A stretch of DNA of 64,000 nt from positions 124,001 through 188,000 of the forward strand of contig NZ_FXTX01000001.1 of NCBI RefSeq assembly GCF_900182795.1. Direction: 5' to 3'. Source of the stretch: Venenivibrio stagnispumantis (GTDB taxonomy: Bacteria > Aquificota > Aquificia > Aquificales > Hydrogenothermaceae). Each line of letters begins with the position of its first letter. The first letter of the stretch is position 1. The position numbers and the translations under genes are program-made. Shown here in pieces: positions 1 to 64,000 of this stretch. Under the pieces are notes generated by a model that saw only the letters and a list, made by a program, of their open reading frames with translations, was not told the DNA's origin and ran no database searches.

Positions 1-2
1 CA

Positions 3-629
3 TTACTTAGAAGGGCTTTTGCAATAGCAGATATAGAAAATAAAAGTATTTTATTATTTTATGATATCCACGGAAAAGGTACTTCCTTTTTAACATCAAG
101 AAAAGAAAATGAAGAAATATCAATATTAGCACCACTTGGAAATAACTTTTTTCCGGAAAATTATGATAACTATATAATAGTCGGTGGTGGAATAGGATTT
201 GCCGGATTATCATTATTAATGAAAGAATTAAGAAAAAAAGGCAAAAATTTTATATCTTTATACGGAGCAAGAACAAAAGAAGAGCTTTCTATGATGGAAT
301 GGATTAATAAAAATAGTTTTGATGTTAAATATTATACAGATGATGGAAGTTTTGGAAAAAAGGGATTTGTTACACAGGATTTGAAAGAGATTGCAGAAGG
401 GATGGAAAATGTAGCCTTTGCAGTATGCGGACCAACTCCTATGATGAAAGCAGTATCTAAGATAGCAAAAGAGTTAAATATTCCTTGTTATCTATCCCTT
501 GAAAGTAGAATGGCTTGCGGTATAGGAATATGCATAGGTTGCGTTATAAAAGATAAAGAAAATGACACATACATAAGGGTTTGCTACGAAGGACCCGTTT
601 TTGAAGCAAATAAAATAGAGCTATTATAA
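3..629 (+). CDS. pyrK: Dihydroorotate dehydrogenase electron transfer subunit PyrK (5' end missing)
   Basis: The reading frame is already open at the left edge, so about 208 C-terminal residues are visible. PyrK carries electrons from the PyrD flavin through FAD and a [2Fe-2S] cluster to NAD+ during pyrimidine synthesis. Seen: LLRRAFAIA at the very start matches the FAD-binding RxxS-type segment of ferredoxin reductase folds. VGGGIGFAGL is the nucleotide-binding glycine loop and CGPTPMM is the conserved NAD-domain motif. The C-terminal block ACGIGICIGC followed by RVCYEGPVF supplies the four cluster cysteines in the PyrK arrangement. An ATG at 219 would cut into the fold and is not the start. 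queD follows after 10 bases, so the two are probably cotranscribed. Confidence 0.9.
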   Translation, partial: LLRRAFAIADIENKSILLFYDIHGKGTSFLTSRKENEEISILAPLGNNFFPENYDNYIIVGGGIGFAGLSLLMKELRKKGKNFISLYGARTKEELSMMEWINKNSFDVKYYTDDGSFGKKGFVTQDLKEIAEGMENVAFAVCGPTPMMKAVSKIAKELNIPCYLSLESRMACGIGICIGCVIKDKENDTYIRVCYEGPVFEANKIELL

Positions 630-639
630 GAGGTTAAAA

Positions 640-1125
640 ATGAAATATGAAATAACTAAAATATTTAGATTTGAAGCAGGACATAGGGTCTGGAAGCAAG
701 ATTTATCAAGAGGTAAAGGAGCAAAATTATCAGGTGAAAAAATACCTGAAAATAAATGTATAAACCTTCACGGACATAGTTATGTTTTAGAAGTTACTGT
801 TGGTTCAGATAGTTTGAATGAGCAAGAAATGGTTGTAGATTTTTACCATATAAAATCGGCTCTAAAATCTCTTATAGATGATGTTTTTGACCATTCATTT
901 ATAATAGATAGAAATGACCCTATTTTTCCGGAATTTCAAAAATTATTTGGATGTTATAAACTTACGGTAGTTGATTTTTGTCCTACTGCCGAAGCCCTTG
1001 CAAAATATTTTTATGATTATCTCACCCAAAAGCTAAAAGAAGCTAATCTGGAAGAAGATATAAAAGTTGTATCTGTCACCCTTTGGGAAACTGCCACCGG
1101 AAAAGCTACATACAGAGGTGAGTAA
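640..1125 (+). CDS. queD: 6-carboxy-5,6,7,8-tetrahydropterin synthase (QueD / PTPS family)
   Basis: QueD converts 7,8-dihydroneopterin triphosphate to 6-carboxytetrahydropterin, the second step towards queuosine. Seen in 161 residues: zinc-ligand histidines H15 (AGHRVW), H44 and H46 (LHGHSY); a cysteine at position 40 giving the CxxxHGH motif typical of QueD rather than eukaryotic PTPS; FDHSF with D84/H85; PTAEALA; and the pterin-anchoring glutamate E150 in LWETATG. It is longer than the roughly 120-residue E. coli protein, with an insertion around residues 21-38. A purine-rich AAGAGG precedes the ATG. The last 8 bases overlap the GTG of a small membrane ORF. No other queuosine genes are in the window. 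Confidence 0.9.
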   Translation: MKYEITKIFRFEAGHRVWKQDLSRGKGAKLSGEKIPENKCINLHGHSYVLEVTVGSDSLNEQEMVVDFYHIKSALKSLIDDVFDHSFIIDRNDPIFPEFQKLFGCYKLTVVDFCPTAEALAKYFYDYLTQKLKEANLEEDIKVVSVTLWETATGKATYRGE

Positions 1126-1243
1126 GATAATAGAAATTATAGCAGTTGCATCAATTATGGGATTTGCAACCGGTTTATATTTTTTCATAGGATATAACTT
1201 TTTAAAAAAGAGGAAGAAAAATGCCAATAATAAAAGGTTATAA
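1118..1243 (+). CDS. Small single-pass membrane protein, about 41 aa
   Basis: An ORF of 41 codons starts at GTG 1118, overlapping the end of queD by 8 bases, and runs 23 bases into the next gene. The product has one hydrophobic stretch (IAVASIMGFATGLYFFIGY) followed by a strongly basic tail (FLKKRKKN), a pattern of real small membrane proteins with the C-terminus inside. The start is uncertain: no good ribosome binding site precedes GTG 1118, and an ATG at 1157 would give only 28 residues. The function is not recognised. It fills what would otherwise be an unusually long 95-base gap in a compact operon. Confidence 0.5.
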   Translation: MSKIIEIIAVASIMGFATGLYFFIGYNFLKKRKKNANNKRL

Positions 1244-1745
1244 AGGAAAATACCCGAAAATAGACCAGACAGCTTTTATAGCAGAAAATGCAGTAATCAT
1301 AGGAGATGTGGAAATAGGTAAAGATGCAAGTATTTGGTATAATGTGGTTATAAGAGGAGATGTTAATTATATTAGGATAGGAGATAGAACAAATATTCAA
1401 GATGGAACGATTATACATGTTACCCATGATACACATCCTACAATCATAGGAAATGAAGTAACAGTGGGACATAATGTTATGCTACATGGATGCGTAATTG
1501 AGGATAGGGTTTTAATAGGTATGTCTGCTACCGTGATGGATGGAGTAATTGTTGGAAAAGAATCTATTGTCGCAGCCGGTGCATTAGTCCCACCAAATAA
1601 AAAGATAGAGCCCCATTCTTTATGGGCAGGAGTTCCGGCAAAATTTGTAAGAAATTTAACAGAAGAAGAGATAAAGCATCTTGAAAAATCTTATCAAAAT
1701 TATATAAAATATAAAAACATCTATTTGGAGAATAAAGATGAATGA
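1221..1745 (+). CDS. Gamma-class carbonic anhydrase / left-handed beta-helix hexapeptide protein
   Basis: A 174-residue trimeric left-handed beta-helix protein of the gamma-carbonic anhydrase / YrdA family. Seen: hexapeptide turns from residue 16 to about 130 (IAENAVIIGDVEIG, ATVMDGVIVG), the RGD motif at residues 45-47 followed by IRIGDRTNIQDG, and the three zinc-ligand histidines at about H66, H84 (VGHN) and H89 (LHG). The C-terminal helix is typical of the family. Many bacterial YrdA-type members have weak or unproven carbonic anhydrase activity, so CO2 hydration is possible but not shown. GGAAG precedes the ATG. The last 8 bases overlap the next small ORF. Confidence 0.85.
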   Translation: MPIIKGYKGKYPKIDQTAFIAENAVIIGDVEIGKDASIWYNVVIRGDVNYIRIGDRTNIQDGTIIHVTHDTHPTIIGNEVTVGHNVMLHGCVIEDRVLIGMSATVMDGVIVGKESIVAAGALVPPNKKIEPHSLWAGVPAKFVRNLTEEEIKHLEKSYQNYIKYKNIYLENKDE

Positions 1746-1899
1746 AAACACCGAATTAATATTAGCAATAGTGATTTTTGGGATTGCTGCTTTATTGATT
1801 GTAGGGCTTATGGTTTATTGGAGTAAGAATAATGTTGTTGTTGATGAAAGAGATAAAAAATATTATGAAAAAAAGGAGAATTTAGATGACAAGAGCTGA
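1738..1899 (+). CDS. Small single-pass membrane protein, 53 aa
   Basis: An ATG start preceded by a good Shine-Dalgarno (TTGGAGAATAAAG before the ATG), with 53 codons. The product has a short polar N-terminus, one transmembrane helix (LILAIVIFGIAALLIVGLMV) and a charged tail rich in K, D and E. It overlaps the end of the gamma-carbonic anhydrase gene by 8 bases and the start of the HU gene by 14 bases, suggesting translational coupling. No family is recognised. It loosely resembles small oxidase-associated subunits in size and topology only. Confidence 0.65.
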   Translation: MNENTELILAIVIFGIAALLIVGLMVYWSKNNVVVDERDKKYYEKKENLDDKS

Positions 1900-2185
1900 T
1901 ATAGTTGAAGCTATCCATAAAAGTGGAAAAGTAGATTTATCAAAAAGACAGATTTCCCAGTTAGTAAATGCCACTTTTGATATAATTTCTGAGTATCTTT
2001 CAGAGCCAGAAGAAAATAAAAAAGTTATGATTTCCGGTTTCGGAGCATTTATTATTAAAAAAAGAAAATCTAAAATAGGAAGAAATCCTAAAACAAAAGA
2101 AGAAAAAGTTATTCCGGAAAGATATGGATTATCTTTTAAAGCCGGTAAAAATCTCAAAGAAGCATTGAAAAAAGGTAAGAAGTAA
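1886..2185 (+). CDS. HU/IHF family nucleoid DNA-binding protein
   Basis: A 99-residue dimeric histone-like protein that bends DNA. Seen: MTRADIVEAIH helix 1, the GFGAF beta-turn at 51-55, and the beta-arm motif GRNPKT at 65-70 with the intercalating proline. The basic C-terminus is KNLKEALKKGKK. The start RADIVEAI and the spacing look closer to IHF-alpha than to a canonical HU, but the two cannot be told apart with confidence here. An AAAGGAG sequence lies just upstream of the ATG, inside the preceding small ORF. It is the last gene of the group starting with pyrK. A 165-base gap follows. Confidence 0.93.
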   Translation: MTRADIVEAIHKSGKVDLSKRQISQLVNATFDIISEYLSEPEENKKVMISGFGAFIIKKRKSKIGRNPKTKEEKVIPERYGLSFKAGKNLKEALKKGKK

Positions 2186-2302
2186 GATAGTTTGATAGTT
2201 AGTGGTTAGTGATAGTGGATTAAAGAGAGGTTGTTCTTTAAAAGCTTCATTTTTAATGTTTATTTATATTATTATCAATGAATTGTTGATTTTTTTCTAT
2301 TT

Positions 2303-2331
2303 TTGCACAATTTTTATACATACATTAAAAA
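2303..2331 (+). promoter_or_regulatory. Candidate sigma-70 promoter for the radical SAM gene
   Basis: TTGCAC at 2303-2308, a 17-base spacer, then TAAAAA at 2326-2331. The predicted start would give a leader of about 12 bases before GTG 2351. The surrounding 2186-2350 gap is AT-rich and otherwise holds only short TTAGTG-like repeats near 2190-2217. Confidence 0.35.
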
Positions 2332-2350
2332 TAAATAGGTTATTATAAAA

Positions 2351-3373
2351 GTGGAAGCATTAGCTTGGTTATCAGAAAAAAGAAAAGAAAATAAAATACT
2401 TTGTAAAGCATGTTCTCAAAGATGTGTATTAGATATTAATGAGTATGGAAAATGTGGTGTAAGAGTAAATAAAGATGGGAATTTATATTTAACAGTTTAT
2501 GGAACGGCAGCTGCATATAATATAGACCCTGTTGAAAAAAAGCCTCTATTTCATTTTTTACCGGGAACAGAAATATTTTCAGTTGGAACAGTTGGATGCA
2601 ATCTCAGTTGTAAATTTTGCCAAAACTGGGAAATTTCACAATATCCAAAGGAGCATAATTATAAAGTATTTGGAATAGAATTAATGCCTGAAACTATTGT
2701 AAATATAGCAAAAACAAAAAATATTCCTTCTATTGCATTTACTTATAATGAACCGGTGATACTTTTTGAATATGCTTATGATACATTTAAATTAGCAAAG
2801 GAAAATGGTATAAAAACTGTTTTTGTAAGTAGTGGATATGAAACAAAAGAAGCATTGGATATTATTGCTCCTTATTTAGATGCTTCAAATATAGATTTAA
2901 AAGCCTTTACAGATAGATTTTATAGGGAAATATGTGGGGCAAGATTGAAACCTGTATTGGAAGCTATAGAGTATGCTTATAAAAAAGGAATATGGATAGA
3001 AATAACTACTTTGATTATTCCGGAAGAGAATGATTCAAAAGAAGAGTTAAGAGATATAGCTAAATTTATAGCATCAATAGATAAAAATATTCCTTGGCAT
3101 ATATCAAGATTCTTCCCGATGTATAAAATGCTTGATAAACCACCAACACCTATAGAAAAACTGAAAGAAGCTTATGAAATAGGTAAAGAAGAAGGATTAA
3201 ATTATGTTTATGTAGGAAACATTATTGATGAAGATAGAGAATCAACTTATTGTCCAAATTGTAAATTTAAAGTGATAGATAGAACCGGTTATGTTGGACA
3301 GTATGTAAAAAATCATCTTGTAGATGGAAAATGCCCTAAATGTAATACCGAAATAAAAGGAGTTTGGAAATAA
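2351..3373 (+). CDS. amrS: AmmeMemoRadiSam-type radical SAM enzyme (AmrS family)
   Basis: A 340-residue radical SAM protein. Seen: N-terminal cysteines C18, C21, C25 and C35; the radical SAM cluster motif CNLSCKFC (C83, C87, C90) followed by QNW, the signature of the pyruvate-formate-lyase-activating-enzyme-like AmrS group; GYETKEAL and NIDLKAF; the HISRFFPMYKM motif late in the barrel; and a C-terminal zinc-ribbon-like pair CPNC (about 298) and CPKC (about 331). Members often occur with AMMECR1 and Memo domain genes, but neither is adjacent here. The substrate is unknown. The start is GTG with a weak upstream AGGT. coaBC begins 1 base after the stop. Confidence 0.85.
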   Translation: MEALAWLSEKRKENKILCKACSQRCVLDINEYGKCGVRVNKDGNLYLTVYGTAAAYNIDPVEKKPLFHFLPGTEIFSVGTVGCNLSCKFCQNWEISQYPKEHNYKVFGIELMPETIVNIAKTKNIPSIAFTYNEPVILFEYAYDTFKLAKENGIKTVFVSSGYETKEALDIIAPYLDASNIDLKAFTDRFYREICGARLKPVLEAIEYAYKKGIWIEITTLIIPEENDSKEELRDIAKFIASIDKNIPWHISRFFPMYKMLDKPPTPIEKLKEAYEIGKEEGLNYVYVGNIIDEDRESTYCPNCKFKVIDRTGYVGQYVKNHLVDGKCPKCNTEIKGVWK

Positions 3374-3374
3374 A

Positions 3375-4553
3375 GTGTTATTAAACGGAAAAAATATATT
3401 AGTAGGAGTATCTGGCTCTATAGCTTCTTATAAAGCTTGTGAGTTGGTCAGGTATCTTCAAAAGAAAGGTGCAAATATAAAAGTAATAATGACTCCTTCT
3501 GCAAAAGAATTTGTCGGAGAATTAACATTTAGAGCTTTAACCGGTGAAGAGGTTTTATCCGATTGGAAAGATGGAAAAACCGGATTAGAACATATCAGTT
3601 ATGCAAAGTGGGCTGATAGTTTCGTTATAGCCCCTGCTTCTGCAAACACAATAGCCAAAATAAGATACGGATTAACTGATAATTTTTTAACATCTACCGC
3701 TTTGGCTTATGACAAAAATCTTGTAATAGCACCGGCTATGAATACAAAAATGTATCAAAATAAAGCAACGGAAGAAAATATTATAGTTTTAAAAGAAAGG
3801 GGACATCTATTTGTAGAACCGGCAGAAGGATTACTTGCCTGCAAAGAAGAAGGAATAGGAAAACTTGCAGATATAGAAGATATTGAAACGGTAATATTAT
3901 ATAGCATAATGCCAAAACCATTAAAAGGAAAAAAAGTATTAATAACTGCCGGAGCAACAAGAGAATTTTTTGACCCAATTAGATATATTTCTAATGCTTC
4001 TTCCGGACAGATGGGCTACTCTCTTGCAAGAATGGCATATATACTCGGAGCAGATGAAGTTTTACTTATTTCTGCACCTACAAATCTAAAAAAACCTTAT
4101 GGAGTGAATTTAATTAATGTTATATCTGCATTGGAGATGTATAATAAAGTTATGGAAAATATAAATAATTTTGATATAATCATAATGAATGCAGCGGTAG
4201 CCGATTTTAGACCAGCTATTAAATCAAATCAAAAATTAAAAAAAGATAAAGAAAGCACTACATTAAATTTAGAGCCAAATCCGGATATATTAAAAGAAAC
4301 AGGCAAATTAAAAAAAGAAAATCAAATATTGATAGGTTTTGCAGCAGAAAGTGAAAATATATTACAAAATTCGATAGATAAATTAAAAAGAAAAAATCTT
4401 GATTTTATAGTGGCAAATGATTTATCCAACTTTTCACGAGATTTTTATGAAGGTATATTAATATCAAAAGATGGAAAAAAAATAGAGATAAAAGAAAACT
4501 CAAAAGAAGAAGCAGCTTATAGAATTTTTAACCTTTTCCTACAACAGATATAA
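3375..4553 (+). CDS. coaBC: Bifunctional phosphopantothenoylcysteine decarboxylase / phosphopantothenate-cysteine ligase
   Basis: This enzyme carries out two successive steps of coenzyme A synthesis: ligation of cysteine to 4'-phosphopantothenate, then FMN-dependent decarboxylation. Seen: the N-terminal CoaC flavoprotein with GSIASYK (14-20), the conserved histidine in LEHISYA (about H73), PASANT (87-92) and PAMNTKMY (120-127), plus a cysteine in the flexible lid GLLACKEEG. The CoaB half starts near residue 182 with KKVLITAGATREFFDPIRY and contains SNASSGQMG and the KLKKDK loop. The 392-residue length is normal for the fusion. It starts with GTG. The 3' end overlaps the convergent gspF-like gene by 26 bases. 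Confidence 0.95.
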   Translation: MLLNGKNILVGVSGSIASYKACELVRYLQKKGANIKVIMTPSAKEFVGELTFRALTGEEVLSDWKDGKTGLEHISYAKWADSFVIAPASANTIAKIRYGLTDNFLTSTALAYDKNLVIAPAMNTKMYQNKATEENIIVLKERGHLFVEPAEGLLACKEEGIGKLADIEDIETVILYSIMPKPLKGKKVLITAGATREFFDPIRYISNASSGQMGYSLARMAYILGADEVLLISAPTNLKKPYGVNLINVISALEMYNKVMENINNFDIIIMNAAVADFRPAIKSNQKLKKDKESTTLNLEPNPDILKETGKLKKENQILIGFAAESENILQNSIDKLKRKNLDFIVANDLSNFSRDFYEGILISKDGKKIEIKENSKEEAAYRIFNLFLQQI

Positions 4554-5754
4554 GATTATAAATAGGTCCCAATAGACCAAGTATTATTATTAACATAAAA
4601 ATACCCATCATACTGATTAAAATAGGCTCTATCATTTTTGCTATATTTTGTGATATATAATTTACTTTCCCATAGTAATAATCAGAAATATAATTTAGCT
4701 GTTCTTCTAATTGTCCTGTATTTTCACCGATGTATATCATTCTTATAATCATGGGAGAAAACATCTGTTGTTTTTGAAATGCATTTGATATGCTCTCTCC
4801 GTTATAAATGTCTTCAGAAGCATCTTTTATAGCTTTTTTAAAGATTGCATTATTTAGGGATTCGCCTAAAATATTTAAAGATTGGGTGATATTTACTCCT
4901 GATTTTATCATAAGTCTTAAATATTCAGCTATAAATGCAAAATTAAAATATGTTATTATAATTCCAAAAATCGGAAGTTTTAATAAAATTTTATCGGTTA
5001 TATATTTTATTTTCTCATTTCTCTTTCTGCCGATTTTTAGGAAAATAAAACTGAAAAATAAAAAAGCTATTATATCTAATATATATTTTTGAGTTTTTTC
5101 AGAAAGCCAGATTAAAAATAAAGTAGTAACCGGAAGTTCTATATTAAAATTTTTAAAAGCTTCTGTCAATTTAGGTAAAACATAAACAAGCCAGAAAATC
5201 ATCGCAGAAGACATAGCAACAAATGTAAAAGTAGGATAAATTAAAGCCTGTTTTGTTTTAGCTTTTATATCCTCAATTCTTTTTAAATATTCTGCACCAT
5301 CTTTTAAAACCTTTTCAAGATTACCTGTTTCTTCACCTATTCTTATAAGGGTAATAATAACATTTCCAAAGATATTTTCATAAACTTTAAAAGCTTCGGA
5401 TAAAGCTGTTCCGCTCAATACTCTGCTATGTATATCTAATAGAATATCTTTAAAAGCCGGATTTTCATTTGTTTCTGCCAAATCCATTATTCCGCTTCCC
5501 ACAGGCATACCAGATTTTACAACAAGATGAAGATTTTCCAAAAACTCAATTATTTCCTGTTTTTTGATTTTTTTCTTTTTAAAAGGATTAAAATTTATCA
5601 AATATTCAATAAAAACAGGAACCGGTTTAATATCTATTATCTCAAGATTTTGAGCTTTTAATATAAGCTCTATTTCAGTTTCATCGTTTACTTTCACCAT
5701 CTTTTTTATAATATTTCCTTCTGTATCTACAGCCTCTACTATATATATTTTCAT
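4528..5754 (-). CDS. pilC: Type IV pilus / type II secretion platform protein (PilC/GspF family)
   Basis: The polytopic inner-membrane platform that couples the assembly ATPase to pilin insertion. Seen in 408 residues: an N-terminal domain, then two T2SSF domain repeats (FLENLHLVVKSGMPV around 88-102 and FAEYLRLMIKSGVNI-like sequence around 275-290). Three hydrophobic segments lie near 170-192, 225-245 and the C-terminus (ISMMGIFMLIIILGLLGP). IRIGEETGNLEKVL and IYIGENTGQLEEQL are the paired GE-T motifs. It is the last gene of a six-gene minus-strand operon, 19 bases after the ATPase gene. pilC or gspF would both fit. Confidence 0.92.
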   Translation of the reverse strand: MKIYIVEAVDTEGNIIKKMVKVNDETEIELILKAQNLEIIDIKPVPVFIEYLINFNPFKKKKIKKQEIIEFLENLHLVVKSGMPVGSGIMDLAETNENPAFKDILLDIHSRVLSGTALSEAFKVYENIFGNVIITLIRIGEETGNLEKVLKDGAEYLKRIEDIKAKTKQALIYPTFTFVAMSSAMIFWLVYVLPKLTEAFKNFNIELPVTTLFLIWLSEKTQKYILDIIAFLFFSFIFLKIGRKRNEKIKYITDKILLKLPIFGIIITYFNFAFIAEYLRLMIKSGVNITQSLNILGESLNNAIFKKAIKDASEDIYNGESISNAFQKQQMFSPMIIRMIYIGENTGQLEEQLNYISDYYYGKVNYISQNIAKMIEPILISMMGIFMLIIILGLLGPIYNLISVVGKG

Positions 5755-5773
5755 ATTTGCCTCATTAAATTTT

Positions 5774-7447
5774 TTAACCTGTAACCCTTATAATTTCTTG
5801 AGGTGTAGTTATCCCTTTCAGAACTTTTAATAATCCTACTTCTCTTATGGTTTTCATTCCTTTTTGTATTGCTTTATTTTGTATATCATAAATTGTATCT
5901 TCTTTTTCTATCATTTCTGCTAAATCTCTATCAATTTCAAGAATTTCGGCAACAACAATTCTTCCGGAATAACCCGTATTTCTACAATGCTCGCATCCTT
6001 TACCTTCATAGTATATAACTCTTTCCACATTACCTATAATACGGCTTACTTCATCTTCATTAAATCCTAAGGTTATTAAATCATTTTTTGTTATTTCTTT
6101 TCTTTCTTTACAAAAATTACATACTTTTCTTGCCAATCTTTGAGATATAATTATATTTAATGCAGAAGCAATCATATAAGGTTTAATTTTCATATCAAGT
6201 AATCTTGGAATGGTCATGACGGCACTGTTTGTATGTATTGTGGATAGAACTAAATGTCCTGTAATAGCTGCCCTTATTGCCATTTCTGCAGTTTCTTCAT
6301 CTCTCATCTCCCCAAGAAGAATAACATCCGGATCCTGTCTTAAAAAAGCTCTTAATGCTTTTGAAAATGTATAACCGGCTTTTTCATTTACTTCTGTTTG
6401 CTTGATAAATGGGAATTTGTATTCAATTGGGTCTTCTACGGTGATAATATTTCTTTTTAAAGCATTAATTTTTCTTAAAGAAGAATATAATGTTGTTGTT
6501 TTACCTGAGCCTGTTGGTCCGGTAAGCAAAAATATACCTTGGGGTTTTTCAAGATTTCTTTCTATTATCCTAACTTGCCATTCTTCCAAACCTAAATTTC
6601 TTAAATTAAATAGGGAGAGATTCTTAGATAATATTCTAAGTACTGCATTCTCACCGAATTCGGTAGGAACAGTAGATACCCTTAAATCAATGTATTCATC
6701 TAAAAATTTATGGCTAAAAGAACCATCTTGAGGAAGCCTTTGTTCTGCTATATCTAATCCTGCAAGTATTTTTATTCTTGATATTACACCTTGATGTATA
6801 TTAGAAGGTAAAGTAAAATAATGTTGTAATACACCATCTATTCTGTAAAATACATGTGTGGCTAAATTTTCCGGTACTATATGTATATCAGAAGCTTTGT
6901 TTATTATCCCTGCATTTATTATATTATCTACCAAGTTAGGTAAAGCTATATTTATTTGTCCGGCTTTAATTTGATTTAATAATTTTTTAAATTCATCTTC
7001 TATAGGATTTTCCAATAAGAAATAATATAACTGTATATTCTTTAAAAGCATATCTCTATCTGCAACATAAATTTGAAGTTCAAGATTTGTTCTTCTTTTT
7101 ATTAAATCAAAAGCTATTAAATTAAACGGGTCTGCTACAGCTAAAACAAGTTTATTATCTTTAATATCAATTGGCAAAATTTCAAATTGTAAAGCAATAT
7201 CTTTTGGAACTAACTTTAAAACTTCTTTAGGAGGAGTAACATCCAAAAGATTAATAAATTCTTTTTTTGTTTGTAATGCTAAAGCCTGTGATACTTCTGC
7301 AGATGATACAAAAGATAACTCTTTTAGTATTTCACCAAAAAGTTTATTCGGAACTACCTCTTTAACCTTTAATGCTATGGCTATTTGTTCGTCGTTTATA
7401 TAACCGAATTCTTTTAATAATTCACCTATTGGCTTTTTTTCCATCAT
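5774..7447 (-). CDS. pilB: Type IV pilus / type II secretion assembly ATPase (PilB/GspE family)
   Basis: A 557-residue hexameric cytoplasmic ATPase that powers pilin or pseudopilin polymerisation. Seen: an N-terminal MshEN-like domain (IGELLKEFGYINDEQI), Walker A GPTGSGKTTTLYSSL near residue 310, the Asp box VEDPIEY, Walker B VILLGEMRDEETAE, the His box GHLVLSTIHTN, and the tetracysteine zinc site CNFC (about 440) with CEHC (about 482), as in PilB and GspE. No retraction ATPase (PilT) is in the window. It sits between the secretin gene, 2 bases away, and pilC. Confidence 0.95.
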   Translation of the reverse strand: MMEKKPIGELLKEFGYINDEQIAIALKVKEVVPNKLFGEILKELSFVSSAEVSQALALQTKKEFINLLDVTPPKEVLKLVPKDIALQFEILPIDIKDNKLVLAVADPFNLIAFDLIKRRTNLELQIYVADRDMLLKNIQLYYFLLENPIEDEFKKLLNQIKAGQINIALPNLVDNIINAGIINKASDIHIVPENLATHVFYRIDGVLQHYFTLPSNIHQGVISRIKILAGLDIAEQRLPQDGSFSHKFLDEYIDLRVSTVPTEFGENAVLRILSKNLSLFNLRNLGLEEWQVRIIERNLEKPQGIFLLTGPTGSGKTTTLYSSLRKINALKRNIITVEDPIEYKFPFIKQTEVNEKAGYTFSKALRAFLRQDPDVILLGEMRDEETAEMAIRAAITGHLVLSTIHTNSAVMTIPRLLDMKIKPYMIASALNIIISQRLARKVCNFCKERKEITKNDLITLGFNEDEVSRIIGNVERVIYYEGKGCEHCRNTGYSGRIVVAEILEIDRDLAEMIEKEDTIYDIQNKAIQKGMKTIREVGLLKVLKGITTPQEIIRVTG

Positions 7448-7449
7448 TA

Positions 7450-8967
7450 TTACTCTGATTTTTTATTTATAATTGTAGGTTTTAAGAAAATTATAAGCTC
7501 TTTTCTTGTCTTTGAAACAGATTTTTGTTTAAATAAATTTCCAAATCCAGGGACATCTCCTAACACAGGCACTTTGTTTTCCGTATCATTGTTTTCTTTG
7601 GATATTAATCCTCCTATAATAACTATATCTCCATCCTTTACTTTAATTACAGTTCCGGTTTCTTTTACAGCTATAATAGGAGCCTCTGCTACCACTTGAC
7701 CATTTTCTGTTAATTGTTTTGTTCCCTGTATATTAGTAGCAACAGGAACAACATTTAATGTGATTTCTCCATCATCATCTATGTATGGTGTAACTCCGAG
7801 CATAATACCGCTTAATATATTTGTTCTTGTATATGTTACTGTAGTAATCGGTTGGGTTGTTGCTGTACCACCTACTGCATTCAGCTCCTTCTCCCAGAAA
7901 GGAATTATGGTTCCGGAGGATATGAGAGCAGATTGTCCATTTATAACTCTTATTCTTGGGTTTGATAATGTTTCAACTTTTCCTACCTGAGCTAAGGCAG
8001 TTAAAAGAGCATTAAAGTCAGAAGAAACAACATTTATAGAAGCATTTGAATTTGGAAGGGAAAGTGTTTGTGATACTACAACCTGTGCTCCTGTACCGAG
8101 AAAATTTTTAGTTAAAACTGACCAATCTATACCAAAAGCATAAGAATCAGATAAAGATACTTCTACTATTTTTGCTTCTATCTGAACTTGTTTTTCTATC
8201 TCTTTTTTCAAACTTTCCAAAAATTTTTCAATAAGTTCTATTCTATCTCTTCTGTCTTCTACTATCAATATACCTGAAAATTTATTTAATGTATATTTAC
8301 CTTTTTCAGATAGGATAGATGATAGATTATCTTCTATCTGTTTGTATAAATCATTTACATCTTCCTCTGCTTTATAGTTAATAGAAAATTTTCCTTTTAA
8401 ATTGGTTGTTCCTGTTCCACTTCCTGTTCCACCGCCAGTTCCTCCACCGGATCCTCCTGTTCCACCTAAAACATCACCACCTAAATCTGAGCTATAATTT
8501 GATATGGATTTTACATAAGGTATTTTGAATGTTTTTGTCATTGTTGATTTTATGTAAATTAAATTATTTTTTTGTTCATAGCTTAGATTTGCTATTTTTA
8601 ATATTGTTTCAAGAGCATCTTCAAAGGTTACATTTTTAAAATTTGCAGTAATCTTAATATTAGGGTCTATATCGGGAGCTAATATAACATTTATATTTGT
8701 ATCTTTTGTAAGTGCATATAAAATGGTTTTTAAAGGAGCATCTTCTAATGATAATGTATATAATTTTTTCTTGGGCAGAACAGGCTTTTCTGCTTTTTTT
8801 TGTTCTTCAAGTTTCTCTTCCAATTTTTTATTTTTTTCTTTTGTTTCTTTTAACTCCGTTAGTATATTCAATAACATTATTTTATTTTCAAGAACATCTT
8901 CTTCTTTCCCATATGCTATATACGAAACTAATAAGATAACAAGGATTAATCTATTAAATTTAACCAT
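7450..8967 (-). CDS. pilQ: Secretin (PilQ/GspD family outer-membrane channel)
   Basis: A 505-residue secretin that forms the outer-membrane pore. Seen: signal peptide (LILVILLVSYIAYG), a coiled-coil-prone KE-rich region at 30-70, an STN/N0 domain (LEDAPLKTILYALTKDTNINV), and a glycine/threonine/serine-rich loop at about 168-190. The C-terminal secretin domain has VETLSNPRIRVINGQSA and the family signature VPVLGDVPGFGNLFK, ending in the porin-like strand ELIIFLKPTII. It lacks the several N1-N3 repeats of large GspD proteins, so it resembles a short PilQ. It overlaps the preceding gene by 22 bases. Confidence 0.93.
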   Translation of the reverse strand: MVKFNRLILVILLVSYIAYGKEEDVLENKIMLLNILTELKETKEKNKKLEEKLEEQKKAEKPVLPKKKLYTLSLEDAPLKTILYALTKDTNINVILAPDIDPNIKITANFKNVTFEDALETILKIANLSYEQKNNLIYIKSTMTKTFKIPYVKSISNYSSDLGGDVLGGTGGSGGGTGGGTGSGTGTTNLKGKFSINYKAEEDVNDLYKQIEDNLSSILSEKGKYTLNKFSGILIVEDRRDRIELIEKFLESLKKEIEKQVQIEAKIVEVSLSDSYAFGIDWSVLTKNFLGTGAQVVVSQTLSLPNSNASINVVSSDFNALLTALAQVGKVETLSNPRIRVINGQSALISSGTIIPFWEKELNAVGGTATTQPITTVTYTRTNILSGIMLGVTPYIDDDGEITLNVVPVATNIQGTKQLTENGQVVAEAPIIAVKETGTVIKVKDGDIVIIGGLISKENNDTENKVPVLGDVPGFGNLFKQKSVSKTRKELIIFLKPTIINKKSE

Positions 8968-9482
8968 TTGGTTTCTCCGTTTTGTTCTATTAATACTCTA
9001 TCTTTCATTATTTTAATAACTTTAAAATCCATATATTTATCTCCTTCCTTCATAATTTTTCCATTAATTATTACAAATTTACTATCTTCAGCTATATATA
9101 TAGCTTCCAATTTTTTTTCTACAAAACCGGTATTTGGTTTTTTCAAATCAGTTAAAGGCGGTAAATTTATTTCTTTTTGCTCAGCAGGTTTAATATCTAC
9201 CATTTTTATAAATCTTTCGTAATTAAATGATATTTCTTTAAAGGGCTTTATATTTATTATGGTTTCATATTTAGTTATATCTAAGTTAGAAGAAGGTATC
9301 AATCTATCTTTAATTAAATCATATATTTTATTTGAAGAAAAATAAAAAATTCCCACTATTATAAATCCGGATATTAATTTTATATAATCATTTTTTTCCA
9401 GATTTAAGCTATCCAATATATTCTCTAAATAATTTTTCTCGATTAAAGAGTAATATCTTTTTTTGTTTAATTTCAATTTCAC
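8946..9482 (-). CDS. PilP/GspC-like inner-membrane pilotin-type protein
   Basis: 178 residues with a cytoplasmic N-terminus, one transmembrane helix (LISGFIIVGIFYFSS, about 35-50), a linker with prolines (EINLPPLTDLKKPN) and a compact C-terminal beta domain (LEAIYIAEDSKFVIINGKIMKEGDKYMDF and following, with VLIEQNGETKWLNL at the end). That domain looks like the homology-region/PilP fold that docks on the secretin N0 domain. Direct sequence identity to PilP or GspC cannot be judged by eye. Gene order (after the O/M-like gene, before the secretin) is the main support. Confidence 0.65.
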   Translation of the reverse strand: MKLKLNKKRYYSLIEKNYLENILDSLNLEKNDYIKLISGFIIVGIFYFSSNKIYDLIKDRLIPSSNLDITKYETIINIKPFKEISFNYERFIKMVDIKPAEQKEINLPPLTDLKKPNTGFVEKKLEAIYIAEDSKFVIINGKIMKEGDKYMDFKVIKIMKDRVLIEQNGETKWLNLID

Positions 9483-9961
9483 TACTTATAAACCTCTTCA
9501 ATTTTAATCTCTGTTGACAGACTACTTTCTTTTTCGGAATTTTTAATATTAAGTTTATTGATAAAGATATATTTTTGATTAATTGCTTTGAAAAATTGAT
9601 TTATATCTTCTTTACTTTTAAATTTATAATCCTGTATTGTTAAGGTTGCCGATAATATTTTGTCTTTATCTTTTATATTACCATTGATTTTAGCATTGTA
9701 TTTGTTTTGAAAGAAATCTACTTTTTCTAATAAATCTCTCATTGCTATATCCTTAGTTTTGTATAATATTTTTGTTTCAAAAATCTCTTTTTTCTTATCT
9801 ATTTCCCTTATTTTTCTTTCTGTATCTTCTAAATATTGATACCTATTTTCAAGCTCAGAATTTATGTTTTCTGTTATATTGTATGTTAATAATCCAAATC
9901 CTACAAATATGAAGATTAAATAATAAAGGATAAGATTTATATTACTTTTTAATTTTAACAT
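9482..9961 (-). CDS. PilO/GspM-like inner-membrane assembly protein
   Basis: 159 residues: a short cytoplasmic N-terminus, one transmembrane helix (LILYYLIFIFVGFGLLTY, about 10-27), a coiled-coil stretch (residues 30-70, rich in K and E) and a small ferredoxin-like C-terminal domain. This is the layout of PilO and GspM, which form the periplasmic alignment ring with PilN/GspL. Overlaps with both neighbours suggest translational coupling. The assignment is by architecture and position. Confidence 0.65.
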   Translation of the reverse strand: MLKLKSNINLILYYLIFIFVGFGLLTYNITENINSELENRYQYLEDTERKIREIDKKKEIFETKILYKTKDIAMRDLLEKVDFFQNKYNAKINGNIKDKDKILSATLTIQDYKFKSKEDINQFFKAINQKYIFINKLNIKNSEKESSLSTEIKIEEVYK

Positions 9962-11252
9962 TTAAATTTACCTCTTTATTTTCTAAGTTTTCGGATATTT
10001 GAATATCCAGATTTTTATTGTTTTGTTTAAAGTTCTCAATTTCTTGTTTGAAATTATAAAACTCTGTTAATTTGTTAAATTTAAGTTTTTTTGTTAAAGA
10101 TATTTCTGACTTTTCCATATCTATATTAATCTCATCATATCCGTATTTTTTTATAAGTTCTTCTAAAAGAAAAACTTTATTTATTTTTTCTATCTGTTTT
10201 TCATATTTTTCCTCAATCTGGCTTAATTTATAAATATAATCAAAATTAATATTTTTTGATTTTTCTTCTACAATATTTAATTTTAATTTAATACTTCTTT
10301 CTTTCTCCTGAATATTGAAATATAAATCTAAAATCTTTTGAATCTGTAAGAAATCTATATATATAAGTGGTAATAAAATTGATATACCAACTACAGATAG
10401 TTTCCTTAATAGATTTAAAAAATTTCTTTCTTTCTTTATGTTTTCCGGTAGAAAATTATAATCTTTTGATAAATAGAGAGTTCCTATATTTAAAGTTAAA
10501 TCATTAAAATCTTCATAAGAAATATTTTCAATAAATCTCGGTGGATATATGATGCAAAATGGAGTTTTAAAAGTATTAAAAAAATTTTCAAAAATCATAC
10601 CTTCATTAAAATGTCTACTGCTAAATATAATGTTTTTAGGTTTTTCTATATTATTTGATACATAGAGATAAGTTAATGATATATTTTCATAAATTACAAC
10701 TTCTGACAGATTATCTAATTTGGTAATTCTTAAAAACTTGATATTTTTACCTTTTGACAGCAAAGCTATGAAATAATTTTCATAAATATAAAAATGTAAT
10801 ACAACTTCTTCACCGTATATAAAATAAGAAAAAGGTAATAAAGAAAAAGCAAAAATTGAAACGAAATTTATTTTACCAATTGGTAAATCTTTTAATTTAT
10901 TCCTAATAAAATTTTCATCTAAGGCAAAAACGGAATAAATACTCTCTTTTTCTTTATCTTCTATTTTAGAAAATTTAATGGTATATTTAATAGTAGGATT
11001 TAATTGCTCTTTTAATTTATTTTTGATTAATACAGGTATTACTTTTTTATTTTTTACTTTCGGGATAGATACAACATCATTTATAATATCATCATTTATA
11101 AAACTCACATAAATATTATGATGAATCTTCTTTATATCTTCTCCTGATAAATTATCTTTTTTTATAAATCTAAATTTATCTCCTTTTTTATTAACAAAAA
11201 CTGCCAAAAAGCTTCCATCTATCTTTTCGGTTAATGCTAAAATTTTTTTCAT
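9942..11252 (-). CDS. GspL-like (PilM-PilN fusion) assembly protein
   Basis: 436 residues. The first 270 or so are soluble and presumably an actin-like cytoplasmic domain, as in PilM and GspL. They are followed by one transmembrane helix (LSVVGISILLPLIYIDFLQI, about 285-305) and a periplasmic coiled coil plus small domain with PilN-like ending (LNVKIKK). In most type IV pilus systems PilM and PilN are separate, whereas in type II secretion GspL joins both parts, so this is GspL-like architecture in a pilus-like locus. It is the first gene of the minus operon, divergent from the pilin gene with 74 bases between. Confidence 0.65.
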   Translation of the reverse strand: MKKILALTEKIDGSFLAVFVNKKGDKFRFIKKDNLSGEDIKKIHHNIYVSFINDDIINDVVSIPKVKNKKVIPVLIKNKLKEQLNPTIKYTIKFSKIEDKEKESIYSVFALDENFIRNKLKDLPIGKINFVSIFAFSLLPFSYFIYGEEVVLHFYIYENYFIALLSKGKNIKFLRITKLDNLSEVVIYENISLTYLYVSNNIEKPKNIIFSSRHFNEGMIFENFFNTFKTPFCIIYPPRFIENISYEDFNDLTLNIGTLYLSKDYNFLPENIKKERNFLNLLRKLSVVGISILLPLIYIDFLQIQKILDLYFNIQEKERSIKLKLNIVEEKSKNINFDYIYKLSQIEEKYEKQIEKINKVFLLEELIKKYGYDEINIDMEKSEISLTKKLKFNKLTEFYNFKQEIENFKQNNKNLDIQISENLENKEVNLNVKIKK

Positions 11253-11262
11253 AAAAAACCTC

Positions 11263-11292
11263 TTGACTTTTTTCTTTATGATATCATATTTA
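11263..11292 (+). promoter_or_regulatory. Candidate promoter of the major pilin-like gene
   Basis: TTGACT at 11263-11268 matches the -35 consensus closely. With an 18-base spacer the -10 would be TATTTA at 11287-11292. A very strong Shine-Dalgarno (GAAGGAGGT, 11312-11320) precedes ATG 11327. The strong -35 and ribosome site fit a highly expressed structural protein. The start of the divergent assembly operon lies in the same 74-base gap. Confidence 0.45.
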
Positions 11293-11326
11293 ATTATAAA
11301 CCATAAATTTTGAAGGAGGTTGTGTA

Positions 11327-11998
11327 ATGAAACAACAAAAGGGTTTCACACTCATTGAACTGGCAATTGTACTGGCTATCATCGGTATCATTCTCGGTGC
11401 TATTTTAAAAGGGCAGGAGCTCATCAACAATGCCAAAGCAAAAAGGTTGCTTAATGATGTAAAAGGATGGGCTACACTGGAGTATACATTCTATGACAGA
11501 TACGGACGATTTGCAGGAGATGGAGACGGTGATGGATTAATAGATGCCGGAGCATTTGCTACAAGTCAAGCTAATTTCGGAGCAAATTATATCCCACCAA
11601 CATCTGCATTATTAACCCCTACTACTGCATATCAGAACAGTGATTTTGATGCTCCTGTCGCTACACTTGAGGCTGCACAGTTATTACCTGCAGCTCAAAA
11701 TGCACCTCAAAGAAGAACAAATGTAACGAATGCATTTAACGGTATAACTTATCCTGCAAGTGTATATATTGATAATGTTGGAACATTTAATGTTATTGCG
11801 GTAAAAAATATTCCTTGTTTTGCTGCTAAAGTGATAGATTCAAATATTGATGGCTCTATTGGTGCAAATGTGGGATATGTAAGGGAAATTGATAATACAG
11901 GAGCATTAACAGGTAATAATACTTGGAGCTGTGATGCTAATAATAATGAACAACAATTAGTAAGTTTAGTATACTTCTTTGATAAAAGACCTAACTAA
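11327..11998 (+). CDS. Type IV pilin-like protein with a calcium-binding-type loop
   Basis: 223 residues with a classic class III prepilin signal: basic leader MKQQKG, cleavage before F7, then FTLIELAIVLAIIGIILGAI with E5 of the mature protein conserved. Residues 65-73 read DGDGDGLID, the DxDxDGxxD pattern of EF-hand/dockerin-type calcium loops, followed by a globular domain with two cysteines far apart (about 163 and 202). The 5' part is visibly richer in GC and in C-ending codons than its neighbours, as expected of a highly expressed gene. A strong terminator follows directly. It is probably the major pilin or the major pseudopilin. Confidence 0.85.
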   Translation: MKQQKGFTLIELAIVLAIIGIILGAILKGQELINNAKAKRLLNDVKGWATLEYTFYDRYGRFAGDGDGDGLIDAGAFATSQANFGANYIPPTSALLTPTTAYQNSDFDAPVATLEAAQLLPAAQNAPQRRTNVTNAFNGITYPASVYIDNVGTFNVIAVKNIPCFAAKVIDSNIDGSIGANVGYVREIDNTGALTGNNTWSCDANNNEQQLVSLVYFFDKRPN

Positions 11999-12006
11999 TA
12001 TGTAAG

Positions 12007-12030
12007 AGCCGGCCTTAAGCCGGCTTTTTT
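12007..12030 (+). terminator. Rho-independent terminator after the pilin gene
   Basis: A perfect 7-bp stem, AGCCGGC (12007-12013) and GCCGGCT (12019-12025), with the five-base loop CTTAA, followed by a T run (12025-12030). It lies 9 bases after the pilin stop and 19 bases before the next ATG. It would end most pilin transcripts and let only read-through reach the downstream large pilin-like gene. Confidence 0.9.
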
Positions 12031-12048
12031 ATTTTTAAAGGAAAAACG

Positions 12049-13836
12049 ATGAAACGGGAATATCCATTTTCAAAAGCATTTACCCTTATAGAGATGGCTA
12101 TTGTTCTTGTTATTATAGGGATGCTTTTGGTAATGGGTATTTCTCTTTTTGGTGTGTTAACAAAAAGGGCTAAAAATGAAGAAACTAAAGATAATATAAA
12201 ATCTGCGGTAGAAACCATCATCGGATATACAGCATACAAGGAAAAACTTCCACTTTCTCAAACAGATTCCAGCTGTCCTACAAGTAGCGATTGTTTTCAA
12301 AAAGTAGTAAACATTAAAGATGCTTACGGTAAGGATTTTCTTTATATTGTTCCATCTAATCCTGATAATCCTGATTTAACACAAAATAAAATATGTGACC
12401 AAAATATAACCAATTTAACAGTTAGAAAATGTAATGATATAAATTGCAACAACTACGATGATATACAAAATATTGCTTTTGTTATTGTATCCGGCGGAGA
12501 AAATCATAATATTCAAACAAATAAAGATAATAGTGGTGTAGTAAAGATATATGTTCCCGGAACGCCGAATATAGATGATTATCCAACAGATATAAACAGA
12601 CTAGAAGATTATGATGATATAGCAAGTTGGGTAACTTTAAATGAGCTAAAGGTAAAAATAGGCTGTGTTTATCAAAGGGAAAGCGGGAAGGGACCTCTTA
12701 GAATAATCACGGATTATATTCCTACCGGAAAGCAGGGAGAAAGCTATAATGCAATAATCACTGCAGATGGTGGAGAGCCATTTAATTCCGGTGGAAAATA
12801 TAAATGGATTAGTAGCGGATTAGCAACAGGTTTATCTCCTAATCCTACAAATGGCAACCAAAGTGATTATTTAACAATTTCAGGAACTCCTTCTTGTCCG
12901 GGAAATTATAATGTAGCAGTTTCAGTTACTGATTCTAAAAATACATCTGTTTCAAAAAATTTTGCATTAACAATTTATCCTAATTATACATTATCACCGA
13001 TGAATGGATATACATGGACTGCTGTAAAAGGTCAAAATTTTAATGCAAATATTCAAGTGAAAGCTTCCGGTTTAAGTAATAGCTTTACCTCATCATGTAA
13101 TCCTAATTCTTGCAATGGATTATCCTGCTTGGCAAATAATGATATTATAACAATAAGTGGTACACCTAATGTAGCAGGTACATGTGATTTTGGTGTAACA
13201 TTTATAGATGACACATGTAGTAGCTATACAATAAATGCTAATTATTCAGTAGTAATTTCAGAATCGGTTGCCGGAGGCGGTGGAGGTAGTGGAGGCGGTA
13301 GTGGTGGAGGTGGTGGCAATCTAAATCCACCAAGTTGTAGTCTAACTGCTTCACAAAATATTATAAATAGTGGTAATTTTGCTAATATTACTGCCAATAT
13401 ATCAAATGGACCTGCAAATGGGAGTTTTAATCCACAGACAGGTACATGCACATCGTTTAACAATGTATCCAATTCTTGGAACTGTAATACAGCTAATCTA
13501 ACTTCTAATACTAATCTAAACTTGACAGTAACTAATGCTGTAGGAAGTGGAACCTGTAATATAAAAATTTGTGTAATAAAATATAATCAATATCGAATTT
13601 TCAACAATACGGGTGCAAGAATAGATTATAAAATAGGTAATGGTAATTGTAATAGAGTAAATAATAATAGATCAGTAAATATTTCTTCAGGTCAAACTGT
13701 ATATTTCTATTCATCAAATAATAGAAGCTGTCAAAACCAAATTGGATATGTAGATTTTTCATGGGCTGTATGCACTGATGATGATGGCGATAGACAAATT
13801 AATTTTAATAGTGATGGCACCACATCTGATAGATAA
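12049..13836 (+). CDS. Large pilin-like protein with Ig-like domains, putative tip adhesin or minor pilin
   Basis: 595 residues, far larger than a normal pilin. The prepilin N-terminus has a conserved cleavage context (KAFTLIEMAIVLVIIGMLL). After a globular region (35-215) come two segments resembling bacterial putative-Ig repeats: LRIITDYIPTGKQGESYNA to FALTIYP (about 220-308), and YTLSPMNGYTW to about residue 403. A glycine/serine linker follows (about 408-424), then a C-terminal region with several cysteines and an acidic DDDGD stretch near the end. Large modular minor pilins of this kind often sit at pilus tips as adhesins; that role is inferred. The gene ends exactly where the convergent rodA ends. 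Confidence 0.8.
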   Translation: MKREYPFSKAFTLIEMAIVLVIIGMLLVMGISLFGVLTKRAKNEETKDNIKSAVETIIGYTAYKEKLPLSQTDSSCPTSSDCFQKVVNIKDAYGKDFLYIVPSNPDNPDLTQNKICDQNITNLTVRKCNDINCNNYDDIQNIAFVIVSGGENHNIQTNKDNSGVVKIYVPGTPNIDDYPTDINRLEDYDDIASWVTLNELKVKIGCVYQRESGKGPLRIITDYIPTGKQGESYNAIITADGGEPFNSGGKYKWISSGLATGLSPNPTNGNQSDYLTISGTPSCPGNYNVAVSVTDSKNTSVSKNFALTIYPNYTLSPMNGYTWTAVKGQNFNANIQVKASGLSNSFTSSCNPNSCNGLSCLANNDIITISGTPNVAGTCDFGVTFIDDTCSSYTINANYSVVISESVAGGGGGSGGGSGGGGGNLNPPSCSLTASQNIINSGNFANITANISNGPANGSFNPQTGTCTSFNNVSNSWNCNTANLTSNTNLNLTVTNAVGSGTCNIKICVIKYNQYRIFNNTGARIDYKIGNGNCNRVNNNRSVNISSGQTVYFYSSNNRSCQNQIGYVDFSWAVCTDDDGDRQINFNSDGTTSDR

Positions 13837-14934
13837 TTAAAAATGTAGTTTTTCCTTTTTATAAATCCTGATTATACTTAAAACCGTTCCTATTAAAATT
13901 GAAAAAGTTAAAAGTGAGCTACCACCATAGCTTACAAAAGGAAGAGGTATTCCAACAACCGGAGCTAATCCGGTATTCATAGCTATATTTATAAAACTTT
14001 GCATTAATATAAGAGAAGCCGTTCCATAACAGAAAAATTTAGCAGTTTTATCTTTAACCAAATATCCAAAATAAAAAATTCTAAGCCCAAGGATAAGATA
14101 AATTAAAACTAAAATAGAAGAAATAACAAATCCCCATTCTTCACCTATGGTTGCAAATATAAAATCTGTATGTTGCTCCGGTAAAAAATAATATTTTGAT
14201 TGGGTTCCTTCTAAAAATCCTTTACCGAATAATTGTCCTGAGCCAACAGCTATTTTGGATTGGATAATATGATAAGCACTGCCAAGTGGGTCACTTTCAG
14301 GATTTAAGAAAGCTTTAATTCTATCTTTTTGATAATCGGCAAGATGAAACCAGACAAATGGTGAAAGAATGATAATAGATAATATTCCAACGATAATAAT
14401 CCATCTATTTATTCCGGCTAAAAATAAAATAAACAAAACTGGAAAAGCAACAGATAAAGCAGTTCCCAAATCCGGTTGAGATTTTATTAAAATAAAAGGT
14501 ATGGCTAAAAGTATCAATATTATAAATATATCTTTCAATTTTATGGGTAATTCTTTATTTCCTAAGTATTCCGACACAAGAGCAATCATTATAAATTTAA
14601 AAAATTCGGAAGGTTGCAAAACCATAAATCCAATATTAATCCATCTTTTAGCACCAAGTATAGTAACACCAAATAATTTAACTGCGATAAGTAATAGCAA
14701 ACCAATAACATAAAAAACAATTGAGAAATGGATAAATTTTCTATAATCTAAAAATGAGATAGATAACATAATAAAGATAGAAAGAAAGACATAAAAAAGC
14801 TGTTTTAAATAAAGATTTTTATATTCATGAAAAGATGCACTATATATATTTAAAACTCCCCAAAACATTAAAATCAAAACTAATCCAAGTATTATATAAT
14901 CAATATTTTTCAAACTACTTTTTATATCTATCAT
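13837..14934 (-). CDS. rodA: Rod-shape SEDS glycosyltransferase RodA
   Basis: A 365-residue SEDS-family peptidoglycan polymerase that works with PBP2 in cell elongation. About ten hydrophobic segments are visible. Family motifs include FLDYRKF, LGAKRWINIGFMVLQPSEFFK, KSQPDLGTA, PEQHTDFIFATIGEEWGF and the C-terminal GIPLPFVSYGGSS. Its ATG overlaps the mrdA stop as ATGA, so the pair is translationally coupled. It is the last gene of the long minus-strand run. Confidence 0.95.
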   Translation of the reverse strand: MIDIKSSLKNIDYIILGLVLILMFWGVLNIYSASFHEYKNLYLKQLFYVFLSIFIMLSISFLDYRKFIHFSIVFYVIGLLLLIAVKLFGVTILGAKRWINIGFMVLQPSEFFKFIMIALVSEYLGNKELPIKLKDIFIILILLAIPFILIKSQPDLGTALSVAFPVLFILFLAGINRWIIIVGILSIIILSPFVWFHLADYQKDRIKAFLNPESDPLGSAYHIIQSKIAVGSGQLFGKGFLEGTQSKYYFLPEQHTDFIFATIGEEWGFVISSILVLIYLILGLRIFYFGYLVKDKTAKFFCYGTASLILMQSFINIAMNTGLAPVVGIPLPFVSYGGSSLLTFSILIGTVLSIIRIYKKEKLHF

Positions 14935-16724
14935 TCTTCAAACATTCCTTGTATTTTCATTAATTTTAAAATATCTTTTGCTACCGGTGCAGCTACTTTA
15001 CCACCACTTTCTCCATGCTCTATAAATACAACCATAGCAATTTTAGGATTATCATACGGAGCAAAATCTATAAACCATGCATGGTCTCTAAGTTCCCATT
15101 TTGCATGTTTTTTATGTCTTTCAAGATATCTATAAACCTGTGCTGTTCCGGTTTTTCCGGCATTAACTACACCTGCCTCTCTACAAACTTGGGCAGTTCC
15201 ATATCCACCATAAACAACAAGATACATTCCATATCTAACAGCATCTAATGCATCTTTTTTAATTTTAATCTTTCTTATAAGCTCTGGCTGTATATGTATT
15301 ATTTTTTGTTGTTTTGTATCAAAATATCCTTTTAAAAGATTTGGTTTATAAACATATCCACCATTTGCTATTACTGCCGGTATCTTTACTGCATCAAATG
15401 GAGTCATATTTAAAAAACCCTGTCCTATACTTAGGTTTACAGTATCTCCATGATACCATCCTTGTTTTAATCGTTTTCTTTTCCATTCTCTATTTGGTAT
15501 AACCGAAACTTTTTGTTCTATATCCGGATTTAATTTTTCACCCAATCCGAATAATTTAGCATATTTATATATATTATCAACACCGAGTTTTAAACCAACT
15601 TGATAAAAAAATGTATCACAAGACATTTCAAGAGCCTGAGCCAAATTAATATATCCACAACCCCTTGGATCCCAGTTCCTGTATGTATAACTGCCTATAG
15701 AAAACTCTGCACCACTTGATATTCTCGTGTCAGAGGTTATAACATTTTCATTTATCGCTGCTATACCTACCAAAGGCTTAAAAATAGAACCGGGAGGATA
15801 AAGTCCATTCAAAGCTTTATTAAAAAGAGGCTTATATTTATCTTCATGTAAAGCTTTCCATTCTTCCTGTGTATATCCATCATTAAATTTTTGTAAATCA
15901 TAAGTAGGATAACTTAAAATTGTTAATATATCAAAATTAGATGGATTTAATATTACTACTGCTGCCGACTCTTTATTGTGCATCTTAATAACATCATAAG
16001 CTATTTTTTGCATTCTTATATCTACCGTTAGGTAAATATCATTACCTTTTTCCGGCTCTATTTCCCATAGCACTTCTTTTTGTCTTCCAAATGCATCAAC
16101 CAAAACAGCTTTTATTCCGGCTTTACCACGAAGATATTTATCATATATCTTTTCAACACCGGTTTTTCCTACAAGCATATCCGGTGATAATCTTTTATCC
16201 TCTTCTAAATCTTTTTTAGTAGGATAACCAACATAACCTATAATATGAGATAAATAATTTGCATACTCTGTATATTTTCTTCTTGGAACTACATCTATAT
16301 AGAATCCTTTAAATAAATAAGAGTAGTTATAAAATTTTTGAATCTGTTCTTCTGTAAGCATCTTTTTTATAACCACTTTTTGATAAATATTTTTTTCTAT
16401 AATCTCTTTTGTTTTTTCATCTAAATCAATACCTAAAATTTCTTTTAATCTTATACTAAGCCGGTTAATATCCTCATTTTGTTTTACAATATATGGAAAA
16501 GCAACTAAATTAAATGTAGGTACATCATAAGCAAGGAGAACTCCATTTCTATCAAAAATTCTCCCTCTTGGTGGGTTTATTACAAATATCTTTATATAAT
16601 TTCTATCTGACAACTCTTTAAAATACTCACCTTTATAAATCTGTAAATATGCAAGCCTGCCAATAATTACAATACTAAATATTATAAAAAATGCTAAAAC
16701 AATAACTAATCTAACCCTTTCCAA
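14931..16724 (-). CDS. mrdA: Penicillin-binding protein 2 (elongation transpeptidase)
   Basis: A 597-residue class B penicillin-binding protein that cross-links peptidoglycan in the elongasome. Seen: an N-terminal membrane anchor (LVIVLAFFIIFSIVIIGRLAYL), the dimerisation-domain motif RGRIFDRNG, the catalytic SxxK in GSIFKP (S at about 312), the second motif as SCD (about 367), and KTGTAQV (about 521). SCD rather than SxN is usual in PBP2. It overlaps mreD upstream by 14 bases and rodA downstream by 4. Confidence 0.95.
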   Translation of the reverse strand: MERVRLVIVLAFFIIFSIVIIGRLAYLQIYKGEYFKELSDRNYIKIFVINPPRGRIFDRNGVLLAYDVPTFNLVAFPYIVKQNEDINRLSIRLKEILGIDLDEKTKEIIEKNIYQKVVIKKMLTEEQIQKFYNYSYLFKGFYIDVVPRRKYTEYANYLSHIIGYVGYPTKKDLEEDKRLSPDMLVGKTGVEKIYDKYLRGKAGIKAVLVDAFGRQKEVLWEIEPEKGNDIYLTVDIRMQKIAYDVIKMHNKESAAVVILNPSNFDILTILSYPTYDLQKFNDGYTQEEWKALHEDKYKPLFNKALNGLYPPGSIFKPLVGIAAINENVITSDTRISSGAEFSIGSYTYRNWDPRGCGYINLAQALEMSCDTFFYQVGLKLGVDNIYKYAKLFGLGEKLNPDIEQKVSVIPNREWKRKRLKQGWYHGDTVNLSIGQGFLNMTPFDAVKIPAVIANGGYVYKPNLLKGYFDTKQQKIIHIQPELIRKIKIKKDALDAVRYGMYLVVYGGYGTAQVCREAGVVNAGKTGTAQVYRYLERHKKHAKWELRDHAWFIDFAPYDNPKIAMVVFIEHGESGGKVAAPVAKDILKLMKIQGMFEE

Positions 16725-17196
16725 TTTCTCCTAAACCTTTGTTAAAAATATAAAAAGCATAAAAAACCAATAAATTAAGCAGAATATATAAAATATGCTC
16801 TGTAAATGGAAACTCAAATAGTGATGTTCTAAAAAATATAAATATATCCTTTGCTACAATTTCTATAATAAAGCAAACCAAAGCAACTAAGGATTTTAAA
16901 TATATATTCTTAAACAAAAATTTATTCTTTATAGAAAGAATGAATAATATTATAAGAGTTTTTGAGAAAAAGTTAAAAAAATTTATGTTCGGAAGCATCA
17001 TATCTTGGAGAATGGAAAAAATAAATGAAAATATTAATGCTTTTTTCAAATCTTGTTGGTAAATCCAGAAAAATAAAGCAATAATATATACAGTTATAAA
17101 ATCCGGTATTATAAAGGTTATATCTCTCAAAATAAAAGAAGATTGTATAAAAAGCAAAAATAAACCAAAAATAAAAATTTTATATTCTTTTTTCAT
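16711..17196 (-). CDS. mreD: Rod shape-determining membrane protein MreD
   Basis: 161 residues made almost wholly of hydrophobic helices (IFIFGLFLLFIQSSFIL, FITVYIIALFFWIYQ, ALIFSFIFSILQDM and later ones). MreD is poorly conserved; size, topology and the position directly before mrdA-rodA support the call. mreB and mreC, which usually precede it, are absent: the upstream neighbour is fliQ, overlapping by 4 bases. Confidence 0.8.
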   Translation of the reverse strand: MKKEYKIFIFGLFLLFIQSSFILRDITFIIPDFITVYIIALFFWIYQQDLKKALIFSFIFSILQDMMLPNINFFNFFSKTLIILFILSIKNKFLFKNIYLKSLVALVCFIIEIVAKDIFIFFRTSLFEFPFTEHILYILLNLLVFYAFYIFNKGLGEIGKG

Positions 17197-17462
17197 TGAA
17201 TTAAGCTAAGAATTATGGTGAGAGTTTCTTTGGTATAATCAACAAGTTTTGTAAACATCCATGAACCAAGAATAATCAATCCTATAACGGTAGCTACAAT
17301 CTTAGGAATAAATGTAAGTGTCATCTCATTTATCTGGGTAGCTGCTTGAAAAATACTTATAATTAACCCTACTATGAATGTTATCAATATTACCGGCCCA
17401 CCTACAAATAAAGTTGTCATAAACATCTGGCTCATCAGATTAATAGCCGTATCTATATTCAT
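17193..17462 (-). CDS. fliQ: Flagellar export gate protein FliQ
   Basis: 89 residues with two membrane-inserted helices, forming part of the FliPQR export gate of the flagellar type III secretion system. Seen: GGPVILITFIVGLIISIFQA, the conserved AATQINEMTLTFIPKI, then a second hydrophobic stretch (VATVIGLIILGSWM). Length and motif are typical. It follows fliP by 14 bases and overlaps mreD by 4. Confidence 0.95.
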   Translation of the reverse strand: MNIDTAINLMSQMFMTTLFVGGPVILITFIVGLIISIFQAATQINEMTLTFIPKIVATVIGLIILGSWMFTKLVDYTKETLTIILSLIQ

Positions 17463-17476
17463 TTGATTTTTACCTC

Positions 17477-18193
17477 TTATTGATATTTATAGCTTTCTAT
17501 CAATGCTTTAGCAAGAAGTTCCCATCCGTCAGCTAATATAAAAAGTATCAATTTGAAAGGTAAAGAGATTATCATAGGTGGTATCATCATCATACCCATA
17601 GACATTAATATACTTGCAATTATAAAATCTATTACTAAAAAAGGTAGATAGATGATAAATACTATCTCAAATGCAGTTTTTATTTCACTTATCATAAATG
17701 CCGGTATTAAAGTTGTCATTGATATATCATTTACAGAAACAGGTTTTTCTTTTGCTATATCTAAAAATAATTTTAAATCTTCTTTTCTGGTATTTCTAAT
17801 CATAAATTCTTTTATCGGCTCTTTTGCTCTTTCTATTGCCTGAACATCTGTTATCTCTTTTCTCAGATAAGGTTGAATACTTGTATCATTTATTTTTTCA
17901 AAAACCGGTTTCATTATAAAGAATGTTAAAAACAAAGAAAGGGCTATAATGACCTGATTTGGTGGTGCTGTAGGTGTTCCTATAGCCTGTCTGAGCAAAG
18001 ATAAGACAATTACTATTCTTGTAAAAGATGTTAAAGTTAGCAATATAGAAGGAGCAATGCTTAAAACTGTTATAAGGAGCAATATTTTTAAAGCTGTATC
18101 TAATCTATTAAAAGCCGATAAAGTATCTGAAAGAGCATCAGCATAAGCAAAAAATGGTAAAAATAATAAGATAAAAATTATCTTAATCTTCAT
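17477..18193 (-). CDS. fliP: Flagellar export gate protein FliP
   Basis: 238 residues including a cleavable signal peptide (IIFILLFLPFFAYA). Seen: SIAPSILLTLTSFTRIVIV, LRQAIGTPTAPPNQV and the C-terminal FIIASILMSMGMMMIPP, all hallmark FliP motifs. FliP pentamers form the core of the export gate with FliQ and FliR. fliR, flhA and flhB are not in this window. It overlaps fliO by 11 bases. Confidence 0.97.
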   Translation of the reverse strand: MKIKIIFILLFLPFFAYADALSDTLSAFNRLDTALKILLLITVLSIAPSILLTLTSFTRIVIVLSLLRQAIGTPTAPPNQVIIALSLFLTFFIMKPVFEKINDTSIQPYLRKEITDVQAIERAKEPIKEFMIRNTRKEDLKLFLDIAKEKPVSVNDISMTTLIPAFMISEIKTAFEIVFIIYLPFLVIDFIIASILMSMGMMMIPPMIISLPFKLILFILADGWELLAKALIESYKYQ

Positions 18194-18446
18194 TTTCGTT
18201 AATCTCTTTTAATATTTTAAATCCGGATTCATCAAAAGCAATAAAAAATTTTGATTTTTCAAATTTTACCAAAATAAAGCCTTTATTTTTTGTTATAAAT
18301 TTTATTTCTTCTATTTTGATATTATCAGAACTTTGTTGCAAAAAATTTCTACCATATCTATTTAAGAAAAAATATAAACCATATATTAATGCTACAACTA
18401 TTCCAAGAGAGATTAAAAGCTTTATAATATAAAAAAAATCTATCAT
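18183..18446 (-). CDS. fliO: Flagellar protein FliO
   Basis: 87 residues: one transmembrane helix (IKLLISLGIVVALIYGLYFFL) followed by a small cytoplasmic beta domain (IKIEEIKFITKNKGFILV ... FFIAFDESGFKIL), the layout of FliO, the chaperone-like factor for FliP assembly. Sequence conservation in FliO is low; the position between fliN and fliP is decisive. It overlaps fliN as ATGA. Confidence 0.88.
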   Translation of the reverse strand: MIDFFYIIKLLISLGIVVALIYGLYFFLNRYGRNFLQQSSDNIKIEEIKFITKNKGFILVKFEKSKFFIAFDESGFKILKEINENED

Positions 18447-18718
18447 CCTGCCAAAGATATAATCCTTACTCCATATTTTTCATTTATTACTACAATTTCA
18501 CCTTGTGCAAAAGGTTCTTTATTTAGATAAATATCTACTAAACTTTCTGTTGGTTTTTTTAAATCAATTATATCTCCTTCTTTTAAATTATAAATATATT
18601 TAAACAATTTAGTTATTTTTCCAATTTCTACTGTAATATTAAGATTTACATCTGCTAAAAATCTTAAATCTATATCAAAATTTTCATTATCTGTCATAAT
18701 AACCTTACCTTTTAACAT
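18443..18718 (-). CDS. fliN: Flagellar motor switch protein FliN
   Basis: A 91-residue SpoA-domain protein of the C-ring. Seen: FLADVNLNITVEIGKI, YNLKEGDIIDLKKPTESLVDIYLN and FAQGEIVVINEKYGVRI, the FliN/FliM C-terminal fold. It is short, lacking the long acidic N-terminus of some FliN. An internal ATG at codon 8 with AAGG five bases upstream is an alternative start. fliM is not present in the window. Confidence 0.92.
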   Translation of the reverse strand: MLKGKVIMTDNENFDIDLRFLADVNLNITVEIGKITKLFKYIYNLKEGDIIDLKKPTESLVDIYLNKEPFAQGEIVVINEKYGVRIISLAG

Positions 18719-18724
18719 GCTCTT

Positions 18725-19228
18725 CTAAGATGTTTGTATTACAAACTCTGTGAAATAAACATTTTTCACACCACCAATTGGTAATATGGCATTTACTCTT
18801 CTTATTATATCTTCTTTTAACTTTTCTACACCCTCAGGAGATTTAAGTTCTGTAGATGTTTTGGTAAAAAGTAAAGTATTTATTGTATCTTTTATTTGTG
18901 GCATTCTTTGTGTAGCTTCTTCTTTTACTTTATCATCCTGAACTTCAAGAACTATAGTAACTTTAATATATCTATCTGCATCTTTGTCTGCTAAATTTAC
19001 AATATAAGTGCCTGCTTCTACTTCTACACCTTTTTCTTCTACTGATTTTATCTCTTTTGTAATTTTTTCTGATGGAGATTTTTCCTCTTCTTTATGGAAA
19101 AATTTTGTATATACAAAAAATCCAACTATAGCTGCTATAAGTAAAGCAATAACTATAATCAAAAGTAATTTTAATTTACTACCTTTTTTCTCTTCCTGAC
19201 CTTCCTGTATCTCTTTTTCTTCAGCCAC
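18725..19228 (-). CDS. fliL: Flagellar basal-body-associated protein FliL
   Basis: 167 residues: a short charged cytoplasmic tail, one transmembrane helix (LLLIIVIALLIAAIVGFFVY), then the periplasmic FliL domain with AGTYIVNLADKDADRYIKVT, LEVQDDKVKEEA, MPQIKDTI and the ending VYFTEFVIQTS. FliL rings surround the stator. The GTG start has AAGGAG upstream. It follows flgE by 20 bases. Confidence 0.93.
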   Translation of the reverse strand: MAEEKEIQEGQEEKKGSKLKLLLIIVIALLIAAIVGFFVYTKFFHKEEEKSPSEKITKEIKSVEEKGVEVEAGTYIVNLADKDADRYIKVTIVLEVQDDKVKEEATQRMPQIKDTINTLLFTKTSTELKSPEGVEKLKEDIIRRVNAILPIGGVKNVYFTEFVIQTS

Positions 19229-19248
19229 TACCTTCTCCTTATTTTTTA

Positions 19249-21108
19249 TTATCTTTTAATATTCATAGCTTCTTGAAGTACTTGGTCAGATGTTGTTATA
19301 ACTCTTGCATTTGCTTGATATGCCCTTTGGGCTACTATAAGATTTATAAATTCTCTACTTATATCTACATTAGACATCTCAAGCATTCCACTTCTTATTT
19401 TGTTTAAAACTCCTCCCGGAGCCACTATAGGTGTAGGTGTTTGTTGATTAGGTAAATAGAGGAATGTCCCTTTTCTAACAAGCATTTCTGTATCTTTAAA
19501 TACTGCTGTAGCAAGTCTTGCTATATTTTTTGTAGTTCCATTAGAATAAGATCCTTTTATAACTCCGTCTTCTGAGATAAATACAGATAATAAATCACCT
19601 TTTGAATATCCGTCTTGATTGCCAGTAAATAAGAAATCTGATGCTAATTGTCTGAGATTTTGTAAATTTAAACTAAATTGAATTGGATTAGCACCTGTAT
19701 TTAATCCGACTGAGTTAGGGTTATTTGCAGAGATTGGCAAAATGGAAATTTGATCCGGTTGGATAGTATTTGTAGATATAGTAGTAAAGTATATTTTATA
19801 AGCAACTTGTATATTTTCAGAACTTGAAGTCCCTGCAGACTGATTTATAGTTATTTTTCCAGTAGTATAATTAATACTTCCTACTATTTGATTGTTATTT
19901 TTTAAATCAATTATATTACCGGCTCCGTCATCTATCCAATTTACAGTTGTACCATTATATTGTGAAATTGATACAGAACCAGGAAGTATTGGTGTATTAA
20001 CAAGTGTATACTCTCCGGTATCTCCACTTTCGTAAACTTTTGTTCTATAAGCAACTTGTATATTTTCAGAACTTGAAGTTCCTGCAGATTGATTTATAGT
20101 TATTTTCCCAGTATTATAATCAATAGTTCCAATTGAATTGTTAGTAATTAAATCAATTATATTACCATTTCCATCATCAATCCAATTTACAGTTGTACCA
20201 TTATAATTTGAAATTAATACAGAACCTGGAATTACTGGATAATAGGGAAGTTGATACTCTCCAGCATCCCCACTATCCTCATTTAAAGTTGTTCCATGAC
20301 AATTATCTAAACAGTTCATATCCTTACCATATCCCTTTATAGAACTTATTTGCCCAGTTCCATTAAATTCTAATAACAAAGCGTCATAAGTGTTAGTATC
20401 ACCTGGAACTGTAAATTGAATTGGTTCATCATCTAAGAGTCCGAAAACTCTCCATTGATTTCCACCTGTACGGACGAAATAAAACTGTGCTTTATGAGGA
20501 TTTCCAAGAGAATCATAAACAGTCATAGTATTGACATAGTTAAATGTAGTTGAGTCTGCAGGGTTAAAAGTGGCTGTTATAATATTTGACCTTGAGTCTA
20601 AATTAGATGGTGAGTCAACAGATATTTTTGTTGTTGTCTTAGGTGGTTGTGAATATGGAATATTTATACTTCCTATAGCTCCTACCATATTACCATTATC
20701 ATCAAGTGTCCAACCTTGCAATTTTAATCCAAGAGTATTAACTAAATCTCCATCTGCATTTAATCTAAATTGTCCATTTCTTGTGTAATATATTGTACCA
20801 TTATTATCTGCAACCATAAAAAAGCCCTGTCCTTCTAATGCAAGGTCAGTTGGCACATTTGTTTGTGAAAAATTTCCTTGTGTGAATATTTTCTGTGTAT
20901 TTGCAACGATTGCACCACCGCCTATTTCCATATTCTTAGGAACATTATTACTAAATGTTGTTAAACTACTTGTTATCATATCTTCAAAAGAAGCCCTTTC
21001 ATATTTATAACCAATTGTATTTACATTAGCAATATTATCGGAAATTACTGATAGCCAATATTGGTCTGCATTAAGTCCCGTATTACCTGTCCACATCGCC
21101 TGAATCAT
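19249..21108 (-). CDS. flgE: Flagellar hook protein FlgE with a duplicated inserted domain
   Basis: A 619-residue hook subunit. The N-terminal part carries the rod/hook motif (NTGLNADQYWLSVISDNIANVNTIGYK) and the C-terminus the matching coiled coil (SNVDISREFINLIVAQRAYQ, ANARVITTSDQVLQEAMN). Between them are the D1/D2 regions, plus two tandem copies of a unit of about 83 residues (roughly 274-356 and 357-439), which make it longer than the common 400-500-residue hooks. The ribosome site GGAGG lies in the last codons of flgD. These surface units may change hook stiffness or stability. Confidence 0.95.
   Translation of the reverse strand: MIQAMWTGNTGLNADQYWLSVISDNIANVNTIGYKYERASFEDMITSSLTTFSNNVPKNMEIGGGAIVANTQKIFTQGNFSQTNVPTDLALEGQGFFMVADNNGTIYYTRNGQFRLNADGDLVNTLGLKLQGWTLDDNGNMVGAIGSINIPYSQPPKTTTKISVDSPSNLDSRSNIITATFNPADSTTFNYVNTMTVYDSLGNPHKAQFYFVRTGGNQWRVFGLLDDEPIQFTVPGDTNTYDALLLEFNGTGQISSIKGYGKDMNCLDNCHGTTLNEDSGDAGEYQLPYYPVIPGSVLISNYNGTTVNWIDDGNGNIIDLITNNSIGTIDYNTGKITINQSAGTSSSENIQVAYRTKVYESGDTGEYTLVNTPILPGSVSISQYNGTTVNWIDDGAGNIIDLKNNNQIVGSINYTTGKITINQSAGTSSSENIQVAYKIYFTTISTNTIQPDQISILPISANNPNSVGLNTGANPIQFSLNLQNLRQLASDFLFTGNQDGYSKGDLLSVFISEDGVIKGSYSNGTTKNIARLATAVFKDTEMLVRKGTFLYLPNQQTPTPIVAPGGVLNKIRSGMLEMSNVDISREFINLIVAQRAYQANARVITTSDQVLQEAMNIKR
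19802..20290 (-). repeat. Tandem duplication inside flgE, period 246-249 bp
   Basis: Matching anchors: GCAACTTGTATATTTTCAG starts at 19802 and again at 20051 (249 apart), and CCAATTTACAGTTGTACC starts at 19936 and 20182 (246 apart). The small difference is one extra codon in one unit. The first 60 bases of the two copies differ at only a few sites, mostly silent, so the duplication is fairly recent or homogenised. Both units encode PGSVxISxYNGTTVNWIDDG and ITINQSAGTSSSENIQVAY. Confidence 0.9.
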
Positions 21109-21113
21109 GGTTT

Positions 21114-21773
21114 TTAACCTCCTATTTCCATTATTTTATCTAAGGATATGAAATTGTTATTAAATCCTATCATAATAGTATTATTTTGTTTTGAAATTTT
21201 TTCTACAACTGCTGATGATAATAAATTTGCATTTATATTATTTCCATTGCTATCTTTTGCTGTTATCTTAACTGTATAATATCCATCAGGAAGTGAGCTA
21301 TTTTGTAAAGTATAATTTATATTTGTCTGATTACCTATATTTGTCAATTCTTTACTATCTACCAAATTTCCATTTTGGTCTAAAATATTTATAGATATAG
21401 AAGAAGCCGGAGAGTCTAAATTAATCTGAATATCCGATTTTCCATTTTGAAAATATGTTTGATTACCTTCATACATAATTTTTTTACCTATTAGATTTGC
21501 TGCTGATAAAAGAGAGTTTCCACCATTAGATAAGCTATCAAGAGCTTTTGAAAATTTATCCATTAATTCTATTTCTCTTAATTTAATAGTATTATTAATT
21601 GTATCTGTAATATCTTTTGCATCTAAGGGATTTTGCCATTGTAAATCTGCAAGTAAGACTTTCAGAAAATCTGAATTGCTCATTTGAGCGTTGTCATAAT
21701 TTGCATCTACAACAGTAGGTTTTGGAGTTGTATTATATATAGAAGATGCATACTCATATCTATTATCTATCAT
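21114..21773 (-). CDS. flgD: Flagellar hook capping protein FlgD
   Basis: 219 residues. The conserved N-terminal block NSDFLKVLLADLQWQNPLDA with DTINNTIKLREIELMDKF is the FlgD scaffold segment. It is followed by a hook-cap beta domain with NGNLVDSKELTNIGNQ and the FlgD_ig-like LPDGYYTVKITAKDSNGN. FlgD caps the growing hook and is removed on completion. The upstream gap of 36 bases to fliI contains no clear promoter. Confidence 0.93.
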   Translation of the reverse strand: MIDNRYEYASSIYNTTPKPTVVDANYDNAQMSNSDFLKVLLADLQWQNPLDAKDITDTINNTIKLREIELMDKFSKALDSLSNGGNSLLSAANLIGKKIMYEGNQTYFQNGKSDIQINLDSPASSISINILDQNGNLVDSKELTNIGNQTNINYTLQNSSLPDGYYTVKITAKDSNGNNINANLLSSAVVEKISKQNNTIMIGFNNNFISLDKIMEIGG

Positions 21774-21809
21774 GATTTTCCCCTCATATTTTTAAATTCA
21801 AAAATAATT

Positions 21810-23111
21810 TTAAACCTTTTTCGTCAATAAAGCAAGTTTTTTTACATCCTCTAAACTCTTTTTAAAATCTATTTTTTCATCTATTCCTTGTTTTATAAAT
21901 TCTTCTATATATGGAGCTAGTTCAATAGCCAAATCTATCTCTTTTGAGTTTCCTTCTTTGTACAATCCGAGATTTATCATATCTTCTGCTTCTTTATATT
22001 TTGAATAAAGATATATTATTTTTGATGCATAATCTATATATTCTTGAGAAAGTAATTGGGGCATTAATCTGCTTATGCTTTTTAATATATCTATTGCCGG
22101 ATATATTCTTTTATTAGCTTGCTCTCTTGATAATACTATATGACCATCTAAGAAAGATACTGCTGCATCTGCTACCGGATCTAAAGATATATCATCTCCT
22201 TCTATTAAAACGGTAAATATTCCGGTAATGCTTCCTTTACCTTCAAAAACTCCTGATGCTTCAGTAATCTTAGGTAGCAATGTAAAAACAGATGGTGTAT
22301 AGCCTTTTGATGTTGGGGGTTCTCCGGCAGATAATCCTATCTCCCTTTGAGCCATTGCTATCCTGGTAAGAGAATCTACTAAAAATAAAACATCTTTACC
22401 TCTATTGGAAAAATATTTCGCAATAGCTATAGCAGAATATATAGCTCTTAATTTGGTAAGGGCGGGCATATCAGATGTTGCAGTTATAACAACAGATTTT
22501 TTCAGCCCTTCTTCTGACAAATTATCTTCTATAAACTCCCTAACTTCTCTTCCCCTTTCACCTATTAATGCAATTACATTTACATCTGCATTAGAAAATC
22601 TTGCAATCATACCAAGCAATGTGCTTTTGCCAACACCTGCACCGGCTAATATACCTATTTTTTGTCCTTTTCCTATGGTAAATAAAGCATTTATAGCCCT
22701 TATGCCTGTATCAAATACATCTTTAATCCTTCCTCTTTTTAATGGGTTTATATAATCATTTTTAAGATAGTAATAATTAGAATATACTATTTTTTCTTTA
22801 TTTAATGGATTTCCAAATGGGTCTAATACTGTTCCAAGAAGCTCTTCCCCTACACCTACAGTTGCAGATTTATAAAGTTTTTTCAAAAAACTTCCTATTT
22901 TTATATCAGATAAATCTTGATAACTCATAAGTATTGCTTTGTTATTTTTAAAGCCTATAACTTCTGCAATAGCACCATTTGGTGTTATAAACATATCAGA
23001 TATTGCAGTTTCTATAGGTAAAACAGCTTCTATTATATTTCCTTTTATAGATAATATTCTTCCTTCAATATTAATCTTCGGTAATTTTTTTAATCTCTCT
23101 TTCAATCTCAT
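21810..23111 (-). CDS. fliI: Flagellar export ATPase FliI
   Basis: A 433-residue F1-beta-like ATPase of the flagellar type III export apparatus. Seen: Walker A GILAGAGVGKSTLL near residue 157, ALIGERGREVREFIED, Walker B VLFLVDSLTRIAMAQREIGL, GEPPTSKGYTPSVF and SLDGHIVLSRE-type sequence (SFLDGHIVLSREQA). The start overlaps fliH by 41 bases, which is long but common for coupled export genes. No fliJ follows; flgD is next. Confidence 0.96.
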   Translation of the reverse strand: MRLKERLKKLPKINIEGRILSIKGNIIEAVLPIETAISDMFITPNGAIAEVIGFKNNKAILMSYQDLSDIKIGSFLKKLYKSATVGVGEELLGTVLDPFGNPLNKEKIVYSNYYYLKNDYINPLKRGRIKDVFDTGIRAINALFTIGKGQKIGILAGAGVGKSTLLGMIARFSNADVNVIALIGERGREVREFIEDNLSEEGLKKSVVITATSDMPALTKLRAIYSAIAIAKYFSNRGKDVLFLVDSLTRIAMAQREIGLSAGEPPTSKGYTPSVFTLLPKITEASGVFEGKGSITGIFTVLIEGDDISLDPVADAAVSFLDGHIVLSREQANKRIYPAIDILKSISRLMPQLLSQEYIDYASKIIYLYSKYKEAEDMINLGLYKEGNSKEIDLAIELAPYIEEFIKQGIDEKIDFKKSLEDVKKLALLTKKV

Positions 23112-23748
23112 CTTTTATCACTTCCAATTTATCTTTTGCTAAACTTTCTATTTTAAAATCAGAAAAATCTATAATAAAATCAAAATCCTGTAAATTTTCA
23201 TCTATTACAACTTTTTCAAAATAATTTTCTAAAATTTTTAATCCTTTTCCTACTTTTAACTGATAATTTATATTTTCAAAACTTCTTATATATTCCTGTA
23301 TATCATGCTTGATTTTTTCTATATCTGTATCTTTTAGATATAAAAACTGAAATATCTCATTTATACTATCCACTATTGTTTGATTGATTTTATCTATCTT
23401 TTCCTTGTATTCCATTTTTAATTTTTCTTCAAAATTTTTTACAAATTGATTGATTTGTTCAATCTCTTGTTTTTCCCTTTCTCTTTCTTCTGATATTAAT
23501 TGATTTAATTTCTCTTCATATTGTTTTTTTAGCTCATTTTCTGCTTTTTTATATCCTTCTTCAAATGCTGTTTTATATATATTTTCTTTTTCTTGATTAA
23601 ATTGATTTACCAATTCTTTAATCTGATTTTCATATTTTTGGATAAGAGATTTTATTTGATTTTCAAAATCTTTTTCTTTATCTTTTTCTTCTTCTTTTTT
23701 TTCTTCTTTGTATAAAAGAAATGAAAAATCTTCTATATCAAGTTTCAT
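23071..23748 (-). CDS. fliH: Flagellar export ATPase regulator FliH
   Basis: 225 residues, extremely rich in K, E, Q and coiled-coil heptads between about 15 and 130, then a compact C-terminal domain (YQLKVGKGLKILENYF ... DFIIDFSDFKIESL). This is the FliH/V-ATPase E-G stalk layout, and it sits directly before fliI. It starts 1 base after the fliF stop, in the position fliG would normally take. Confidence 0.88.
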   Translation of the reverse strand: MKLDIEDFSFLLYKEEKKEEEKDKEKDFENQIKSLIQKYENQIKELVNQFNQEKENIYKTAFEEGYKKAENELKKQYEEKLNQLISEEREREKQEIEQINQFVKNFEEKLKMEYKEKIDKINQTIVDSINEIFQFLYLKDTDIEKIKHDIQEYIRSFENINYQLKVGKGLKILENYFEKVVIDENLQDFDFIIDFSDFKIESLAKDKLEVIKDEIEREIKKITED

Positions 23749-23749
23749 T

Positions 23750-25375
23750 TTATTTTTTACCTCTTTCTGTTGCCGGTTTTGGTTCTTCTTTTAGCCATTT
23801 AGATATTAAATTTGCTATTAGTTGTGGATTTTCTTTTGCAACTTCTATTAATTTAATATAGTTAGGCTCTGTTTCAAAAGATACTATTTCTTTTTCTTCT
23901 TTTCTTAGAGTTTCAAGCTGTTCTTCTAAAAGTTGTTGTTGTGCTAATATTGTTGTTGGTTGTTCTTTTTTCTTTTTAGCTCTAAGTAAGAATATAATTA
24001 AACCAATTAAAACTAAGAATAATAATCCTACGCCAGCTAATAAAAACCATAATGTTTTTGATGTTTCTTCTTTTACAATGGCAGGTTTTTCTGCTTCAAA
24101 AGGAACTGATATTACTGTTACTTGGTCTCCTCTGTTTTGGTCAAATCCTATTGCACTTTTTATAAGATTTTCGTAAGATTGTAATTCTTGCTGAGTTCTT
24201 GGTTCAAATTGTAAAGTTATATTTCCATTCTGGTCTTTTACTTCTTTATATCTTCCATCTATCATTACTCCAACACTAATTTTCTTTATATTAAAAATAG
24301 GCTTTTTTGATTCTATTACAGATTTTGATACATCATAATTTGTTGTTATATCACTTTTTTCCTTTTGTTTTGTTCCTCCTGAAAATACCGGCACATTCAT
24401 AACAGGCGGAACATTTGTAGGTGTCCCGGGTGGTGCATTTATAGTTTGTGGATTTTCTGTTTCTGACTCTTTTATCTTTCTTTCACTTACAACTGCTACT
24501 TTATCCGGATCGTATATTTCATCTTTTTGAGCCATTTTTCCGGTTTCAAGCTCTACAGATGCTTTGACTACTACTCTTTCCGGTCCTACTGCTTTTGCAA
24601 GCATAGATTGGATATCTTTTTCTATCTGTTTTTCTAATTTTCTTTTAATATCTGCTATACTGTTTCCGGATTCTATATCTTTATTTTCATCTATTAAATC
24701 AGAAAGAACTCTTCCTCTATTGTCTACAACGGTTACATTTTCAGGTGTGAGTTTTGGAACAGCATGAGATACGAGAAAAACTATTGCTTTAACTTGCTCT
24801 TTTGTTAAATCTTTATCCGGATATAATTTTATAATCACAGATGCTTTTGGTTGGTCTTCTTCTCTTACAAAGATTGAATCCTTAGGCATTGCTATATTTA
24901 CTTTTGCATCCATTACTGCATCTATTTGTTTGATTGTTCTAACAAGTTCTCCTTCTATGGCTCTGATATAATTTACATTTTCCTGAAATTGGGTTGTTCC
25001 CATTTTTGGTTCTTCAAATATCTCAAAACCAACAACTTTTCCTGATGGCAATCCTTTTGCTGCAAGTTTTAATCTTGTGTCATAAACTTTATCTTTTGGG
25101 ACTAATATAATTGTTCCATTTCCCTCTAATTTGTAAGGAATATTTTCTTGCGATAATACTGTTAAAACATTTCCTGCATCATCCGGTGATAAATTGGAAT
25201 ATAATACGGCATAATCTTTATTTTTTATAAAATTTGATGCAACTATAAATAAAATAACTGCCAAAAATAAACCACCAAGTCCAATTAAAAGATATTTAAC
25301 TTTCTGCTTATCTTGAAAAAAAGCTTTTATTTTTTCTATATAATTCTGTTTTTCTATCTGTTCCTCTCCATTCAC
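23750..25375 (-). CDS. fliF: Flagellar MS-ring protein FliF
   Basis: 541 residues with two membrane helices (LLIGLGGLFLAVILFIVASN near 30-50 and LWFLLAGVGLLFLVLIGLII near 445) bracketing the periplasmic ring-building motifs (YAVLYSNLSPDDAG, IPYKLEGNGTIILVP). Typical FliF elements include KVNIAMPKDSIF, QPKASVIIKL and VTVVDNRGRVLS. The C-terminal NPQLIANLISKWL matches the segment that binds FliG, implying a fliG elsewhere in the genome. Confidence 0.96.
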   Translation of the reverse strand: MNGEEQIEKQNYIEKIKAFFQDKQKVKYLLIGLGGLFLAVILFIVASNFIKNKDYAVLYSNLSPDDAGNVLTVLSQENIPYKLEGNGTIILVPKDKVYDTRLKLAAKGLPSGKVVGFEIFEEPKMGTTQFQENVNYIRAIEGELVRTIKQIDAVMDAKVNIAMPKDSIFVREEDQPKASVIIKLYPDKDLTKEQVKAIVFLVSHAVPKLTPENVTVVDNRGRVLSDLIDENKDIESGNSIADIKRKLEKQIEKDIQSMLAKAVGPERVVVKASVELETGKMAQKDEIYDPDKVAVVSERKIKESETENPQTINAPPGTPTNVPPVMNVPVFSGGTKQKEKSDITTNYDVSKSVIESKKPIFNIKKISVGVMIDGRYKEVKDQNGNITLQFEPRTQQELQSYENLIKSAIGFDQNRGDQVTVISVPFEAEKPAIVKEETSKTLWFLLAGVGLLFLVLIGLIIFLLRAKKKKEQPTTILAQQQLLEEQLETLRKEEKEIVSFETEPNYIKLIEVAKENPQLIANLISKWLKEEPKPATERGKK

Positions 25376-25391
25376 TTCTTAAATATCTCCT

Positions 25392-25688
25392 TTAAACTTG
25401 CATTCTCATTATTTCTTGGTAAGCTTCTAATGCTTTATTTCTTATTTCTGTAATTAATCTAAATGATATATCTGCTTTTTCTATCAGATACATTACTTGC
25501 TGAATATCATTTGTTTCACCCATAGCTAATGCTTTTTCTGCATCTTTTGCAGTAATTAAATCATTATTTACATCTGCTATAAACTCTTTCAAAATATCGG
25601 AAAAATTTTTCTTTGATGTTTTTATACTTTCTTCATTATCTATTTTTAAAGGTAATCCATTAATACCGGATATATTTTTTATTTCCAT
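25392..25688 (-). CDS. fliE: Flagellar hook-basal body protein FliE
   Basis: A 98-residue adaptor between the MS ring and the rod. The C-terminal half has the FliE signature: DLITAKDAEKALAMGETNDI, VMYLIEKADISFRLITEIRN and ALEAYQEIMRMQV. It lies 14 bases after flgC, in canonical order flgB-flgC-fliE-fliF. Confidence 0.95.
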   Translation of the reverse strand: MEIKNISGINGLPLKIDNEESIKTSKKNFSDILKEFIADVNNDLITAKDAEKALAMGETNDIQQVMYLIEKADISFRLITEIRNKALEAYQEIMRMQV

Positions 25689-25702
25689 CGTTACCTCCTT
25701 GT

Positions 25703-26101
25703 TTATACTTTAATCATTTCTATTGTTTTTAGTATCATGCTTTTATGGGTATTAAATGCAGTAAGGTTGGCTTCGTAAGTTCTCATTGCAGACATCATAT
25801 CTACCATTTCTCTAATCGGGTCAACATTTGACATCCTGACATAACCATTTTGGTCTGCATCCGGATTTGTAGGGTCATATTTCATTTTAAAAGGTGAATT
25901 ATCTGTAAGTATATCTTTTACTTTTACTTTTGCTGTTTTTGTTTCATTATTTAAAATAGCTTCAAATAAAGGAACTTTTCTTCTGTAAGGCTCTCCATTT
26001 TCTTTTGAATTTATATTTGCAAGATTTGAAGCAGATAAATCCATTCTAACCCTTTGGGCTTGCATTCCTGTAACTGATATTTCTAATCCTTCAAAAATCA
26101 T
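25703..26101 (-). CDS. flgC: Flagellar proximal rod protein FlgC
   Basis: 132 residues. N-terminal rod motif ISVTGMQAQRVRMDLSASNL followed by ANINS, middle YVRMSNVDPIREMVDMMSAM, and the C-terminal helix TYEANLTAFNTHKSMILKTI. Length and motifs are typical. Ribosome site GGAGGG precedes the ATG. Confidence 0.95.
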   Translation of the reverse strand: MIFEGLEISVTGMQAQRVRMDLSASNLANINSKENGEPYRRKVPLFEAILNNETKTAKVKVKDILTDNSPFKMKYDPTNPDADQNGYVRMSNVDPIREMVDMMSAMRTYEANLTAFNTHKSMILKTIEMIKV

Positions 26102-26115
26102 GACTTTTCCCTCCT

Positions 26116-26484
26116 TTATTTACCACTGATTGCATATTTTAATTTTGCCATCTCTTTTTTCATCATCTCTACAATTGCCTGATGCATGATACTACTTTCT
26201 GCAAGTTTTGCCATTTCTTCTTCTATATTTACTTTATTTAAATCATATCCATTTATATATCCTGTTTCATAACTTTCTATTTTTATATCTTCTTCCGGAT
26301 TTGGATTTATATGTTTCGGGTCGGTTAATTTCATATTAATTTTATCTTTTAAAACTTTTTCAAATTTTAAATCCATAGGTTTGTAAAAAGGTGTATCTGC
26401 ATTAGCTATATTACTTTGTATAGTTTTTGTTCTTTGAAAGAAAAAAGAAGCCATCTTATTTAGAAGGTTAATATCTTCAAACAT
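26116..26484 (-). CDS. flgB: Flagellar proximal rod protein FlgB
   Basis: 122 residues. Seen: QRTKTIQSNIANADTPFYKP at the N-terminus and NKVNIEEEMAKLAESSIMHQ with the final helix EMMKKEMAKLKYAISGK. The start touches the stop of the upstream TPR gene (TAATG-type overlap of one base), so the two are probably translated in a coupled way. Confidence 0.93.
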   Translation of the reverse strand: MFEDINLLNKMASFFFQRTKTIQSNIANADTPFYKPMDLKFEKVLKDKINMKLTDPKHINPNPEEDIKIESYETGYINGYDLNKVNIEEEMAKLAESSIMHQAIVEMMKKEMAKLKYAISGK

Positions 26485-28397
26485 TATTTCTTCACCTCCT
26501 TGATTATCTTTTCATTTTCATATACTTTTTTTGCAAATTCTGAAAAATCATCTTTACATTTTACTATATTATTATAACTGATTTCTGCATTAGATAGATT
26601 ATTTAATCTTACATAACTTATTAAAGATATTGCATTTATATAACAGTAATCTTTTTCTTCAATTTCTTTATTTTTTATAATCAGCTCAGTTATTTTTATC
26701 ACTTTATTATACTCATCTTTAAGCATCAGTTTATCAATCAGCTGATTTAAAATTTCCTTGGAGAATGGATTTTCATTATATTCCATAGCCAAATCTCTCA
26801 TCCATGGAATAATTGTTTCATAAGCTTTTAAAGGCTGATTTTTTATTAGATATTCATAAGCCAAGATAGATGCTGTATCTTTATTTTCTTTACAAGAATT
26901 TTTGATATTTTGAAATAATCCTTTATAATCCTGCTTAGAAAGTAATTTTATTTTGAATAATAAAAGATAATAATCACAATCTTTATTAGAAATAGTTTGT
27001 AATATCTCTTCTGCTTTTTTGAAATCTTTTTTGTTTATTAATAAATTAACTAATTTAATTTTATCTTGGTCTTGATTATATTTTTGGACAAGATATTTGA
27101 TTAACTCTATCTGGATATTTATATCTTTACAGTTATTTAAGATATGTTCTAAAACATCTTTTTCAAAAAGCTCATTAAAAAAATTTGGATTTGCATTATA
27201 TAATTTACAAAGATTATCCGTCTTTACTTTTAAAAGATATGGTTTCCATAAATTATTTATATACTCTCTTTGCTCAAAATTAAATCCGGAAGGAGAAAAT
27301 AAGGATATTTCCCAAGATAACCTATCTATCAAATATGGTGTTGGATTTTCAAATATTAAAGCTCCAAAATTAGCAAGGGCATATCTACCTATATTATTAG
27401 TCCTGTTTGATATCAATGTTTTTACAGTAAAGGATATAATGTCATCAATGCCGGCTTTTTCTGCATATTCTCTTGATAAAGATATTATTTTAAGCTTTGC
27501 TATTGTCGCCTCATCGCTATCCGGATATTTTATTATTATATAATAATAATTATCAAAAGCTAATTTTTTATTCTTTTCAATAACTTCTATATCTGCAAGT
27601 CTAAGTATTGCCTTCCTTATAATCTCATCATCTTTTACAGTAGATACAATTTTTCTAAAAATATTTTTAGCAAATTCATAATTTTTTAACCTATAAGCTG
27701 TTTCTCCTACAAGATAATAATAATAAGGATTTTCTATAAAATAAGATTCAAATTTTCTGTAATTTTCAGAAAAATATTTAAAAGCTTCTTCATAATCTCC
27801 CTTTTGAAAAGCAATCATTCCATTAAGTATATCCTGTTCTTTACGAATTTCTGGATTTGAAGAAGCAATATAAATAAGATTTTTAGATATTTCATCCATT
27901 TTACCATTTAAAGCTGAAACTCTTAGCAATCCAATTAATGATTTATTATATTCTTCTTCATTTTTAGCCTCAAAAGAAGCTATTTTATATAAAGGCTGGG
28001 CTCTTTCAAAAAATCCAAGTGCTTCATAAATAGAAGCTTTAGTATAATAAAAATCCCAATCTCTTTTTCCACCGGCTCCAACATAATAATTAATTGAATA
28101 AACAGCTGCCCATAAATATTTTTTTAATCCGGTTTTCTTCCCTATTTGTAAATATGTCTTGGAAAGCATAAATAAAGCATCTTTATAATATGGAGAATTT
28201 GTGTTGGTAGTCAGTTTTGAGAAAACATCTACAGCTGTATAGTAATCTCCATTTTTATAATCTTCTATACCTTCTTTTAATAATTTTAAATCTTCATTTT
28301 CCGGTTTATTAACAGCATAAGATGTTAAAAAAAGCAAAAAAAAAGATATTATAAAAACAAAAAGATTTTTATATCGCAATGCTAATTTTTCTCTCAT
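26484..28397 (-). CDS. Exported TPR-repeat protein in the flagellar operon, function unknown
   Basis: 637 residues with a membrane or signal segment at about 10-28 (NLFVFIISFFLLFLTSYAVN), then helical tetratricopeptide-like repeats through most of the length (for example EGIEDYKNGDYYTAVDVFSK, ILNGMIAFQKGDYEEAFKYF, YLVGETAYRLKNYEFAKNIF). It is not a known core flagellar protein. Its place between the fliK candidate (29-base overlap) and flgB (1-base overlap) suggests a motor or export scaffold in the periplasm. In Campylobacter, the TPR proteins PflA and PflB do such a job; similarity to them is by architecture only and unverified. Confidence 0.75.
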   Translation of the reverse strand: MREKLALRYKNLFVFIISFFLLFLTSYAVNKPENEDLKLLKEGIEDYKNGDYYTAVDVFSKLTTNTNSPYYKDALFMLSKTYLQIGKKTGLKKYLWAAVYSINYYVGAGGKRDWDFYYTKASIYEALGFFERAQPLYKIASFEAKNEEEYNKSLIGLLRVSALNGKMDEISKNLIYIASSNPEIRKEQDILNGMIAFQKGDYEEAFKYFSENYRKFESYFIENPYYYYLVGETAYRLKNYEFAKNIFRKIVSTVKDDEIIRKAILRLADIEVIEKNKKLAFDNYYYIIIKYPDSDEATIAKLKIISLSREYAEKAGIDDIISFTVKTLISNRTNNIGRYALANFGALIFENPTPYLIDRLSWEISLFSPSGFNFEQREYINNLWKPYLLKVKTDNLCKLYNANPNFFNELFEKDVLEHILNNCKDINIQIELIKYLVQKYNQDQDKIKLVNLLINKKDFKKAEEILQTISNKDCDYYLLLFKIKLLSKQDYKGLFQNIKNSCKENKDTASILAYEYLIKNQPLKAYETIIPWMRDLAMEYNENPFSKEILNQLIDKLMLKDEYNKVIKITELIIKNKEIEEKDYCYINAISLISYVRLNNLSNAEISYNNIVKCKDDFSEFAKKVYENEKIIKEVKK

Positions 28398-29796
28398 CTT
28401 TTTCTACAAAATTTTGTTTATAAGAATTTATTACTGTTTTTTTATCTTTATCTTTTATGACTATATTGAACCTATCAAAACCATTTTCTATTAAAATATT
28501 TCTAATTTGGTTAGATAAAGCATCAGAAATAGCGATATCATTTAAACCTATATAAAGATTTACAACTTGATTTTTCAATGAAGCATTTATATTTATATTT
28601 TCCATTTCAAATTTTACTAAATAATTATTGTTGTTATTATTTTCTAAATCAGTATGATTTTGCTGATTTTGATTGTTTGAATTATACGAACTACTGTCAG
28701 AAATATTATTAATATTTTGATAATTGTAAAGGTAAGAGTTTGTTCCAATATTATCAATACTACTACTATTATTTGAACTATCTGAATTTAAAGCCATAAA
28801 ATTTCTTGACCCATCATTATATTCTAATTTATCAGAAAAATAAGATTTAAAAATTAAACCATTTTCGATTATTTTATTTTTATCATTTATATTTTGCTTT
28901 ATTTCTGTTTCCTTATATGCTTCACTAACATTAATATTATGAGTTATTAATTTTTGGTTTTGATTACTATTAAAAATATGGTTAATATTTTTATTTTCAT
29001 TTTGTTTTAAATTTTTGATTTTTCCTATATTATCTGTTATATTTTCTAAATTATTAAGATTTCCTTCCTTAAAGTTTGATACAAAACTTGATAAATTATT
29101 ATTAGCATTAACTTTTGATAATTTTATATCTTTCTTTAAGCTATCAGGTATATTTTGAAAATTAATTTTATCATTTTCCGGTAGAGATTTTAATATCTGT
29201 CCATTTTTAATATCAAGACTTTGATTTTCTATATTTTGTAGCGTTTTCTCAACGAAATATAAATCTGTTTTATTAGCTGATTTTACATCTTTTAAACTTT
29301 TGATATCTATATTATGAAAACTCTCATTTTCCTGTAAAGATTTTAATGTTTGCTTATTTTTAACGTTTAGATTTTGACTTCCCTCTAAACTATTATTAGA
29401 ATTAGCTTTTGATAATTTAATATCTTTCTTTAAGATATCGGGTGTATTTTGAAAATTAATTTTATCGTTTTCTGTATTTTGCTTTAATAAATATTTTGAT
29501 TTTTTTTCAGGTTTTTCTGAAGATATAGAGACATTTTCTAATTTTTGTTTTTTAATGTTTGAATTTAATTGAAGTTTATTATCTAAAACTATCATATTTT
29601 GTAAATTAAATAAATTATTTATAGTGTTAGCATCTGAAATAATATTAGAGTTTTTTCGCTCTTTTTTAGATTTATCTTTTAAATCAAATTGCTTAAATAT
29701 TTCATCAAAAATAGACAAAGCAGAAGATTTATTTTTATTTTTTTTGGAATTACCTATCTTATTAAGAAGCTGAATTTTTGCTTCAATTATTTCCAT
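28369..29796 (-). CDS. fliK: Asparagine-rich FliK-like hook-length control protein (candidate)
   Basis: 475 residues, strongly enriched in N, K, S, I and Q. The N-terminal 390 residues look disordered and include internal repeats. The C-terminal 85 residues (FEMENININASLKNQVVNLY, IGLNDIAISDALSNQIRNIL, ENGFDRFNIVIKD) resemble the FliK C-terminal substrate-switch domain: beta strands followed by a helix that aligns with LRxxLxxxG-type sequence. A long unfolded ruler plus folded C-terminal domain is the FliK layout, and the gene is in a flagellar operon that has no other fliK. Sequence identity is too weak to be certain. Confidence 0.6.
   Translation of the reverse strand: MEIIEAKIQLLNKIGNSKKNKNKSSALSIFDEIFKQFDLKDKSKKERKNSNIISDANTINNLFNLQNMIVLDNKLQLNSNIKKQKLENVSISSEKPEKKSKYLLKQNTENDKINFQNTPDILKKDIKLSKANSNNSLEGSQNLNVKNKQTLKSLQENESFHNIDIKSLKDVKSANKTDLYFVEKTLQNIENQSLDIKNGQILKSLPENDKINFQNIPDSLKKDIKLSKVNANNNLSSFVSNFKEGNLNNLENITDNIGKIKNLKQNENKNINHIFNSNQNQKLITHNINVSEAYKETEIKQNINDKNKIIENGLIFKSYFSDKLEYNDGSRNFMALNSDSSNNSSSIDNIGTNSYLYNYQNINNISDSSSYNSNNQNQQNHTDLENNNNNNYLVKFEMENININASLKNQVVNLYIGLNDIAISDALSNQIRNILIENGFDRFNIVIKDKDKKTVINSYKQNFVEKDERKISIAI
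29093..29473 (-). repeat. Internal repeats in the fliK candidate
   Basis: The encoded segment NDKINFQNTPDILKKDIKLS near 29473-29400 recurs as NDKINFQNIPDSLKKDIKLS near 29180-29093, followed each time by K(A/V)N(S/A)NN. LNVKNKQTLKSLQENES (near 29385-29325) matches LDIKNGQILKSLPENDK (near 29225-29175). Repeats of this kind in a ruler domain change its length and so could tune hook length. Confidence 0.8.
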
Positions 29797-30044
29797 GATT
29801 TATGATATCTTCTTTTATGTTTCTTATATTCTCTATAAATAAGATACATATTTTTGTCATTATAGTCAATCTGTTTTATATCTAATTTTTTGCTATATTT
29901 TCTATCATACTTTTGATACTTAGATTTATGATTTTTCTTTTCTACTTTTTCTGTTTGTTTATTGATTTTAAGAAAAGGATTACCACCATCCGAAGCAAAA
30001 CTAAATGAAAATAATATCAGCAATATTAATACAAAAAATCTCAT
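29787..30044 (-). CDS. Small exported basic protein, unknown function
   Basis: 85 residues: a signal peptide (FFVLILLILFSFSFA, predicted cleavage after FASD or nearby), then an extremely lysine/tyrosine-rich tail (KYQKYDRKYSKKL, YREYKKHKRRYHKSWK). No family is recognised. The 3' end overlaps the fliK candidate by 10 bases and its start abuts the stop of the 119-residue gene. The basic tail could bind peptidoglycan or acidic surface polymers, which is a guess. Confidence 0.65.
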   Translation of the reverse strand: MRFFVLILLILFSFSFASDGGNPFLKINKQTEKVEKKNHKSKYQKYDRKYSKKLDIKQIDYNDKNMYLIYREYKKHKRRYHKSWK

Positions 30045-30404
30045 CTATTTAGCCTCCACTATAATTCTTAAACCATTACAACTTTTTCCTATATAGAATT
30101 CTTTATATTCTAAATTATAATGTAAAAAAGATAATGTAGCAAGCAGAATATAAATACTGTCTATTTTAGCTAATACGGTGTAATCTTTTGAATATATAGA
30201 GATTTGGTTTTTATTATGGTTAATATAAATATCATTTTGTAAATTTAAAAAATTTATTATCTCTTTTATATTATTTTCTATTTCCTCTATTTTATATGTG
30301 CATATTATTTTATTATTTTTGGGTGTTTCAAAACTTTTTATTAATAAAAATGAACTAATTACCAATAAAAATATTGGTAGAATATATAACCTTATTATTT
30401 TCAT
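30045..30404 (-). CDS. Membrane-anchored small periplasmic protein, unknown function
   Basis: 119 residues with a single N-terminal transmembrane helix (LYILPIFLLVISSFLLIKSF) and a small alpha/beta domain (IYILLATLSFLHYNLEYKEF, CNGLRIIVEAK at the end). The layout resembles a miniature PilO/GspM protein. The start overlaps the 252-residue gene by 50 bases, a long overlap indicating tight coupling. No function is recognised. Confidence 0.65.
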   Translation of the reverse strand: MKIIRLYILPIFLLVISSFLLIKSFETPKNNKIICTYKIEEIENNIKEIINFLNLQNDIYINHNKNQISIYSKDYTVLAKIDSIYILLATLSFLHYNLEYKEFYIGKSCNGLRIIVEAK

Positions 30405-31113
30405 ACTGTCCCCCGTATTTTTTTACAAATTCTTCTGCATCTTTCTTATTTTCAAATTGTATAATAAATTGTAATTTATCATTTATTAACTCAACCTTTT
30501 CTACCAAACCTTTATCTTTTATTAATTTTGATACATCTTTTAGAATTATAGCTAAATTTGGTAATTTATTTTCGGATTTAATATAAATCAGCTTAGTATC
30601 ATTTTTTTGCTGAGGAAAAAATATTTTTTTTATTGTAAAAATTAAAAGAGAGAAAGAAAAGATAATAAAAGAAATTTTTAATAATAAATTTCTATCTTTT
30701 TTTAAAGCCCATTTAAGATATAAAGAAGATGGCAAAGATTTGTTTTGAGATAGTTTTATAGCAATCTGCTGAATATCCTGATAATCCGGCTCTATATTTT
30801 GAGATTTTTCTATATAAATATTTTCTGCATCCCTAATTATGATATAAAACTCATCATCTTTTTTGTAAAAATATTTGCCTTCTGAAAATAAAGCCGGAAA
30901 GAAAATAAATAAAGAACCGTCTATATAATCATCAGACAAAACTATAAAATAAAAAATAGTATCTTTTTGCTTAAAATAACAATAATAAAAATCTTTATTT
31001 TTAGCACCAAGTTCTGTATAGGCTATTCCTTCTAAATATTCTAATAATCTATCTTCATCTATCTTTATCTTTCCGGCATAAAATTTTTCTTTAAAAATTA
31101 TCCGTTTTTTCAT
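30355..31113 (-). CDS. Bitopic membrane protein, unknown function, in the flagellar run
   Basis: 252 residues: a cytoplasmic part of about 165 residues with no recognised fold, one transmembrane helix (LLLKISFIIFSFSLLIFTIK, about 169-188) and a periplasmic domain of about 60 residues with LQFIIQFENKKDAEEFVKKY. The order soluble domain, helix, small periplasmic domain recalls GspL/PilN, and the next gene recalls GspM/PilO. The gene overlaps the upstream TPR gene by 4 bases. The assignment to a function is open. Confidence 0.7.
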   Translation of the reverse strand: MKKRIIFKEKFYAGKIKIDEDRLLEYLEGIAYTELGAKNKDFYYCYFKQKDTIFYFIVLSDDYIDGSLFIFFPALFSEGKYFYKKDDEFYIIIRDAENIYIEKSQNIEPDYQDIQQIAIKLSQNKSLPSSLYLKWALKKDRNLLLKISFIIFSFSLLIFTIKKIFFPQQKNDTKLIYIKSENKLPNLAIILKDVSKLIKDKGLVEKVELINDKLQFIIQFENKKDAEEFVKKYGGQYENNKVIYSTNIFIGN

Positions 31114-32702
31114 CTATAAATAGATTCAAATAATTTATCTGCAAGTTCAGGGGATATAGTTTTTAAAGTTTTATAATAGCTCAATGCTTTATCTGCATTC
31201 CCTTTGTATGCATAAGCTAAACCAAGAAGATAGATGCTTTCTGCATTGTTTGGTTCAAAAGTTAATACTTTTTCTAAATATGTAATTGCTTCATCTATTT
31301 TTCCAACTTCGTATAATTTTTTACCAAGTAATAAATTAGCTTCTTTTAAACTTGGATTATAAGATAATGCTTCTTTTAGGAAAGATATAGCTTGGTTATC
31401 ATCAGTGGTTATAACAGCAAGATTATAATATGCAACCGATATATTTTGTTTTATTTTATTTTCTAAATCTTTATCTTCTACAGGTAATGCTTTTTTATAA
31501 TTATTTATAGCATTTTCATAATCTTCTATATAAAAATAGCTATTTGCTAAGTTATAATAAGCATATTTATTATTTGGATTAAGTTTTATAGCTTTTTGAT
31601 AGTTTTGTATAGCTTTAGTAAAATATTCCCTATTTTTGTAGATTTTTCCAAGTTCAAAATAAGTATTAGCAAGATTGTAATATGCTTTTTCTAAATCAGG
31701 GTCTCTTTTTATTGCTTCATTAAAGAATTTTATAGCATTTTCATAATCTTTTAAATTAAAATAGAGCACACCAAGATTGTTATAGCTTTCTGCATAATCC
31801 GGATCTAATTTGATAGCTTTTAAAAGATTTTCTTTTGCTTTATCTATTTTTCCTTCTTTAAGATATAAAATTCCAAGCTCATTATATATTTTCACATCTT
31901 TTGGCTGTTTTTTCTCCAAGACTTCAATATTTTCAGAAGTTGCTAACGTTATATTTTCTGCATTTCCTTGAATATTTGATATTTTCTTTGCAGCTATTTT
32001 CTTTTCAGGGTTTTCTAAAGCAACTTTTTTATTATCTTTTGTTCCCTTAACTTCAGATTTATTTTTTTCTAAGGATGCAAGTAATTTTTCTGCCTCTTTG
32101 GTTATATGTTTGTTTTTAGATTTTTTCAATTCTGTAAGTAGATTTATAGCATTTTGTCTATATCTTTCATTTGGATTTTTTTCATCTAAATGGATATAGC
32201 TTTCTGCTAAAACCAAAAGTTTATCTTCAGAAAGATTTTTTCTATTTTCTAATAATTTAACAATTGCCTGATAATTTTTGTTTTCTTTGTAATATGTAAA
32301 TAACTCTTCAAAAGCATCTTTAAATTCCGGATCGGTTTCTAAGGTTTTATTTAGATAATCTTCATATTTTGCAAAATCTTTTTTCTTTTTGGAAATAGAT
32401 GCTAATGCATAATAAGTTAATGCTCTTATATCTTTATCTTCTGCATCTACTTTTAATAACTTGTCAAAATATTCTTCTGCTTTGTCATATTCTCCCATTT
32501 TGTAATAAATAAATCCTATGTTTGATAAAGCCAAAGGATTATTAGGGTCTTTTTCTAATACTTTTTGGAAATCTGAAGCAGCCTGTTTTAAATTACCTAT
32601 TTGATAATTTCTTAAACCGGATTTTATATATTGGTCTACTTCTGAAGCAAAAGCAAAATTTACAGCTAACATTGTAGAGAATATTAATTTTTTTGTATCC
32701 AT
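31110..32702 (-). CDS. Exported TPR-repeat protein next to fliA
   Basis: About 530 residues with a signal peptide (KKLIFSTMLAVNFAFA) and many clear tetratricopeptide repeats: for example PNNPLALSNIGFIYYKMGEY, PDYAESYNNLGVLYFNLKDY, PNNKYAYYNLANSYFYIEDY and PNNAESIYLLGLAYAYKGNA, with a KE-rich linker near 215-270 separating two arrays. I place the start at ATG 32702 because GGAGG lies 6 bases upstream; a TTG/ATG at 32717/32714 adds only MMEEK. It probably scaffolds an envelope complex in the periplasm or at the outer membrane. Its link to the flagellum is by position only. Confidence 0.82.
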   Translation of the reverse strand: MDTKKLIFSTMLAVNFAFASEVDQYIKSGLRNYQIGNLKQAASDFQKVLEKDPNNPLALSNIGFIYYKMGEYDKAEEYFDKLLKVDAEDKDIRALTYYALASISKKKKDFAKYEDYLNKTLETDPEFKDAFEELFTYYKENKNYQAIVKLLENRKNLSEDKLLVLAESYIHLDEKNPNERYRQNAINLLTELKKSKNKHITKEAEKLLASLEKNKSEVKGTKDNKKVALENPEKKIAAKKISNIQGNAENITLATSENIEVLEKKQPKDVKIYNELGILYLKEGKIDKAKENLLKAIKLDPDYAESYNNLGVLYFNLKDYENAIKFFNEAIKRDPDLEKAYYNLANTYFELGKIYKNREYFTKAIQNYQKAIKLNPNNKYAYYNLANSYFYIEDYENAINNYKKALPVEDKDLENKIKQNISVAYYNLAVITTDDNQAISFLKEALSYNPSLKEANLLLGKKLYEVGKIDEAITYLEKVLTFEPNNAESIYLLGLAYAYKGNADKALSYYKTLKTISPELADKLFESIYR

Positions 32703-32738
32703 TTTTTCCTCCATCAATCTGTTGAAATTTTTAAATTA

Positions 32739-33365
32739 TTATAAATCAATTTTAATCAGAATTTCTTTTAATTTTTTTAATGCATTAGCTTTTATTTGTG
32801 ATATTCTTCCTAAGGAAATACCTAATTTTTCAGCTATCTCCTTTGGTTCTTTCTCTTCAAAATATAGCATATGTATTATCGTTTTTTCGGATTCGTTTAA
32901 AGTATCCAATATCTTTTCTAAATATTCTTTCTGATATTTTATAAAAAAATGTTCTTCCGGTGTTTTTTCATAAGAAATAAGATAATCTGCAAAACTTCCG
33001 TCTTCTTCATTCTCAGAAATAGCCCTGTCTATACTTAGTAGTATAGCTGAGTTGGATATTGGTATATCTAATTCCTGATTTTCTTCTTCTGTTATATAAT
33101 CTTTCATAGTTCTGGGCACTATTTGAAGTGAGCGAAGATAATCTAATATCTCCCCTCTTATCCTTATATATGCATAAGTGGAAAATTTTGCTTTTTTTTC
33201 ATCATAATTTTCTATTGCTTTAAGTAGACCAATAACTCCAACATTTACAAGGTCATCAAATTCTACATCACAACTATCTGGCAATTTATAATAAATCTTA
33301 CTTGCCACTTTTTTTATTAAAGGAAAATTTTCCAATACAATTTTTTCTTTTTCTTTCTTATCCAT
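32739..33365 (-). CDS. fliA: Flagellar sigma factor FliA (sigma-28)
   Basis: A 208-residue sigma-70-family group 3 factor. Region 2 is clear (DDLVNVGVIGLLKAIENYD, FSTYAYIRIRGEILDYLRS), followed by the sigma-28/WhiG-type VPRTMKDY. Region 4 contains LNESEKTIIHMLYFEEKEPK and the helix-turn-helix IAEKLGISLGRISQIKANAL. The length is a little below the usual 230-260. It directs late flagellar promoters in most bacteria. A promoter lies so close to the ATG that the mRNA may be leaderless. Confidence 0.92.
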   Translation of the reverse strand: MDKKEKEKIVLENFPLIKKVASKIYYKLPDSCDVEFDDLVNVGVIGLLKAIENYDEKKAKFSTYAYIRIRGEILDYLRSLQIVPRTMKDYITEEENQELDIPISNSAILLSIDRAISENEEDGSFADYLISYEKTPEEHFFIKYQKEYLEKILDTLNESEKTIIHMLYFEEKEPKEIAEKLGISLGRISQIKANALKKLKEILIKIDL

Positions 33366-33372
33366 AGAGAAT

Positions 33373-33381
33373 ATTATAACA
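33373..33381 (-). promoter_or_regulatory. Extended -10 promoter of fliA, leaderless arrangement
   Basis: On the minus strand TGTTATAAT reads from 33381 to 33373: a TG, one base, then a perfect TATAAT. Only 7 bases separate it from the fliA ATG (33365), so transcription would start at or next to the A of the ATG. No Shine-Dalgarno is present in between. No good -35 was seen. Confidence 0.6.
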
Positions 33382-33409
33382 AGAAAAAAAGAGAATAAAA
33401 TTGAGATTT

Positions 33410-33444
33410 AAGAAAATAAAGGAGAGGTGGTTTAAGCCACCTCT
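33410..33444 (-). terminator. Terminator of the por operon
   Basis: A perfect 8-bp stem, AGAGGTGG (33423-33430) and CCACCTCT (33437-33444), with a 6-base loop. Read on the minus strand it is followed by CCTTTATTTTCTT. It lies 9 bases after the porB stop and separates por from fliA. Confidence 0.8.
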
Positions 33445-33453
33445 TGTATGAAT

Positions 33454-34485
33454 TTATTCTTTATCTTCGCCTTTAGGGAGTGCAAAGAGTGCTTCGTAAT
33501 CTATTCCTTCTTGTTCTGCCAACTTTTTAGACATTTCTTCAAGAGCTAAGAGATAATTCCATCTGTCATCAACTTCTTTCTGAATTTTTGCAACAATTTC
33601 AGGGTATTTTAATACATGTTTCCATCTTGGCTGGGCTGAAATATATTCTTCTATTGGTTTTGGTCTTTTTGGTTTAACATTAACTTTCCAATATTTTCCA
33701 TTTATAACTTCATAAACCGGCCAGTATCTTGTTTCAACTGCAAGTTTAGCAAGTCTCATTGTATCTTCCGGTGCAAATCTCCAAGAAAGAGTGCAAGGTT
33801 GAAGAGCATTTATAAATTTAGGTCCTTTAAAGGTCATTGCTTTTTTAACTTTTCTTGTTAAATCTCTGTATATATGAGGAGAAGCCTGAGCTACATATGG
33901 TATTCCATGGGCTGCCATTATCATTGTTAAGTCTTTTCTTGGTTCTTCTTTTCCTATATGGGCAGAGCCTACCGGTGTTGTTTTAGTATAAACTCCAAGT
34001 GGAGTAGCAGATGACCTTTGATAACCTGTATTTTGATATCCTTCATTGTTATAGCATACATAAAGGAAATCATGTCCTCTTTCTACTGCTGCTGATAATG
34101 CTTGAAGTCCAATATCATAACTACCACCATCACCAGCAAAAGCTACGAATGCCACATCTTCATTATATAATCCTTTTTTCTTTAATACTTTATAAGCAGC
34201 TTCTACTCCACTTATTACTGCACCTGTTGATTGGAAATTTACATGAATCCATGGAGTATTCCAAGCAGTGTAAGGATAAACACCGGTTGTAACTTCAAGA
34301 CAGCCTGTACCAGTTGCTACAACAGTTGGCTTATCTATAGCAAGTAATACTTCATTAACAATAGGTGGTATTCCACAACCAATACACATTCTATGTCCTG
34401 GAGCAAGTGGGTTGTGTGAATGGAACTTTTCTTCTCTTTCTTGAGCTAAATCTGCTAATACTTGAATAGTTACTTTTTTTGCCAT
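33454..34485 (-). CDS. porB: Pyruvate:ferredoxin oxidoreductase, beta subunit (TPP-binding)
   Basis: 343 residues. PorB holds thiamine diphosphate and a [4Fe-4S] cluster and, in an autotroph of this type, would make pyruvate from acetyl-CoA and CO2 with reduced ferredoxin. Seen: cluster cysteines in MCIGCG (C34, C37), GTGCLEV and LQPCTLSW, and the TPP motif GDGGSYDIG with NNEGYQNTG. Other 2-oxoacid oxidoreductases share these motifs, so the exact substrate is inferred from the gene set. It ends the porGDAB operon. Confidence 0.9.
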   Translation of the reverse strand: MAKKVTIQVLADLAQEREEKFHSHNPLAPGHRMCIGCGIPPIVNEVLLAIDKPTVVATGTGCLEVTTGVYPYTAWNTPWIHVNFQSTGAVISGVEAAYKVLKKKGLYNEDVAFVAFAGDGGSYDIGLQALSAAVERGHDFLYVCYNNEGYQNTGYQRSSATPLGVYTKTTPVGSAHIGKEEPRKDLTMIMAAHGIPYVAQASPHIYRDLTRKVKKAMTFKGPKFINALQPCTLSWRFAPEDTMRLAKLAVETRYWPVYEVINGKYWKVNVKPKRPKPIEEYISAQPRWKHVLKYPEIVAKIQKEVDDRWNYLLALEEMSKKLAEQEGIDYEALFALPKGEDKE

Positions 34486-34488
34486 GGC

Positions 34489-35679
34489 TTATGACCTCAC
34501 TTGTAAGTATTCTACTAAATTTTCTCTTGTTTCAATACCTTTTTCTAATCTTTCTAATCTATCTAAGGCTCTAACAAATTCTTCTGTTAAAATCTCTCTT
34601 CCACCAAGACCATAGATAAAGTTGTGAATATATGGTCTGTTTGGATTATTGAATAAAGCTGTTGCAACATCTTTAAATAATGGACCACCGATTCCATCAA
34701 AAGAATCAGCTCTATCAAGGACAACAACACCTTTTGCTTTTGATAATGCCTGAGCTATTTCTTTTAGAGGGAAAGGTCTGTATAATCTTATTTTTATTGC
34801 TCCAAATTTTCTTCCTTGTTCTCTCATAATATCAACTGCTTCTCTCAATGTCCCAAAAGATGAACCCATTGAGATTGCTATATATTCTGCATCATCTGTT
34901 TTGTATTCTTCTATAAATCCATAAAGTTTTCCTGAAATAGCTTCAAATTCTTCTGCTACTTCTCTTACAATATCATAAGCTTTTAACATATCAACATGTT
35001 GTTGATATCTACATTCTGTATAATAATCCGGTTGAGCAGTAGCACCGTAAGTAACAGGTTTTTTGAAATCAAGTAATGGATAAGGTATTCTATGAATTCC
35101 AGAAGGACCTACAAAATCTCTAACAACTTGGTCATCTAAAATCTCAACATTTTCTATGGAGTGGGAAACAATATATCCATCATAATTTACCATAACCGGA
35201 ATAAGAGCTTTTTCTGAAATCTTTACTGCTTGGATAATGTTATGATAAGCTTCTTGAGCATTTTCTGAAAATAAAGATATCCAGCCAGAATCTCTTGTCA
35301 GCATAGAATCGCTATGGTCACAATGTATATTTAAAGGAGCAGATAATGCTCTATTAACATCTAATAAAACGATTGGAAGTCTCATACCGGAAGCAACATA
35401 TAAATTTTCTACCATATATGCTATACCTGGACCTGCAGATGCAGTAATAACTCTTGCACCGGCAGCTGCTGCTCCGATACATGCCGCCATAGCAGAATGC
35501 TCACCTTCCACCGAAACCATATCTGTATCAACTTCACCATTTGCAACATATTCTGCAAAAAATCCCATTAATTCTGTTTGTGGAGATATAGGATATACAG
35601 CTGCAACATCAAAATTTATCTGTCTCATTGCTTCTGCAGCTGCTTGATTACCTGTTAATGCAATAACTTTACCGGCCAT
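34489..35679 (-). CDS. porA: Pyruvate:ferredoxin oxidoreductase, alpha subunit
   Basis: A 396-residue pyrimidine-binding subunit. Seen: ALTGNQAAAEAMRQI, AVYPISPQTELMGFFAEYV, VEGEHSAMAACIGAAAAGAR, ITASAGPGIAYMVE and the C-terminal domain LDRADSFDGIGGPLFKDV. These match PorA of four-subunit enzymes rather than KorA with its fused gamma domain. It is 3 bases from porB and 17 from porD. Confidence 0.92.
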   Translation of the reverse strand: MAGKVIALTGNQAAAEAMRQINFDVAAVYPISPQTELMGFFAEYVANGEVDTDMVSVEGEHSAMAACIGAAAAGARVITASAGPGIAYMVENLYVASGMRLPIVLLDVNRALSAPLNIHCDHSDSMLTRDSGWISLFSENAQEAYHNIIQAVKISEKALIPVMVNYDGYIVSHSIENVEILDDQVVRDFVGPSGIHRIPYPLLDFKKPVTYGATAQPDYYTECRYQQHVDMLKAYDIVREVAEEFEAISGKLYGFIEEYKTDDAEYIAISMGSSFGTLREAVDIMREQGRKFGAIKIRLYRPFPLKEIAQALSKAKGVVVLDRADSFDGIGGPLFKDVATALFNNPNRPYIHNFIYGLGGREILTEEFVRALDRLERLEKGIETRENLVEYLQVRS

Positions 35680-35696
35680 ATTTTAAACCTCCTAAT

Positions 35697-36002
35697 TTAT
35701 TCAATCTCTTTTAATTTGATTTCCATTTCAGGAACCATTTCTAATGCGTCGTATGGACATTCTACGGCACAGATACCGCATCCTTTACAATAATGGAAAT
35801 CTGTTTCAAATCTTTGCTCCCTATTTACCGGAATAGAATCATCAGGGCAGAAAATCCAGCAGATTAAACAATTTGTACATTTATCAGTATTTAATACAGG
35901 TCTAAGCATTCTCCAAGAACCTGTATTATTTATCATACTGGAACCGGCTTCCGGCACTATTGAACCTATAGGAATCTCAAACCATTTTTTTAACTCATAC
36001 AT
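35697..36002 (-). CDS. porD: Pyruvate:ferredoxin oxidoreductase, delta subunit (2x[4Fe-4S] ferredoxin)
   Basis: A 101-residue ferredoxin-like subunit with two cluster motifs, CTNCLICWIFCPDDS and CKGCGICAVECPYDAL. It passes electrons between external ferredoxin and the catalytic subunits. The N-terminal stretch with SSMINNTGSWRMLRPVL is typical of PorD. Order G-D-A-B as in other four-subunit enzymes. Confidence 0.93.
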   Translation of the reverse strand: MYELKKWFEIPIGSIVPEAGSSMINNTGSWRMLRPVLNTDKCTNCLICWIFCPDDSIPVNREQRFETDFHYCKGCGICAVECPYDALEMVPEMEIKLKEIE

Positions 36003-36022
36003 ATATATTACCTCCTATTAAA

Positions 36023-36619
36023 TTAAGCTTTATAAACTTCTTCATATCCTCTTCTTAATGCTTTTAAATTTTGCTCTAAAACAGCTCTTAATTTAGAGCT
36101 TGCTCCGAAAGCTTCCGTAATTTCTTGTTCAAGGGCTTCTAAATCAACAACTCCTGTTGCTTTAGCTACAGCACCGAGAACAGCTGTATTTGGAATATTT
36201 CTTCCAAATTCTTCCATAGCTATTTTAGAAGCATCTACTATCCAAAGCTCATTACTGGGTATGCCAAGTATTTTTCTTACCTTTTCAGGTGGGAAATTTG
36301 TATTAACTATAAATATTGTATTTTCATCTGTTCCTTTTACTATGATATCCCTTATAGTAAACATAAGTGATGGGTCTGTTATAATTACTATTTCCGGATG
36401 TTCTACCGGAGCCCTTGTATGTATTTCTTTATCTGAAATTCTTGTAGATACTTTAACCGGAGTTCCTGACCTTTCCAATCCAAATTCCGGCATAGCCTGA
36501 CCGTATTTTCCACGGATAATAGCAGCAGATGCTAACATCTTCGCTGCTGTAACTGTACCTTGACCACCTCTACCATGCCATCTAATTTCTTTTTGAGCCT
36601 TTTCTGATGCTACTGCCAT
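36023..36619 (-). CDS. porG: Pyruvate:ferredoxin oxidoreductase, gamma subunit
   Basis: 198 residues, with the gamma-domain signature RWHGRGGQGTVTAAKMLA at the N-terminus, RSGTPVKVSTRIS and GAVAKATGVVDLEAL near the end. It is the first gene of the por operon, preceded by GGAGG and the best promoter in this part of the window. Confidence 0.93.
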   Translation of the reverse strand: MAVASEKAQKEIRWHGRGGQGTVTAAKMLASAAIIRGKYGQAMPEFGLERSGTPVKVSTRISDKEIHTRAPVEHPEIVIITDPSLMFTIRDIIVKGTDENTIFIVNTNFPPEKVRKILGIPSNELWIVDASKIAMEEFGRNIPNTAVLGAVAKATGVVDLEALEQEITEAFGASSKLRAVLEQNLKALRRGYEEVYKA

Positions 36620-36660
36620 GAGATTTTACCTCCTAAAATATTAAAAAATATTAAAACATT

Positions 36661-36676
36661 GTTATATAAATATAAC
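36661..36676. promoter_or_regulatory. Inverted repeat over the por -10, possible operator
   Basis: GTTATA, four bases, TATAAC: a perfect 6-bp dyad covering the -10 and the start site of the por promoter. Regulator binding is possible, but AT-rich dyads arise easily by chance. Confidence 0.3.
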
Positions 36677-36697
36677 ACTAAATTAATAAAAAAACAA
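36669..36697 (-). promoter_or_regulatory. Promoter of the por operon
   Basis: Minus strand: TTGTTT (36697-36692), a 17-base spacer, TATATT (36674-36669) with an upstream TG giving an extended -10. The -35 touches the recR stop region, so recR read-through could also reach por. The predicted leader is about 40 bases. Confidence 0.65.
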
Positions 36698-36698
36698 G

Positions 36699-37298
36699 TT
36701 AAATCTTAACTTTAAGCTCAATTGCTTTTGTTAAGGTAAATTCATCTGCATTCTCTAAGATAGCACCGAAAGGAAGTCCATAAGCTAATCTTGAGATAGT
36801 TATATCTTTATTCTTTAATAAATTGGCAATATATAAAGCTGTTGCTTCGCCTTCTACTGTTGGATTGGTGGCAAGTAAAATTTCTTTTATTTTTAATTTT
36901 TCTACCCTTTGTAATAAAGAGCTGATATTTAAATCTTCTTCTGTAATTCCTTCAAGTGGTGATAATCTTCCACCAAGGATATGATAAAGTCCATTATATT
37001 TGCCTGTTTTTTCTATAGCAAAAGCATCAAAAGATTCTTCAACAACACAAATTATACTCTTATCTCTTTCTTCAGAGTTACATATAGGGCATATCTCTTC
37101 TTCTGAAAAGATACCGCATTCTTTACAGGGATGTATTTTTTCAAGCATTAAGGATAAATCTTTTATTATATTGATTGCATCTTTTCTTGGCATTTTAAGA
37201 AGGTTTACGGCAAACCTTTGAGCTGATTTTTCTCCATATCCCGGTAAAGATGATATATCTTCAATTACATTTTTTAAAATTTCCGGAATAACATCCAT
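36699..37298 (-). CDS. recR: Recombination mediator RecR
   Basis: 199 residues. Seen: a helix-hairpin-helix start (ISSLPGYGEKSAQRFAVNLL), a zinc site CKECGIF-EEEICPIC, and a Toprim domain beginning IICVVEESFDAFAIEKTGKY with HILGGRLSPLEGI and LATNPTVEGEATALYI. RecR acts with RecF/RecO in loading RecA. The conserved order dnaX-ybaB-recR is present, with a one-base overlap to ybaB. Confidence 0.96.
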   Translation of the reverse strand: MDVIPEILKNVIEDISSLPGYGEKSAQRFAVNLLKMPRKDAINIIKDLSLMLEKIHPCKECGIFSEEEICPICNSEERDKSIICVVEESFDAFAIEKTGKYNGLYHILGGRLSPLEGITEEDLNISSLLQRVEKLKIKEILLATNPTVEGEATALYIANLLKNKDITISRLAYGLPFGAILENADEFTLTKAIELKVKI

Positions 37299-37630
37299 TA
37301 AAACAGACCACCGAGTTTTGATATATCAAAACCAAGTCCGGAAGCTTCTGCCATTTTTTTAGTCATCATTTCTCTTGCTCTTTCTTGAGCTTCATTGATA
37401 GCAGATATAAGTAAATCTTTTAGGACTTCTGCATTTTCTTCATTTAAAAGAGATTTGTCTATATTAATATCTACAACTTCTCCTATACCATTAGCAATAA
37501 CTTTTACCATTCCGGTTCCTACTTCTACCTCAATATTTTCTTTCTTTAATTCTTCTTTTGCTTTTTCTATATTTTCCTGCATCGTCTTAAGTTGTTTCAT
37601 CATCTCTGCAATATTTCCAAAATTAAACAC
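37298..37630 (-). CDS. ybaB: YbaB/EbfC family nucleoid-associated protein
   Basis: A 110-residue DNA-binding protein. Seen: MMKQLKTMQENIEKAKEELK, the central VEVGTGMVKVIANGIGEVVD and the C-terminal NEAQERAREMMTKKMAEASG. The position between dnaX and recR is diagnostic. Its exact cellular role is not settled in any species. Confidence 0.95.
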   Translation of the reverse strand: MFNFGNIAEMMKQLKTMQENIEKAKEELKKENIEVEVGTGMVKVIANGIGEVVDINIDKSLLNEENAEVLKDLLISAINEAQERAREMMTKKMAEASGLGFDISKLGGLF

Positions 37631-37642
37631 CTGAAAAACCTC

Positions 37643-39079
37643 CTATCTATCTTCTTTTATTATTTTTGAACCGGGAAATAAATTAAGTATTTTACTAACT
37701 GCTTCATCTCTTTCTTCTTTTTTCTTTTTTTCTTTCTTTTCTTCTTTTTTATAAATAATCTCTATTTTCTTAGGAAAATATGTTTGAATCTTGTCTAATT
37801 TTTCTTTAATTAAATCTGTTGTCTCATCTAAATGAAAGATAAATCTGTCTTCTTTTTCTTCAATATTTATTTTCTTTATCAGATGCCCTATTACAGGTTC
37901 TTCTTTTGCTATTTTTGTTAAAACTGCTTGTAGATTAAATTTTTCTTCCGGTTTAGTTTCTACTTGATTTATCTCTTGATTTATTTTCTGTTTTTCAACG
38001 GTTTTATCTATACCTTTATCTATAACCTCTGATATGCTCTTTAGGTTATTGATATATTTTAGTTTTGCTATATTCAAATTATAAATTGGCTTTGGATTTA
38101 TAAAATTTCTTGCTTCTATATATGCCCGTGTTAAGATATTTTGAATATATATAACAGTATCAATATTAAAGTTTGTTTCTTTTCTGGTAGCAATATCTAT
38201 CAATATTTCTTCAAATTTTGATATAAGTTGTTTAAAAAATAAGTTTAAATCATATCCTTCTCTATCAAGATTTTCTATGGTTTTTATAACTTCTTCTGCT
38301 TTTAGATTATGTAAATTTTCTACAACCTCATTTAATATATTGGTTGGAATGATACCGAGCATCTGTTCTACTGCTTTTGTTGTTAATTTTCCTTCGGAAA
38401 ATGTTATTGCTTGGTCTAATAAGCTTGCAGAATCCCTTACACCACCTTCACTTGCCTGAGCAATTATATTTAATGCTTCTTCTTCATAAGGTATATTTTC
38501 ATTTTCTAAGATTTTTCTCAGATAATCTTTTATTTGATTTATTGTAGGTGGTTTGAATAAAAATATCTGGCATCTTGATTTTATTGTTTCGGGTATTTTG
38601 TGAAGTTCTGTTGTTGCAAGTATAAATATATTTCTTGGCGGTGGTTCTTCCAAGGTTTTTAAAAGGGCATTAAATGCTTCTCTTGTAAGCATATGAGCTT
38701 CATCTATTATATAAACTTTATAATTGCCTTTTACCGGTGCATAATTGATATTTTCTTTTATATTTCTTATATCATCTATACCTCTGTTTGATGCTGCATC
38801 TATCTCATATAAATCCGGAAATGCTCCTTTATTTATTTGAATACAGTTTTCACATTCATTGCAAGGTTCAAAATCTTGGGGATTTTTACAGTTTAATACT
38901 TTTGTCAATATTCTTGCAATGGTTGTTTTACCTATTCCCCTTGAACCGGCAAATATATATGCATGGGAAATTCTATTTAGCTTTATTGCATTTTTTAATG
39001 TTTTAACAACAAAATCCTGCCCTATAACCTGACTAAATTTTTGCGGTCTATATTTTCTTGAAAGGGCTTGATATGCCAA
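37643..39079 (-). CDS. dnaX: DNA polymerase III subunit tau/gamma
   Basis: A 478-residue clamp-loader ATPase. Seen: FAGSRGIGKTTIAR (Walker A), a zinc-binding set of cysteines (CKNPQDFEPCNECENC), YIIDEAHMLTREAFNALLKT, LEEPPPRNIFILATTELHKI and sensor SRCQIF. The region after about residue 370 is lysine/glutamate-rich and short compared with E. coli tau (643 residues). The start is TTG with GAGG upstream. Near codon 451 there is a slippery A AAA AAG in frame, as used for gamma synthesis in E. coli. Confidence 0.95.
   Translation of the reverse strand: MAYQALSRKYRPQKFSQVIGQDFVVKTLKNAIKLNRISHAYIFAGSRGIGKTTIARILTKVLNCKNPQDFEPCNECENCIQINKGAFPDLYEIDAASNRGIDDIRNIKENINYAPVKGNYKVYIIDEAHMLTREAFNALLKTLEEPPPRNIFILATTELHKIPETIKSRCQIFLFKPPTINQIKDYLRKILENENIPYEEEALNIIAQASEGGVRDSASLLDQAITFSEGKLTTKAVEQMLGIIPTNILNEVVENLHNLKAEEVIKTIENLDREGYDLNLFFKQLISKFEEILIDIATRKETNFNIDTVIYIQNILTRAYIEARNFINPKPIYNLNIAKLKYINNLKSISEVIDKGIDKTVEKQKINQEINQVETKPEEKFNLQAVLTKIAKEEPVIGHLIKKINIEEKEDRFIFHLDETTDLIKEKLDKIQTYFPKKIEIIYKKEEKKEKKKKEERDEAVSKILNLFPGSKIIKEDR
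37724..37730 (-). other. Possible -1 frameshift heptamer in dnaX
   Basis: Minus-strand codons 450-452 are GAA AAA AAG, so A AAA AAG sits in exactly the phase used by E. coli dnaX. In the -1 frame the next codons are GAA AAA AGA AGA AAG AGA and then TGA, giving a product of about 458 residues, 20 shorter than full length. A run of seven A could also slip in transcription. No downstream hairpin was found by eye. Confidence 0.35.
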
Positions 39080-39112
39080 ATACTTATCCTCAAAATTTAA
39101 TTAATTATCTAT

Positions 39113-39141
39113 ATTATAAGCAGTTTTGATTTAATATTCAA
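39113..39141 (-). promoter_or_regulatory. Sigma-70 promoter of dnaX
   Basis: Minus strand: TTGAAT (39141-39136), a 17-base spacer, then a perfect TATAAT (39118-39113). The leader to the TTG start at 39079 would be about 27 bases and includes a GAGG ribosome site. Confidence 0.7.
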
Positions 39142-39165
39142 ATTAAAATTGTCCATTGATAATGA

Positions 39166-39174
39166 TGTTATAAT
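39166..39174 (+). promoter_or_regulatory. Extended -10 promoter for the hypothetical gene and pgk
   Basis: TGTTATAAT at 39166-39174: an extended -10 with a perfect TATAAT. No convincing -35 lies upstream, as expected for an extended -10. ATG 39207 follows with GAGAGG as ribosome site. It is divergent from the dnaX promoter, with about 25 bases between the two cores. Confidence 0.55.
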
Positions 39175-39206
39175 AATATATGAAAATTTTTCATTGAGAG
39201 GTTTAA

Positions 39207-39554
39207 ATGAAAAAAATAAATGATTTTCAAATGTTATTAACACAAGAAATCACAAATTTAGACAGATTTATCATCAAAGCACCTCTTGGAACAAATGAGT
39301 TTTGGAGTCAGTGGCAAGAAAAAGCCGGTCAGATAGTTATTACAAAAGCAGCCATAAAAAAAGCATTAAAAATATATAAAGGAAAATTACCGGAAGAAGA
39401 GATAGCTAAATTGCAGGCTGTTCTTGACAGTTATAGAGAGATAGCATCTTATTTAGAACTGCTTAGAGAAACTGCTTTAAGATTAAAAGGAGTATCGTCA
39501 GATAACTGGGATATTTTTGATAGTATTGAAGATGATGATGAAATAGAATTTTAA
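39207..39554 (+). CDS. Conserved-looking hypothetical protein, 115 aa
   Basis: A soluble, mostly helical protein of 115 residues with a basic middle (ITKAAIKKALKIYKGKLP), a leucine-rich helix (LDSYREIASYLELLRETALR) and a very acidic C-terminus (DIFDSIEDDDEIEF). No family is recognised. It has its own promoter and a good ribosome site, and ends 12 bases before pgk, so it is the first gene of a pgk operon. It could be a small regulator or a partner protein; nothing in the sequence decides this. Confidence 0.8.
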   Translation: MKKINDFQMLLTQEITNLDRFIIKAPLGTNEFWSQWQEKAGQIVITKAAIKKALKIYKGKLPEEEIAKLQAVLDSYREIASYLELLRETALRLKGVSSDNWDIFDSIEDDDEIEF

Positions 39555-39566
39555 GAGGAGGTAGAG

Positions 39567-40766
39567 ATGTTTAACGGCTTTCTTACTTTGAAAGATGTTG
39601 ATGTTACAGGAAAAAGAGTTTTTGTAAGGGTTGATTATAATGTTCCACTTGATGAGTATGGGAATATAGAAGATGATATAAGAATAAGAGAAACCATACC
39701 AACGATAAATTATCTTCTTGATAAAAAGGCAAAAATTATTCTTGCATCACATCTTGGAAGACCAAAAGGAAAGCCAAATCCAAAATATTCTTTACTTCCT
39801 GTAGCAAAAAGATTAGAAAGATTGTTAAACAAAGAAGTAAAATTTTTGCCGGATTGTGTAGGTAGTGCAGTAGAAGAAGAAGTTTTTAATATGAAAGAAG
39901 GAGATATTATTCTTTTAGAAAATTTAAGATTTCATCCGGAAGAAGAAAATAACGACCCTGAATTTTCAAAACAGTTAGCAAAATTAGCGGAAATATATGT
40001 TATAGATGCTTTTGGCACCTGTCATAGAAAACATGCTTCTGTTTATGGTGTAAAAGATTTTATACAGCCAATAGTTATGGGATTTTTACTTGAAAGAGAA
40101 CTTGAATATTTTGAAAAAGCCTTACTTAATCCTCAAAGACCGGTAGTAGCATTTTTGGGTGGTTCTAAGGTTTCATCAAAACTTGGAGTTATAAAATATC
40201 TTATAGATAAAGTAGATAAAATATTTATCGGCGGAGCTATGGCTTTTACCTTTATAAAAGCCCTTGGATACAATGTTGGTAGTTCTCTTGTTGAAGAAGA
40301 GATGATTGAAGAAGCCGTTTCTATAATAGAAAAAGCAAAAGAAAAAGGAGTTAAATTTTATCTACCTGTTGATTTTGTATGTGGTCAGGCAATATCTGAC
40401 CAAACAGCTGTTATTGAAGTTGCTTGGCAAGAAATACCAAAAGGTTGGATGGGATTAGATATAGGACATGCTTCAATAATATTAATAAAAGAGATAATAA
40501 AAGATGCCCAAACAATTGTATGGAATGGGCCAATGGGTGTTTTTGAGATAGATAAATTTAAAATGGGAACATTTTCACTTGCCCATGCAATTGCAGAATC
40601 TCCGGCATTATCAATAGCCGGTGGTGGTGATACAGATTATGCAATTCATAAAGCGGGTGTTGTAGATAAGATAAGTTATATATCTACCGGTGGAGGAGCT
40701 TTCTTAGAACTCTTAGAAGGAAAAGAGCTTCCTTGCTTACAAGCAATCACAAAAATGGAGAAATAA
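39567..40766 (+). CDS. pgk: Phosphoglycerate kinase
   Basis: 399 residues of typical length. Pgk interconverts 1,3-bisphosphoglycerate and 3-phosphoglycerate; in an autotroph it runs towards gluconeogenesis. Seen: KRVFVRVDYNVPLD, ASHLGRPKGKPN, LLENLRFHPEEEN, VAFLGGSKVSSKLGVI, IVWNGPMGVFE and the C-terminal SIAGGGDTDYAI. A GAGGAGG ribosome site precedes the ATG. The next gene starts 1 base after the stop. Confidence 0.97.
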   Translation: MFNGFLTLKDVDVTGKRVFVRVDYNVPLDEYGNIEDDIRIRETIPTINYLLDKKAKIILASHLGRPKGKPNPKYSLLPVAKRLERLLNKEVKFLPDCVGSAVEEEVFNMKEGDIILLENLRFHPEEENNDPEFSKQLAKLAEIYVIDAFGTCHRKHASVYGVKDFIQPIVMGFLLERELEYFEKALLNPQRPVVAFLGGSKVSSKLGVIKYLIDKVDKIFIGGAMAFTFIKALGYNVGSSLVEEEMIEEAVSIIEKAKEKGVKFYLPVDFVCGQAISDQTAVIEVAWQEIPKGWMGLDIGHASIILIKEIIKDAQTIVWNGPMGVFEIDKFKMGTFSLAHAIAESPALSIAGGGDTDYAIHKAGVVDKISYISTGGGAFLELLEGKELPCLQAITKMEK

Positions 40767-40767
40767 A

Positions 40768-41553
40768 TTGATACAAAATAATTTTTTAGATGTTGCAAAA
40801 GAAGCTGCAATCATCGGAGGATTAGTTTTAAAGGAAAATTTTAAAAAGATAAAAAAATCTGATATACAAGAAAAAGGAATAAAAGATTTTGTTACATATG
40901 TTGATAAATACTCTGAAGAAAGAATAAGAACTTTTATATTATCTTGTTTTCCGGAACATGCATTTCTTGGAGAAGAGGACGGAAAAGTAGGTAATCCAAA
41001 TAGTGAGTATATATGGATAGTAGACCCATTAGATGGAACTAAAAATTATATTGCAGGGTTTGAAATTTTTGCTGTATCTGTTGCCCTAAAAAAAAATGAA
41101 GAGATTATAGTCGGAGCAATATATATTCCGATGCTTGATAAATTATATTGGGCAGAAAAAGGAAAAGGTGCTTATCTAAACGGTGAAAAGATATATGTTT
41201 CAAATAGAGATATTGAATCTGCAATAGTAGCAACAGGATTTCCTTATAGGTCTGTGGCAGAGCTTGATAATTATCTACTTGCTCTTAAGGAAGCTATGAT
41301 AACCTTTTCAGGAGTCCGAAGACCGGGAGCTGCTGCTATTGATTTAGCTTTAGTAGCAGAAGGAGTTTTTGATGGATTTTTTGAGATGAAATTATCCACA
41401 TGGGATATATCTGCCGGTTTGCTTCTTATAGAAGAGGCAGGGGGAATATATTCTAATTTTCAAGGGACAAAAGATATGACAGATGGAGATGTTATAGCCG
41501 GAAATCCTATGATTTATAATCAATTAATGGAAATCATAAAAAAATATTATTAA
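40768..41553 (+). CDS. suhB: Inositol monophosphatase family phosphatase (SuhB-like)
   Basis: A 261-residue Mg2+/Li+-sensitive phosphatase. Seen: metal-binding EE in FLGEEDG, WIVDPLDGTKNYIAGFEIF, and the C-terminal STWDISAGLLLIEEAGG. Archaeal and thermophile members can also act on fructose-1,6-bisphosphate, which would suit its position after pgk; this cannot be decided here. It starts with TTG and has GGAG upstream. A 578-base gap with IS debris follows. Confidence 0.9.
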   Translation: MIQNNFLDVAKEAAIIGGLVLKENFKKIKKSDIQEKGIKDFVTYVDKYSEERIRTFILSCFPEHAFLGEEDGKVGNPNSEYIWIVDPLDGTKNYIAGFEIFAVSVALKKNEEIIVGAIYIPMLDKLYWAEKGKGAYLNGEKIYVSNRDIESAIVATGFPYRSVAELDNYLLALKEAMITFSGVRRPGAAAIDLALVAEGVFDGFFEMKLSTWDISAGLLLIEEAGGIYSNFQGTKDMTDGDVIAGNPMIYNQLMEIIKKYY

Positions 41554-41641
41554 TTCGTTAAATTAATGTTAAATTAAATCTGATAAAGCTCATAATATTT
41601 GTGATATAAATATGTTAGCAAATAGTTTCCCCTTTTTATAG

Positions 41642-41890
41642 AGGTTCAAAATAAAGAAAGGATATGCTGTAGATGATATATATCCACGATACACATCACA
41701 AAGATGCAGTAAATGTGGAGCTATCTGTGAAATGTTTTCGCCTAATAGCTCTACTGCATTATTTGGGTGTCAATAAGCAGGTAGGGAAGACGGCTCAGTG
41801 GTGCCGTTGGGAGTTTCCCTGAAAAGTTCTTCAAAAAGATGGACAAAATCTAAGGGGAGTTCCCGAAAGTCAGCAGTTGTTAATGCTTGA
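41642..41890 (+). pseudogene. tnpB: C-terminal remnant of an IS200/IS605-type tnpB
   Basis: The frame from 41642 reads RFKIKKGYAVDDIYPRYTSQ, then RCSKCGAICEMF: the zinc-ribbon start typical of TnpB (YTSQRCSKCG). An in-frame TAA at 41774 breaks it after LFGCQ. The same frame then resumes (AGREDGSVVPLGVSLKSSSK) to TGA 41888. The second CxxC and the DxNA segment that should lie between these pieces are missing, and the N-terminal RuvC domain is absent; a stop lies just upstream (TAG 41639). So this is a decayed fragment with an internal deletion. Most of 41554-41641 is AT-rich, with nothing recognisable. Confidence 0.75.
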
Positions 41891-41940
41891 ATATGTTTTT
41901 TGGCAACTGTTGACACCACGATGGAAATTTTGCAGCCGGT
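41760..41940 (+). ncRNA. Candidate omega-RNA-like structured RNA overlapping the tnpB 3' end
   Basis: GC-richer than its surroundings, with strong hairpins. The first is AGGGAA (41783-41788) running straight into GACGGC (41789-41794), an 8-base loop, then GCCGTT (41803-41808), a six-base bulge and TTCCCT (41815-41820). The second is GTCAGCAGTTG (41869-41879) pairing with CAACTGTTGAC (41904-41914), 11 pairs with one G-U. GGGAG in the bulge (41809-41813) could pair with TTCCC at 41860-41864 as a pseudoknot. Guide RNAs of TnpB elements lie at just this place. The exact ends are not known. Confidence 0.45.
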
Positions 41941-42027
41941 ATAAAACCAATAAAAGCATTAGCTTACAAATATAAAGATATGAAAAATCCTGTTAAAGTT
42001 GTTGTCTGGGTTCAAACAATAGAATAA
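41914..42027 (+). other. Orphan ORF tail right of the IS remnant
   Basis: After a TGA at 41911 the frame is open to TAA 42025 and reads DGNFAAGIKPIKALAYKYKD, then MKNPVKVVVWVQTIE. The last 30 or so residues look like real protein sequence, but no start codon or ribosome site is present in the expected place. It may be the 3' end of a gene cut by the insertion. The parent gene is not recognised. Confidence 0.35.
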
Positions 42028-42044
42028 TAATAGAATAATATAGC

Positions 42045-42071
42045 AGGTAGGTTTAAAAGCCTACCTTTTTT
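42045..42071 (+). terminator. Rho-independent terminator before purF
   Basis: A 7-bp stem, AGGTAGG (42045-42051) and CCTACCT (42060-42066), with an 8-base loop, followed by six T (42066-42071). It closes the transcription unit of pgk-suhB or the IS remnant. Confidence 0.85.
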
Positions 42072-42131
42072 CTCTTTTTTATTTTATATTATTTATTATC
42101 AAAACTTATTTTTTTATGAGGTATTTTAAAA

Positions 42132-43544
42132 ATGTGTGGAATATTTGGAGTTTTTAATAATAAATCTGCAGCAGAGCTTACATTCCTTGGTCTTCATGCA
42201 TTACAACACAGAGGACAGGAATCTGCCGGAATAGCTGTATCAGATGGATATGATATAAATGTTAGACTTGGACAGGGTCTTGTTACAAAAGCAATATCAG
42301 ATGAAGATTTAAAAGAGTTAAAAGGAGATATTGCTATCGGTCATGTTAGATATTCAACAGCCGGTGGTTCTAATCCTAAGAATATCCAACCATTTTTTGC
42401 TCATTTTTACGGCGGAAGTTTTGCCATAGCCCATAACGGCAATCTTGTTAATGCAAATAGTTTAAGGACAAAGTTAGAAAAAGAGGGAGCAATTTTCAGG
42501 TCTACATCGGATACAGAGATATTTGTTCATCTCATCGCTCGCTCTAAGAATCCACCACCATCCCATATTAATCTTCATAAAAATGATACAGAATTTTTAC
42601 CTCTTGTATTTGAAGCAATGGGAAAAGTTAAAGGAGCATACTCTTTACTTATTTTAAGAGAAAAACAACTTATAGCAGTAAGGGACCCTTTTGGATTTAG
42701 ACCTCTTTCTCTTGGAAAAAATAAATCAGGAAGTTATTTTTTTGCTTCTGAAAGTTGTGCATTTGATATAGTAGATGCAGAATATCTAAGAGATATTAAT
42801 CCGGGAGAAGTGGTTGTTATAGATGATGCAGGTATTCGCTCTTATTATCCTTTTGAATATCCACAAAATCTTAAAAAATGTATATTTGAGTTTGTATATT
42901 TTGCAAGACCTGATAGCATAATATTTAAAGATTATGTATATGAAATAAGAAAAAATATGGGAAGAAATCTTGCAAAAGAATATCCAATAGATGCTGATTG
43001 TGTAGTACCTGTATTGGATTCAGGTTTAGTTGCAGCAATGGGATATTCAGAAGAAAGTGGCATTCCACTTGAGATAGGAATAATCAGAAATCATTATGTA
43101 GGAAGAAGCTTTATCCAACCTACTCAAGAAATAAGGGATTTAAGTGTTAAATTAAAATTAAATCCGGTTAGACAGGCAATAGAGGGAAAAAGAATAATAG
43201 TTATAGATGATTCACTTGTTAGAGGAACTACAAGTAAAAAAATAGTTAATATGCTACGAAGAGCCGGAGCAAAAGAAATCCATATGTTAATTAGCTCACC
43301 ACCTGTTATAAGTCCATGTTATTATGGTATAGACACACCAACAAAAGAAGAGCTCATTGCAAATAATATGAGTATAGAAGAGATAAAAAATTTCATAGGA
43401 GCAGATGGCCTAAATTATCTATCCTTAGAAGGAATGCTTGATGCAGCAGATAAAACAAAAGGCTACTGCACCGCATGTTTTACCGGTATTTATCCTGTTT
43501 TAGATGAAGAAGAGTTAGTTTTATCTGAGAAAAAAGATATTTAA
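42132..43544 (+). CDS. purF: Amidophosphoribosyltransferase
   Basis: A 470-residue enzyme, first committed step of purine synthesis (PRPP plus glutamine to phosphoribosylamine). Seen: catalytic Cys2 after the initiator Met (MCGIFGVF), LHALQHRGQESAGI, GHVRYSTAGGSN, the PRPP loop RIIVIDDSLVRGTTSKK, and cysteines for the structural Fe-S cluster (KKCIFEFVYFARPDS, GYCTACFTGIYP). There is no propeptide before Cys2, unlike B. subtilis PurF. The ATG has a weak GAGG 12 bases upstream. Confidence 0.97.
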   Translation: MCGIFGVFNNKSAAELTFLGLHALQHRGQESAGIAVSDGYDINVRLGQGLVTKAISDEDLKELKGDIAIGHVRYSTAGGSNPKNIQPFFAHFYGGSFAIAHNGNLVNANSLRTKLEKEGAIFRSTSDTEIFVHLIARSKNPPPSHINLHKNDTEFLPLVFEAMGKVKGAYSLLILREKQLIAVRDPFGFRPLSLGKNKSGSYFFASESCAFDIVDAEYLRDINPGEVVVIDDAGIRSYYPFEYPQNLKKCIFEFVYFARPDSIIFKDYVYEIRKNMGRNLAKEYPIDADCVVPVLDSGLVAAMGYSEESGIPLEIGIIRNHYVGRSFIQPTQEIRDLSVKLKLNPVRQAIEGKRIIVIDDSLVRGTTSKKIVNMLRRAGAKEIHMLISSPPVISPCYYGIDTPTKEELIANNMSIEEIKNFIGADGLNYLSLEGMLDAADKTKGYCTACFTGIYPVLDEEELVLSEKKDI

Positions 43545-43549
43545 ATATA

Positions 43550-43558
43550 TGTTAAAAT
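43550..43558 (+). promoter_or_regulatory. Candidate extended -10 promoter for lysC
   Basis: TGTTAAAAT at 43550-43558 matches TGnTATAAT at all but one -10 base. The predicted leader is about 33 bases and contains AAAGGAGG just before TTG 43598. The same 9-mer occurs before ilvC. Confidence 0.4.
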
Positions 43559-43597
43559 TTTTATTATAAAAATTGGAATTGTTAAAAGGAGGAAGCA

Positions 43598-44825
43598 TTG
43601 CCTTTAATTGTTCAAAAATTCGGTGGAACATCAGTTGGAAATATAGAAAGAATAAAAAATGTTGCTAAAAAAGTGAAAAAAGCAGTAGATGAAGGAAATA
43701 AAGTTGTTGTAGTTTCTTCTGCAATGACAGGGGAAACAGATAGATTAATATCACTTACAAGGGAGTTATCAAACAGACCAGACCCAAGAGAACAGGATAT
43801 GGTTGTATCTACCGGAGAACAGGTGGCAATAGGATTACTTGCAATAGCTTTAAAAGAACTTGGGATAAATGCAGTAAGTTTAACAGGATGGCAGGTGCCT
43901 ATAATTACAGATAATGCTTACACAAAAGCAAGAATATTAAAAATAGATACCCATAGAATACATAAAGAGCTTGATGAAGGTAAAGTTGTAATAGTAGCCG
44001 GATTTCAAGGTGTTACAGAATATGGTGATATAACAACCCTTGGAAGAGGTGGTTCTGATACTACGGCAGTAGCACTTGCTGCTGCATTAAAAGCAGATGT
44101 TTGTGAAATCTATACAGATGTTACCGGTGTATTTACAGCAGACCCGAGAATTGTTTCATCAGCAAAAAAAATACCGGTTATCTCTTATGAAGAGATGATG
44201 GAAATGGCATCCCTTGGCTCCAAAGTAATGCAGATACGCTCTGTTGAGTTTGGAGCTAAATATGGTGTTAAAATACATGTAAGGTCTTCTTTTGTAGATG
44301 AAGAAGGAACTTGGATAATGGAGGAAAATGAAGAGATGGAAAGAGTTGCAGTTAGAGGAATAAGCCATGAATTAAAAGAATCTAAAATAACAGTGGTAGG
44401 TGTTCCGGATAAGCCGGGAATAGCTGCCAAATTATTTAAAGCTCTTGGAGATAAAAATATTGTTGTGGATATGATTGTTCAGAATGTATCCCATCAAGGC
44501 TTTACAGATATATCTTTTACGGTAAATAAAACTGATGCTGATTATGCAGAAGAGATAGCAAGGGAAGTTGCAAAAGAAGTAGGTGCAAAAGATGTTGAAA
44601 GAAATGATAAAATTGCAAAAATCTCCGTTGTAGGACTTGGTATGAAAACCCATGCCGGTGTAGCTGCAAAAATGTTTGAAACATTATATAAAGAAGGAAT
44701 AAATATATATGCAATATCTACATCAGAGATAAAAATTTCTTGCTTAATAGATGAAAAATATGCAGAGCTTGCAGTAAGAGCATTACATGAAGCATTTATA
44801 GAGAATATGGAAACGGAGATACAGT

Positions 44826-44833
<8 letters not shown>
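43598..44833 (+). CDS. lysC: Aspartate kinase
   Basis: A 411-residue aspartokinase, first step to lysine, threonine and methionine. Seen: [15 protein letters not shown] at the N-terminus, [24 protein letters not shown] and [15 protein letters not shown]. Two ACT domains follow from about residue 260 ([20 protein letters not shown] and [20 protein letters not shown]), suggesting allosteric control by end products. The start is TTG with a very strong AAAGGAGGA upstream. It overlaps the biotin carboxylase gene by 8 bases. Confidence 0.96.
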
Positions 44834-47911
<3,078 letters not shown>

Positions 47912-47913
47912 AA

Positions 47914-48579
47914 ATGGAACTTTATATTTTTGATTTAGACGGAACAATTATTGATTCTTCAAAAGATATAGCAAAAGCAGTAAATTATGCTTTTGAAAAA
48001 TTAAGATTAAACAAATTTCCGGAAGAAGAAATTGTAAAATATGTAGGATACGGAGCAAGAAAATTAATTGAAGATTTAATCCCTGACAAACAGGATTATT
48101 GGGAAGAAAGTTTAAATTTATTCAGAGAGTATTATAACCAAAATCCTTCCGTCCATACTAAACCATATCCTTATGTTAAAGAAGTTCTTGAATATCTTAA
48201 AGAAAATAATAAAAATATAGCAGTTTTAACAAATAAATATGAAAAAATATCAAAAGATATACTAAAAGATATAGGGCTTTGGGAATATATAGATTTAGTT
48301 GTAGGAGCAGATACCTTAGATACAAGAAAACCTGAGCCTGATGGTGTTTATTTTATATTAAAAGTTTTAGAAAAAAATAAAGAAGAAAGTATCTTGATAG
48401 GAGATAGTGAAGTAGATGTTTTAACCGGAAAAAATGCCGGAATAAAAACTGCTTTATTACTTCACGGATATGGAAATAAAGAGTTAGCTAAAAATCTAAA
48501 TCCTGATTATATATTTAAAGATTTTAAAGATTTATTAAGTGAGGTGAAAAAATGGAATGGAAAACAGCTATCACTTTAA
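47914..48579 (+). CDS. gph: HAD-superfamily phosphatase, phosphoglycolate phosphatase-like
   Basis: 221 residues. Seen: HAD motif I FDLDGTIIDSS, a helical cap (residues 15-80), motif II IAVLTNK, motif III lysine in TRKPEPDG and motif IV LIGDSEVDVLTGKNAG. The closest known type is phosphoglycolate phosphatase, but HAD substrates are hard to predict. It begins 2 bases after ftsB and overlaps the next gene by 28 bases. Confidence 0.85.
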   Translation: MELYIFDLDGTIIDSSKDIAKAVNYAFEKLRLNKFPEEEIVKYVGYGARKLIEDLIPDKQDYWEESLNLFREYYNQNPSVHTKPYPYVKEVLEYLKENNKNIAVLTNKYEKISKDILKDIGLWEYIDLVVGADTLDTRKPEPDGVYFILKVLEKNKEESILIGDSEVDVLTGKNAGIKTALLLHGYGNKELAKNLNPDYIFKDFKDLLSEVKKWNGKQLSL

Positions 48580-49337
48580 ACAAAGGAAATGAGATATATC
48601 TTAGAGGATATAATTTATTGGAGCTTGTTGGAAAAATATCTTTTACAGAGGCAATATATTTAACATTAAAAGGAGAGTTTCCTTCAGAAAAAGAAGTTAA
48701 AATGCTTGATGCTATATTTACATCTATTGTAGACCATGGTATAGCAGTGCCTTCAGTAATGGCTTTAAGAAATGTTATATCCGGTGGTAATAAACTTCAT
48801 GTTGGTGTGGCTGCAGGAGTTTTAACTTTTGGTGATTATCACGGCGGAGCTTTGGAAGATGCAATGAGATTATTACAGGAATGGGCTAATAAATCGGATA
48901 ATTTAAGGGAAACTGCAAAAGAGTTGGTAGAAAAAGCAATAAAAGAAAAAATGTTGCTTGCAGGTTTTGGACATAGATACTATAAAGATTTTGACCCAAG
49001 AGCAAAAAGATTAATAGATTTAGCAAAAGAAATAGGATTTTTCGGAAAACATTCAGAATTTGCATTATATCTTGAAGAAGAGATATATAAGATAAAAGGA
49101 AAAAAATTAGTTCTAAATGTAGATGGAGCAATAGCCGGTATAACATCTGATATGGGATTTGATTGGAGAGTAGGAAAAGGATTTTTTATTATCGGAAGAA
49201 TTCCCGGATTAGTAGCCCATGCTTTTGAAGAACTAACTATGGAAAAGCCATTTAGAAGATTAGATGAAGATAAAGAAGTAAATTATATAGGAGAACCACC
49301 AAGGGAATTACCGGAATATATAAAAAACAGAAAATGA
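48552..49337 (+). CDS. ccl: Citryl-CoA lyase (citrate synthase family)
   Basis: 261 residues, about the length of the Hydrogenobacter citryl-CoA lyase and much shorter than citrate synthase. Ccl cleaves citryl-CoA to acetyl-CoA and oxaloacetate in the two-step citrate cleavage of the reductive TCA cycle. Seen: ISFTEAIYLTLKGEFPSEKE, HGIAVPSVMALRNVISGG, FGDYHGGALEDAMRLLQE, LAGFGHRYYKDFDPRAKRLI and IPGLVAHAFEELTMEKPFR, the catalytic His and neighbouring motifs of the citrate synthase fold. The partner citryl-CoA synthetase (ccsAB) is not in the window. Citrate lyase beta-like proteins belong to a different fold and do not fit. Confidence 0.85.
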   Translation: MEWKTAITLNKGNEIYLRGYNLLELVGKISFTEAIYLTLKGEFPSEKEVKMLDAIFTSIVDHGIAVPSVMALRNVISGGNKLHVGVAAGVLTFGDYHGGALEDAMRLLQEWANKSDNLRETAKELVEKAIKEKMLLAGFGHRYYKDFDPRAKRLIDLAKEIGFFGKHSEFALYLEEEIYKIKGKKLVLNVDGAIAGITSDMGFDWRVGKGFFIIGRIPGLVAHAFEELTMEKPFRRLDEDKEVNYIGEPPRELPEYIKNRK

Positions 49338-49370
49338 GCTTTCTCATTGTTAAATCTACAAATAACTTTA

Positions 49371-49379
49371 TGATATAAT
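49371..49379 (+). promoter_or_regulatory. Extended -10 promoter of ilvB
   Basis: TGATATAAT at 49371-49379, TG plus one base plus a perfect TATAAT. The leader to ATG 49404 is about 18 bases with TGAGGTG as ribosome site, too short for a translated attenuator peptide. Confidence 0.6.
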
Positions 49380-49403
49380 TTTAAAAATTTTGAGGTGTAA
49401 AAA

Positions 49404-51146
49404 ATGGTAAAAAGAGGAGCAGATATAATAATAGATGTTTTAATAAAAGAAGGTGTTGATACAGTATTTGGTCTTCCGGGCGGTGCAATAATGGAAGTTT
49501 ATGATGCATTATTTGATGCACCGTTTAAAAATGTATTAGCAAGACACGAACAAGCAGCAGCCCACATGGCAGATGGATATGCAAGGGCAACAGGAAAAGT
49601 AGGAGTAGTGATAGCAACCTCAGGACCTGGGGCTACAAATCTTGTAACAGGGCTTGCTACGGCATATATGGATTCTATACCTATGGTAGCTATAACGGGA
49701 CAGGTTCCAACCCATTATATCGGAACAGATGCATTTCAAGAAGCAGATGTAATAGGTATAACCAGACCTGTAACAAAACATAATTTTCTCGTAACAGATA
49801 TCAAAGATTTGCCTTTAATATTAAGACAGGCTTTTTATATAGCAAGAACAGGAAGACCTGGGCCGGTTTTAGTAGATATACCAAAAGATATAACCCAGCA
49901 AAAAAGTGAGTATTATATCCCAACCGATGAAGAGGTAAAAGAATCCCTTCCAGGTTATAATCCTCATGTGGAAGGAAATCCTGTCCAAATAAAAAAAGCA
50001 GCCCAGTTAATCAGACAGGCAAAAAGACCTGTTTTATATGTAGGTGGTGGAGCCATATTATCAGATGCAGCAGAAGAAGTATATAAGTTAGCCCATCTTA
50101 CAAGAATACCGGTGACAACTACAAATATGGGTAAAGGTGCATTTCCTGAAAATGACCCTCTTGCACTTCATATGCTTGGAATGCATGGAACATATTATGC
50201 AAATATGGCAGTTTATAATAGTGATTTACTTATAGCAGTAGGAGCAAGATTTGATGATAGGGTTACAGGAAAAATAACAGAATTTGCACCTGAAGCTAAA
50301 ATAATACATATAGATATAGACCCGGCTTCAATCAGTAAAACCATTACAGTAGATGTTCCTATTGTTGGAGATGTAAAAATAGTTTTACAAAAATTAATAA
50401 AAGAACTTGAAAAGAAACCTATTGATTGGATAGAAGCAAGGGAAAACTGGTTAAAACAGATAGAAAAATGGAAAGAAGAACATCCTTTAAAATATAGACA
50501 ATCTGATAAAATTATAAAGCCTCAATATGTTATAGAACAGATATATGAAGTTACAAAAGGAGATGCTATCGTATCTGCCGGTGTAGGACAGCATCAGATG
50601 TGGGCAGCTATGTTTTATAAATACTCATATCCAAGACAATTTTTAAATTCCGGTGGGCTTGGAACAATGGGATTTGGTTTTCCGGCAGCAATCGGGGCTA
50701 AAATAGGAAGACCGGAAAAAACAGTTTTTGCAATAGAAGGGGATGGTTCTTTTATAATGAATGTTCAGGATTTAGCAACAGCAGTTCAATACAGGGTTCC
50801 TGTTAAAGTCGCAATAATTAATAATGGTTTTCTCGGAATGGTTAGACAGTGGCAACAATTTTTCTATGATAGTAGATATGCAAGTGTATGTTTATCAGTT
50901 CAACCGGATTTTGTTAAACTTGCAGAGAGCTTTGGAGCAGTAGGACTTAGAGCTACAAAACCATCAGAAGTAAAAGAAGTTTTAGAAAAAGCAATGACAA
51001 TTAATGATAGACCTGTTATAATAGATTTTGTAGTAGATAGAGAAGAAAATGTTTTACCTATGGTTCCGGCAGGAAAAAGTTATAGAGAGATGATTTTATC
51101 ACCGGGTAAAAAGGGTGAAGCAGAAACTATGTATTTAGTGGGGTAG
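49404..51146 (+). CDS. ilvB: Acetolactate synthase, large (catalytic) subunit
   Basis: 580 residues. A TPP enzyme joining two pyruvates (or pyruvate and 2-oxobutyrate) on the way to valine, leucine and isoleucine. Seen: [19 protein letters not shown] with the catalytic Glu in [35 protein letters not shown], and the TPP/Mg motif [20 protein letters not shown] with [12 protein letters not shown]. First gene of ilvBNC. Confidence 0.97.
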
Positions 51147-51150
51147 ATTT

Positions 51151-51714
51151 ATGGAAGATATAAAAGTTGTTAAAACAAGACCAGAACCGGAAAAAAGAAT
51201 AAGAAAACATACAATAGTTGTAAAAGTTATGCATAATTTTGGTGTATTGGCAAGAATAACCGGATTATTTGCAGGAAGAGGGTATAATATAGAAAGCCTA
51301 ACCGTAGGAAGAACCCATGAGCCTAATGTTGCAAGAATAACATTGGTAGTGGAAGGAGATGAAAGGGTAATAGAACAGATAATAAAACAACTAAGAAAAT
51401 TGATAGAAACATTAAGAGTAAGAGATATAACAGATATTCCACATATAGAAAGGGAGCTTGCCCTTATAAAAGTTCATACAGCAGATGAAAAAGCAAGAGA
51501 TGAAATAATGAGATTAGTTAACATATTCAGGGCAAAGGTAGTTGATGTATCAACAGATACATACACAATAGAGATAACCGGCGATAATGAAAAAATAGAA
51601 GCATTTATAGATTTACTTAGACCATTTGGATTAAAAGATATAGGAAGAACAGGAACCCTTGCATTTATAAGGGAGTCTGCCAGCAGAAAATTAGATAAAT
51701 ATACAGCAGAATAA
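51151..51714 (+). CDS. ilvN: Acetolactate synthase, small (regulatory) subunit
   Basis: 187 residues. An N-terminal ACT domain (IVVKVMHNFGVLARITGLFA, GRGYNIESLTVGRTHEPNVA) binds valine for feedback control. The C-terminal ALS_ss_C domain shows IERELALIKVHTADEKARDE and ending GRTGTLAFIRES. A 20-residue charged N-terminal extension precedes the ACT domain. Four bases separate it from ilvB. Confidence 0.96.
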   Translation: MEDIKVVKTRPEPEKRIRKHTIVVKVMHNFGVLARITGLFAGRGYNIESLTVGRTHEPNVARITLVVEGDERVIEQIIKQLRKLIETLRVRDITDIPHIERELALIKVHTADEKARDEIMRLVNIFRAKVVDVSTDTYTIEITGDNEKIEAFIDLLRPFGLKDIGRTGTLAFIRESASRKLDKYTAE

Positions 51715-51719
51715 AATTA

Positions 51720-51728
51720 TGTTAAAAT
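51720..51728 (+). promoter_or_regulatory. Candidate extended -10 promoter for ilvC
   Basis: TGTTAAAAT at 51720-51728, identical to the 9-mer before lysC. The predicted start is only about 18 bases before ATG 51753, with CAGGAGG as ribosome site. It would let ilvC be made independently of ilvBN. Confidence 0.4.
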
Positions 51729-51752
51729 TTAATAAAAAAACAGGAGGTTTAA

Positions 51753-52754
<1,002 letters not shown>

Positions 52755-52756
52755 AA

Positions 52757-53380
52757 ATGAATTTAACTTCCAAGAGAAAGATTATAAAAAAAGTATATGA
52801 ACCGGTTGGCATTCTTATTGCCAAAACCCATATAACTCCTAATATGATAACAATTTTATCTGTGATAGTCGGCGTCTTCGCCGCTATCTATTATTATAAA
52901 GAAAAGCCTTTAATAGGAGCTTTACTTGTTTTTATAAGTGGTTTTTTTGATTTGATGGATGGGATAGTAGCAAGAGAAACAGAAAAATCCTCAAAATTCG
53001 GTGCAGTTTTTGATTGGCTGGCAGACAAATTTGTTGATGGATTTTTGATATTTTTTATAGGAATAACCTACTCAACACCTTTTATAACAGCACTTGGTAT
53101 TACGGCTACAATGCTACATACATTTATAAAACCGGTAGCTTATGCAGAAATAGGTTTTTCAAATAGGGAAAAAGGAAAAATAGAAGACCCTCTTGAAGGG
53201 ATAGGATTTTTCGGAAGACCTGAAACATTGTTAACAATCATTATTTTCTCTATATTTGAACATTTTAATATTTTAGGTGGTTTAGAATTTGGATTTAAGC
53301 TGATAGTTACATTAACTATTTTGTCTTTAATGCAGAGAATAATATATCTATATGTTAAATATAATAAAGATTATGACTAA
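52757..53380 (+). CDS. CDP-alcohol phosphatidyltransferase family protein
   Basis: 207 residues with about five membrane helices. The family signature is complete: DGIVARETEKSSKFGAVFDW, then LAD, fitting DGxxARxxxxxxxxGxxxDxxxD. Members make phosphatidylglycerol phosphate, phosphatidylinositol-type or archaetidyl lipids; the usual candidate is PgsA, but the long N-terminal stretch KVYEPVGILIAKTHITPN is also seen in inositol-phosphate-type members. A possible link to the inositol-phosphatase family gene at 40768 is speculative. Confidence 0.9.
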   Translation: MNLTSKRKIIKKVYEPVGILIAKTHITPNMITILSVIVGVFAAIYYYKEKPLIGALLVFISGFFDLMDGIVARETEKSSKFGAVFDWLADKFVDGFLIFFIGITYSTPFITALGITATMLHTFIKPVAYAEIGFSNREKGKIEDPLEGIGFFGRPETLLTIIIFSIFEHFNILGGLEFGFKLIVTLTILSLMQRIIYLYVKYNKDYD

Positions 53381-53389
53381 GAGGGGAAT

Positions 53390-54049
53390 ATGAATCGTCC
53401 TTATACAATTATTGTATCTGAAGTCACCGTTGATGGAAAATTAACATTAAGAAAAGGTCGCTCTTCAAAAGAAATTATGCAGTTTATGGATGAAGAAGCA
53501 AACAGATATTTACATGAAACAAGAGCAAAAGTTGATGGTATTATGGTAGGAGCAGAAACAATAAGAACAGATAACCCATTTTTAACCGTCAGATATGTAG
53601 AAGGAAAAAATCCAACAAGAATAATCCCAACCTCAAAAGCAGATATTCCTTTTGATGCAAATATACTCGGAAAACATGCTCCAACAATAATTGTAACAAC
53701 AGAATCAGCACCGAAAGAAAAGGTAGAAGCTTTAAAAGAAAAAGTAGAAGTCCTAATTATAGGGAAAGAGTCTGTAGATTTAATTAAGATGATGGATAAA
53801 CTTTATAGCCTTGGAATACATTCTCTTATGGTAGAAGGTGGCTCTACATTAAACTGGCAGTTATTAAAACTTGGATTAGTAGATGAAATTAGAATTATAC
53901 ATATGCCATTTATTGTAGGTGGAGAAAATACACCTACATTTGTAGGTGGAAAAGGATTTGAAAAATTAGAAGATGTTATTAAATTAAAGTTAAGAGCTCA
54001 TTTTTTAAGAGGAAGCCATCTTATAACCGAATGGGAAGTTAAATATTAG
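53390..54049 (+). CDS. Diaminohydroxyphosphoribosylaminopyrimidine-type reductase (RibD C-terminal domain)
   Basis: A 219-residue stand-alone DHFR-like reductase. Seen: RPYTIIVSEVTVDGKLTLRK, VDGIMVGAETIRTDNPFLTV, SLMVEGGSTLNWQLLKLGLV and IHMPFIVGGENTPTFVGGKG. The family reduces the ribosylaminopyrimidine phosphate of riboflavin synthesis. Here the deaminase domain of RibD is missing, as in archaeal-type reductases acting before deamination. The gene is 9 bases from its upstream neighbour. Confidence 0.88.
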   Translation: MNRPYTIIVSEVTVDGKLTLRKGRSSKEIMQFMDEEANRYLHETRAKVDGIMVGAETIRTDNPFLTVRYVEGKNPTRIIPTSKADIPFDANILGKHAPTIIVTTESAPKEKVEALKEKVEVLIIGKESVDLIKMMDKLYSLGIHSLMVEGGSTLNWQLLKLGLVDEIRIIHMPFIVGGENTPTFVGGKGFEKLEDVIKLKLRAHFLRGSHLITEWEVKY

Positions 54050-54058
54050 GTGAAAAAA

Positions 54059-54304
54059 ATGAAAATAAAGGTTTTATATTTTGCTTCCTTAAAGGATAAA
54101 TTAAAAAAAAAGGAAGATATAATAGATTTAAAAGAAGGCAGTAAAGTAGAAGATTTACTAAATGATATAATATCAAAATATCCTCAAATTCAGGAATTAA
54201 TCCAAAAATGTATGATAGCAGTAAATGAAGAATATTCTTCAAAAGATAGAGTATTAAATGAAAATGATATAGTTGCTATTATTCCTCCGGTAAGCGGTGG
54301 ATAA
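54059..54304 (+). CDS. moaD: Molybdopterin synthase sulfur-carrier subunit MoaD
   Basis: An 81-residue ubiquitin-like protein: IKVLYFASLKDKLKKKEDII at the start, NEEYSSKDRVLNENDIVAII and the essential C-terminal PPVSGG, whose last glycine is thiocarboxylated. I choose ATG 54059 since AGGTG lies 8 bases upstream; GTG 54050 would add three residues and overlaps that ribosome site. moaE is not adjacent. Related ThiS-like or other carriers are less likely. Confidence 0.88.
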   Translation: MKIKVLYFASLKDKLKKKEDIIDLKEGSKVEDLLNDIISKYPQIQELIQKCMIAVNEEYSSKDRVLNENDIVAIIPPVSGG

Positions 54305-54309
54305 AAATA

Positions 54310-55080
54310 ATGAAAAAGGCATTAACTGTTGCCGGTTCTGATAATAGTGGTGGTGCCGGTATCCAAGCAGATTTAAAAGTTTTTTCTGCTTTTGGTATTT
54401 ATGGTATGACTGCTATAACATCTATAACGGTTCAAAACACAAAAGGAGTAATAGAAACTATACCGGTAAATTCCCAAACTCTTTATAATCAAATTAAATC
54501 CATTGCAGAAGATATAGGAATAGATGTTTTAAAAGTAGGTATGCTTCAAACAGCAGAAAATGTAGAAATTTTATCAGAAGCAATTGATAAATTTAATTTA
54601 AATCTAAATGTTATTGATACAGTTATAAAATCAAAAAATAATAAATCTTTACTCAATGATGAAGCTATTGATTTATTTATAAAAAAAATAATCCCAAAAA
54701 GTTTTATAATAACGCCAAATATTCCGGAAGCAGAAAGATTAACCGGAAATATTATTAAAGATATTGAAGATATGAAAAAATCAGCAAAAGAATTATACAA
54801 GATGGGAGCAAAATATATAGTTTTAAAAGGCGGACATCTCCCTATGGAAAACAAAGTTTTTGATATTATCTATGATGGAAAAGATTTTGTTATTCTTGAA
54901 TATCCATTTGTAAAAGCAAAAAATACCCATGGAACCGGCTGCACCTATGCATCTGCAATTGCTTCAAATATAGTAAAACAAAAAGATATAATTAAAGCAA
55001 TAAGAATAGCAAGGATATATCTTCAAGGAGCAATAGAAAACAGCACCGATATAGGATTAAATCATTTCTGGATGCATTAG
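54310..55080 (+). CDS. thiD: Hydroxymethylpyrimidine / phosphomethylpyrimidine kinase
   Basis: 256 residues. Phosphorylates HMP and HMP-P in thiamin synthesis. Seen: LTVAGSDNSGGAGIQADLKV, YGMTAITSITVQNTKGV, VLKVGMLQTAENV, TPNIPEAERLTG, YIVLKGGH and the ribokinase-type catalytic loop KNTHGTGCTYASAIAS. Thiamin diphosphate serves porB and ilvB, both in this window. Confidence 0.95.
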   Translation: MKKALTVAGSDNSGGAGIQADLKVFSAFGIYGMTAITSITVQNTKGVIETIPVNSQTLYNQIKSIAEDIGIDVLKVGMLQTAENVEILSEAIDKFNLNLNVIDTVIKSKNNKSLLNDEAIDLFIKKIIPKSFIITPNIPEAERLTGNIIKDIEDMKKSAKELYKMGAKYIVLKGGHLPMENKVFDIIYDGKDFVILEYPFVKAKNTHGTGCTYASAIASNIVKQKDIIKAIRIARIYLQGAIENSTDIGLNHFWMH

Positions 55081-55089
55081 GAGAATAAA

Positions 55090-56610
55090 TTGATATCTGC
55101 AATTTTATCAGGTGCTTTTCTTTCAGTATCTTTGCCTAATTTTTTTATACCTTTTGCTTTTTTAATAGGTTTTTATTTATTTTTTGATAATTTGTATAAA
55201 TACTCTACAAAAAAAGCTTTAATTTATAGTTTTTTAACCGGTTTAATTTTTTCATTTTTATCTTTCTATTGGATCATTTATGCAATAAATTATTATGGAA
55301 AAATCAATATTTTAATATCCTCAATTTTATTTATTATTTTCAGTATTGCTTACTCATTATATAGCTTTGTTTTATTTGGCTTCATACAAAAAATTATATT
55401 TAATAGATACGGAATAATCGGAATTTTTTTATCGCCATTTATATGGGTTTTTATGGAGATATTCAGGGAGTTTTTCCCTTTTAATGGATTTCCATGGAAT
55501 TTATCAGGATATATGTTATCTTATATAAATCCTGTCGCACAGATTGCTTCAATAACATCTATTTATGGAGTTTCTTTCCTTGTATTATTTTTTTCTTCTT
55601 CATTTTTTTACTTTATTAAATGTAGAACAAAAAAATCATTATCAGTTATAGTTTTGAATATATTTATTTTTGTAATAATTTTTATTTATGGAGAGTTTAG
55701 AATAAATAACTATCAAGATAATGGAAAACCTTACAAAATAGCTATCTTACAAGGAAATATTTCTGAAGAACTGAAATTAAATCCAACAGTTGAAATAAAT
55801 AAAAGCATAATTGATAAATATATTAATCTTTTTAAACAGGCAGAAAGATTTAATCCTGATTTGGTTGTTATGCCTGAATCTGCTATCCCTATTTTTCCAT
55901 TTGTAGATACTCCTTTAAAAGAATATTTTTTTAAAAATATAGAAAATATAAAGATTCCTTTTATATCCGGCTTTGATAATCTTCTTTTAAATGAATATGG
56001 AGATATTGATAAAATTTATAACTCTTTAATTTTGTATTATGAAAATAAAAATATAAAAGGTATTTATAATAAGATTAAACTTGTGCCTTTTGGTGAATAT
56101 AATCCTTTTAATATAGGTTTTATAAAGGAATTATTTCCATATCTTCAAGGGTATGATTTTAGACAGGGGGATAAACAAAATATCATAACTTTCAAAGATT
56201 TAAAGATTGCTTCTTTAATATGTTTTGAAGCAATATTTCCGATTTATGTTTCCGATTTTGGAGATTTTAATCTGATTGTTAATATTACTAATGATGGTTG
56301 GTTTGGTAGAACATCTGCCCCATTTCAGCATTTTGAGATGAGTAGAATAAGAGCAATAGAAAATGGAACTTATCTTGTAAGGGCTGCAAATACAGGTATA
56401 TCTGCAATCATAAATCCGGTTGGGAAACCTGTTGCAATTTCAAAATTATATACAGATGAAATAATTGTAGGTAATATATACTCCAAGCCGGTTAAAACAA
56501 TTTTTAAATCTTATAAATATCAAATCTTTTTCGGTTTTATTATTATTTTTATTGGATTTTTAATATTTTTAGAAACTAAAAAGAGAAAATATTTTAATCT
56601 TCAAAGCTAA
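55090..56610 (+). CDS. lnt: Apolipoprotein N-acyltransferase
   Basis: 506 residues. Six or more membrane helices at the N-terminus and a periplasmic nitrilase domain from about 210 (YKIAILQGNISEELKLNP). The catalytic triad is visible: E in MPESAIPIF, K in NKIKLVPFGEYNPF and C in SLICFEAIFP. The C-terminal helix is near 485. N-acylation completes lipoprotein maturation in diderm bacteria, which agrees with the secretin gene above. Starts at TTG with AGGAG upstream. It overlaps the convergent phosphatase gene by 17 bases. Confidence 0.93.
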   Translation: MISAILSGAFLSVSLPNFFIPFAFLIGFYLFFDNLYKYSTKKALIYSFLTGLIFSFLSFYWIIYAINYYGKINILISSILFIIFSIAYSLYSFVLFGFIQKIIFNRYGIIGIFLSPFIWVFMEIFREFFPFNGFPWNLSGYMLSYINPVAQIASITSIYGVSFLVLFFSSSFFYFIKCRTKKSLSVIVLNIFIFVIIFIYGEFRINNYQDNGKPYKIAILQGNISEELKLNPTVEINKSIIDKYINLFKQAERFNPDLVVMPESAIPIFPFVDTPLKEYFFKNIENIKIPFISGFDNLLLNEYGDIDKIYNSLILYYENKNIKGIYNKIKLVPFGEYNPFNIGFIKELFPYLQGYDFRQGDKQNIITFKDLKIASLICFEAIFPIYVSDFGDFNLIVNITNDGWFGRTSAPFQHFEMSRIRAIENGTYLVRAANTGISAIINPVGKPVAISKLYTDEIIVGNIYSKPVKTIFKSYKYQIFFGFIIIFIGFLIFLETKKRKYFNLQS

Positions 56611-57328
56611 AATAAACTTTTTTAGATTTTACAAAAATAAATTCATCTAAATCTGGAATATAAGCGGTTAATTTATTGCCTAAAACTGCACCGGTATCTA
56701 TTCCATAACAAAGATTGTTAATATAAGGCTCATCAAAAACTACATGACCGTATATAATCTTAGGAGAGTTTTTATTTATTTCTCTATGTTTAGTCCAATC
56801 AACCCTTTCAGGAAAACCTTTTTCTGTATATCTACCGGTTGTTTCCCCATAAAGAACAAATGATTTAACCTGTTTATCTTCCCTACCTATCATCTCATCT
56901 TTTATTCCGGCATGGGCTACTACAATATTGTTATTTATTTTTAAATATAATGGCAAATTTTCATAATACGAAATAACTTCTTCTTTTATTTTTTCTCTTT
57001 TTTCTTTATTTAAAGCCAAAAACTCAGATACGGTTTTTTGCATTCCGTGAGATATATTTACATTATTGCCTTTTAAATATCTTACGAATTTATCAAGATG
57101 ATTACTTTTTACTTCTAAAAATCTACCTTTTTTATATAAATCTATACAGTAAAGTAAAGTTTCTATATTATAATCACCCCTATCTATTGTATCTCCTACA
57201 CTGATTATAACTATATCTTTTGAGTATTCTTCAAGCAGTTTTATAATTTCTTTAAACTCAGTTAAACAACCATGAATATCTCCAACAACTGCATATATCT
57301 TATCTATATTTAATTCAAATGATGCCAT
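56594..57328 (-). CDS. Metallophosphatase of the PPP / ApaH-like family
   Basis: 244 residues. Metal-site motifs GDIHGCLTEF, GDTIDRGDYN, a KSNHLDKF segment in place of the GNHD/E motif, VVAHAG and YGHVVFDEP. Members hydrolyse diadenosine tetraphosphate or act as serine/threonine protein phosphatases; the substrate cannot be told. The KSNHLDKF variant of the GNHD motif keeps the histidine. I prefer ATG 57328 over TTG 57331, since GGAG then lies at a better distance. Confidence 0.85.
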   Translation of the reverse strand: MASFELNIDKIYAVVGDIHGCLTEFKEIIKLLEEYSKDIVIISVGDTIDRGDYNIETLLYCIDLYKKGRFLEVKSNHLDKFVRYLKGNNVNISHGMQKTVSEFLALNKEKREKIKEEVISYYENLPLYLKINNNIVVAHAGIKDEMIGREDKQVKSFVLYGETTGRYTEKGFPERVDWTKHREINKNSPKIIYGHVVFDEPYINNLCYGIDTGAVLGNKLTAYIPDLDEFIFVKSKKVYFSFED

Positions 57329-57410
57329 CAATCTTCTCCAATTAAAAATTTTTTACAATTTAAGGTTTGCTTGTTTTATTTGCAATAAACAGATTTATTT
57401 CAGATTTCGT

Positions 57411-58097
57411 TTATTCACAGATTTTTATATTTTCTTTTAGTATTACATTAAAATTTTTATCAATTTCTATTTTAAAACCTTTAAATTCAACTCCATTTTG
57501 TAGGGCTTTGAAAAATGTATTAAAAAATTTTTCATCAACCTGCTTATAAGGATAAAAACAATTACATTTTCTAACAGCCATAAATAATATTATTGCCTTA
57601 TATCCTTGCTTTTTTGCTTCTATTAATTCTTCCAGATGTCTTGCTCCTCTTTCTGTTGGTGCATCGGGGAATAAACATTTATTTTCAATTAAAAGATTAC
57701 TTCCTTTTAACTCAACTAATATATTTTCATTAATAAGATAATCAATTCTGCTATTTCCAAATTGAACTTCTTTTTTTATTTTATCCGGAATAAAACCAAG
57801 AACTCCTTTTTTTATAGCTTCTTCTCCGATTTTAGAATATAAGGAAGTATTTAATAGAACTATTTCTCCATCTACATTTATTGCAATTATTTTATAATCT
57901 GTTTTCATATCCGGATTATTTTTTATCACAAAAACCTGTCTTCCTTTGATAAATATCTCTTTTAATCTTCCCGAGTCTGCTACATGGCAAGTAATAATCT
58001 CATTGCCTTTCTTACAGATGGCTTTAAAGCGGTTTGGCCTTTCTAAAAAAACCGCTTCTTCAATCTTTCCTAAGCTTTTTAAATCAAATAAAATCAT
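57411..58097 (-). CDS. sfsA: SfsA family nuclease (sugar fermentation stimulation protein homologue)
   Basis: 228 residues. Seen: the N-terminal OB-like domain (AVFLERPNRFKAICKKGNEI, CHVADSGRLKEIF), and a C-terminal PD-(D/E)xK-type nuclease core with IDYLINENILVELKGSNLLI, FPDAPTERGARHLEELIEAK and ILFMAVRKCNCFYPYKQVD. SfsA binds and may cleave DNA; its cellular task is not well known. Its promoter seems to give a leaderless mRNA. Confidence 0.93.
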   Translation of the reverse strand: MILFDLKSLGKIEEAVFLERPNRFKAICKKGNEIITCHVADSGRLKEIFIKGRQVFVIKNNPDMKTDYKIIAINVDGEIVLLNTSLYSKIGEEAIKKGVLGFIPDKIKKEVQFGNSRIDYLINENILVELKGSNLLIENKCLFPDAPTERGARHLEELIEAKKQGYKAIILFMAVRKCNCFYPYKQVDEKFFNTFFKALQNGVEFKGFKIEIDKNFNVILKENIKICE

Positions 58098-58103
58098 AAA
58101 AAA

Positions 58104-58109
58104 ATTATA
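58104..58109 (-). promoter_or_regulatory. -10 element of sfsA, leaderless arrangement
   Basis: A perfect TATAAT on the minus strand (58109-58104) is followed by six T and then the sfsA ATG (58097). Transcription would begin at or next to the ATG. No Shine-Dalgarno or clear -35 is seen. Confidence 0.5.
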
Positions 58110-58116
58110 CTATAAA

Positions 58117-58150
58117 TTAAAAACAAGAAAGGTGACTATAAAACCACCTT
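58117..58150 (-). terminator. Terminator of the hsd operon
   Basis: A 6-bp stem, AAGGTG (58129-58134) and CACCTT (58145-58150), followed on the minus strand by TCTTGTTTTTAATTT. It lies between hsdR and sfsA, both on the minus strand. The stretch 58151-58217 shows nothing else. Confidence 0.55.
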
Positions 58151-58217
58151 GCAAGAGTTGTTAATAGTTGTTATTAAAATATTTGATTATTTTATTTTGA
58201 GCTTCTTTTGCTCCATT

Positions 58218-61200
58218 TTAATTTTTATTTAAATCTACCAATTCATTTGCTATGGCTTCGGCTTGTTTTAAAACTGTTTCTGTTGCGAGTTGCTCCATAT
58301 CCGGTGGATATCCAAATCTCCTTAATATTCTTTTAACTATTCTTCTTAAATTTGCCCTTGCACTTTCTCTTATCGTCCAATCAATAGTTGTATTTTTTCT
58401 AACTTCATTAAATAATACCACTGCTAACTCTTTGAGTTTTTCTTTTCCCATAAGCTCTCTTGCACTTTTATTATCTGCAACGGCACAATAAAAAGCATAT
58501 TCATAATCTGTTAAGCCCATTTCTTTTGGTTCTTTTTCACTTTCTCTAATCTCTTTTGCAAGTTTTATAAGTTCTTCTATTACTTCTGCGGCTGTTAATA
58601 ATCTATTATTGTATTTTTTTATTAATTGCTCAATAGATTCTTTAAGGGATTTACTTTTTACAATATTTATCCTCATTTTTCCTTTTATTTGGTCATTTAA
58701 GATTTTCTTTAAGGTTTCTATTGCTAAATTTTTATGTTTCATTGATTTTATTTCTTCTAAGAATTCGTCTGATAAGATAGATATATCCGGTTTTTTTAAT
58801 CCGGCTGCGTCAAATATATGAACAACACCGTTTGAAGCAATAGCTTTGTCTATTATTTGTTTTATTGCTGTTTCATAATTTTCTATTTTATCTTCTTCAT
58901 TTGTGCTAAATTTTAAAAGTCTTGATTTTATATTTTGGAAAAAGGCTACTTCTTCTTTTATTTTCATAGCCTCAGGATGGGGAATAGCTATTGCAAATGC
59001 TTTTGATAATGCAGTTACATTATCAATATATCTTTTTCTGCCATTTTCAAGGCTGAGTATAAATTCCTGTGCTTCAAGGATAATATTTAGTTTTTCTTGG
59101 GTAGTGCTAATAAAATATCTTTTATAATCAAAATCATAAAACATATCTTTTACAACTTCATATTTTTCAAGCATAATTTTTACTGCTTCTTCTTGGAGTT
59201 TTGCCGGTTCTCCTTTTCCTCCGCTTTCTGCATAAAAAGATAGAGCTTCTTTTAAATCTGATGCTATTCCTATATAATCAACTATTAATCCTCCGGTTTT
59301 GTCTTTATAAACTCTATTCACTCTTGCTATTGCTTGCATTAATGTGTGTCCTTTCATAGGTTTGTCTATATACATAGTGTGAAGACAAGGCACATCAAAA
59401 CCGGTTAGCCACATATCAACAACAATCACAAGTTTTAGCTCATCTTCCGGGTCTTTAAATCTATCTGCAAGTATTCTTCTATCTTCTTTTGTAAGATAAA
59501 ATTTTGCAATTTCCGGTTCATCGGAAGATGAAGTTGTCATAACAACTTTTATTTTTCCTTTTTTAAGCTCATCACTATGCCAATCTGGGCGAAGTTTTAT
59601 AATTTCATTATATAAAGAAACTGCAATTTTTCTTGTCATGGCAACAATCATACCTTTTCCATCTATAGCTTCAAGCCTGCTTTCAAAATGCTCTACTATA
59701 TCTTTTGCTATTTGTTTAACTCTTTCTTTTGCTCCGATAACTGCTTCAAGTTTAGCCCATTTTAACTTTGATTTTTCTACTTCTGATAGCCCTTCTTCTT
59801 CTATTTGGTTTTCATACTCTTCAAGTAATTTTTTTCCTTCATCTGTTAAATCTATTTTTACAAGTCTACTTTCATAATAAATTGGGACGGTTGCTCCATC
59901 TTCTACTGCATTTGCTATATCATAAATATCAATATAATTTCCGAAAACTGCCGGTGTGTTTCTATCTGTTTTTTCAATTGGTGTTCCTGTAAAAGCTATA
60001 AAAGTAGCATTTGGAAGTGCATCTCTTAGATACTTAGCAAAACCATAGCTTATTTTACCGGTTTTTTCATCTATTTTTGCTCTAAATCCGTATTGTGTCC
60101 TGTGTGCTTCATCTACTATAACTATTATATTATCTCTATCTGATAATTCTTCATACTTTTCTCCATCTGTCCAAAATTTATGGATGGTTGTAAATATTAC
60201 TCCTCCTGCTTTTCTTTTTAATAACTCTTTTAAATCTTCTCTGCTTTTTGCTTGAATTGGTTCTTGTCTTAAAATTTCTTTTGCAGATGAAAATGTATCA
60301 AAAAGCTGGTTGTCAAGGTCATTTCTATCTGTGATAACTACAATTGTTGGATTATCTATTGTTTGGATTATTTTTCCGGTATAAAAAAGCATAGTTAAAG
60401 ATTTACCGGAGCCTTGGGTGTGCCATACTACACCGGCTCTTTTATCTCCTTCCGTCTGATTTTTTACATCCGGTAATCCATAACTTGAAGGAGATTGCCT
60501 TAAAGTTGTAATAGATTTATTTCTACCAATTGCTCTTATTGTTGATTTAATGGCTTTATTTACTGCGTAATATTGATGATATGCGGCAATTTTTTTTGTG
60601 GTTTGTATTATAGTTTGCCCGGTTGTGTCTTCTTTTTTCTCTTTTTGAAAAACTATAAAATATTTAATATAATCAATAAGTGTTTCTTTATTTAACAATC
60701 CTTTTATTAAAACTTCAAGCTGATTTATAAGATGTGATGCTTCTTTTTTACCATCTGATGATTTCCAAGCTGAAAATCTATCATAACCGGCTGATAAACT
60801 GCCTATTTTTGCTTCAATTCCATCGGATATTATTAATATTTCATTATATTTAAAAAGTGATGGGATTGTTTGTTTATATGTTTGGAGCTGGTTATATGCT
60901 GATTTTATTGTTGCGTTTTCATCTGTTGGGTTTTTTAGTTCCATTACTACAAGGGGTAATCCATTTATGAAAATTACTATATCCGGTCTTTTGTTTTTAT
61001 GATTTTCAATCACAGTAAATTGATTTACTACTAAAAAATCATTGTTTTGTGGATTTTTAAAATCAATAAGCCAAACTATATCTCCTCTTTCTTCTCCATT
61101 TTTTCTGTGTGTTATTTTTACTCCTTCTATAAGCATTTTATGGAACATTTCATTGGTTGCTATAAGGTCTGATGTATGGATTTGGTTTATCTGTTTTATA

Positions 61201-61400
61201 ACATCTTCTATTTGTTCTTCTATTAGATGTGGATTTATATTTTTTATGGCTGTTTTTAATCTGTCTGTTAAGATTAGTTCTTCAAAAGATTTTCTAAGTG
61301 GTTTTCTGCCATCCGGTGCAATATCTCCACCAAATAGATAATCATATCCCTGTGCCTGTAATAGCTCTATTGCAAGTTTTTCAATTGCTGATTCGTTCAT
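58218..61400 (-). CDS. hsdR: Type I restriction enzyme, R (translocase/endonuclease) subunit
   Basis: 1060 residues, full length. Seen: N-terminal PD-(D/E)xK nuclease (RPDIVIFINGLPLVVMELKN), Walker A GVVWHTQGSGKSLTMLF, DEAH-box motif IVDEAHRTQYGFRAK, FIAFTGTPIEKTDRN, and the second RecA lobe with IVVDMWLTGFDVPCLHTMYI and QAIARVNRVYKDKTGG. The C-terminal helical domain links to the methylase. HsdR translocates and cuts unmodified DNA. It overlaps hsdS by 4 bases. Confidence 0.96.
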   Translation of the reverse strand: MNESAIEKLAIELLQAQGYDYLFGGDIAPDGRKPLRKSFEELILTDRLKTAIKNINPHLIEEQIEDVIKQINQIHTSDLIATNEMFHKMLIEGVKITHRKNGEERGDIVWLIDFKNPQNNDFLVVNQFTVIENHKNKRPDIVIFINGLPLVVMELKNPTDENATIKSAYNQLQTYKQTIPSLFKYNEILIISDGIEAKIGSLSAGYDRFSAWKSSDGKKEASHLINQLEVLIKGLLNKETLIDYIKYFIVFQKEKKEDTTGQTIIQTTKKIAAYHQYYAVNKAIKSTIRAIGRNKSITTLRQSPSSYGLPDVKNQTEGDKRAGVVWHTQGSGKSLTMLFYTGKIIQTIDNPTIVVITDRNDLDNQLFDTFSSAKEILRQEPIQAKSREDLKELLKRKAGGVIFTTIHKFWTDGEKYEELSDRDNIIVIVDEAHRTQYGFRAKIDEKTGKISYGFAKYLRDALPNATFIAFTGTPIEKTDRNTPAVFGNYIDIYDIANAVEDGATVPIYYESRLVKIDLTDEGKKLLEEYENQIEEEGLSEVEKSKLKWAKLEAVIGAKERVKQIAKDIVEHFESRLEAIDGKGMIVAMTRKIAVSLYNEIIKLRPDWHSDELKKGKIKVVMTTSSSDEPEIAKFYLTKEDRRILADRFKDPEDELKLVIVVDMWLTGFDVPCLHTMYIDKPMKGHTLMQAIARVNRVYKDKTGGLIVDYIGIASDLKEALSFYAESGGKGEPAKLQEEAVKIMLEKYEVVKDMFYDFDYKRYFISTTQEKLNIILEAQEFILSLENGRKRYIDNVTALSKAFAIAIPHPEAMKIKEEVAFFQNIKSRLLKFSTNEEDKIENYETAIKQIIDKAIASNGVVHIFDAAGLKKPDISILSDEFLEEIKSMKHKNLAIETLKKILNDQIKGKMRINIVKSKSLKESIEQLIKKYNNRLLTAAEVIEELIKLAKEIRESEKEPKEMGLTDYEYAFYCAVADNKSARELMGKEKLKELAVVLFNEVRKNTTIDWTIRESARANLRRIVKRILRRFGYPPDMEQLATETVLKQAEAIANELVDLNKN

Positions 61401-62533
61401 AACTTAACCCTCACTTCTCCGCTCATTAACTTAGGGAGTAGTGTATCTCTTAACTGCTCTAAGGTGCGGATTTGTAATAAATTATAATCAATTTTCTCAT
61501 AAAGTTCGTTTATATATTGCAATTTTTTATTGAACATATAATTATTTCTATCAGCTGGAAGTTTAAATTTAAAATCCTCAATCATTTCTTTTGTTATAAA
61601 TTTAACGACACTGCCTCTATAAGCTCCTGTTATTTCCGAAAGAAAAAATTTTATCAATGTATATAAAAGCCCAACATATTTCTCTTCATTAGGTATTAAA
61701 ACATAAGTTCTTTGATATGCTTCAAATTTTCCCTTATATCTTTTTACATTAAAATCGCCATTACCAGCAAGTAATATTGCATGACCTTCAAAACTATAAG
61801 ATGGAGCTTTTAAAATTTCTTGTGAACAAGTAAAGAAAGGATATTGACCATCTTCAGTAGCATAATTTGCATTTTTTTTGCCTGTTATTACTGGGAAAAA
61901 ATCTCCCAATGATACCTCTTCCCAATCTTCTTTAGCGTCTTCAATAAACCATTTTCTAAAAAGGGTTTGTGCCATTTCTTCAAGGGTTTTGTTTTGTCTA
62001 TGGAGTAGGTCTATTTTATCATCAAGGCTGGATAATATACCGGATATGGCTTTTTGCTCGTGAAGTGGTGGAAGATAAAATTCAAAATCTGCAAATTGTT
62101 TAGCGTTTGCTCCTGGTTGAGCTGAACCACCAACAATATTATCAACAAAACCTTTCCATTTATCTGATTGTAAGTTATACCAAACATAAAAAGGGTCAGC
62201 AATTTCTTTATTAACCCTATATCTTATTAAATAAGAAGCAAATACGCATTCTATATTATTTTTTTTTATAATTTTATTATAGCCAGTTGTTGCTCCAGTT
62301 CTTGCTATAACAATATCTCCTATTTCAAGCTTATATTTTTCTATTTCTGTTTTGGGAATTTCACAATATGGAACATTTTCCCAGTCTATTCTGTCAGATA
62401 CAATATCTGTAATTCTTAAAAATTTTACTCCCTTTGGATTTAATTTAGCACTTGCAGTATATCCATAAGAAATATCTATACATACTTCCCCCAATTTAAC
62501 TCTTTTCCAGCCATTAGGTAAATTTTCGCTCAT
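61397..62533 (-). CDS. hsdS: Type I restriction enzyme, S (specificity) subunit
   Basis: 378 residues with two target-recognition domains, each followed by a conserved helix. TRD1 starts MSENLPNGWKRVKLGEVCID and ends with LPPLHEQKAISGILSSLDDK, then the central helix LEEMAQTLFRKWFIEDA. TRD2 begins WEEVSLGDFFPVITGKK and the final helix is LRDTLLPKLMSGEVRV. HsdS sets the bipartite target sequence, which cannot be read from the protein. Apparently intact. Confidence 0.95.
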   Translation of the reverse strand: MSENLPNGWKRVKLGEVCIDISYGYTASAKLNPKGVKFLRITDIVSDRIDWENVPYCEIPKTEIEKYKLEIGDIVIARTGATTGYNKIIKKNNIECVFASYLIRYRVNKEIADPFYVWYNLQSDKWKGFVDNIVGGSAQPGANAKQFADFEFYLPPLHEQKAISGILSSLDDKIDLLHRQNKTLEEMAQTLFRKWFIEDAKEDWEEVSLGDFFPVITGKKNANYATEDGQYPFFTCSQEILKAPSYSFEGHAILLAGNGDFNVKRYKGKFEAYQRTYVLIPNEEKYVGLLYTLIKFFLSEITGAYRGSVVKFITKEMIEDFKFKLPADRNNYMFNKKLQYINELYEKIDYNLLQIRTLEQLRDTLLPKLMSGEVRVKL

Positions 62534-62571
62534 AAAAGCTCCTCCAAAATCTATGTCTTTGCCAGAAAACC

Positions 62572-63999
62572 TTAATTATCAGCTTTAATTTCTATCTTCT
62601 CCAAATTTTCAATTATCAATTTATTTAATCTTTCCTCTTCTTTTAACTGCTCCAAAAATTCAGCTTTCAGTTTTGAAAATCTTTCCTCAAAATCAAAATC
62701 ATCATCTTCATCCGGAAGTCCCACATATCTACCCGGAGTTAATACATAATCAAGAGCCCTAACTTCCTCTATGGTTGCAGATTTACAAAAACCTTTTATA
62801 TCCTGATAACTTCCATCTTCTTTTTGCCATTTATGATAAGTATCTGCAATTTTTCTAATATCTTCCTCTGTCAAAATCCTTTGTCTTCTATTTATAAGCT
62901 GTCCCATATCCCTTGCATCAATAAAAAGAATTTGCCCTTTTCTTGTCTTTTTATTTTTTCTCAAAAACCACAAAGAAGCCGGAATTTGAGTATTTAAAAA
63001 AAGCTTAGATGGTAAATTCACAATACAATCAACAATATCATCTTCAATCATATTTTTTCTAATCTCATACTCATCTTTTTGTTTTGTAGTTAAAGCACCC
63101 TTTGCTAAAACAAAACCAGCTTTGCCATTTGGTGCAAGGTGAAATATAAAATGCTGTATCCATGCATAATTTGCATTATTAACCGGTGGGACGCCATACT
63201 TCCATCTAACATCATTTCTTAAAAGCTCACCGCCCCAATCACTATCATTAAAAGGTGGATTTGCAAGTATAAAATCAGCTTTTAAATCTTTATGAGCATC
63301 ATTTAAAAATGAGCCTTCCGGATTCCATTTTACCTGCGAAGAATCAATCCCTCTAATTGCAAGGTTCATTTTGCACAATCGCCAAGTAGTTTGATTACTT
63401 TCTTGTCCGTATATAGAAATATCATTAATTTTCCCTTGATGTTCCAAAACAAATTTTTCAGATTGGACAAACATTCCACCACTTCCACAGCAAGGGTCAT
63501 AAACTCTTCCATTAAAAGGCTCTATCATCTCAACCAATAGCTCTACTACACTTCTTGGAGTGTAAAACTGCCCTCCCTTTTTTCCTTCTGCAAGGGCAAA
63601 CTGCCCGAGAAAATACTCAAAAACATGTCCTAATATATCAGAGCTTTTTTCTTTTACATCATTAAAATTTATATTACTAAAAAGGTCAATTAATCCTCCA
63701 AGACTTACAGGGTCAATATTTCCCCTTGCATATACTTTTGGTAAAACTCCTTTTAAAGAAGGGTTTTCCTTTTCTATCATCTCCATTGCTTCATCTATAA
63801 TTTTTCCAATTTCCGGATTTTTTGCATTTGCTTTTAGATATTCCCATCTTGCTTTTTCCGGCACATAAAACACATTTTCTGCTAAATATTCATCTCTATC
63901 TTCCGGGTCTGCGTATTCTTCATTTTTTAATCTATTATATAAATCTTCAAAAGCTTCTGATATATACCTCAAAAATATCAATCCAAGGACTACATGCTT
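62572..63999 (-). CDS. hsdM: Type I restriction enzyme, M (methyltransferase) subunit, 5' end outside the window
   Basis: The frame is open to the right edge: [20 protein letters not shown] precedes the first possible internal start, and is a conserved HsdM N-terminal helix, so the true start lies beyond 64000. Visible domains: helical N-terminal part, then N6-adenine methyltransferase with [18 protein letters not shown], the SAM site [13 protein letters not shown] and catalytic [14 protein letters not shown]. The C-terminus has coiled-coil sequence near [20 protein letters not shown]. 38 bases separate it from hsdS. Confidence 0.95.
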
Positions 64000-64000
64000 A

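Follow-up and report, generated by a model that had tools for sequence, protein, structure and literature searches.

Remnant of an IS607-type insertion sequence with a largely preserved omega-RNA core between suhB-like and purF genes of Venenivibrio stagnispumantis

It has been reported that ISFba1, an insertion sequence of the IS607 type (serine TnpA plus TnpB), combines its TnpB with a reRNA derived from RAGATH-18, and that 64% of RAGATH-18 RNAs adjoin an IS607 TnpB, so that about a third do not (PMC11061315). In ISDra2, which belongs to the IS200/IS605 elements, the omega-RNA overlaps the 3' end of tnpB, and the 3' end of its scaffold forms a pseudoknot with a loop about 100 nt upstream (PMC10097598).

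The window analysed here is a stretch of 64,000 nucleotides from Venenivibrio stagnispumantis, in which a first-pass annotation had noticed a decayed tnpB fragment and an apparently intact guide-RNA-like 3' region. Positions 41777-41919 of the window were identified as the right end, or omega-RNA region, of an IS607-type element. The region as a whole is very likely a decaying deletion derivative of such an element, in which incomplete decay accounts for the surviving RNA fold and a selected function need not be assumed.

Layout of the locus and the TnpB fragment

The interval between the end of the suhB-like gene (41553) and purF (42132) was found to be debris of genes and insertion-sequence ends, not normal intergenic DNA. 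On its left side, positions 41572-41620 (plus strand) aligned with the sequence upstream of an intact PEGA/WD40 gene in five relatives, which suggests that they once served as promoter region for a PEGA/WD40 gene that is now destroyed. This segment contains TATAAA (41605-41610), followed by a decayed version of a conserved palindrome, GTTAGTAAATACTAAC. In the relatives (L052, L055, L056, L057 and L060) the palindrome stands directly after a TATAAT-like box, 5' of the PEGA/WD40 gene, where it is a possible operator. Next come 22 bp from the terminus of another TnpB-type insertion sequence, distinct from the first (TCTATAAAAAGGGGAAACTATT, 41621-41642, minus strand) and in the opposite orientation. 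This stretch was the sole match of this motif in the window (0.04 expected), and the motif was also present 3' of other tnpB genes, namely in L008 (contig C25 of the same genome), L033 and L037. On the right side, positions 41920-42027 (plus strand) are a remnant of the PEGA/WD40 gene, in which codons 287-316 are fused to codons 528-533 and the stop (numbering of the L054 protein). The gene is about 530-550 codons long in relatives, directly precedes purF in L057, and was detected in 36 of the 40 other family genomes, the distant ones being matched weakly. The window keeps 36 codons and the promoter region of this gene and nothing more, and a search of the same genome with the whole PEGA/WD40 protein found no part beyond the 36-codon scrap.

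Between these parts lies a C-terminal TnpB fragment of 41 codons (41651-41776, plus strand; left edge uncertain within 41651-41655). As the first-pass annotation had read it, the frame is broken: positions 41651-41773 matched the Pfam domain Cas12f1-like_TNB with 27.1 bits (cut-off 26.3), the first CxxC is kept, the second is reduced to its first cysteine, and none of the RuvC D/E/D residues is present in the fragment. With half of its zinc ribbon gone as well, the fragment has neither of the features of a TnpB nuclease in full. Its DNA is 92% identical to G000:C1:456-578, the corresponding part of another copy in the same genome. Comparison with that copy located an in-frame deletion of 75 bp (C1:579-653) at the junction 41774-41775, which removed the second half of the zinc ribbon, the last RuvC aspartate and the 5' arm of the RNA helix P1, and created the stop codon TAA at 41774-41776. 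The derived changes in the fragment were mostly non-synonymous.

Structure of the omega-RNA in the family and in the window

The consensus of the relatives comprises five helices (P1-P5) and a pseudoknot. Helices were parsed by hand from 13 sequences, and 12 of them were aligned for the counts, the most degenerate copy (G042) being left out. In this alignment 98% of 500 cells were paired, and two-sided changes occurred at 16 pairs, compared with 9.8 for shuffled columns and 2-4 for slid partners; hand parsing and the omission of G042 favour the structure, above all in the percentage paired, and affect the two-sided changes less. Related copies with compensatory changes, whose absence was to count against the RNA according to the first-pass annotation, were thus looked for and found. 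What they record is selection on the family of elements and not on the window copy. Searches of Rfam with the relatives and the window sequence, whether at the gathering threshold or with E as high as 10, returned nothing relevant, and no RAGATH-18 match was listed.

In the window, strong helices had been noticed in the 3' segment, and the folding calculations agreed: 41775-41919 folded better than its shuffles (z -4.2). The covariance model of the relatives gave this RNA 78.2 bits (E 4.7e-17) as its sole match in the window, a score that is partly by construction since the window and C7 rows were included in the model. The following elements are all on the plus strand. P2 (41790-41794 with 41803-41807) closes the loop TCAGTGGT, and all five of its pairs covary in relatives. 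P3 has 12 bp (41809-41820 with 41853-41864) and two-sided changes in six pairs. P4 (41826-41832 with 41838-41844) has a T.T mismatch at 41830/41840, caused by a change from A to T at 41840, which may not matter because P4 is absent from some relatives (G031, G104). P5 (41869-41881 with 41902-41914) shows compensatory changes and belongs to the transposon right end as well; it contains the 11-bp stem recognised earlier at 41869-41914, which is real and reaches 13 bp when two further inner pairs are counted. The pseudoknot is formed by GTGGT (41798-41802) and ACCAC (41915-41919), with all five pairs in 12/12 rows. Its second strand is the right terminus of the element, where independent copies share a conserved ...CCAC and then run into unrelated flanks. 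Both strands are nearly invariant and therefore show little covariation, so that the pseudoknot is supported by conservation and by the analogy with the ISDra2 and ISFba1 scaffolds.

Of P1, the 3' arm (GCAGGTAGG, 41777-41785) remains and its original 5' partner is deleted. According to the covariance model and the partition function, a possible substitute arm (41749-41757) can form an imperfect P1 with 41777-41786, with one bulge and pair probabilities of 0.57-0.99; as good a substitute was found in 116 of 1000 shuffles, so the predicted pairing is at the level of chance. The description of the RNA as apparently intact therefore holds for P2, P3, P5 and the pseudoknot, which are complete, and fails for P1, with its 5' arm lost, and for the one broken pair of P4. 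The family-conserved scaffold helices and the 3' pseudoknot expected of a TnpB omega-RNA are present. Two other pairings had been proposed. The lower half of a composite 6+6-bp stem, AGGGAA (41783-41788) with TTCCCT (41815-41820), could form in the window but lacked conservation, with 79% paired and two-sided changes absent, and the composite stem was rejected as a rival pairing. TTCCCT has its partner in AGGGGA (41853-41858) of P3, as it does in the minimum-energy fold. GGGAG/TTCCC, which had been taken for a pseudoknot, turned out to be an ordinary helix at the base of P3.

Relatives in the genome and across Aquificota

Two further copies were found in the same genome, on contigs C1 and C7. 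The C1 copy has 255 open TnpB codons and is cut by the contig start (G000:C1:2-766); it is 92% identical to the window in the tnpB part and 93% in the RNA part, and its TnpB has all three RuvC acidic residues in the alignment. The C1 element (L004/L011 1-1153, G000:C1) interrupts an apparent gene for a secreted or outer-membrane protein. The C7 copy (L003:1501-1631, G000:C7:35510-35640) is a bare omega-RNA core of 131 bp, which starts right at P2 and has no tnpB or left end; its core scaffold is kept, with one P5 mismatch of its own.

A search of genome contigs with the C1 TnpB found no relative, and a second search with an alignment found seven loci. Full-length distant copies were located on contigs labelled Aquificaceae, Aquifex and Desulfurobacteriaceae, with a MerR-HTH serine recombinase upstream; in L042, L044 and L045 the recombinase (Pfam Resolvase 82.7 bits, MerR) lies directly upstream of a full-length TnpB. 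The element was thus assigned to the IS607 type. At the right end, CAACTGTTGACACCAC (41904-41919) is common to independent insertions. At the left, matches of the end motif TAGACACTTGAC in the window were not above chance. No IS607 tnpA was found in the assembly of the same genome, and a weak match on C22 was a larger recombinase of 508 aa, not an IS607 TnpA. The IS200/IS605 transposase domain Y1_Tnp was not found in this genome either, and the relatives of the window element use the serine recombinase. Because TnpA is absent from both the window and the assembly, the window copy is regarded as a derivative and not as an intact IS607 member. An interpretation as a mini-element bearing a left end was rejected, since no left end is present and part of tnpB remains. 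A similar deletion derivative was found in G131 (L091).

When 136 Aquificota genomes were scanned with a covariance model under stricter filters, the RNA was detected in 16; the weakest matches, e.g., in G077, are probably due to chance. Several of the omega-RNA copies had no tnpB. Four, each about 290-340 bp long, are compact IS607-like elements that encode no protein: L080:1323-1661 (G041:C2), L083:1351-1660 (G079:C1) and L082:353-645 (G130:C22), each with a recognisable left end, and L089 around 1501-1740 (G121:C3, minus strand), with its right end cut off. In these elements a hairpin of about 60-70 nt with a kink-turn-like internal loop (GGGAGGTTCCC..GATGATGT) precedes P1 and is followed by the omega-RNA and the right end. 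The hairpin motif occurred in exactly 4 of the 136 genomes, once in each, and not at all in a reversed-pattern control. Such protein-less units with intact helices keep the hypothesis of action in trans alive for the family and give no direct support for the window copy. In L084 (G043) and L090/L016 (G033), which also have no tnpB, homology begins at most a few bases away from the P1 hairpin and no left end was recognised; this is either coincidence or a sign that they derive from the protein-less elements.

Decay, constraint and comparison with known systems

The favoured account is that an IS607-type element inserted into the PEGA/WD40 gene upstream of purF, that its left end and tnpA, along with the greater part of tnpB and of the host gene, were then lost by deletion, and that the end of a second insertion sequence came to lie beside the remnant. 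The sequences show the anatomy, the family with its RNA structure, the deletions and the disappearance of left end and host gene; we infer the order of events and also that the RNA is no longer used. The right end and omega-RNA core probably stayed well folded because only a few changes have accumulated, which calls for no selected function. The first-pass annotation had offered two readings, recent decay or retention of the RNA for a role in trans. For the former, partial decay is well supported by the deletions, the second insertion-sequence end, the ruined host gene, the missing left end and tnpA, and the non-synonymous changes. Three observations count against the favoured account: the core (P2, P3, P5 and pseudoknot) is complete in the window and kept in C7 too, the rate difference has the direction that constraint would give, and the former host promoter region upstream could drive transcription. 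When substitutions were polarised with G031, the window lineage had about 7-9 changes in about 120 bp of tnpB, whereas the 143 bp of RNA had 3-4; Fisher's test gave p 0.15-0.23, depending on the treatment of edge sites. The RNA was thus not significantly slower-changing than the dead tnpB, and with such small numbers constraint is neither shown nor excluded. The single broken pair among 42 in the RNA is unremarkable, since 36% of simulations with four random changes gave zero or one.

Retention in trans can draw on the nearly complete core, on the cognate TnpB in the same genome and on the intact copies of this RNA that relatives have without a protein. In its simplest form, which we consider unlikely, the remnant omega-RNA would still be usable and would load the C1 TnpB (G000:C1:2-766) with a leftover, unselected guide. 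That TnpB has the three RuvC residues and an omega-RNA of its own that is nearly identical, and presumably the TnpB of this family works like known TnpBs; however, the contig start truncates the C1 gene, which is thus known here as a partial gene. The deleted P1 arm might not be needed, as ISDra2 can do without the sequence 5' of its pseudoknot-containing scaffold (PMC10097598), yet P1 is conserved even in non-coding copies, which suggests that it matters in this family. Transcription could be driven by the former promoter region of the host gene, which is situated upstream of the remnant. The would-be guide, placed by its position after the right end, is GATGGAAATTTTGCAGCCGG (41920-41939, plus strand), but a good second target is lacking: its original target, the uninterrupted PEGA/WD40 gene, is gone from this genome, and the next-best genome matches carry 2 and 3 mismatches. 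The former lies in a tsaE-like gene and is treated as coincidence, because its mismatches, at positions 3 and 12, fall where double mismatches (positions 1-12) abolished ISDra2 cleavage (PMC10097598). A broader version appears improbable. In it the protein-less copies, the window and C7 cores among them, would serve in trans as working guides for the genome's one cognate TnpB. This single nuclease would then have several guides, and one of these would now be transcribed from the promoter of the gene that the element destroyed.

Domestication, by which selection would have kept the RNA as a guide or regulator with a partner protein encoded elsewhere, is more doubtful still and has only a slim chance. 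Relatives do have protein-less copies with all helices intact, and the RNA has slightly fewer changes than the dead tnpB, but that difference is not significant, the P1 arm is deleted and P4 mismatched, and the would-be guide has no match other than its own ruined host gene; the genus is represented by one genome, hence the comparison contains no orthologous copy. A chance origin of the helices in a DNA repeat, without descent from an omega-RNA, hardly deserves consideration: P5 does double as a palindromic transposon end, but in the relatives compensatory changes occur in all four main helices, far above the slid and shuffled controls. The decaying deletion derivative, an ordinary remnant whose omega-RNA core is largely preserved and has little likelihood of still acting in trans, thus remains the preferred reading.

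The by-products of the analysis may be of more use than the remnant itself, namely a strongly covarying omega-RNA structure for an Aquificota group of IS607 TnpBs that matched no Rfam family here, and compact relatives that have the whole RNA but no protein gene. Should these copies supply a TnpB in trans, the use of several guides by one transposon nuclease would be directly testable in thermophiles.

The locus resembles the IS607 insertion sequences in the serine recombinase gene directly upstream of tnpB in its relatives and in a right end that overlaps the 3' end of tnpB, and differs from them in the window copy itself, with its 41 tnpB codons and neither left end nor tnpA. ISFba1 is similar in having an IS607 TnpB and a scaffold in which the 3' end is joined to an apical loop close to the 5' side (PK2; PMC11061315), comparable to GTGGT/ACCAC, whereas the RNA of the window family, even at E 10, had no RAGATH-18 match listed. 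With the ISDra2 omega-RNA it shares the form of the pseudoknot and the overlap with tnpB, although ISDra2 is of another element type and sequence, and the part 5' of its scaffold can be spared where P1 is conserved here. Like the omega-RNA-like motifs found with no adjacent tnpB, the window copy has no working tnpB beside it, but here the cause is visible as decay by deletion.
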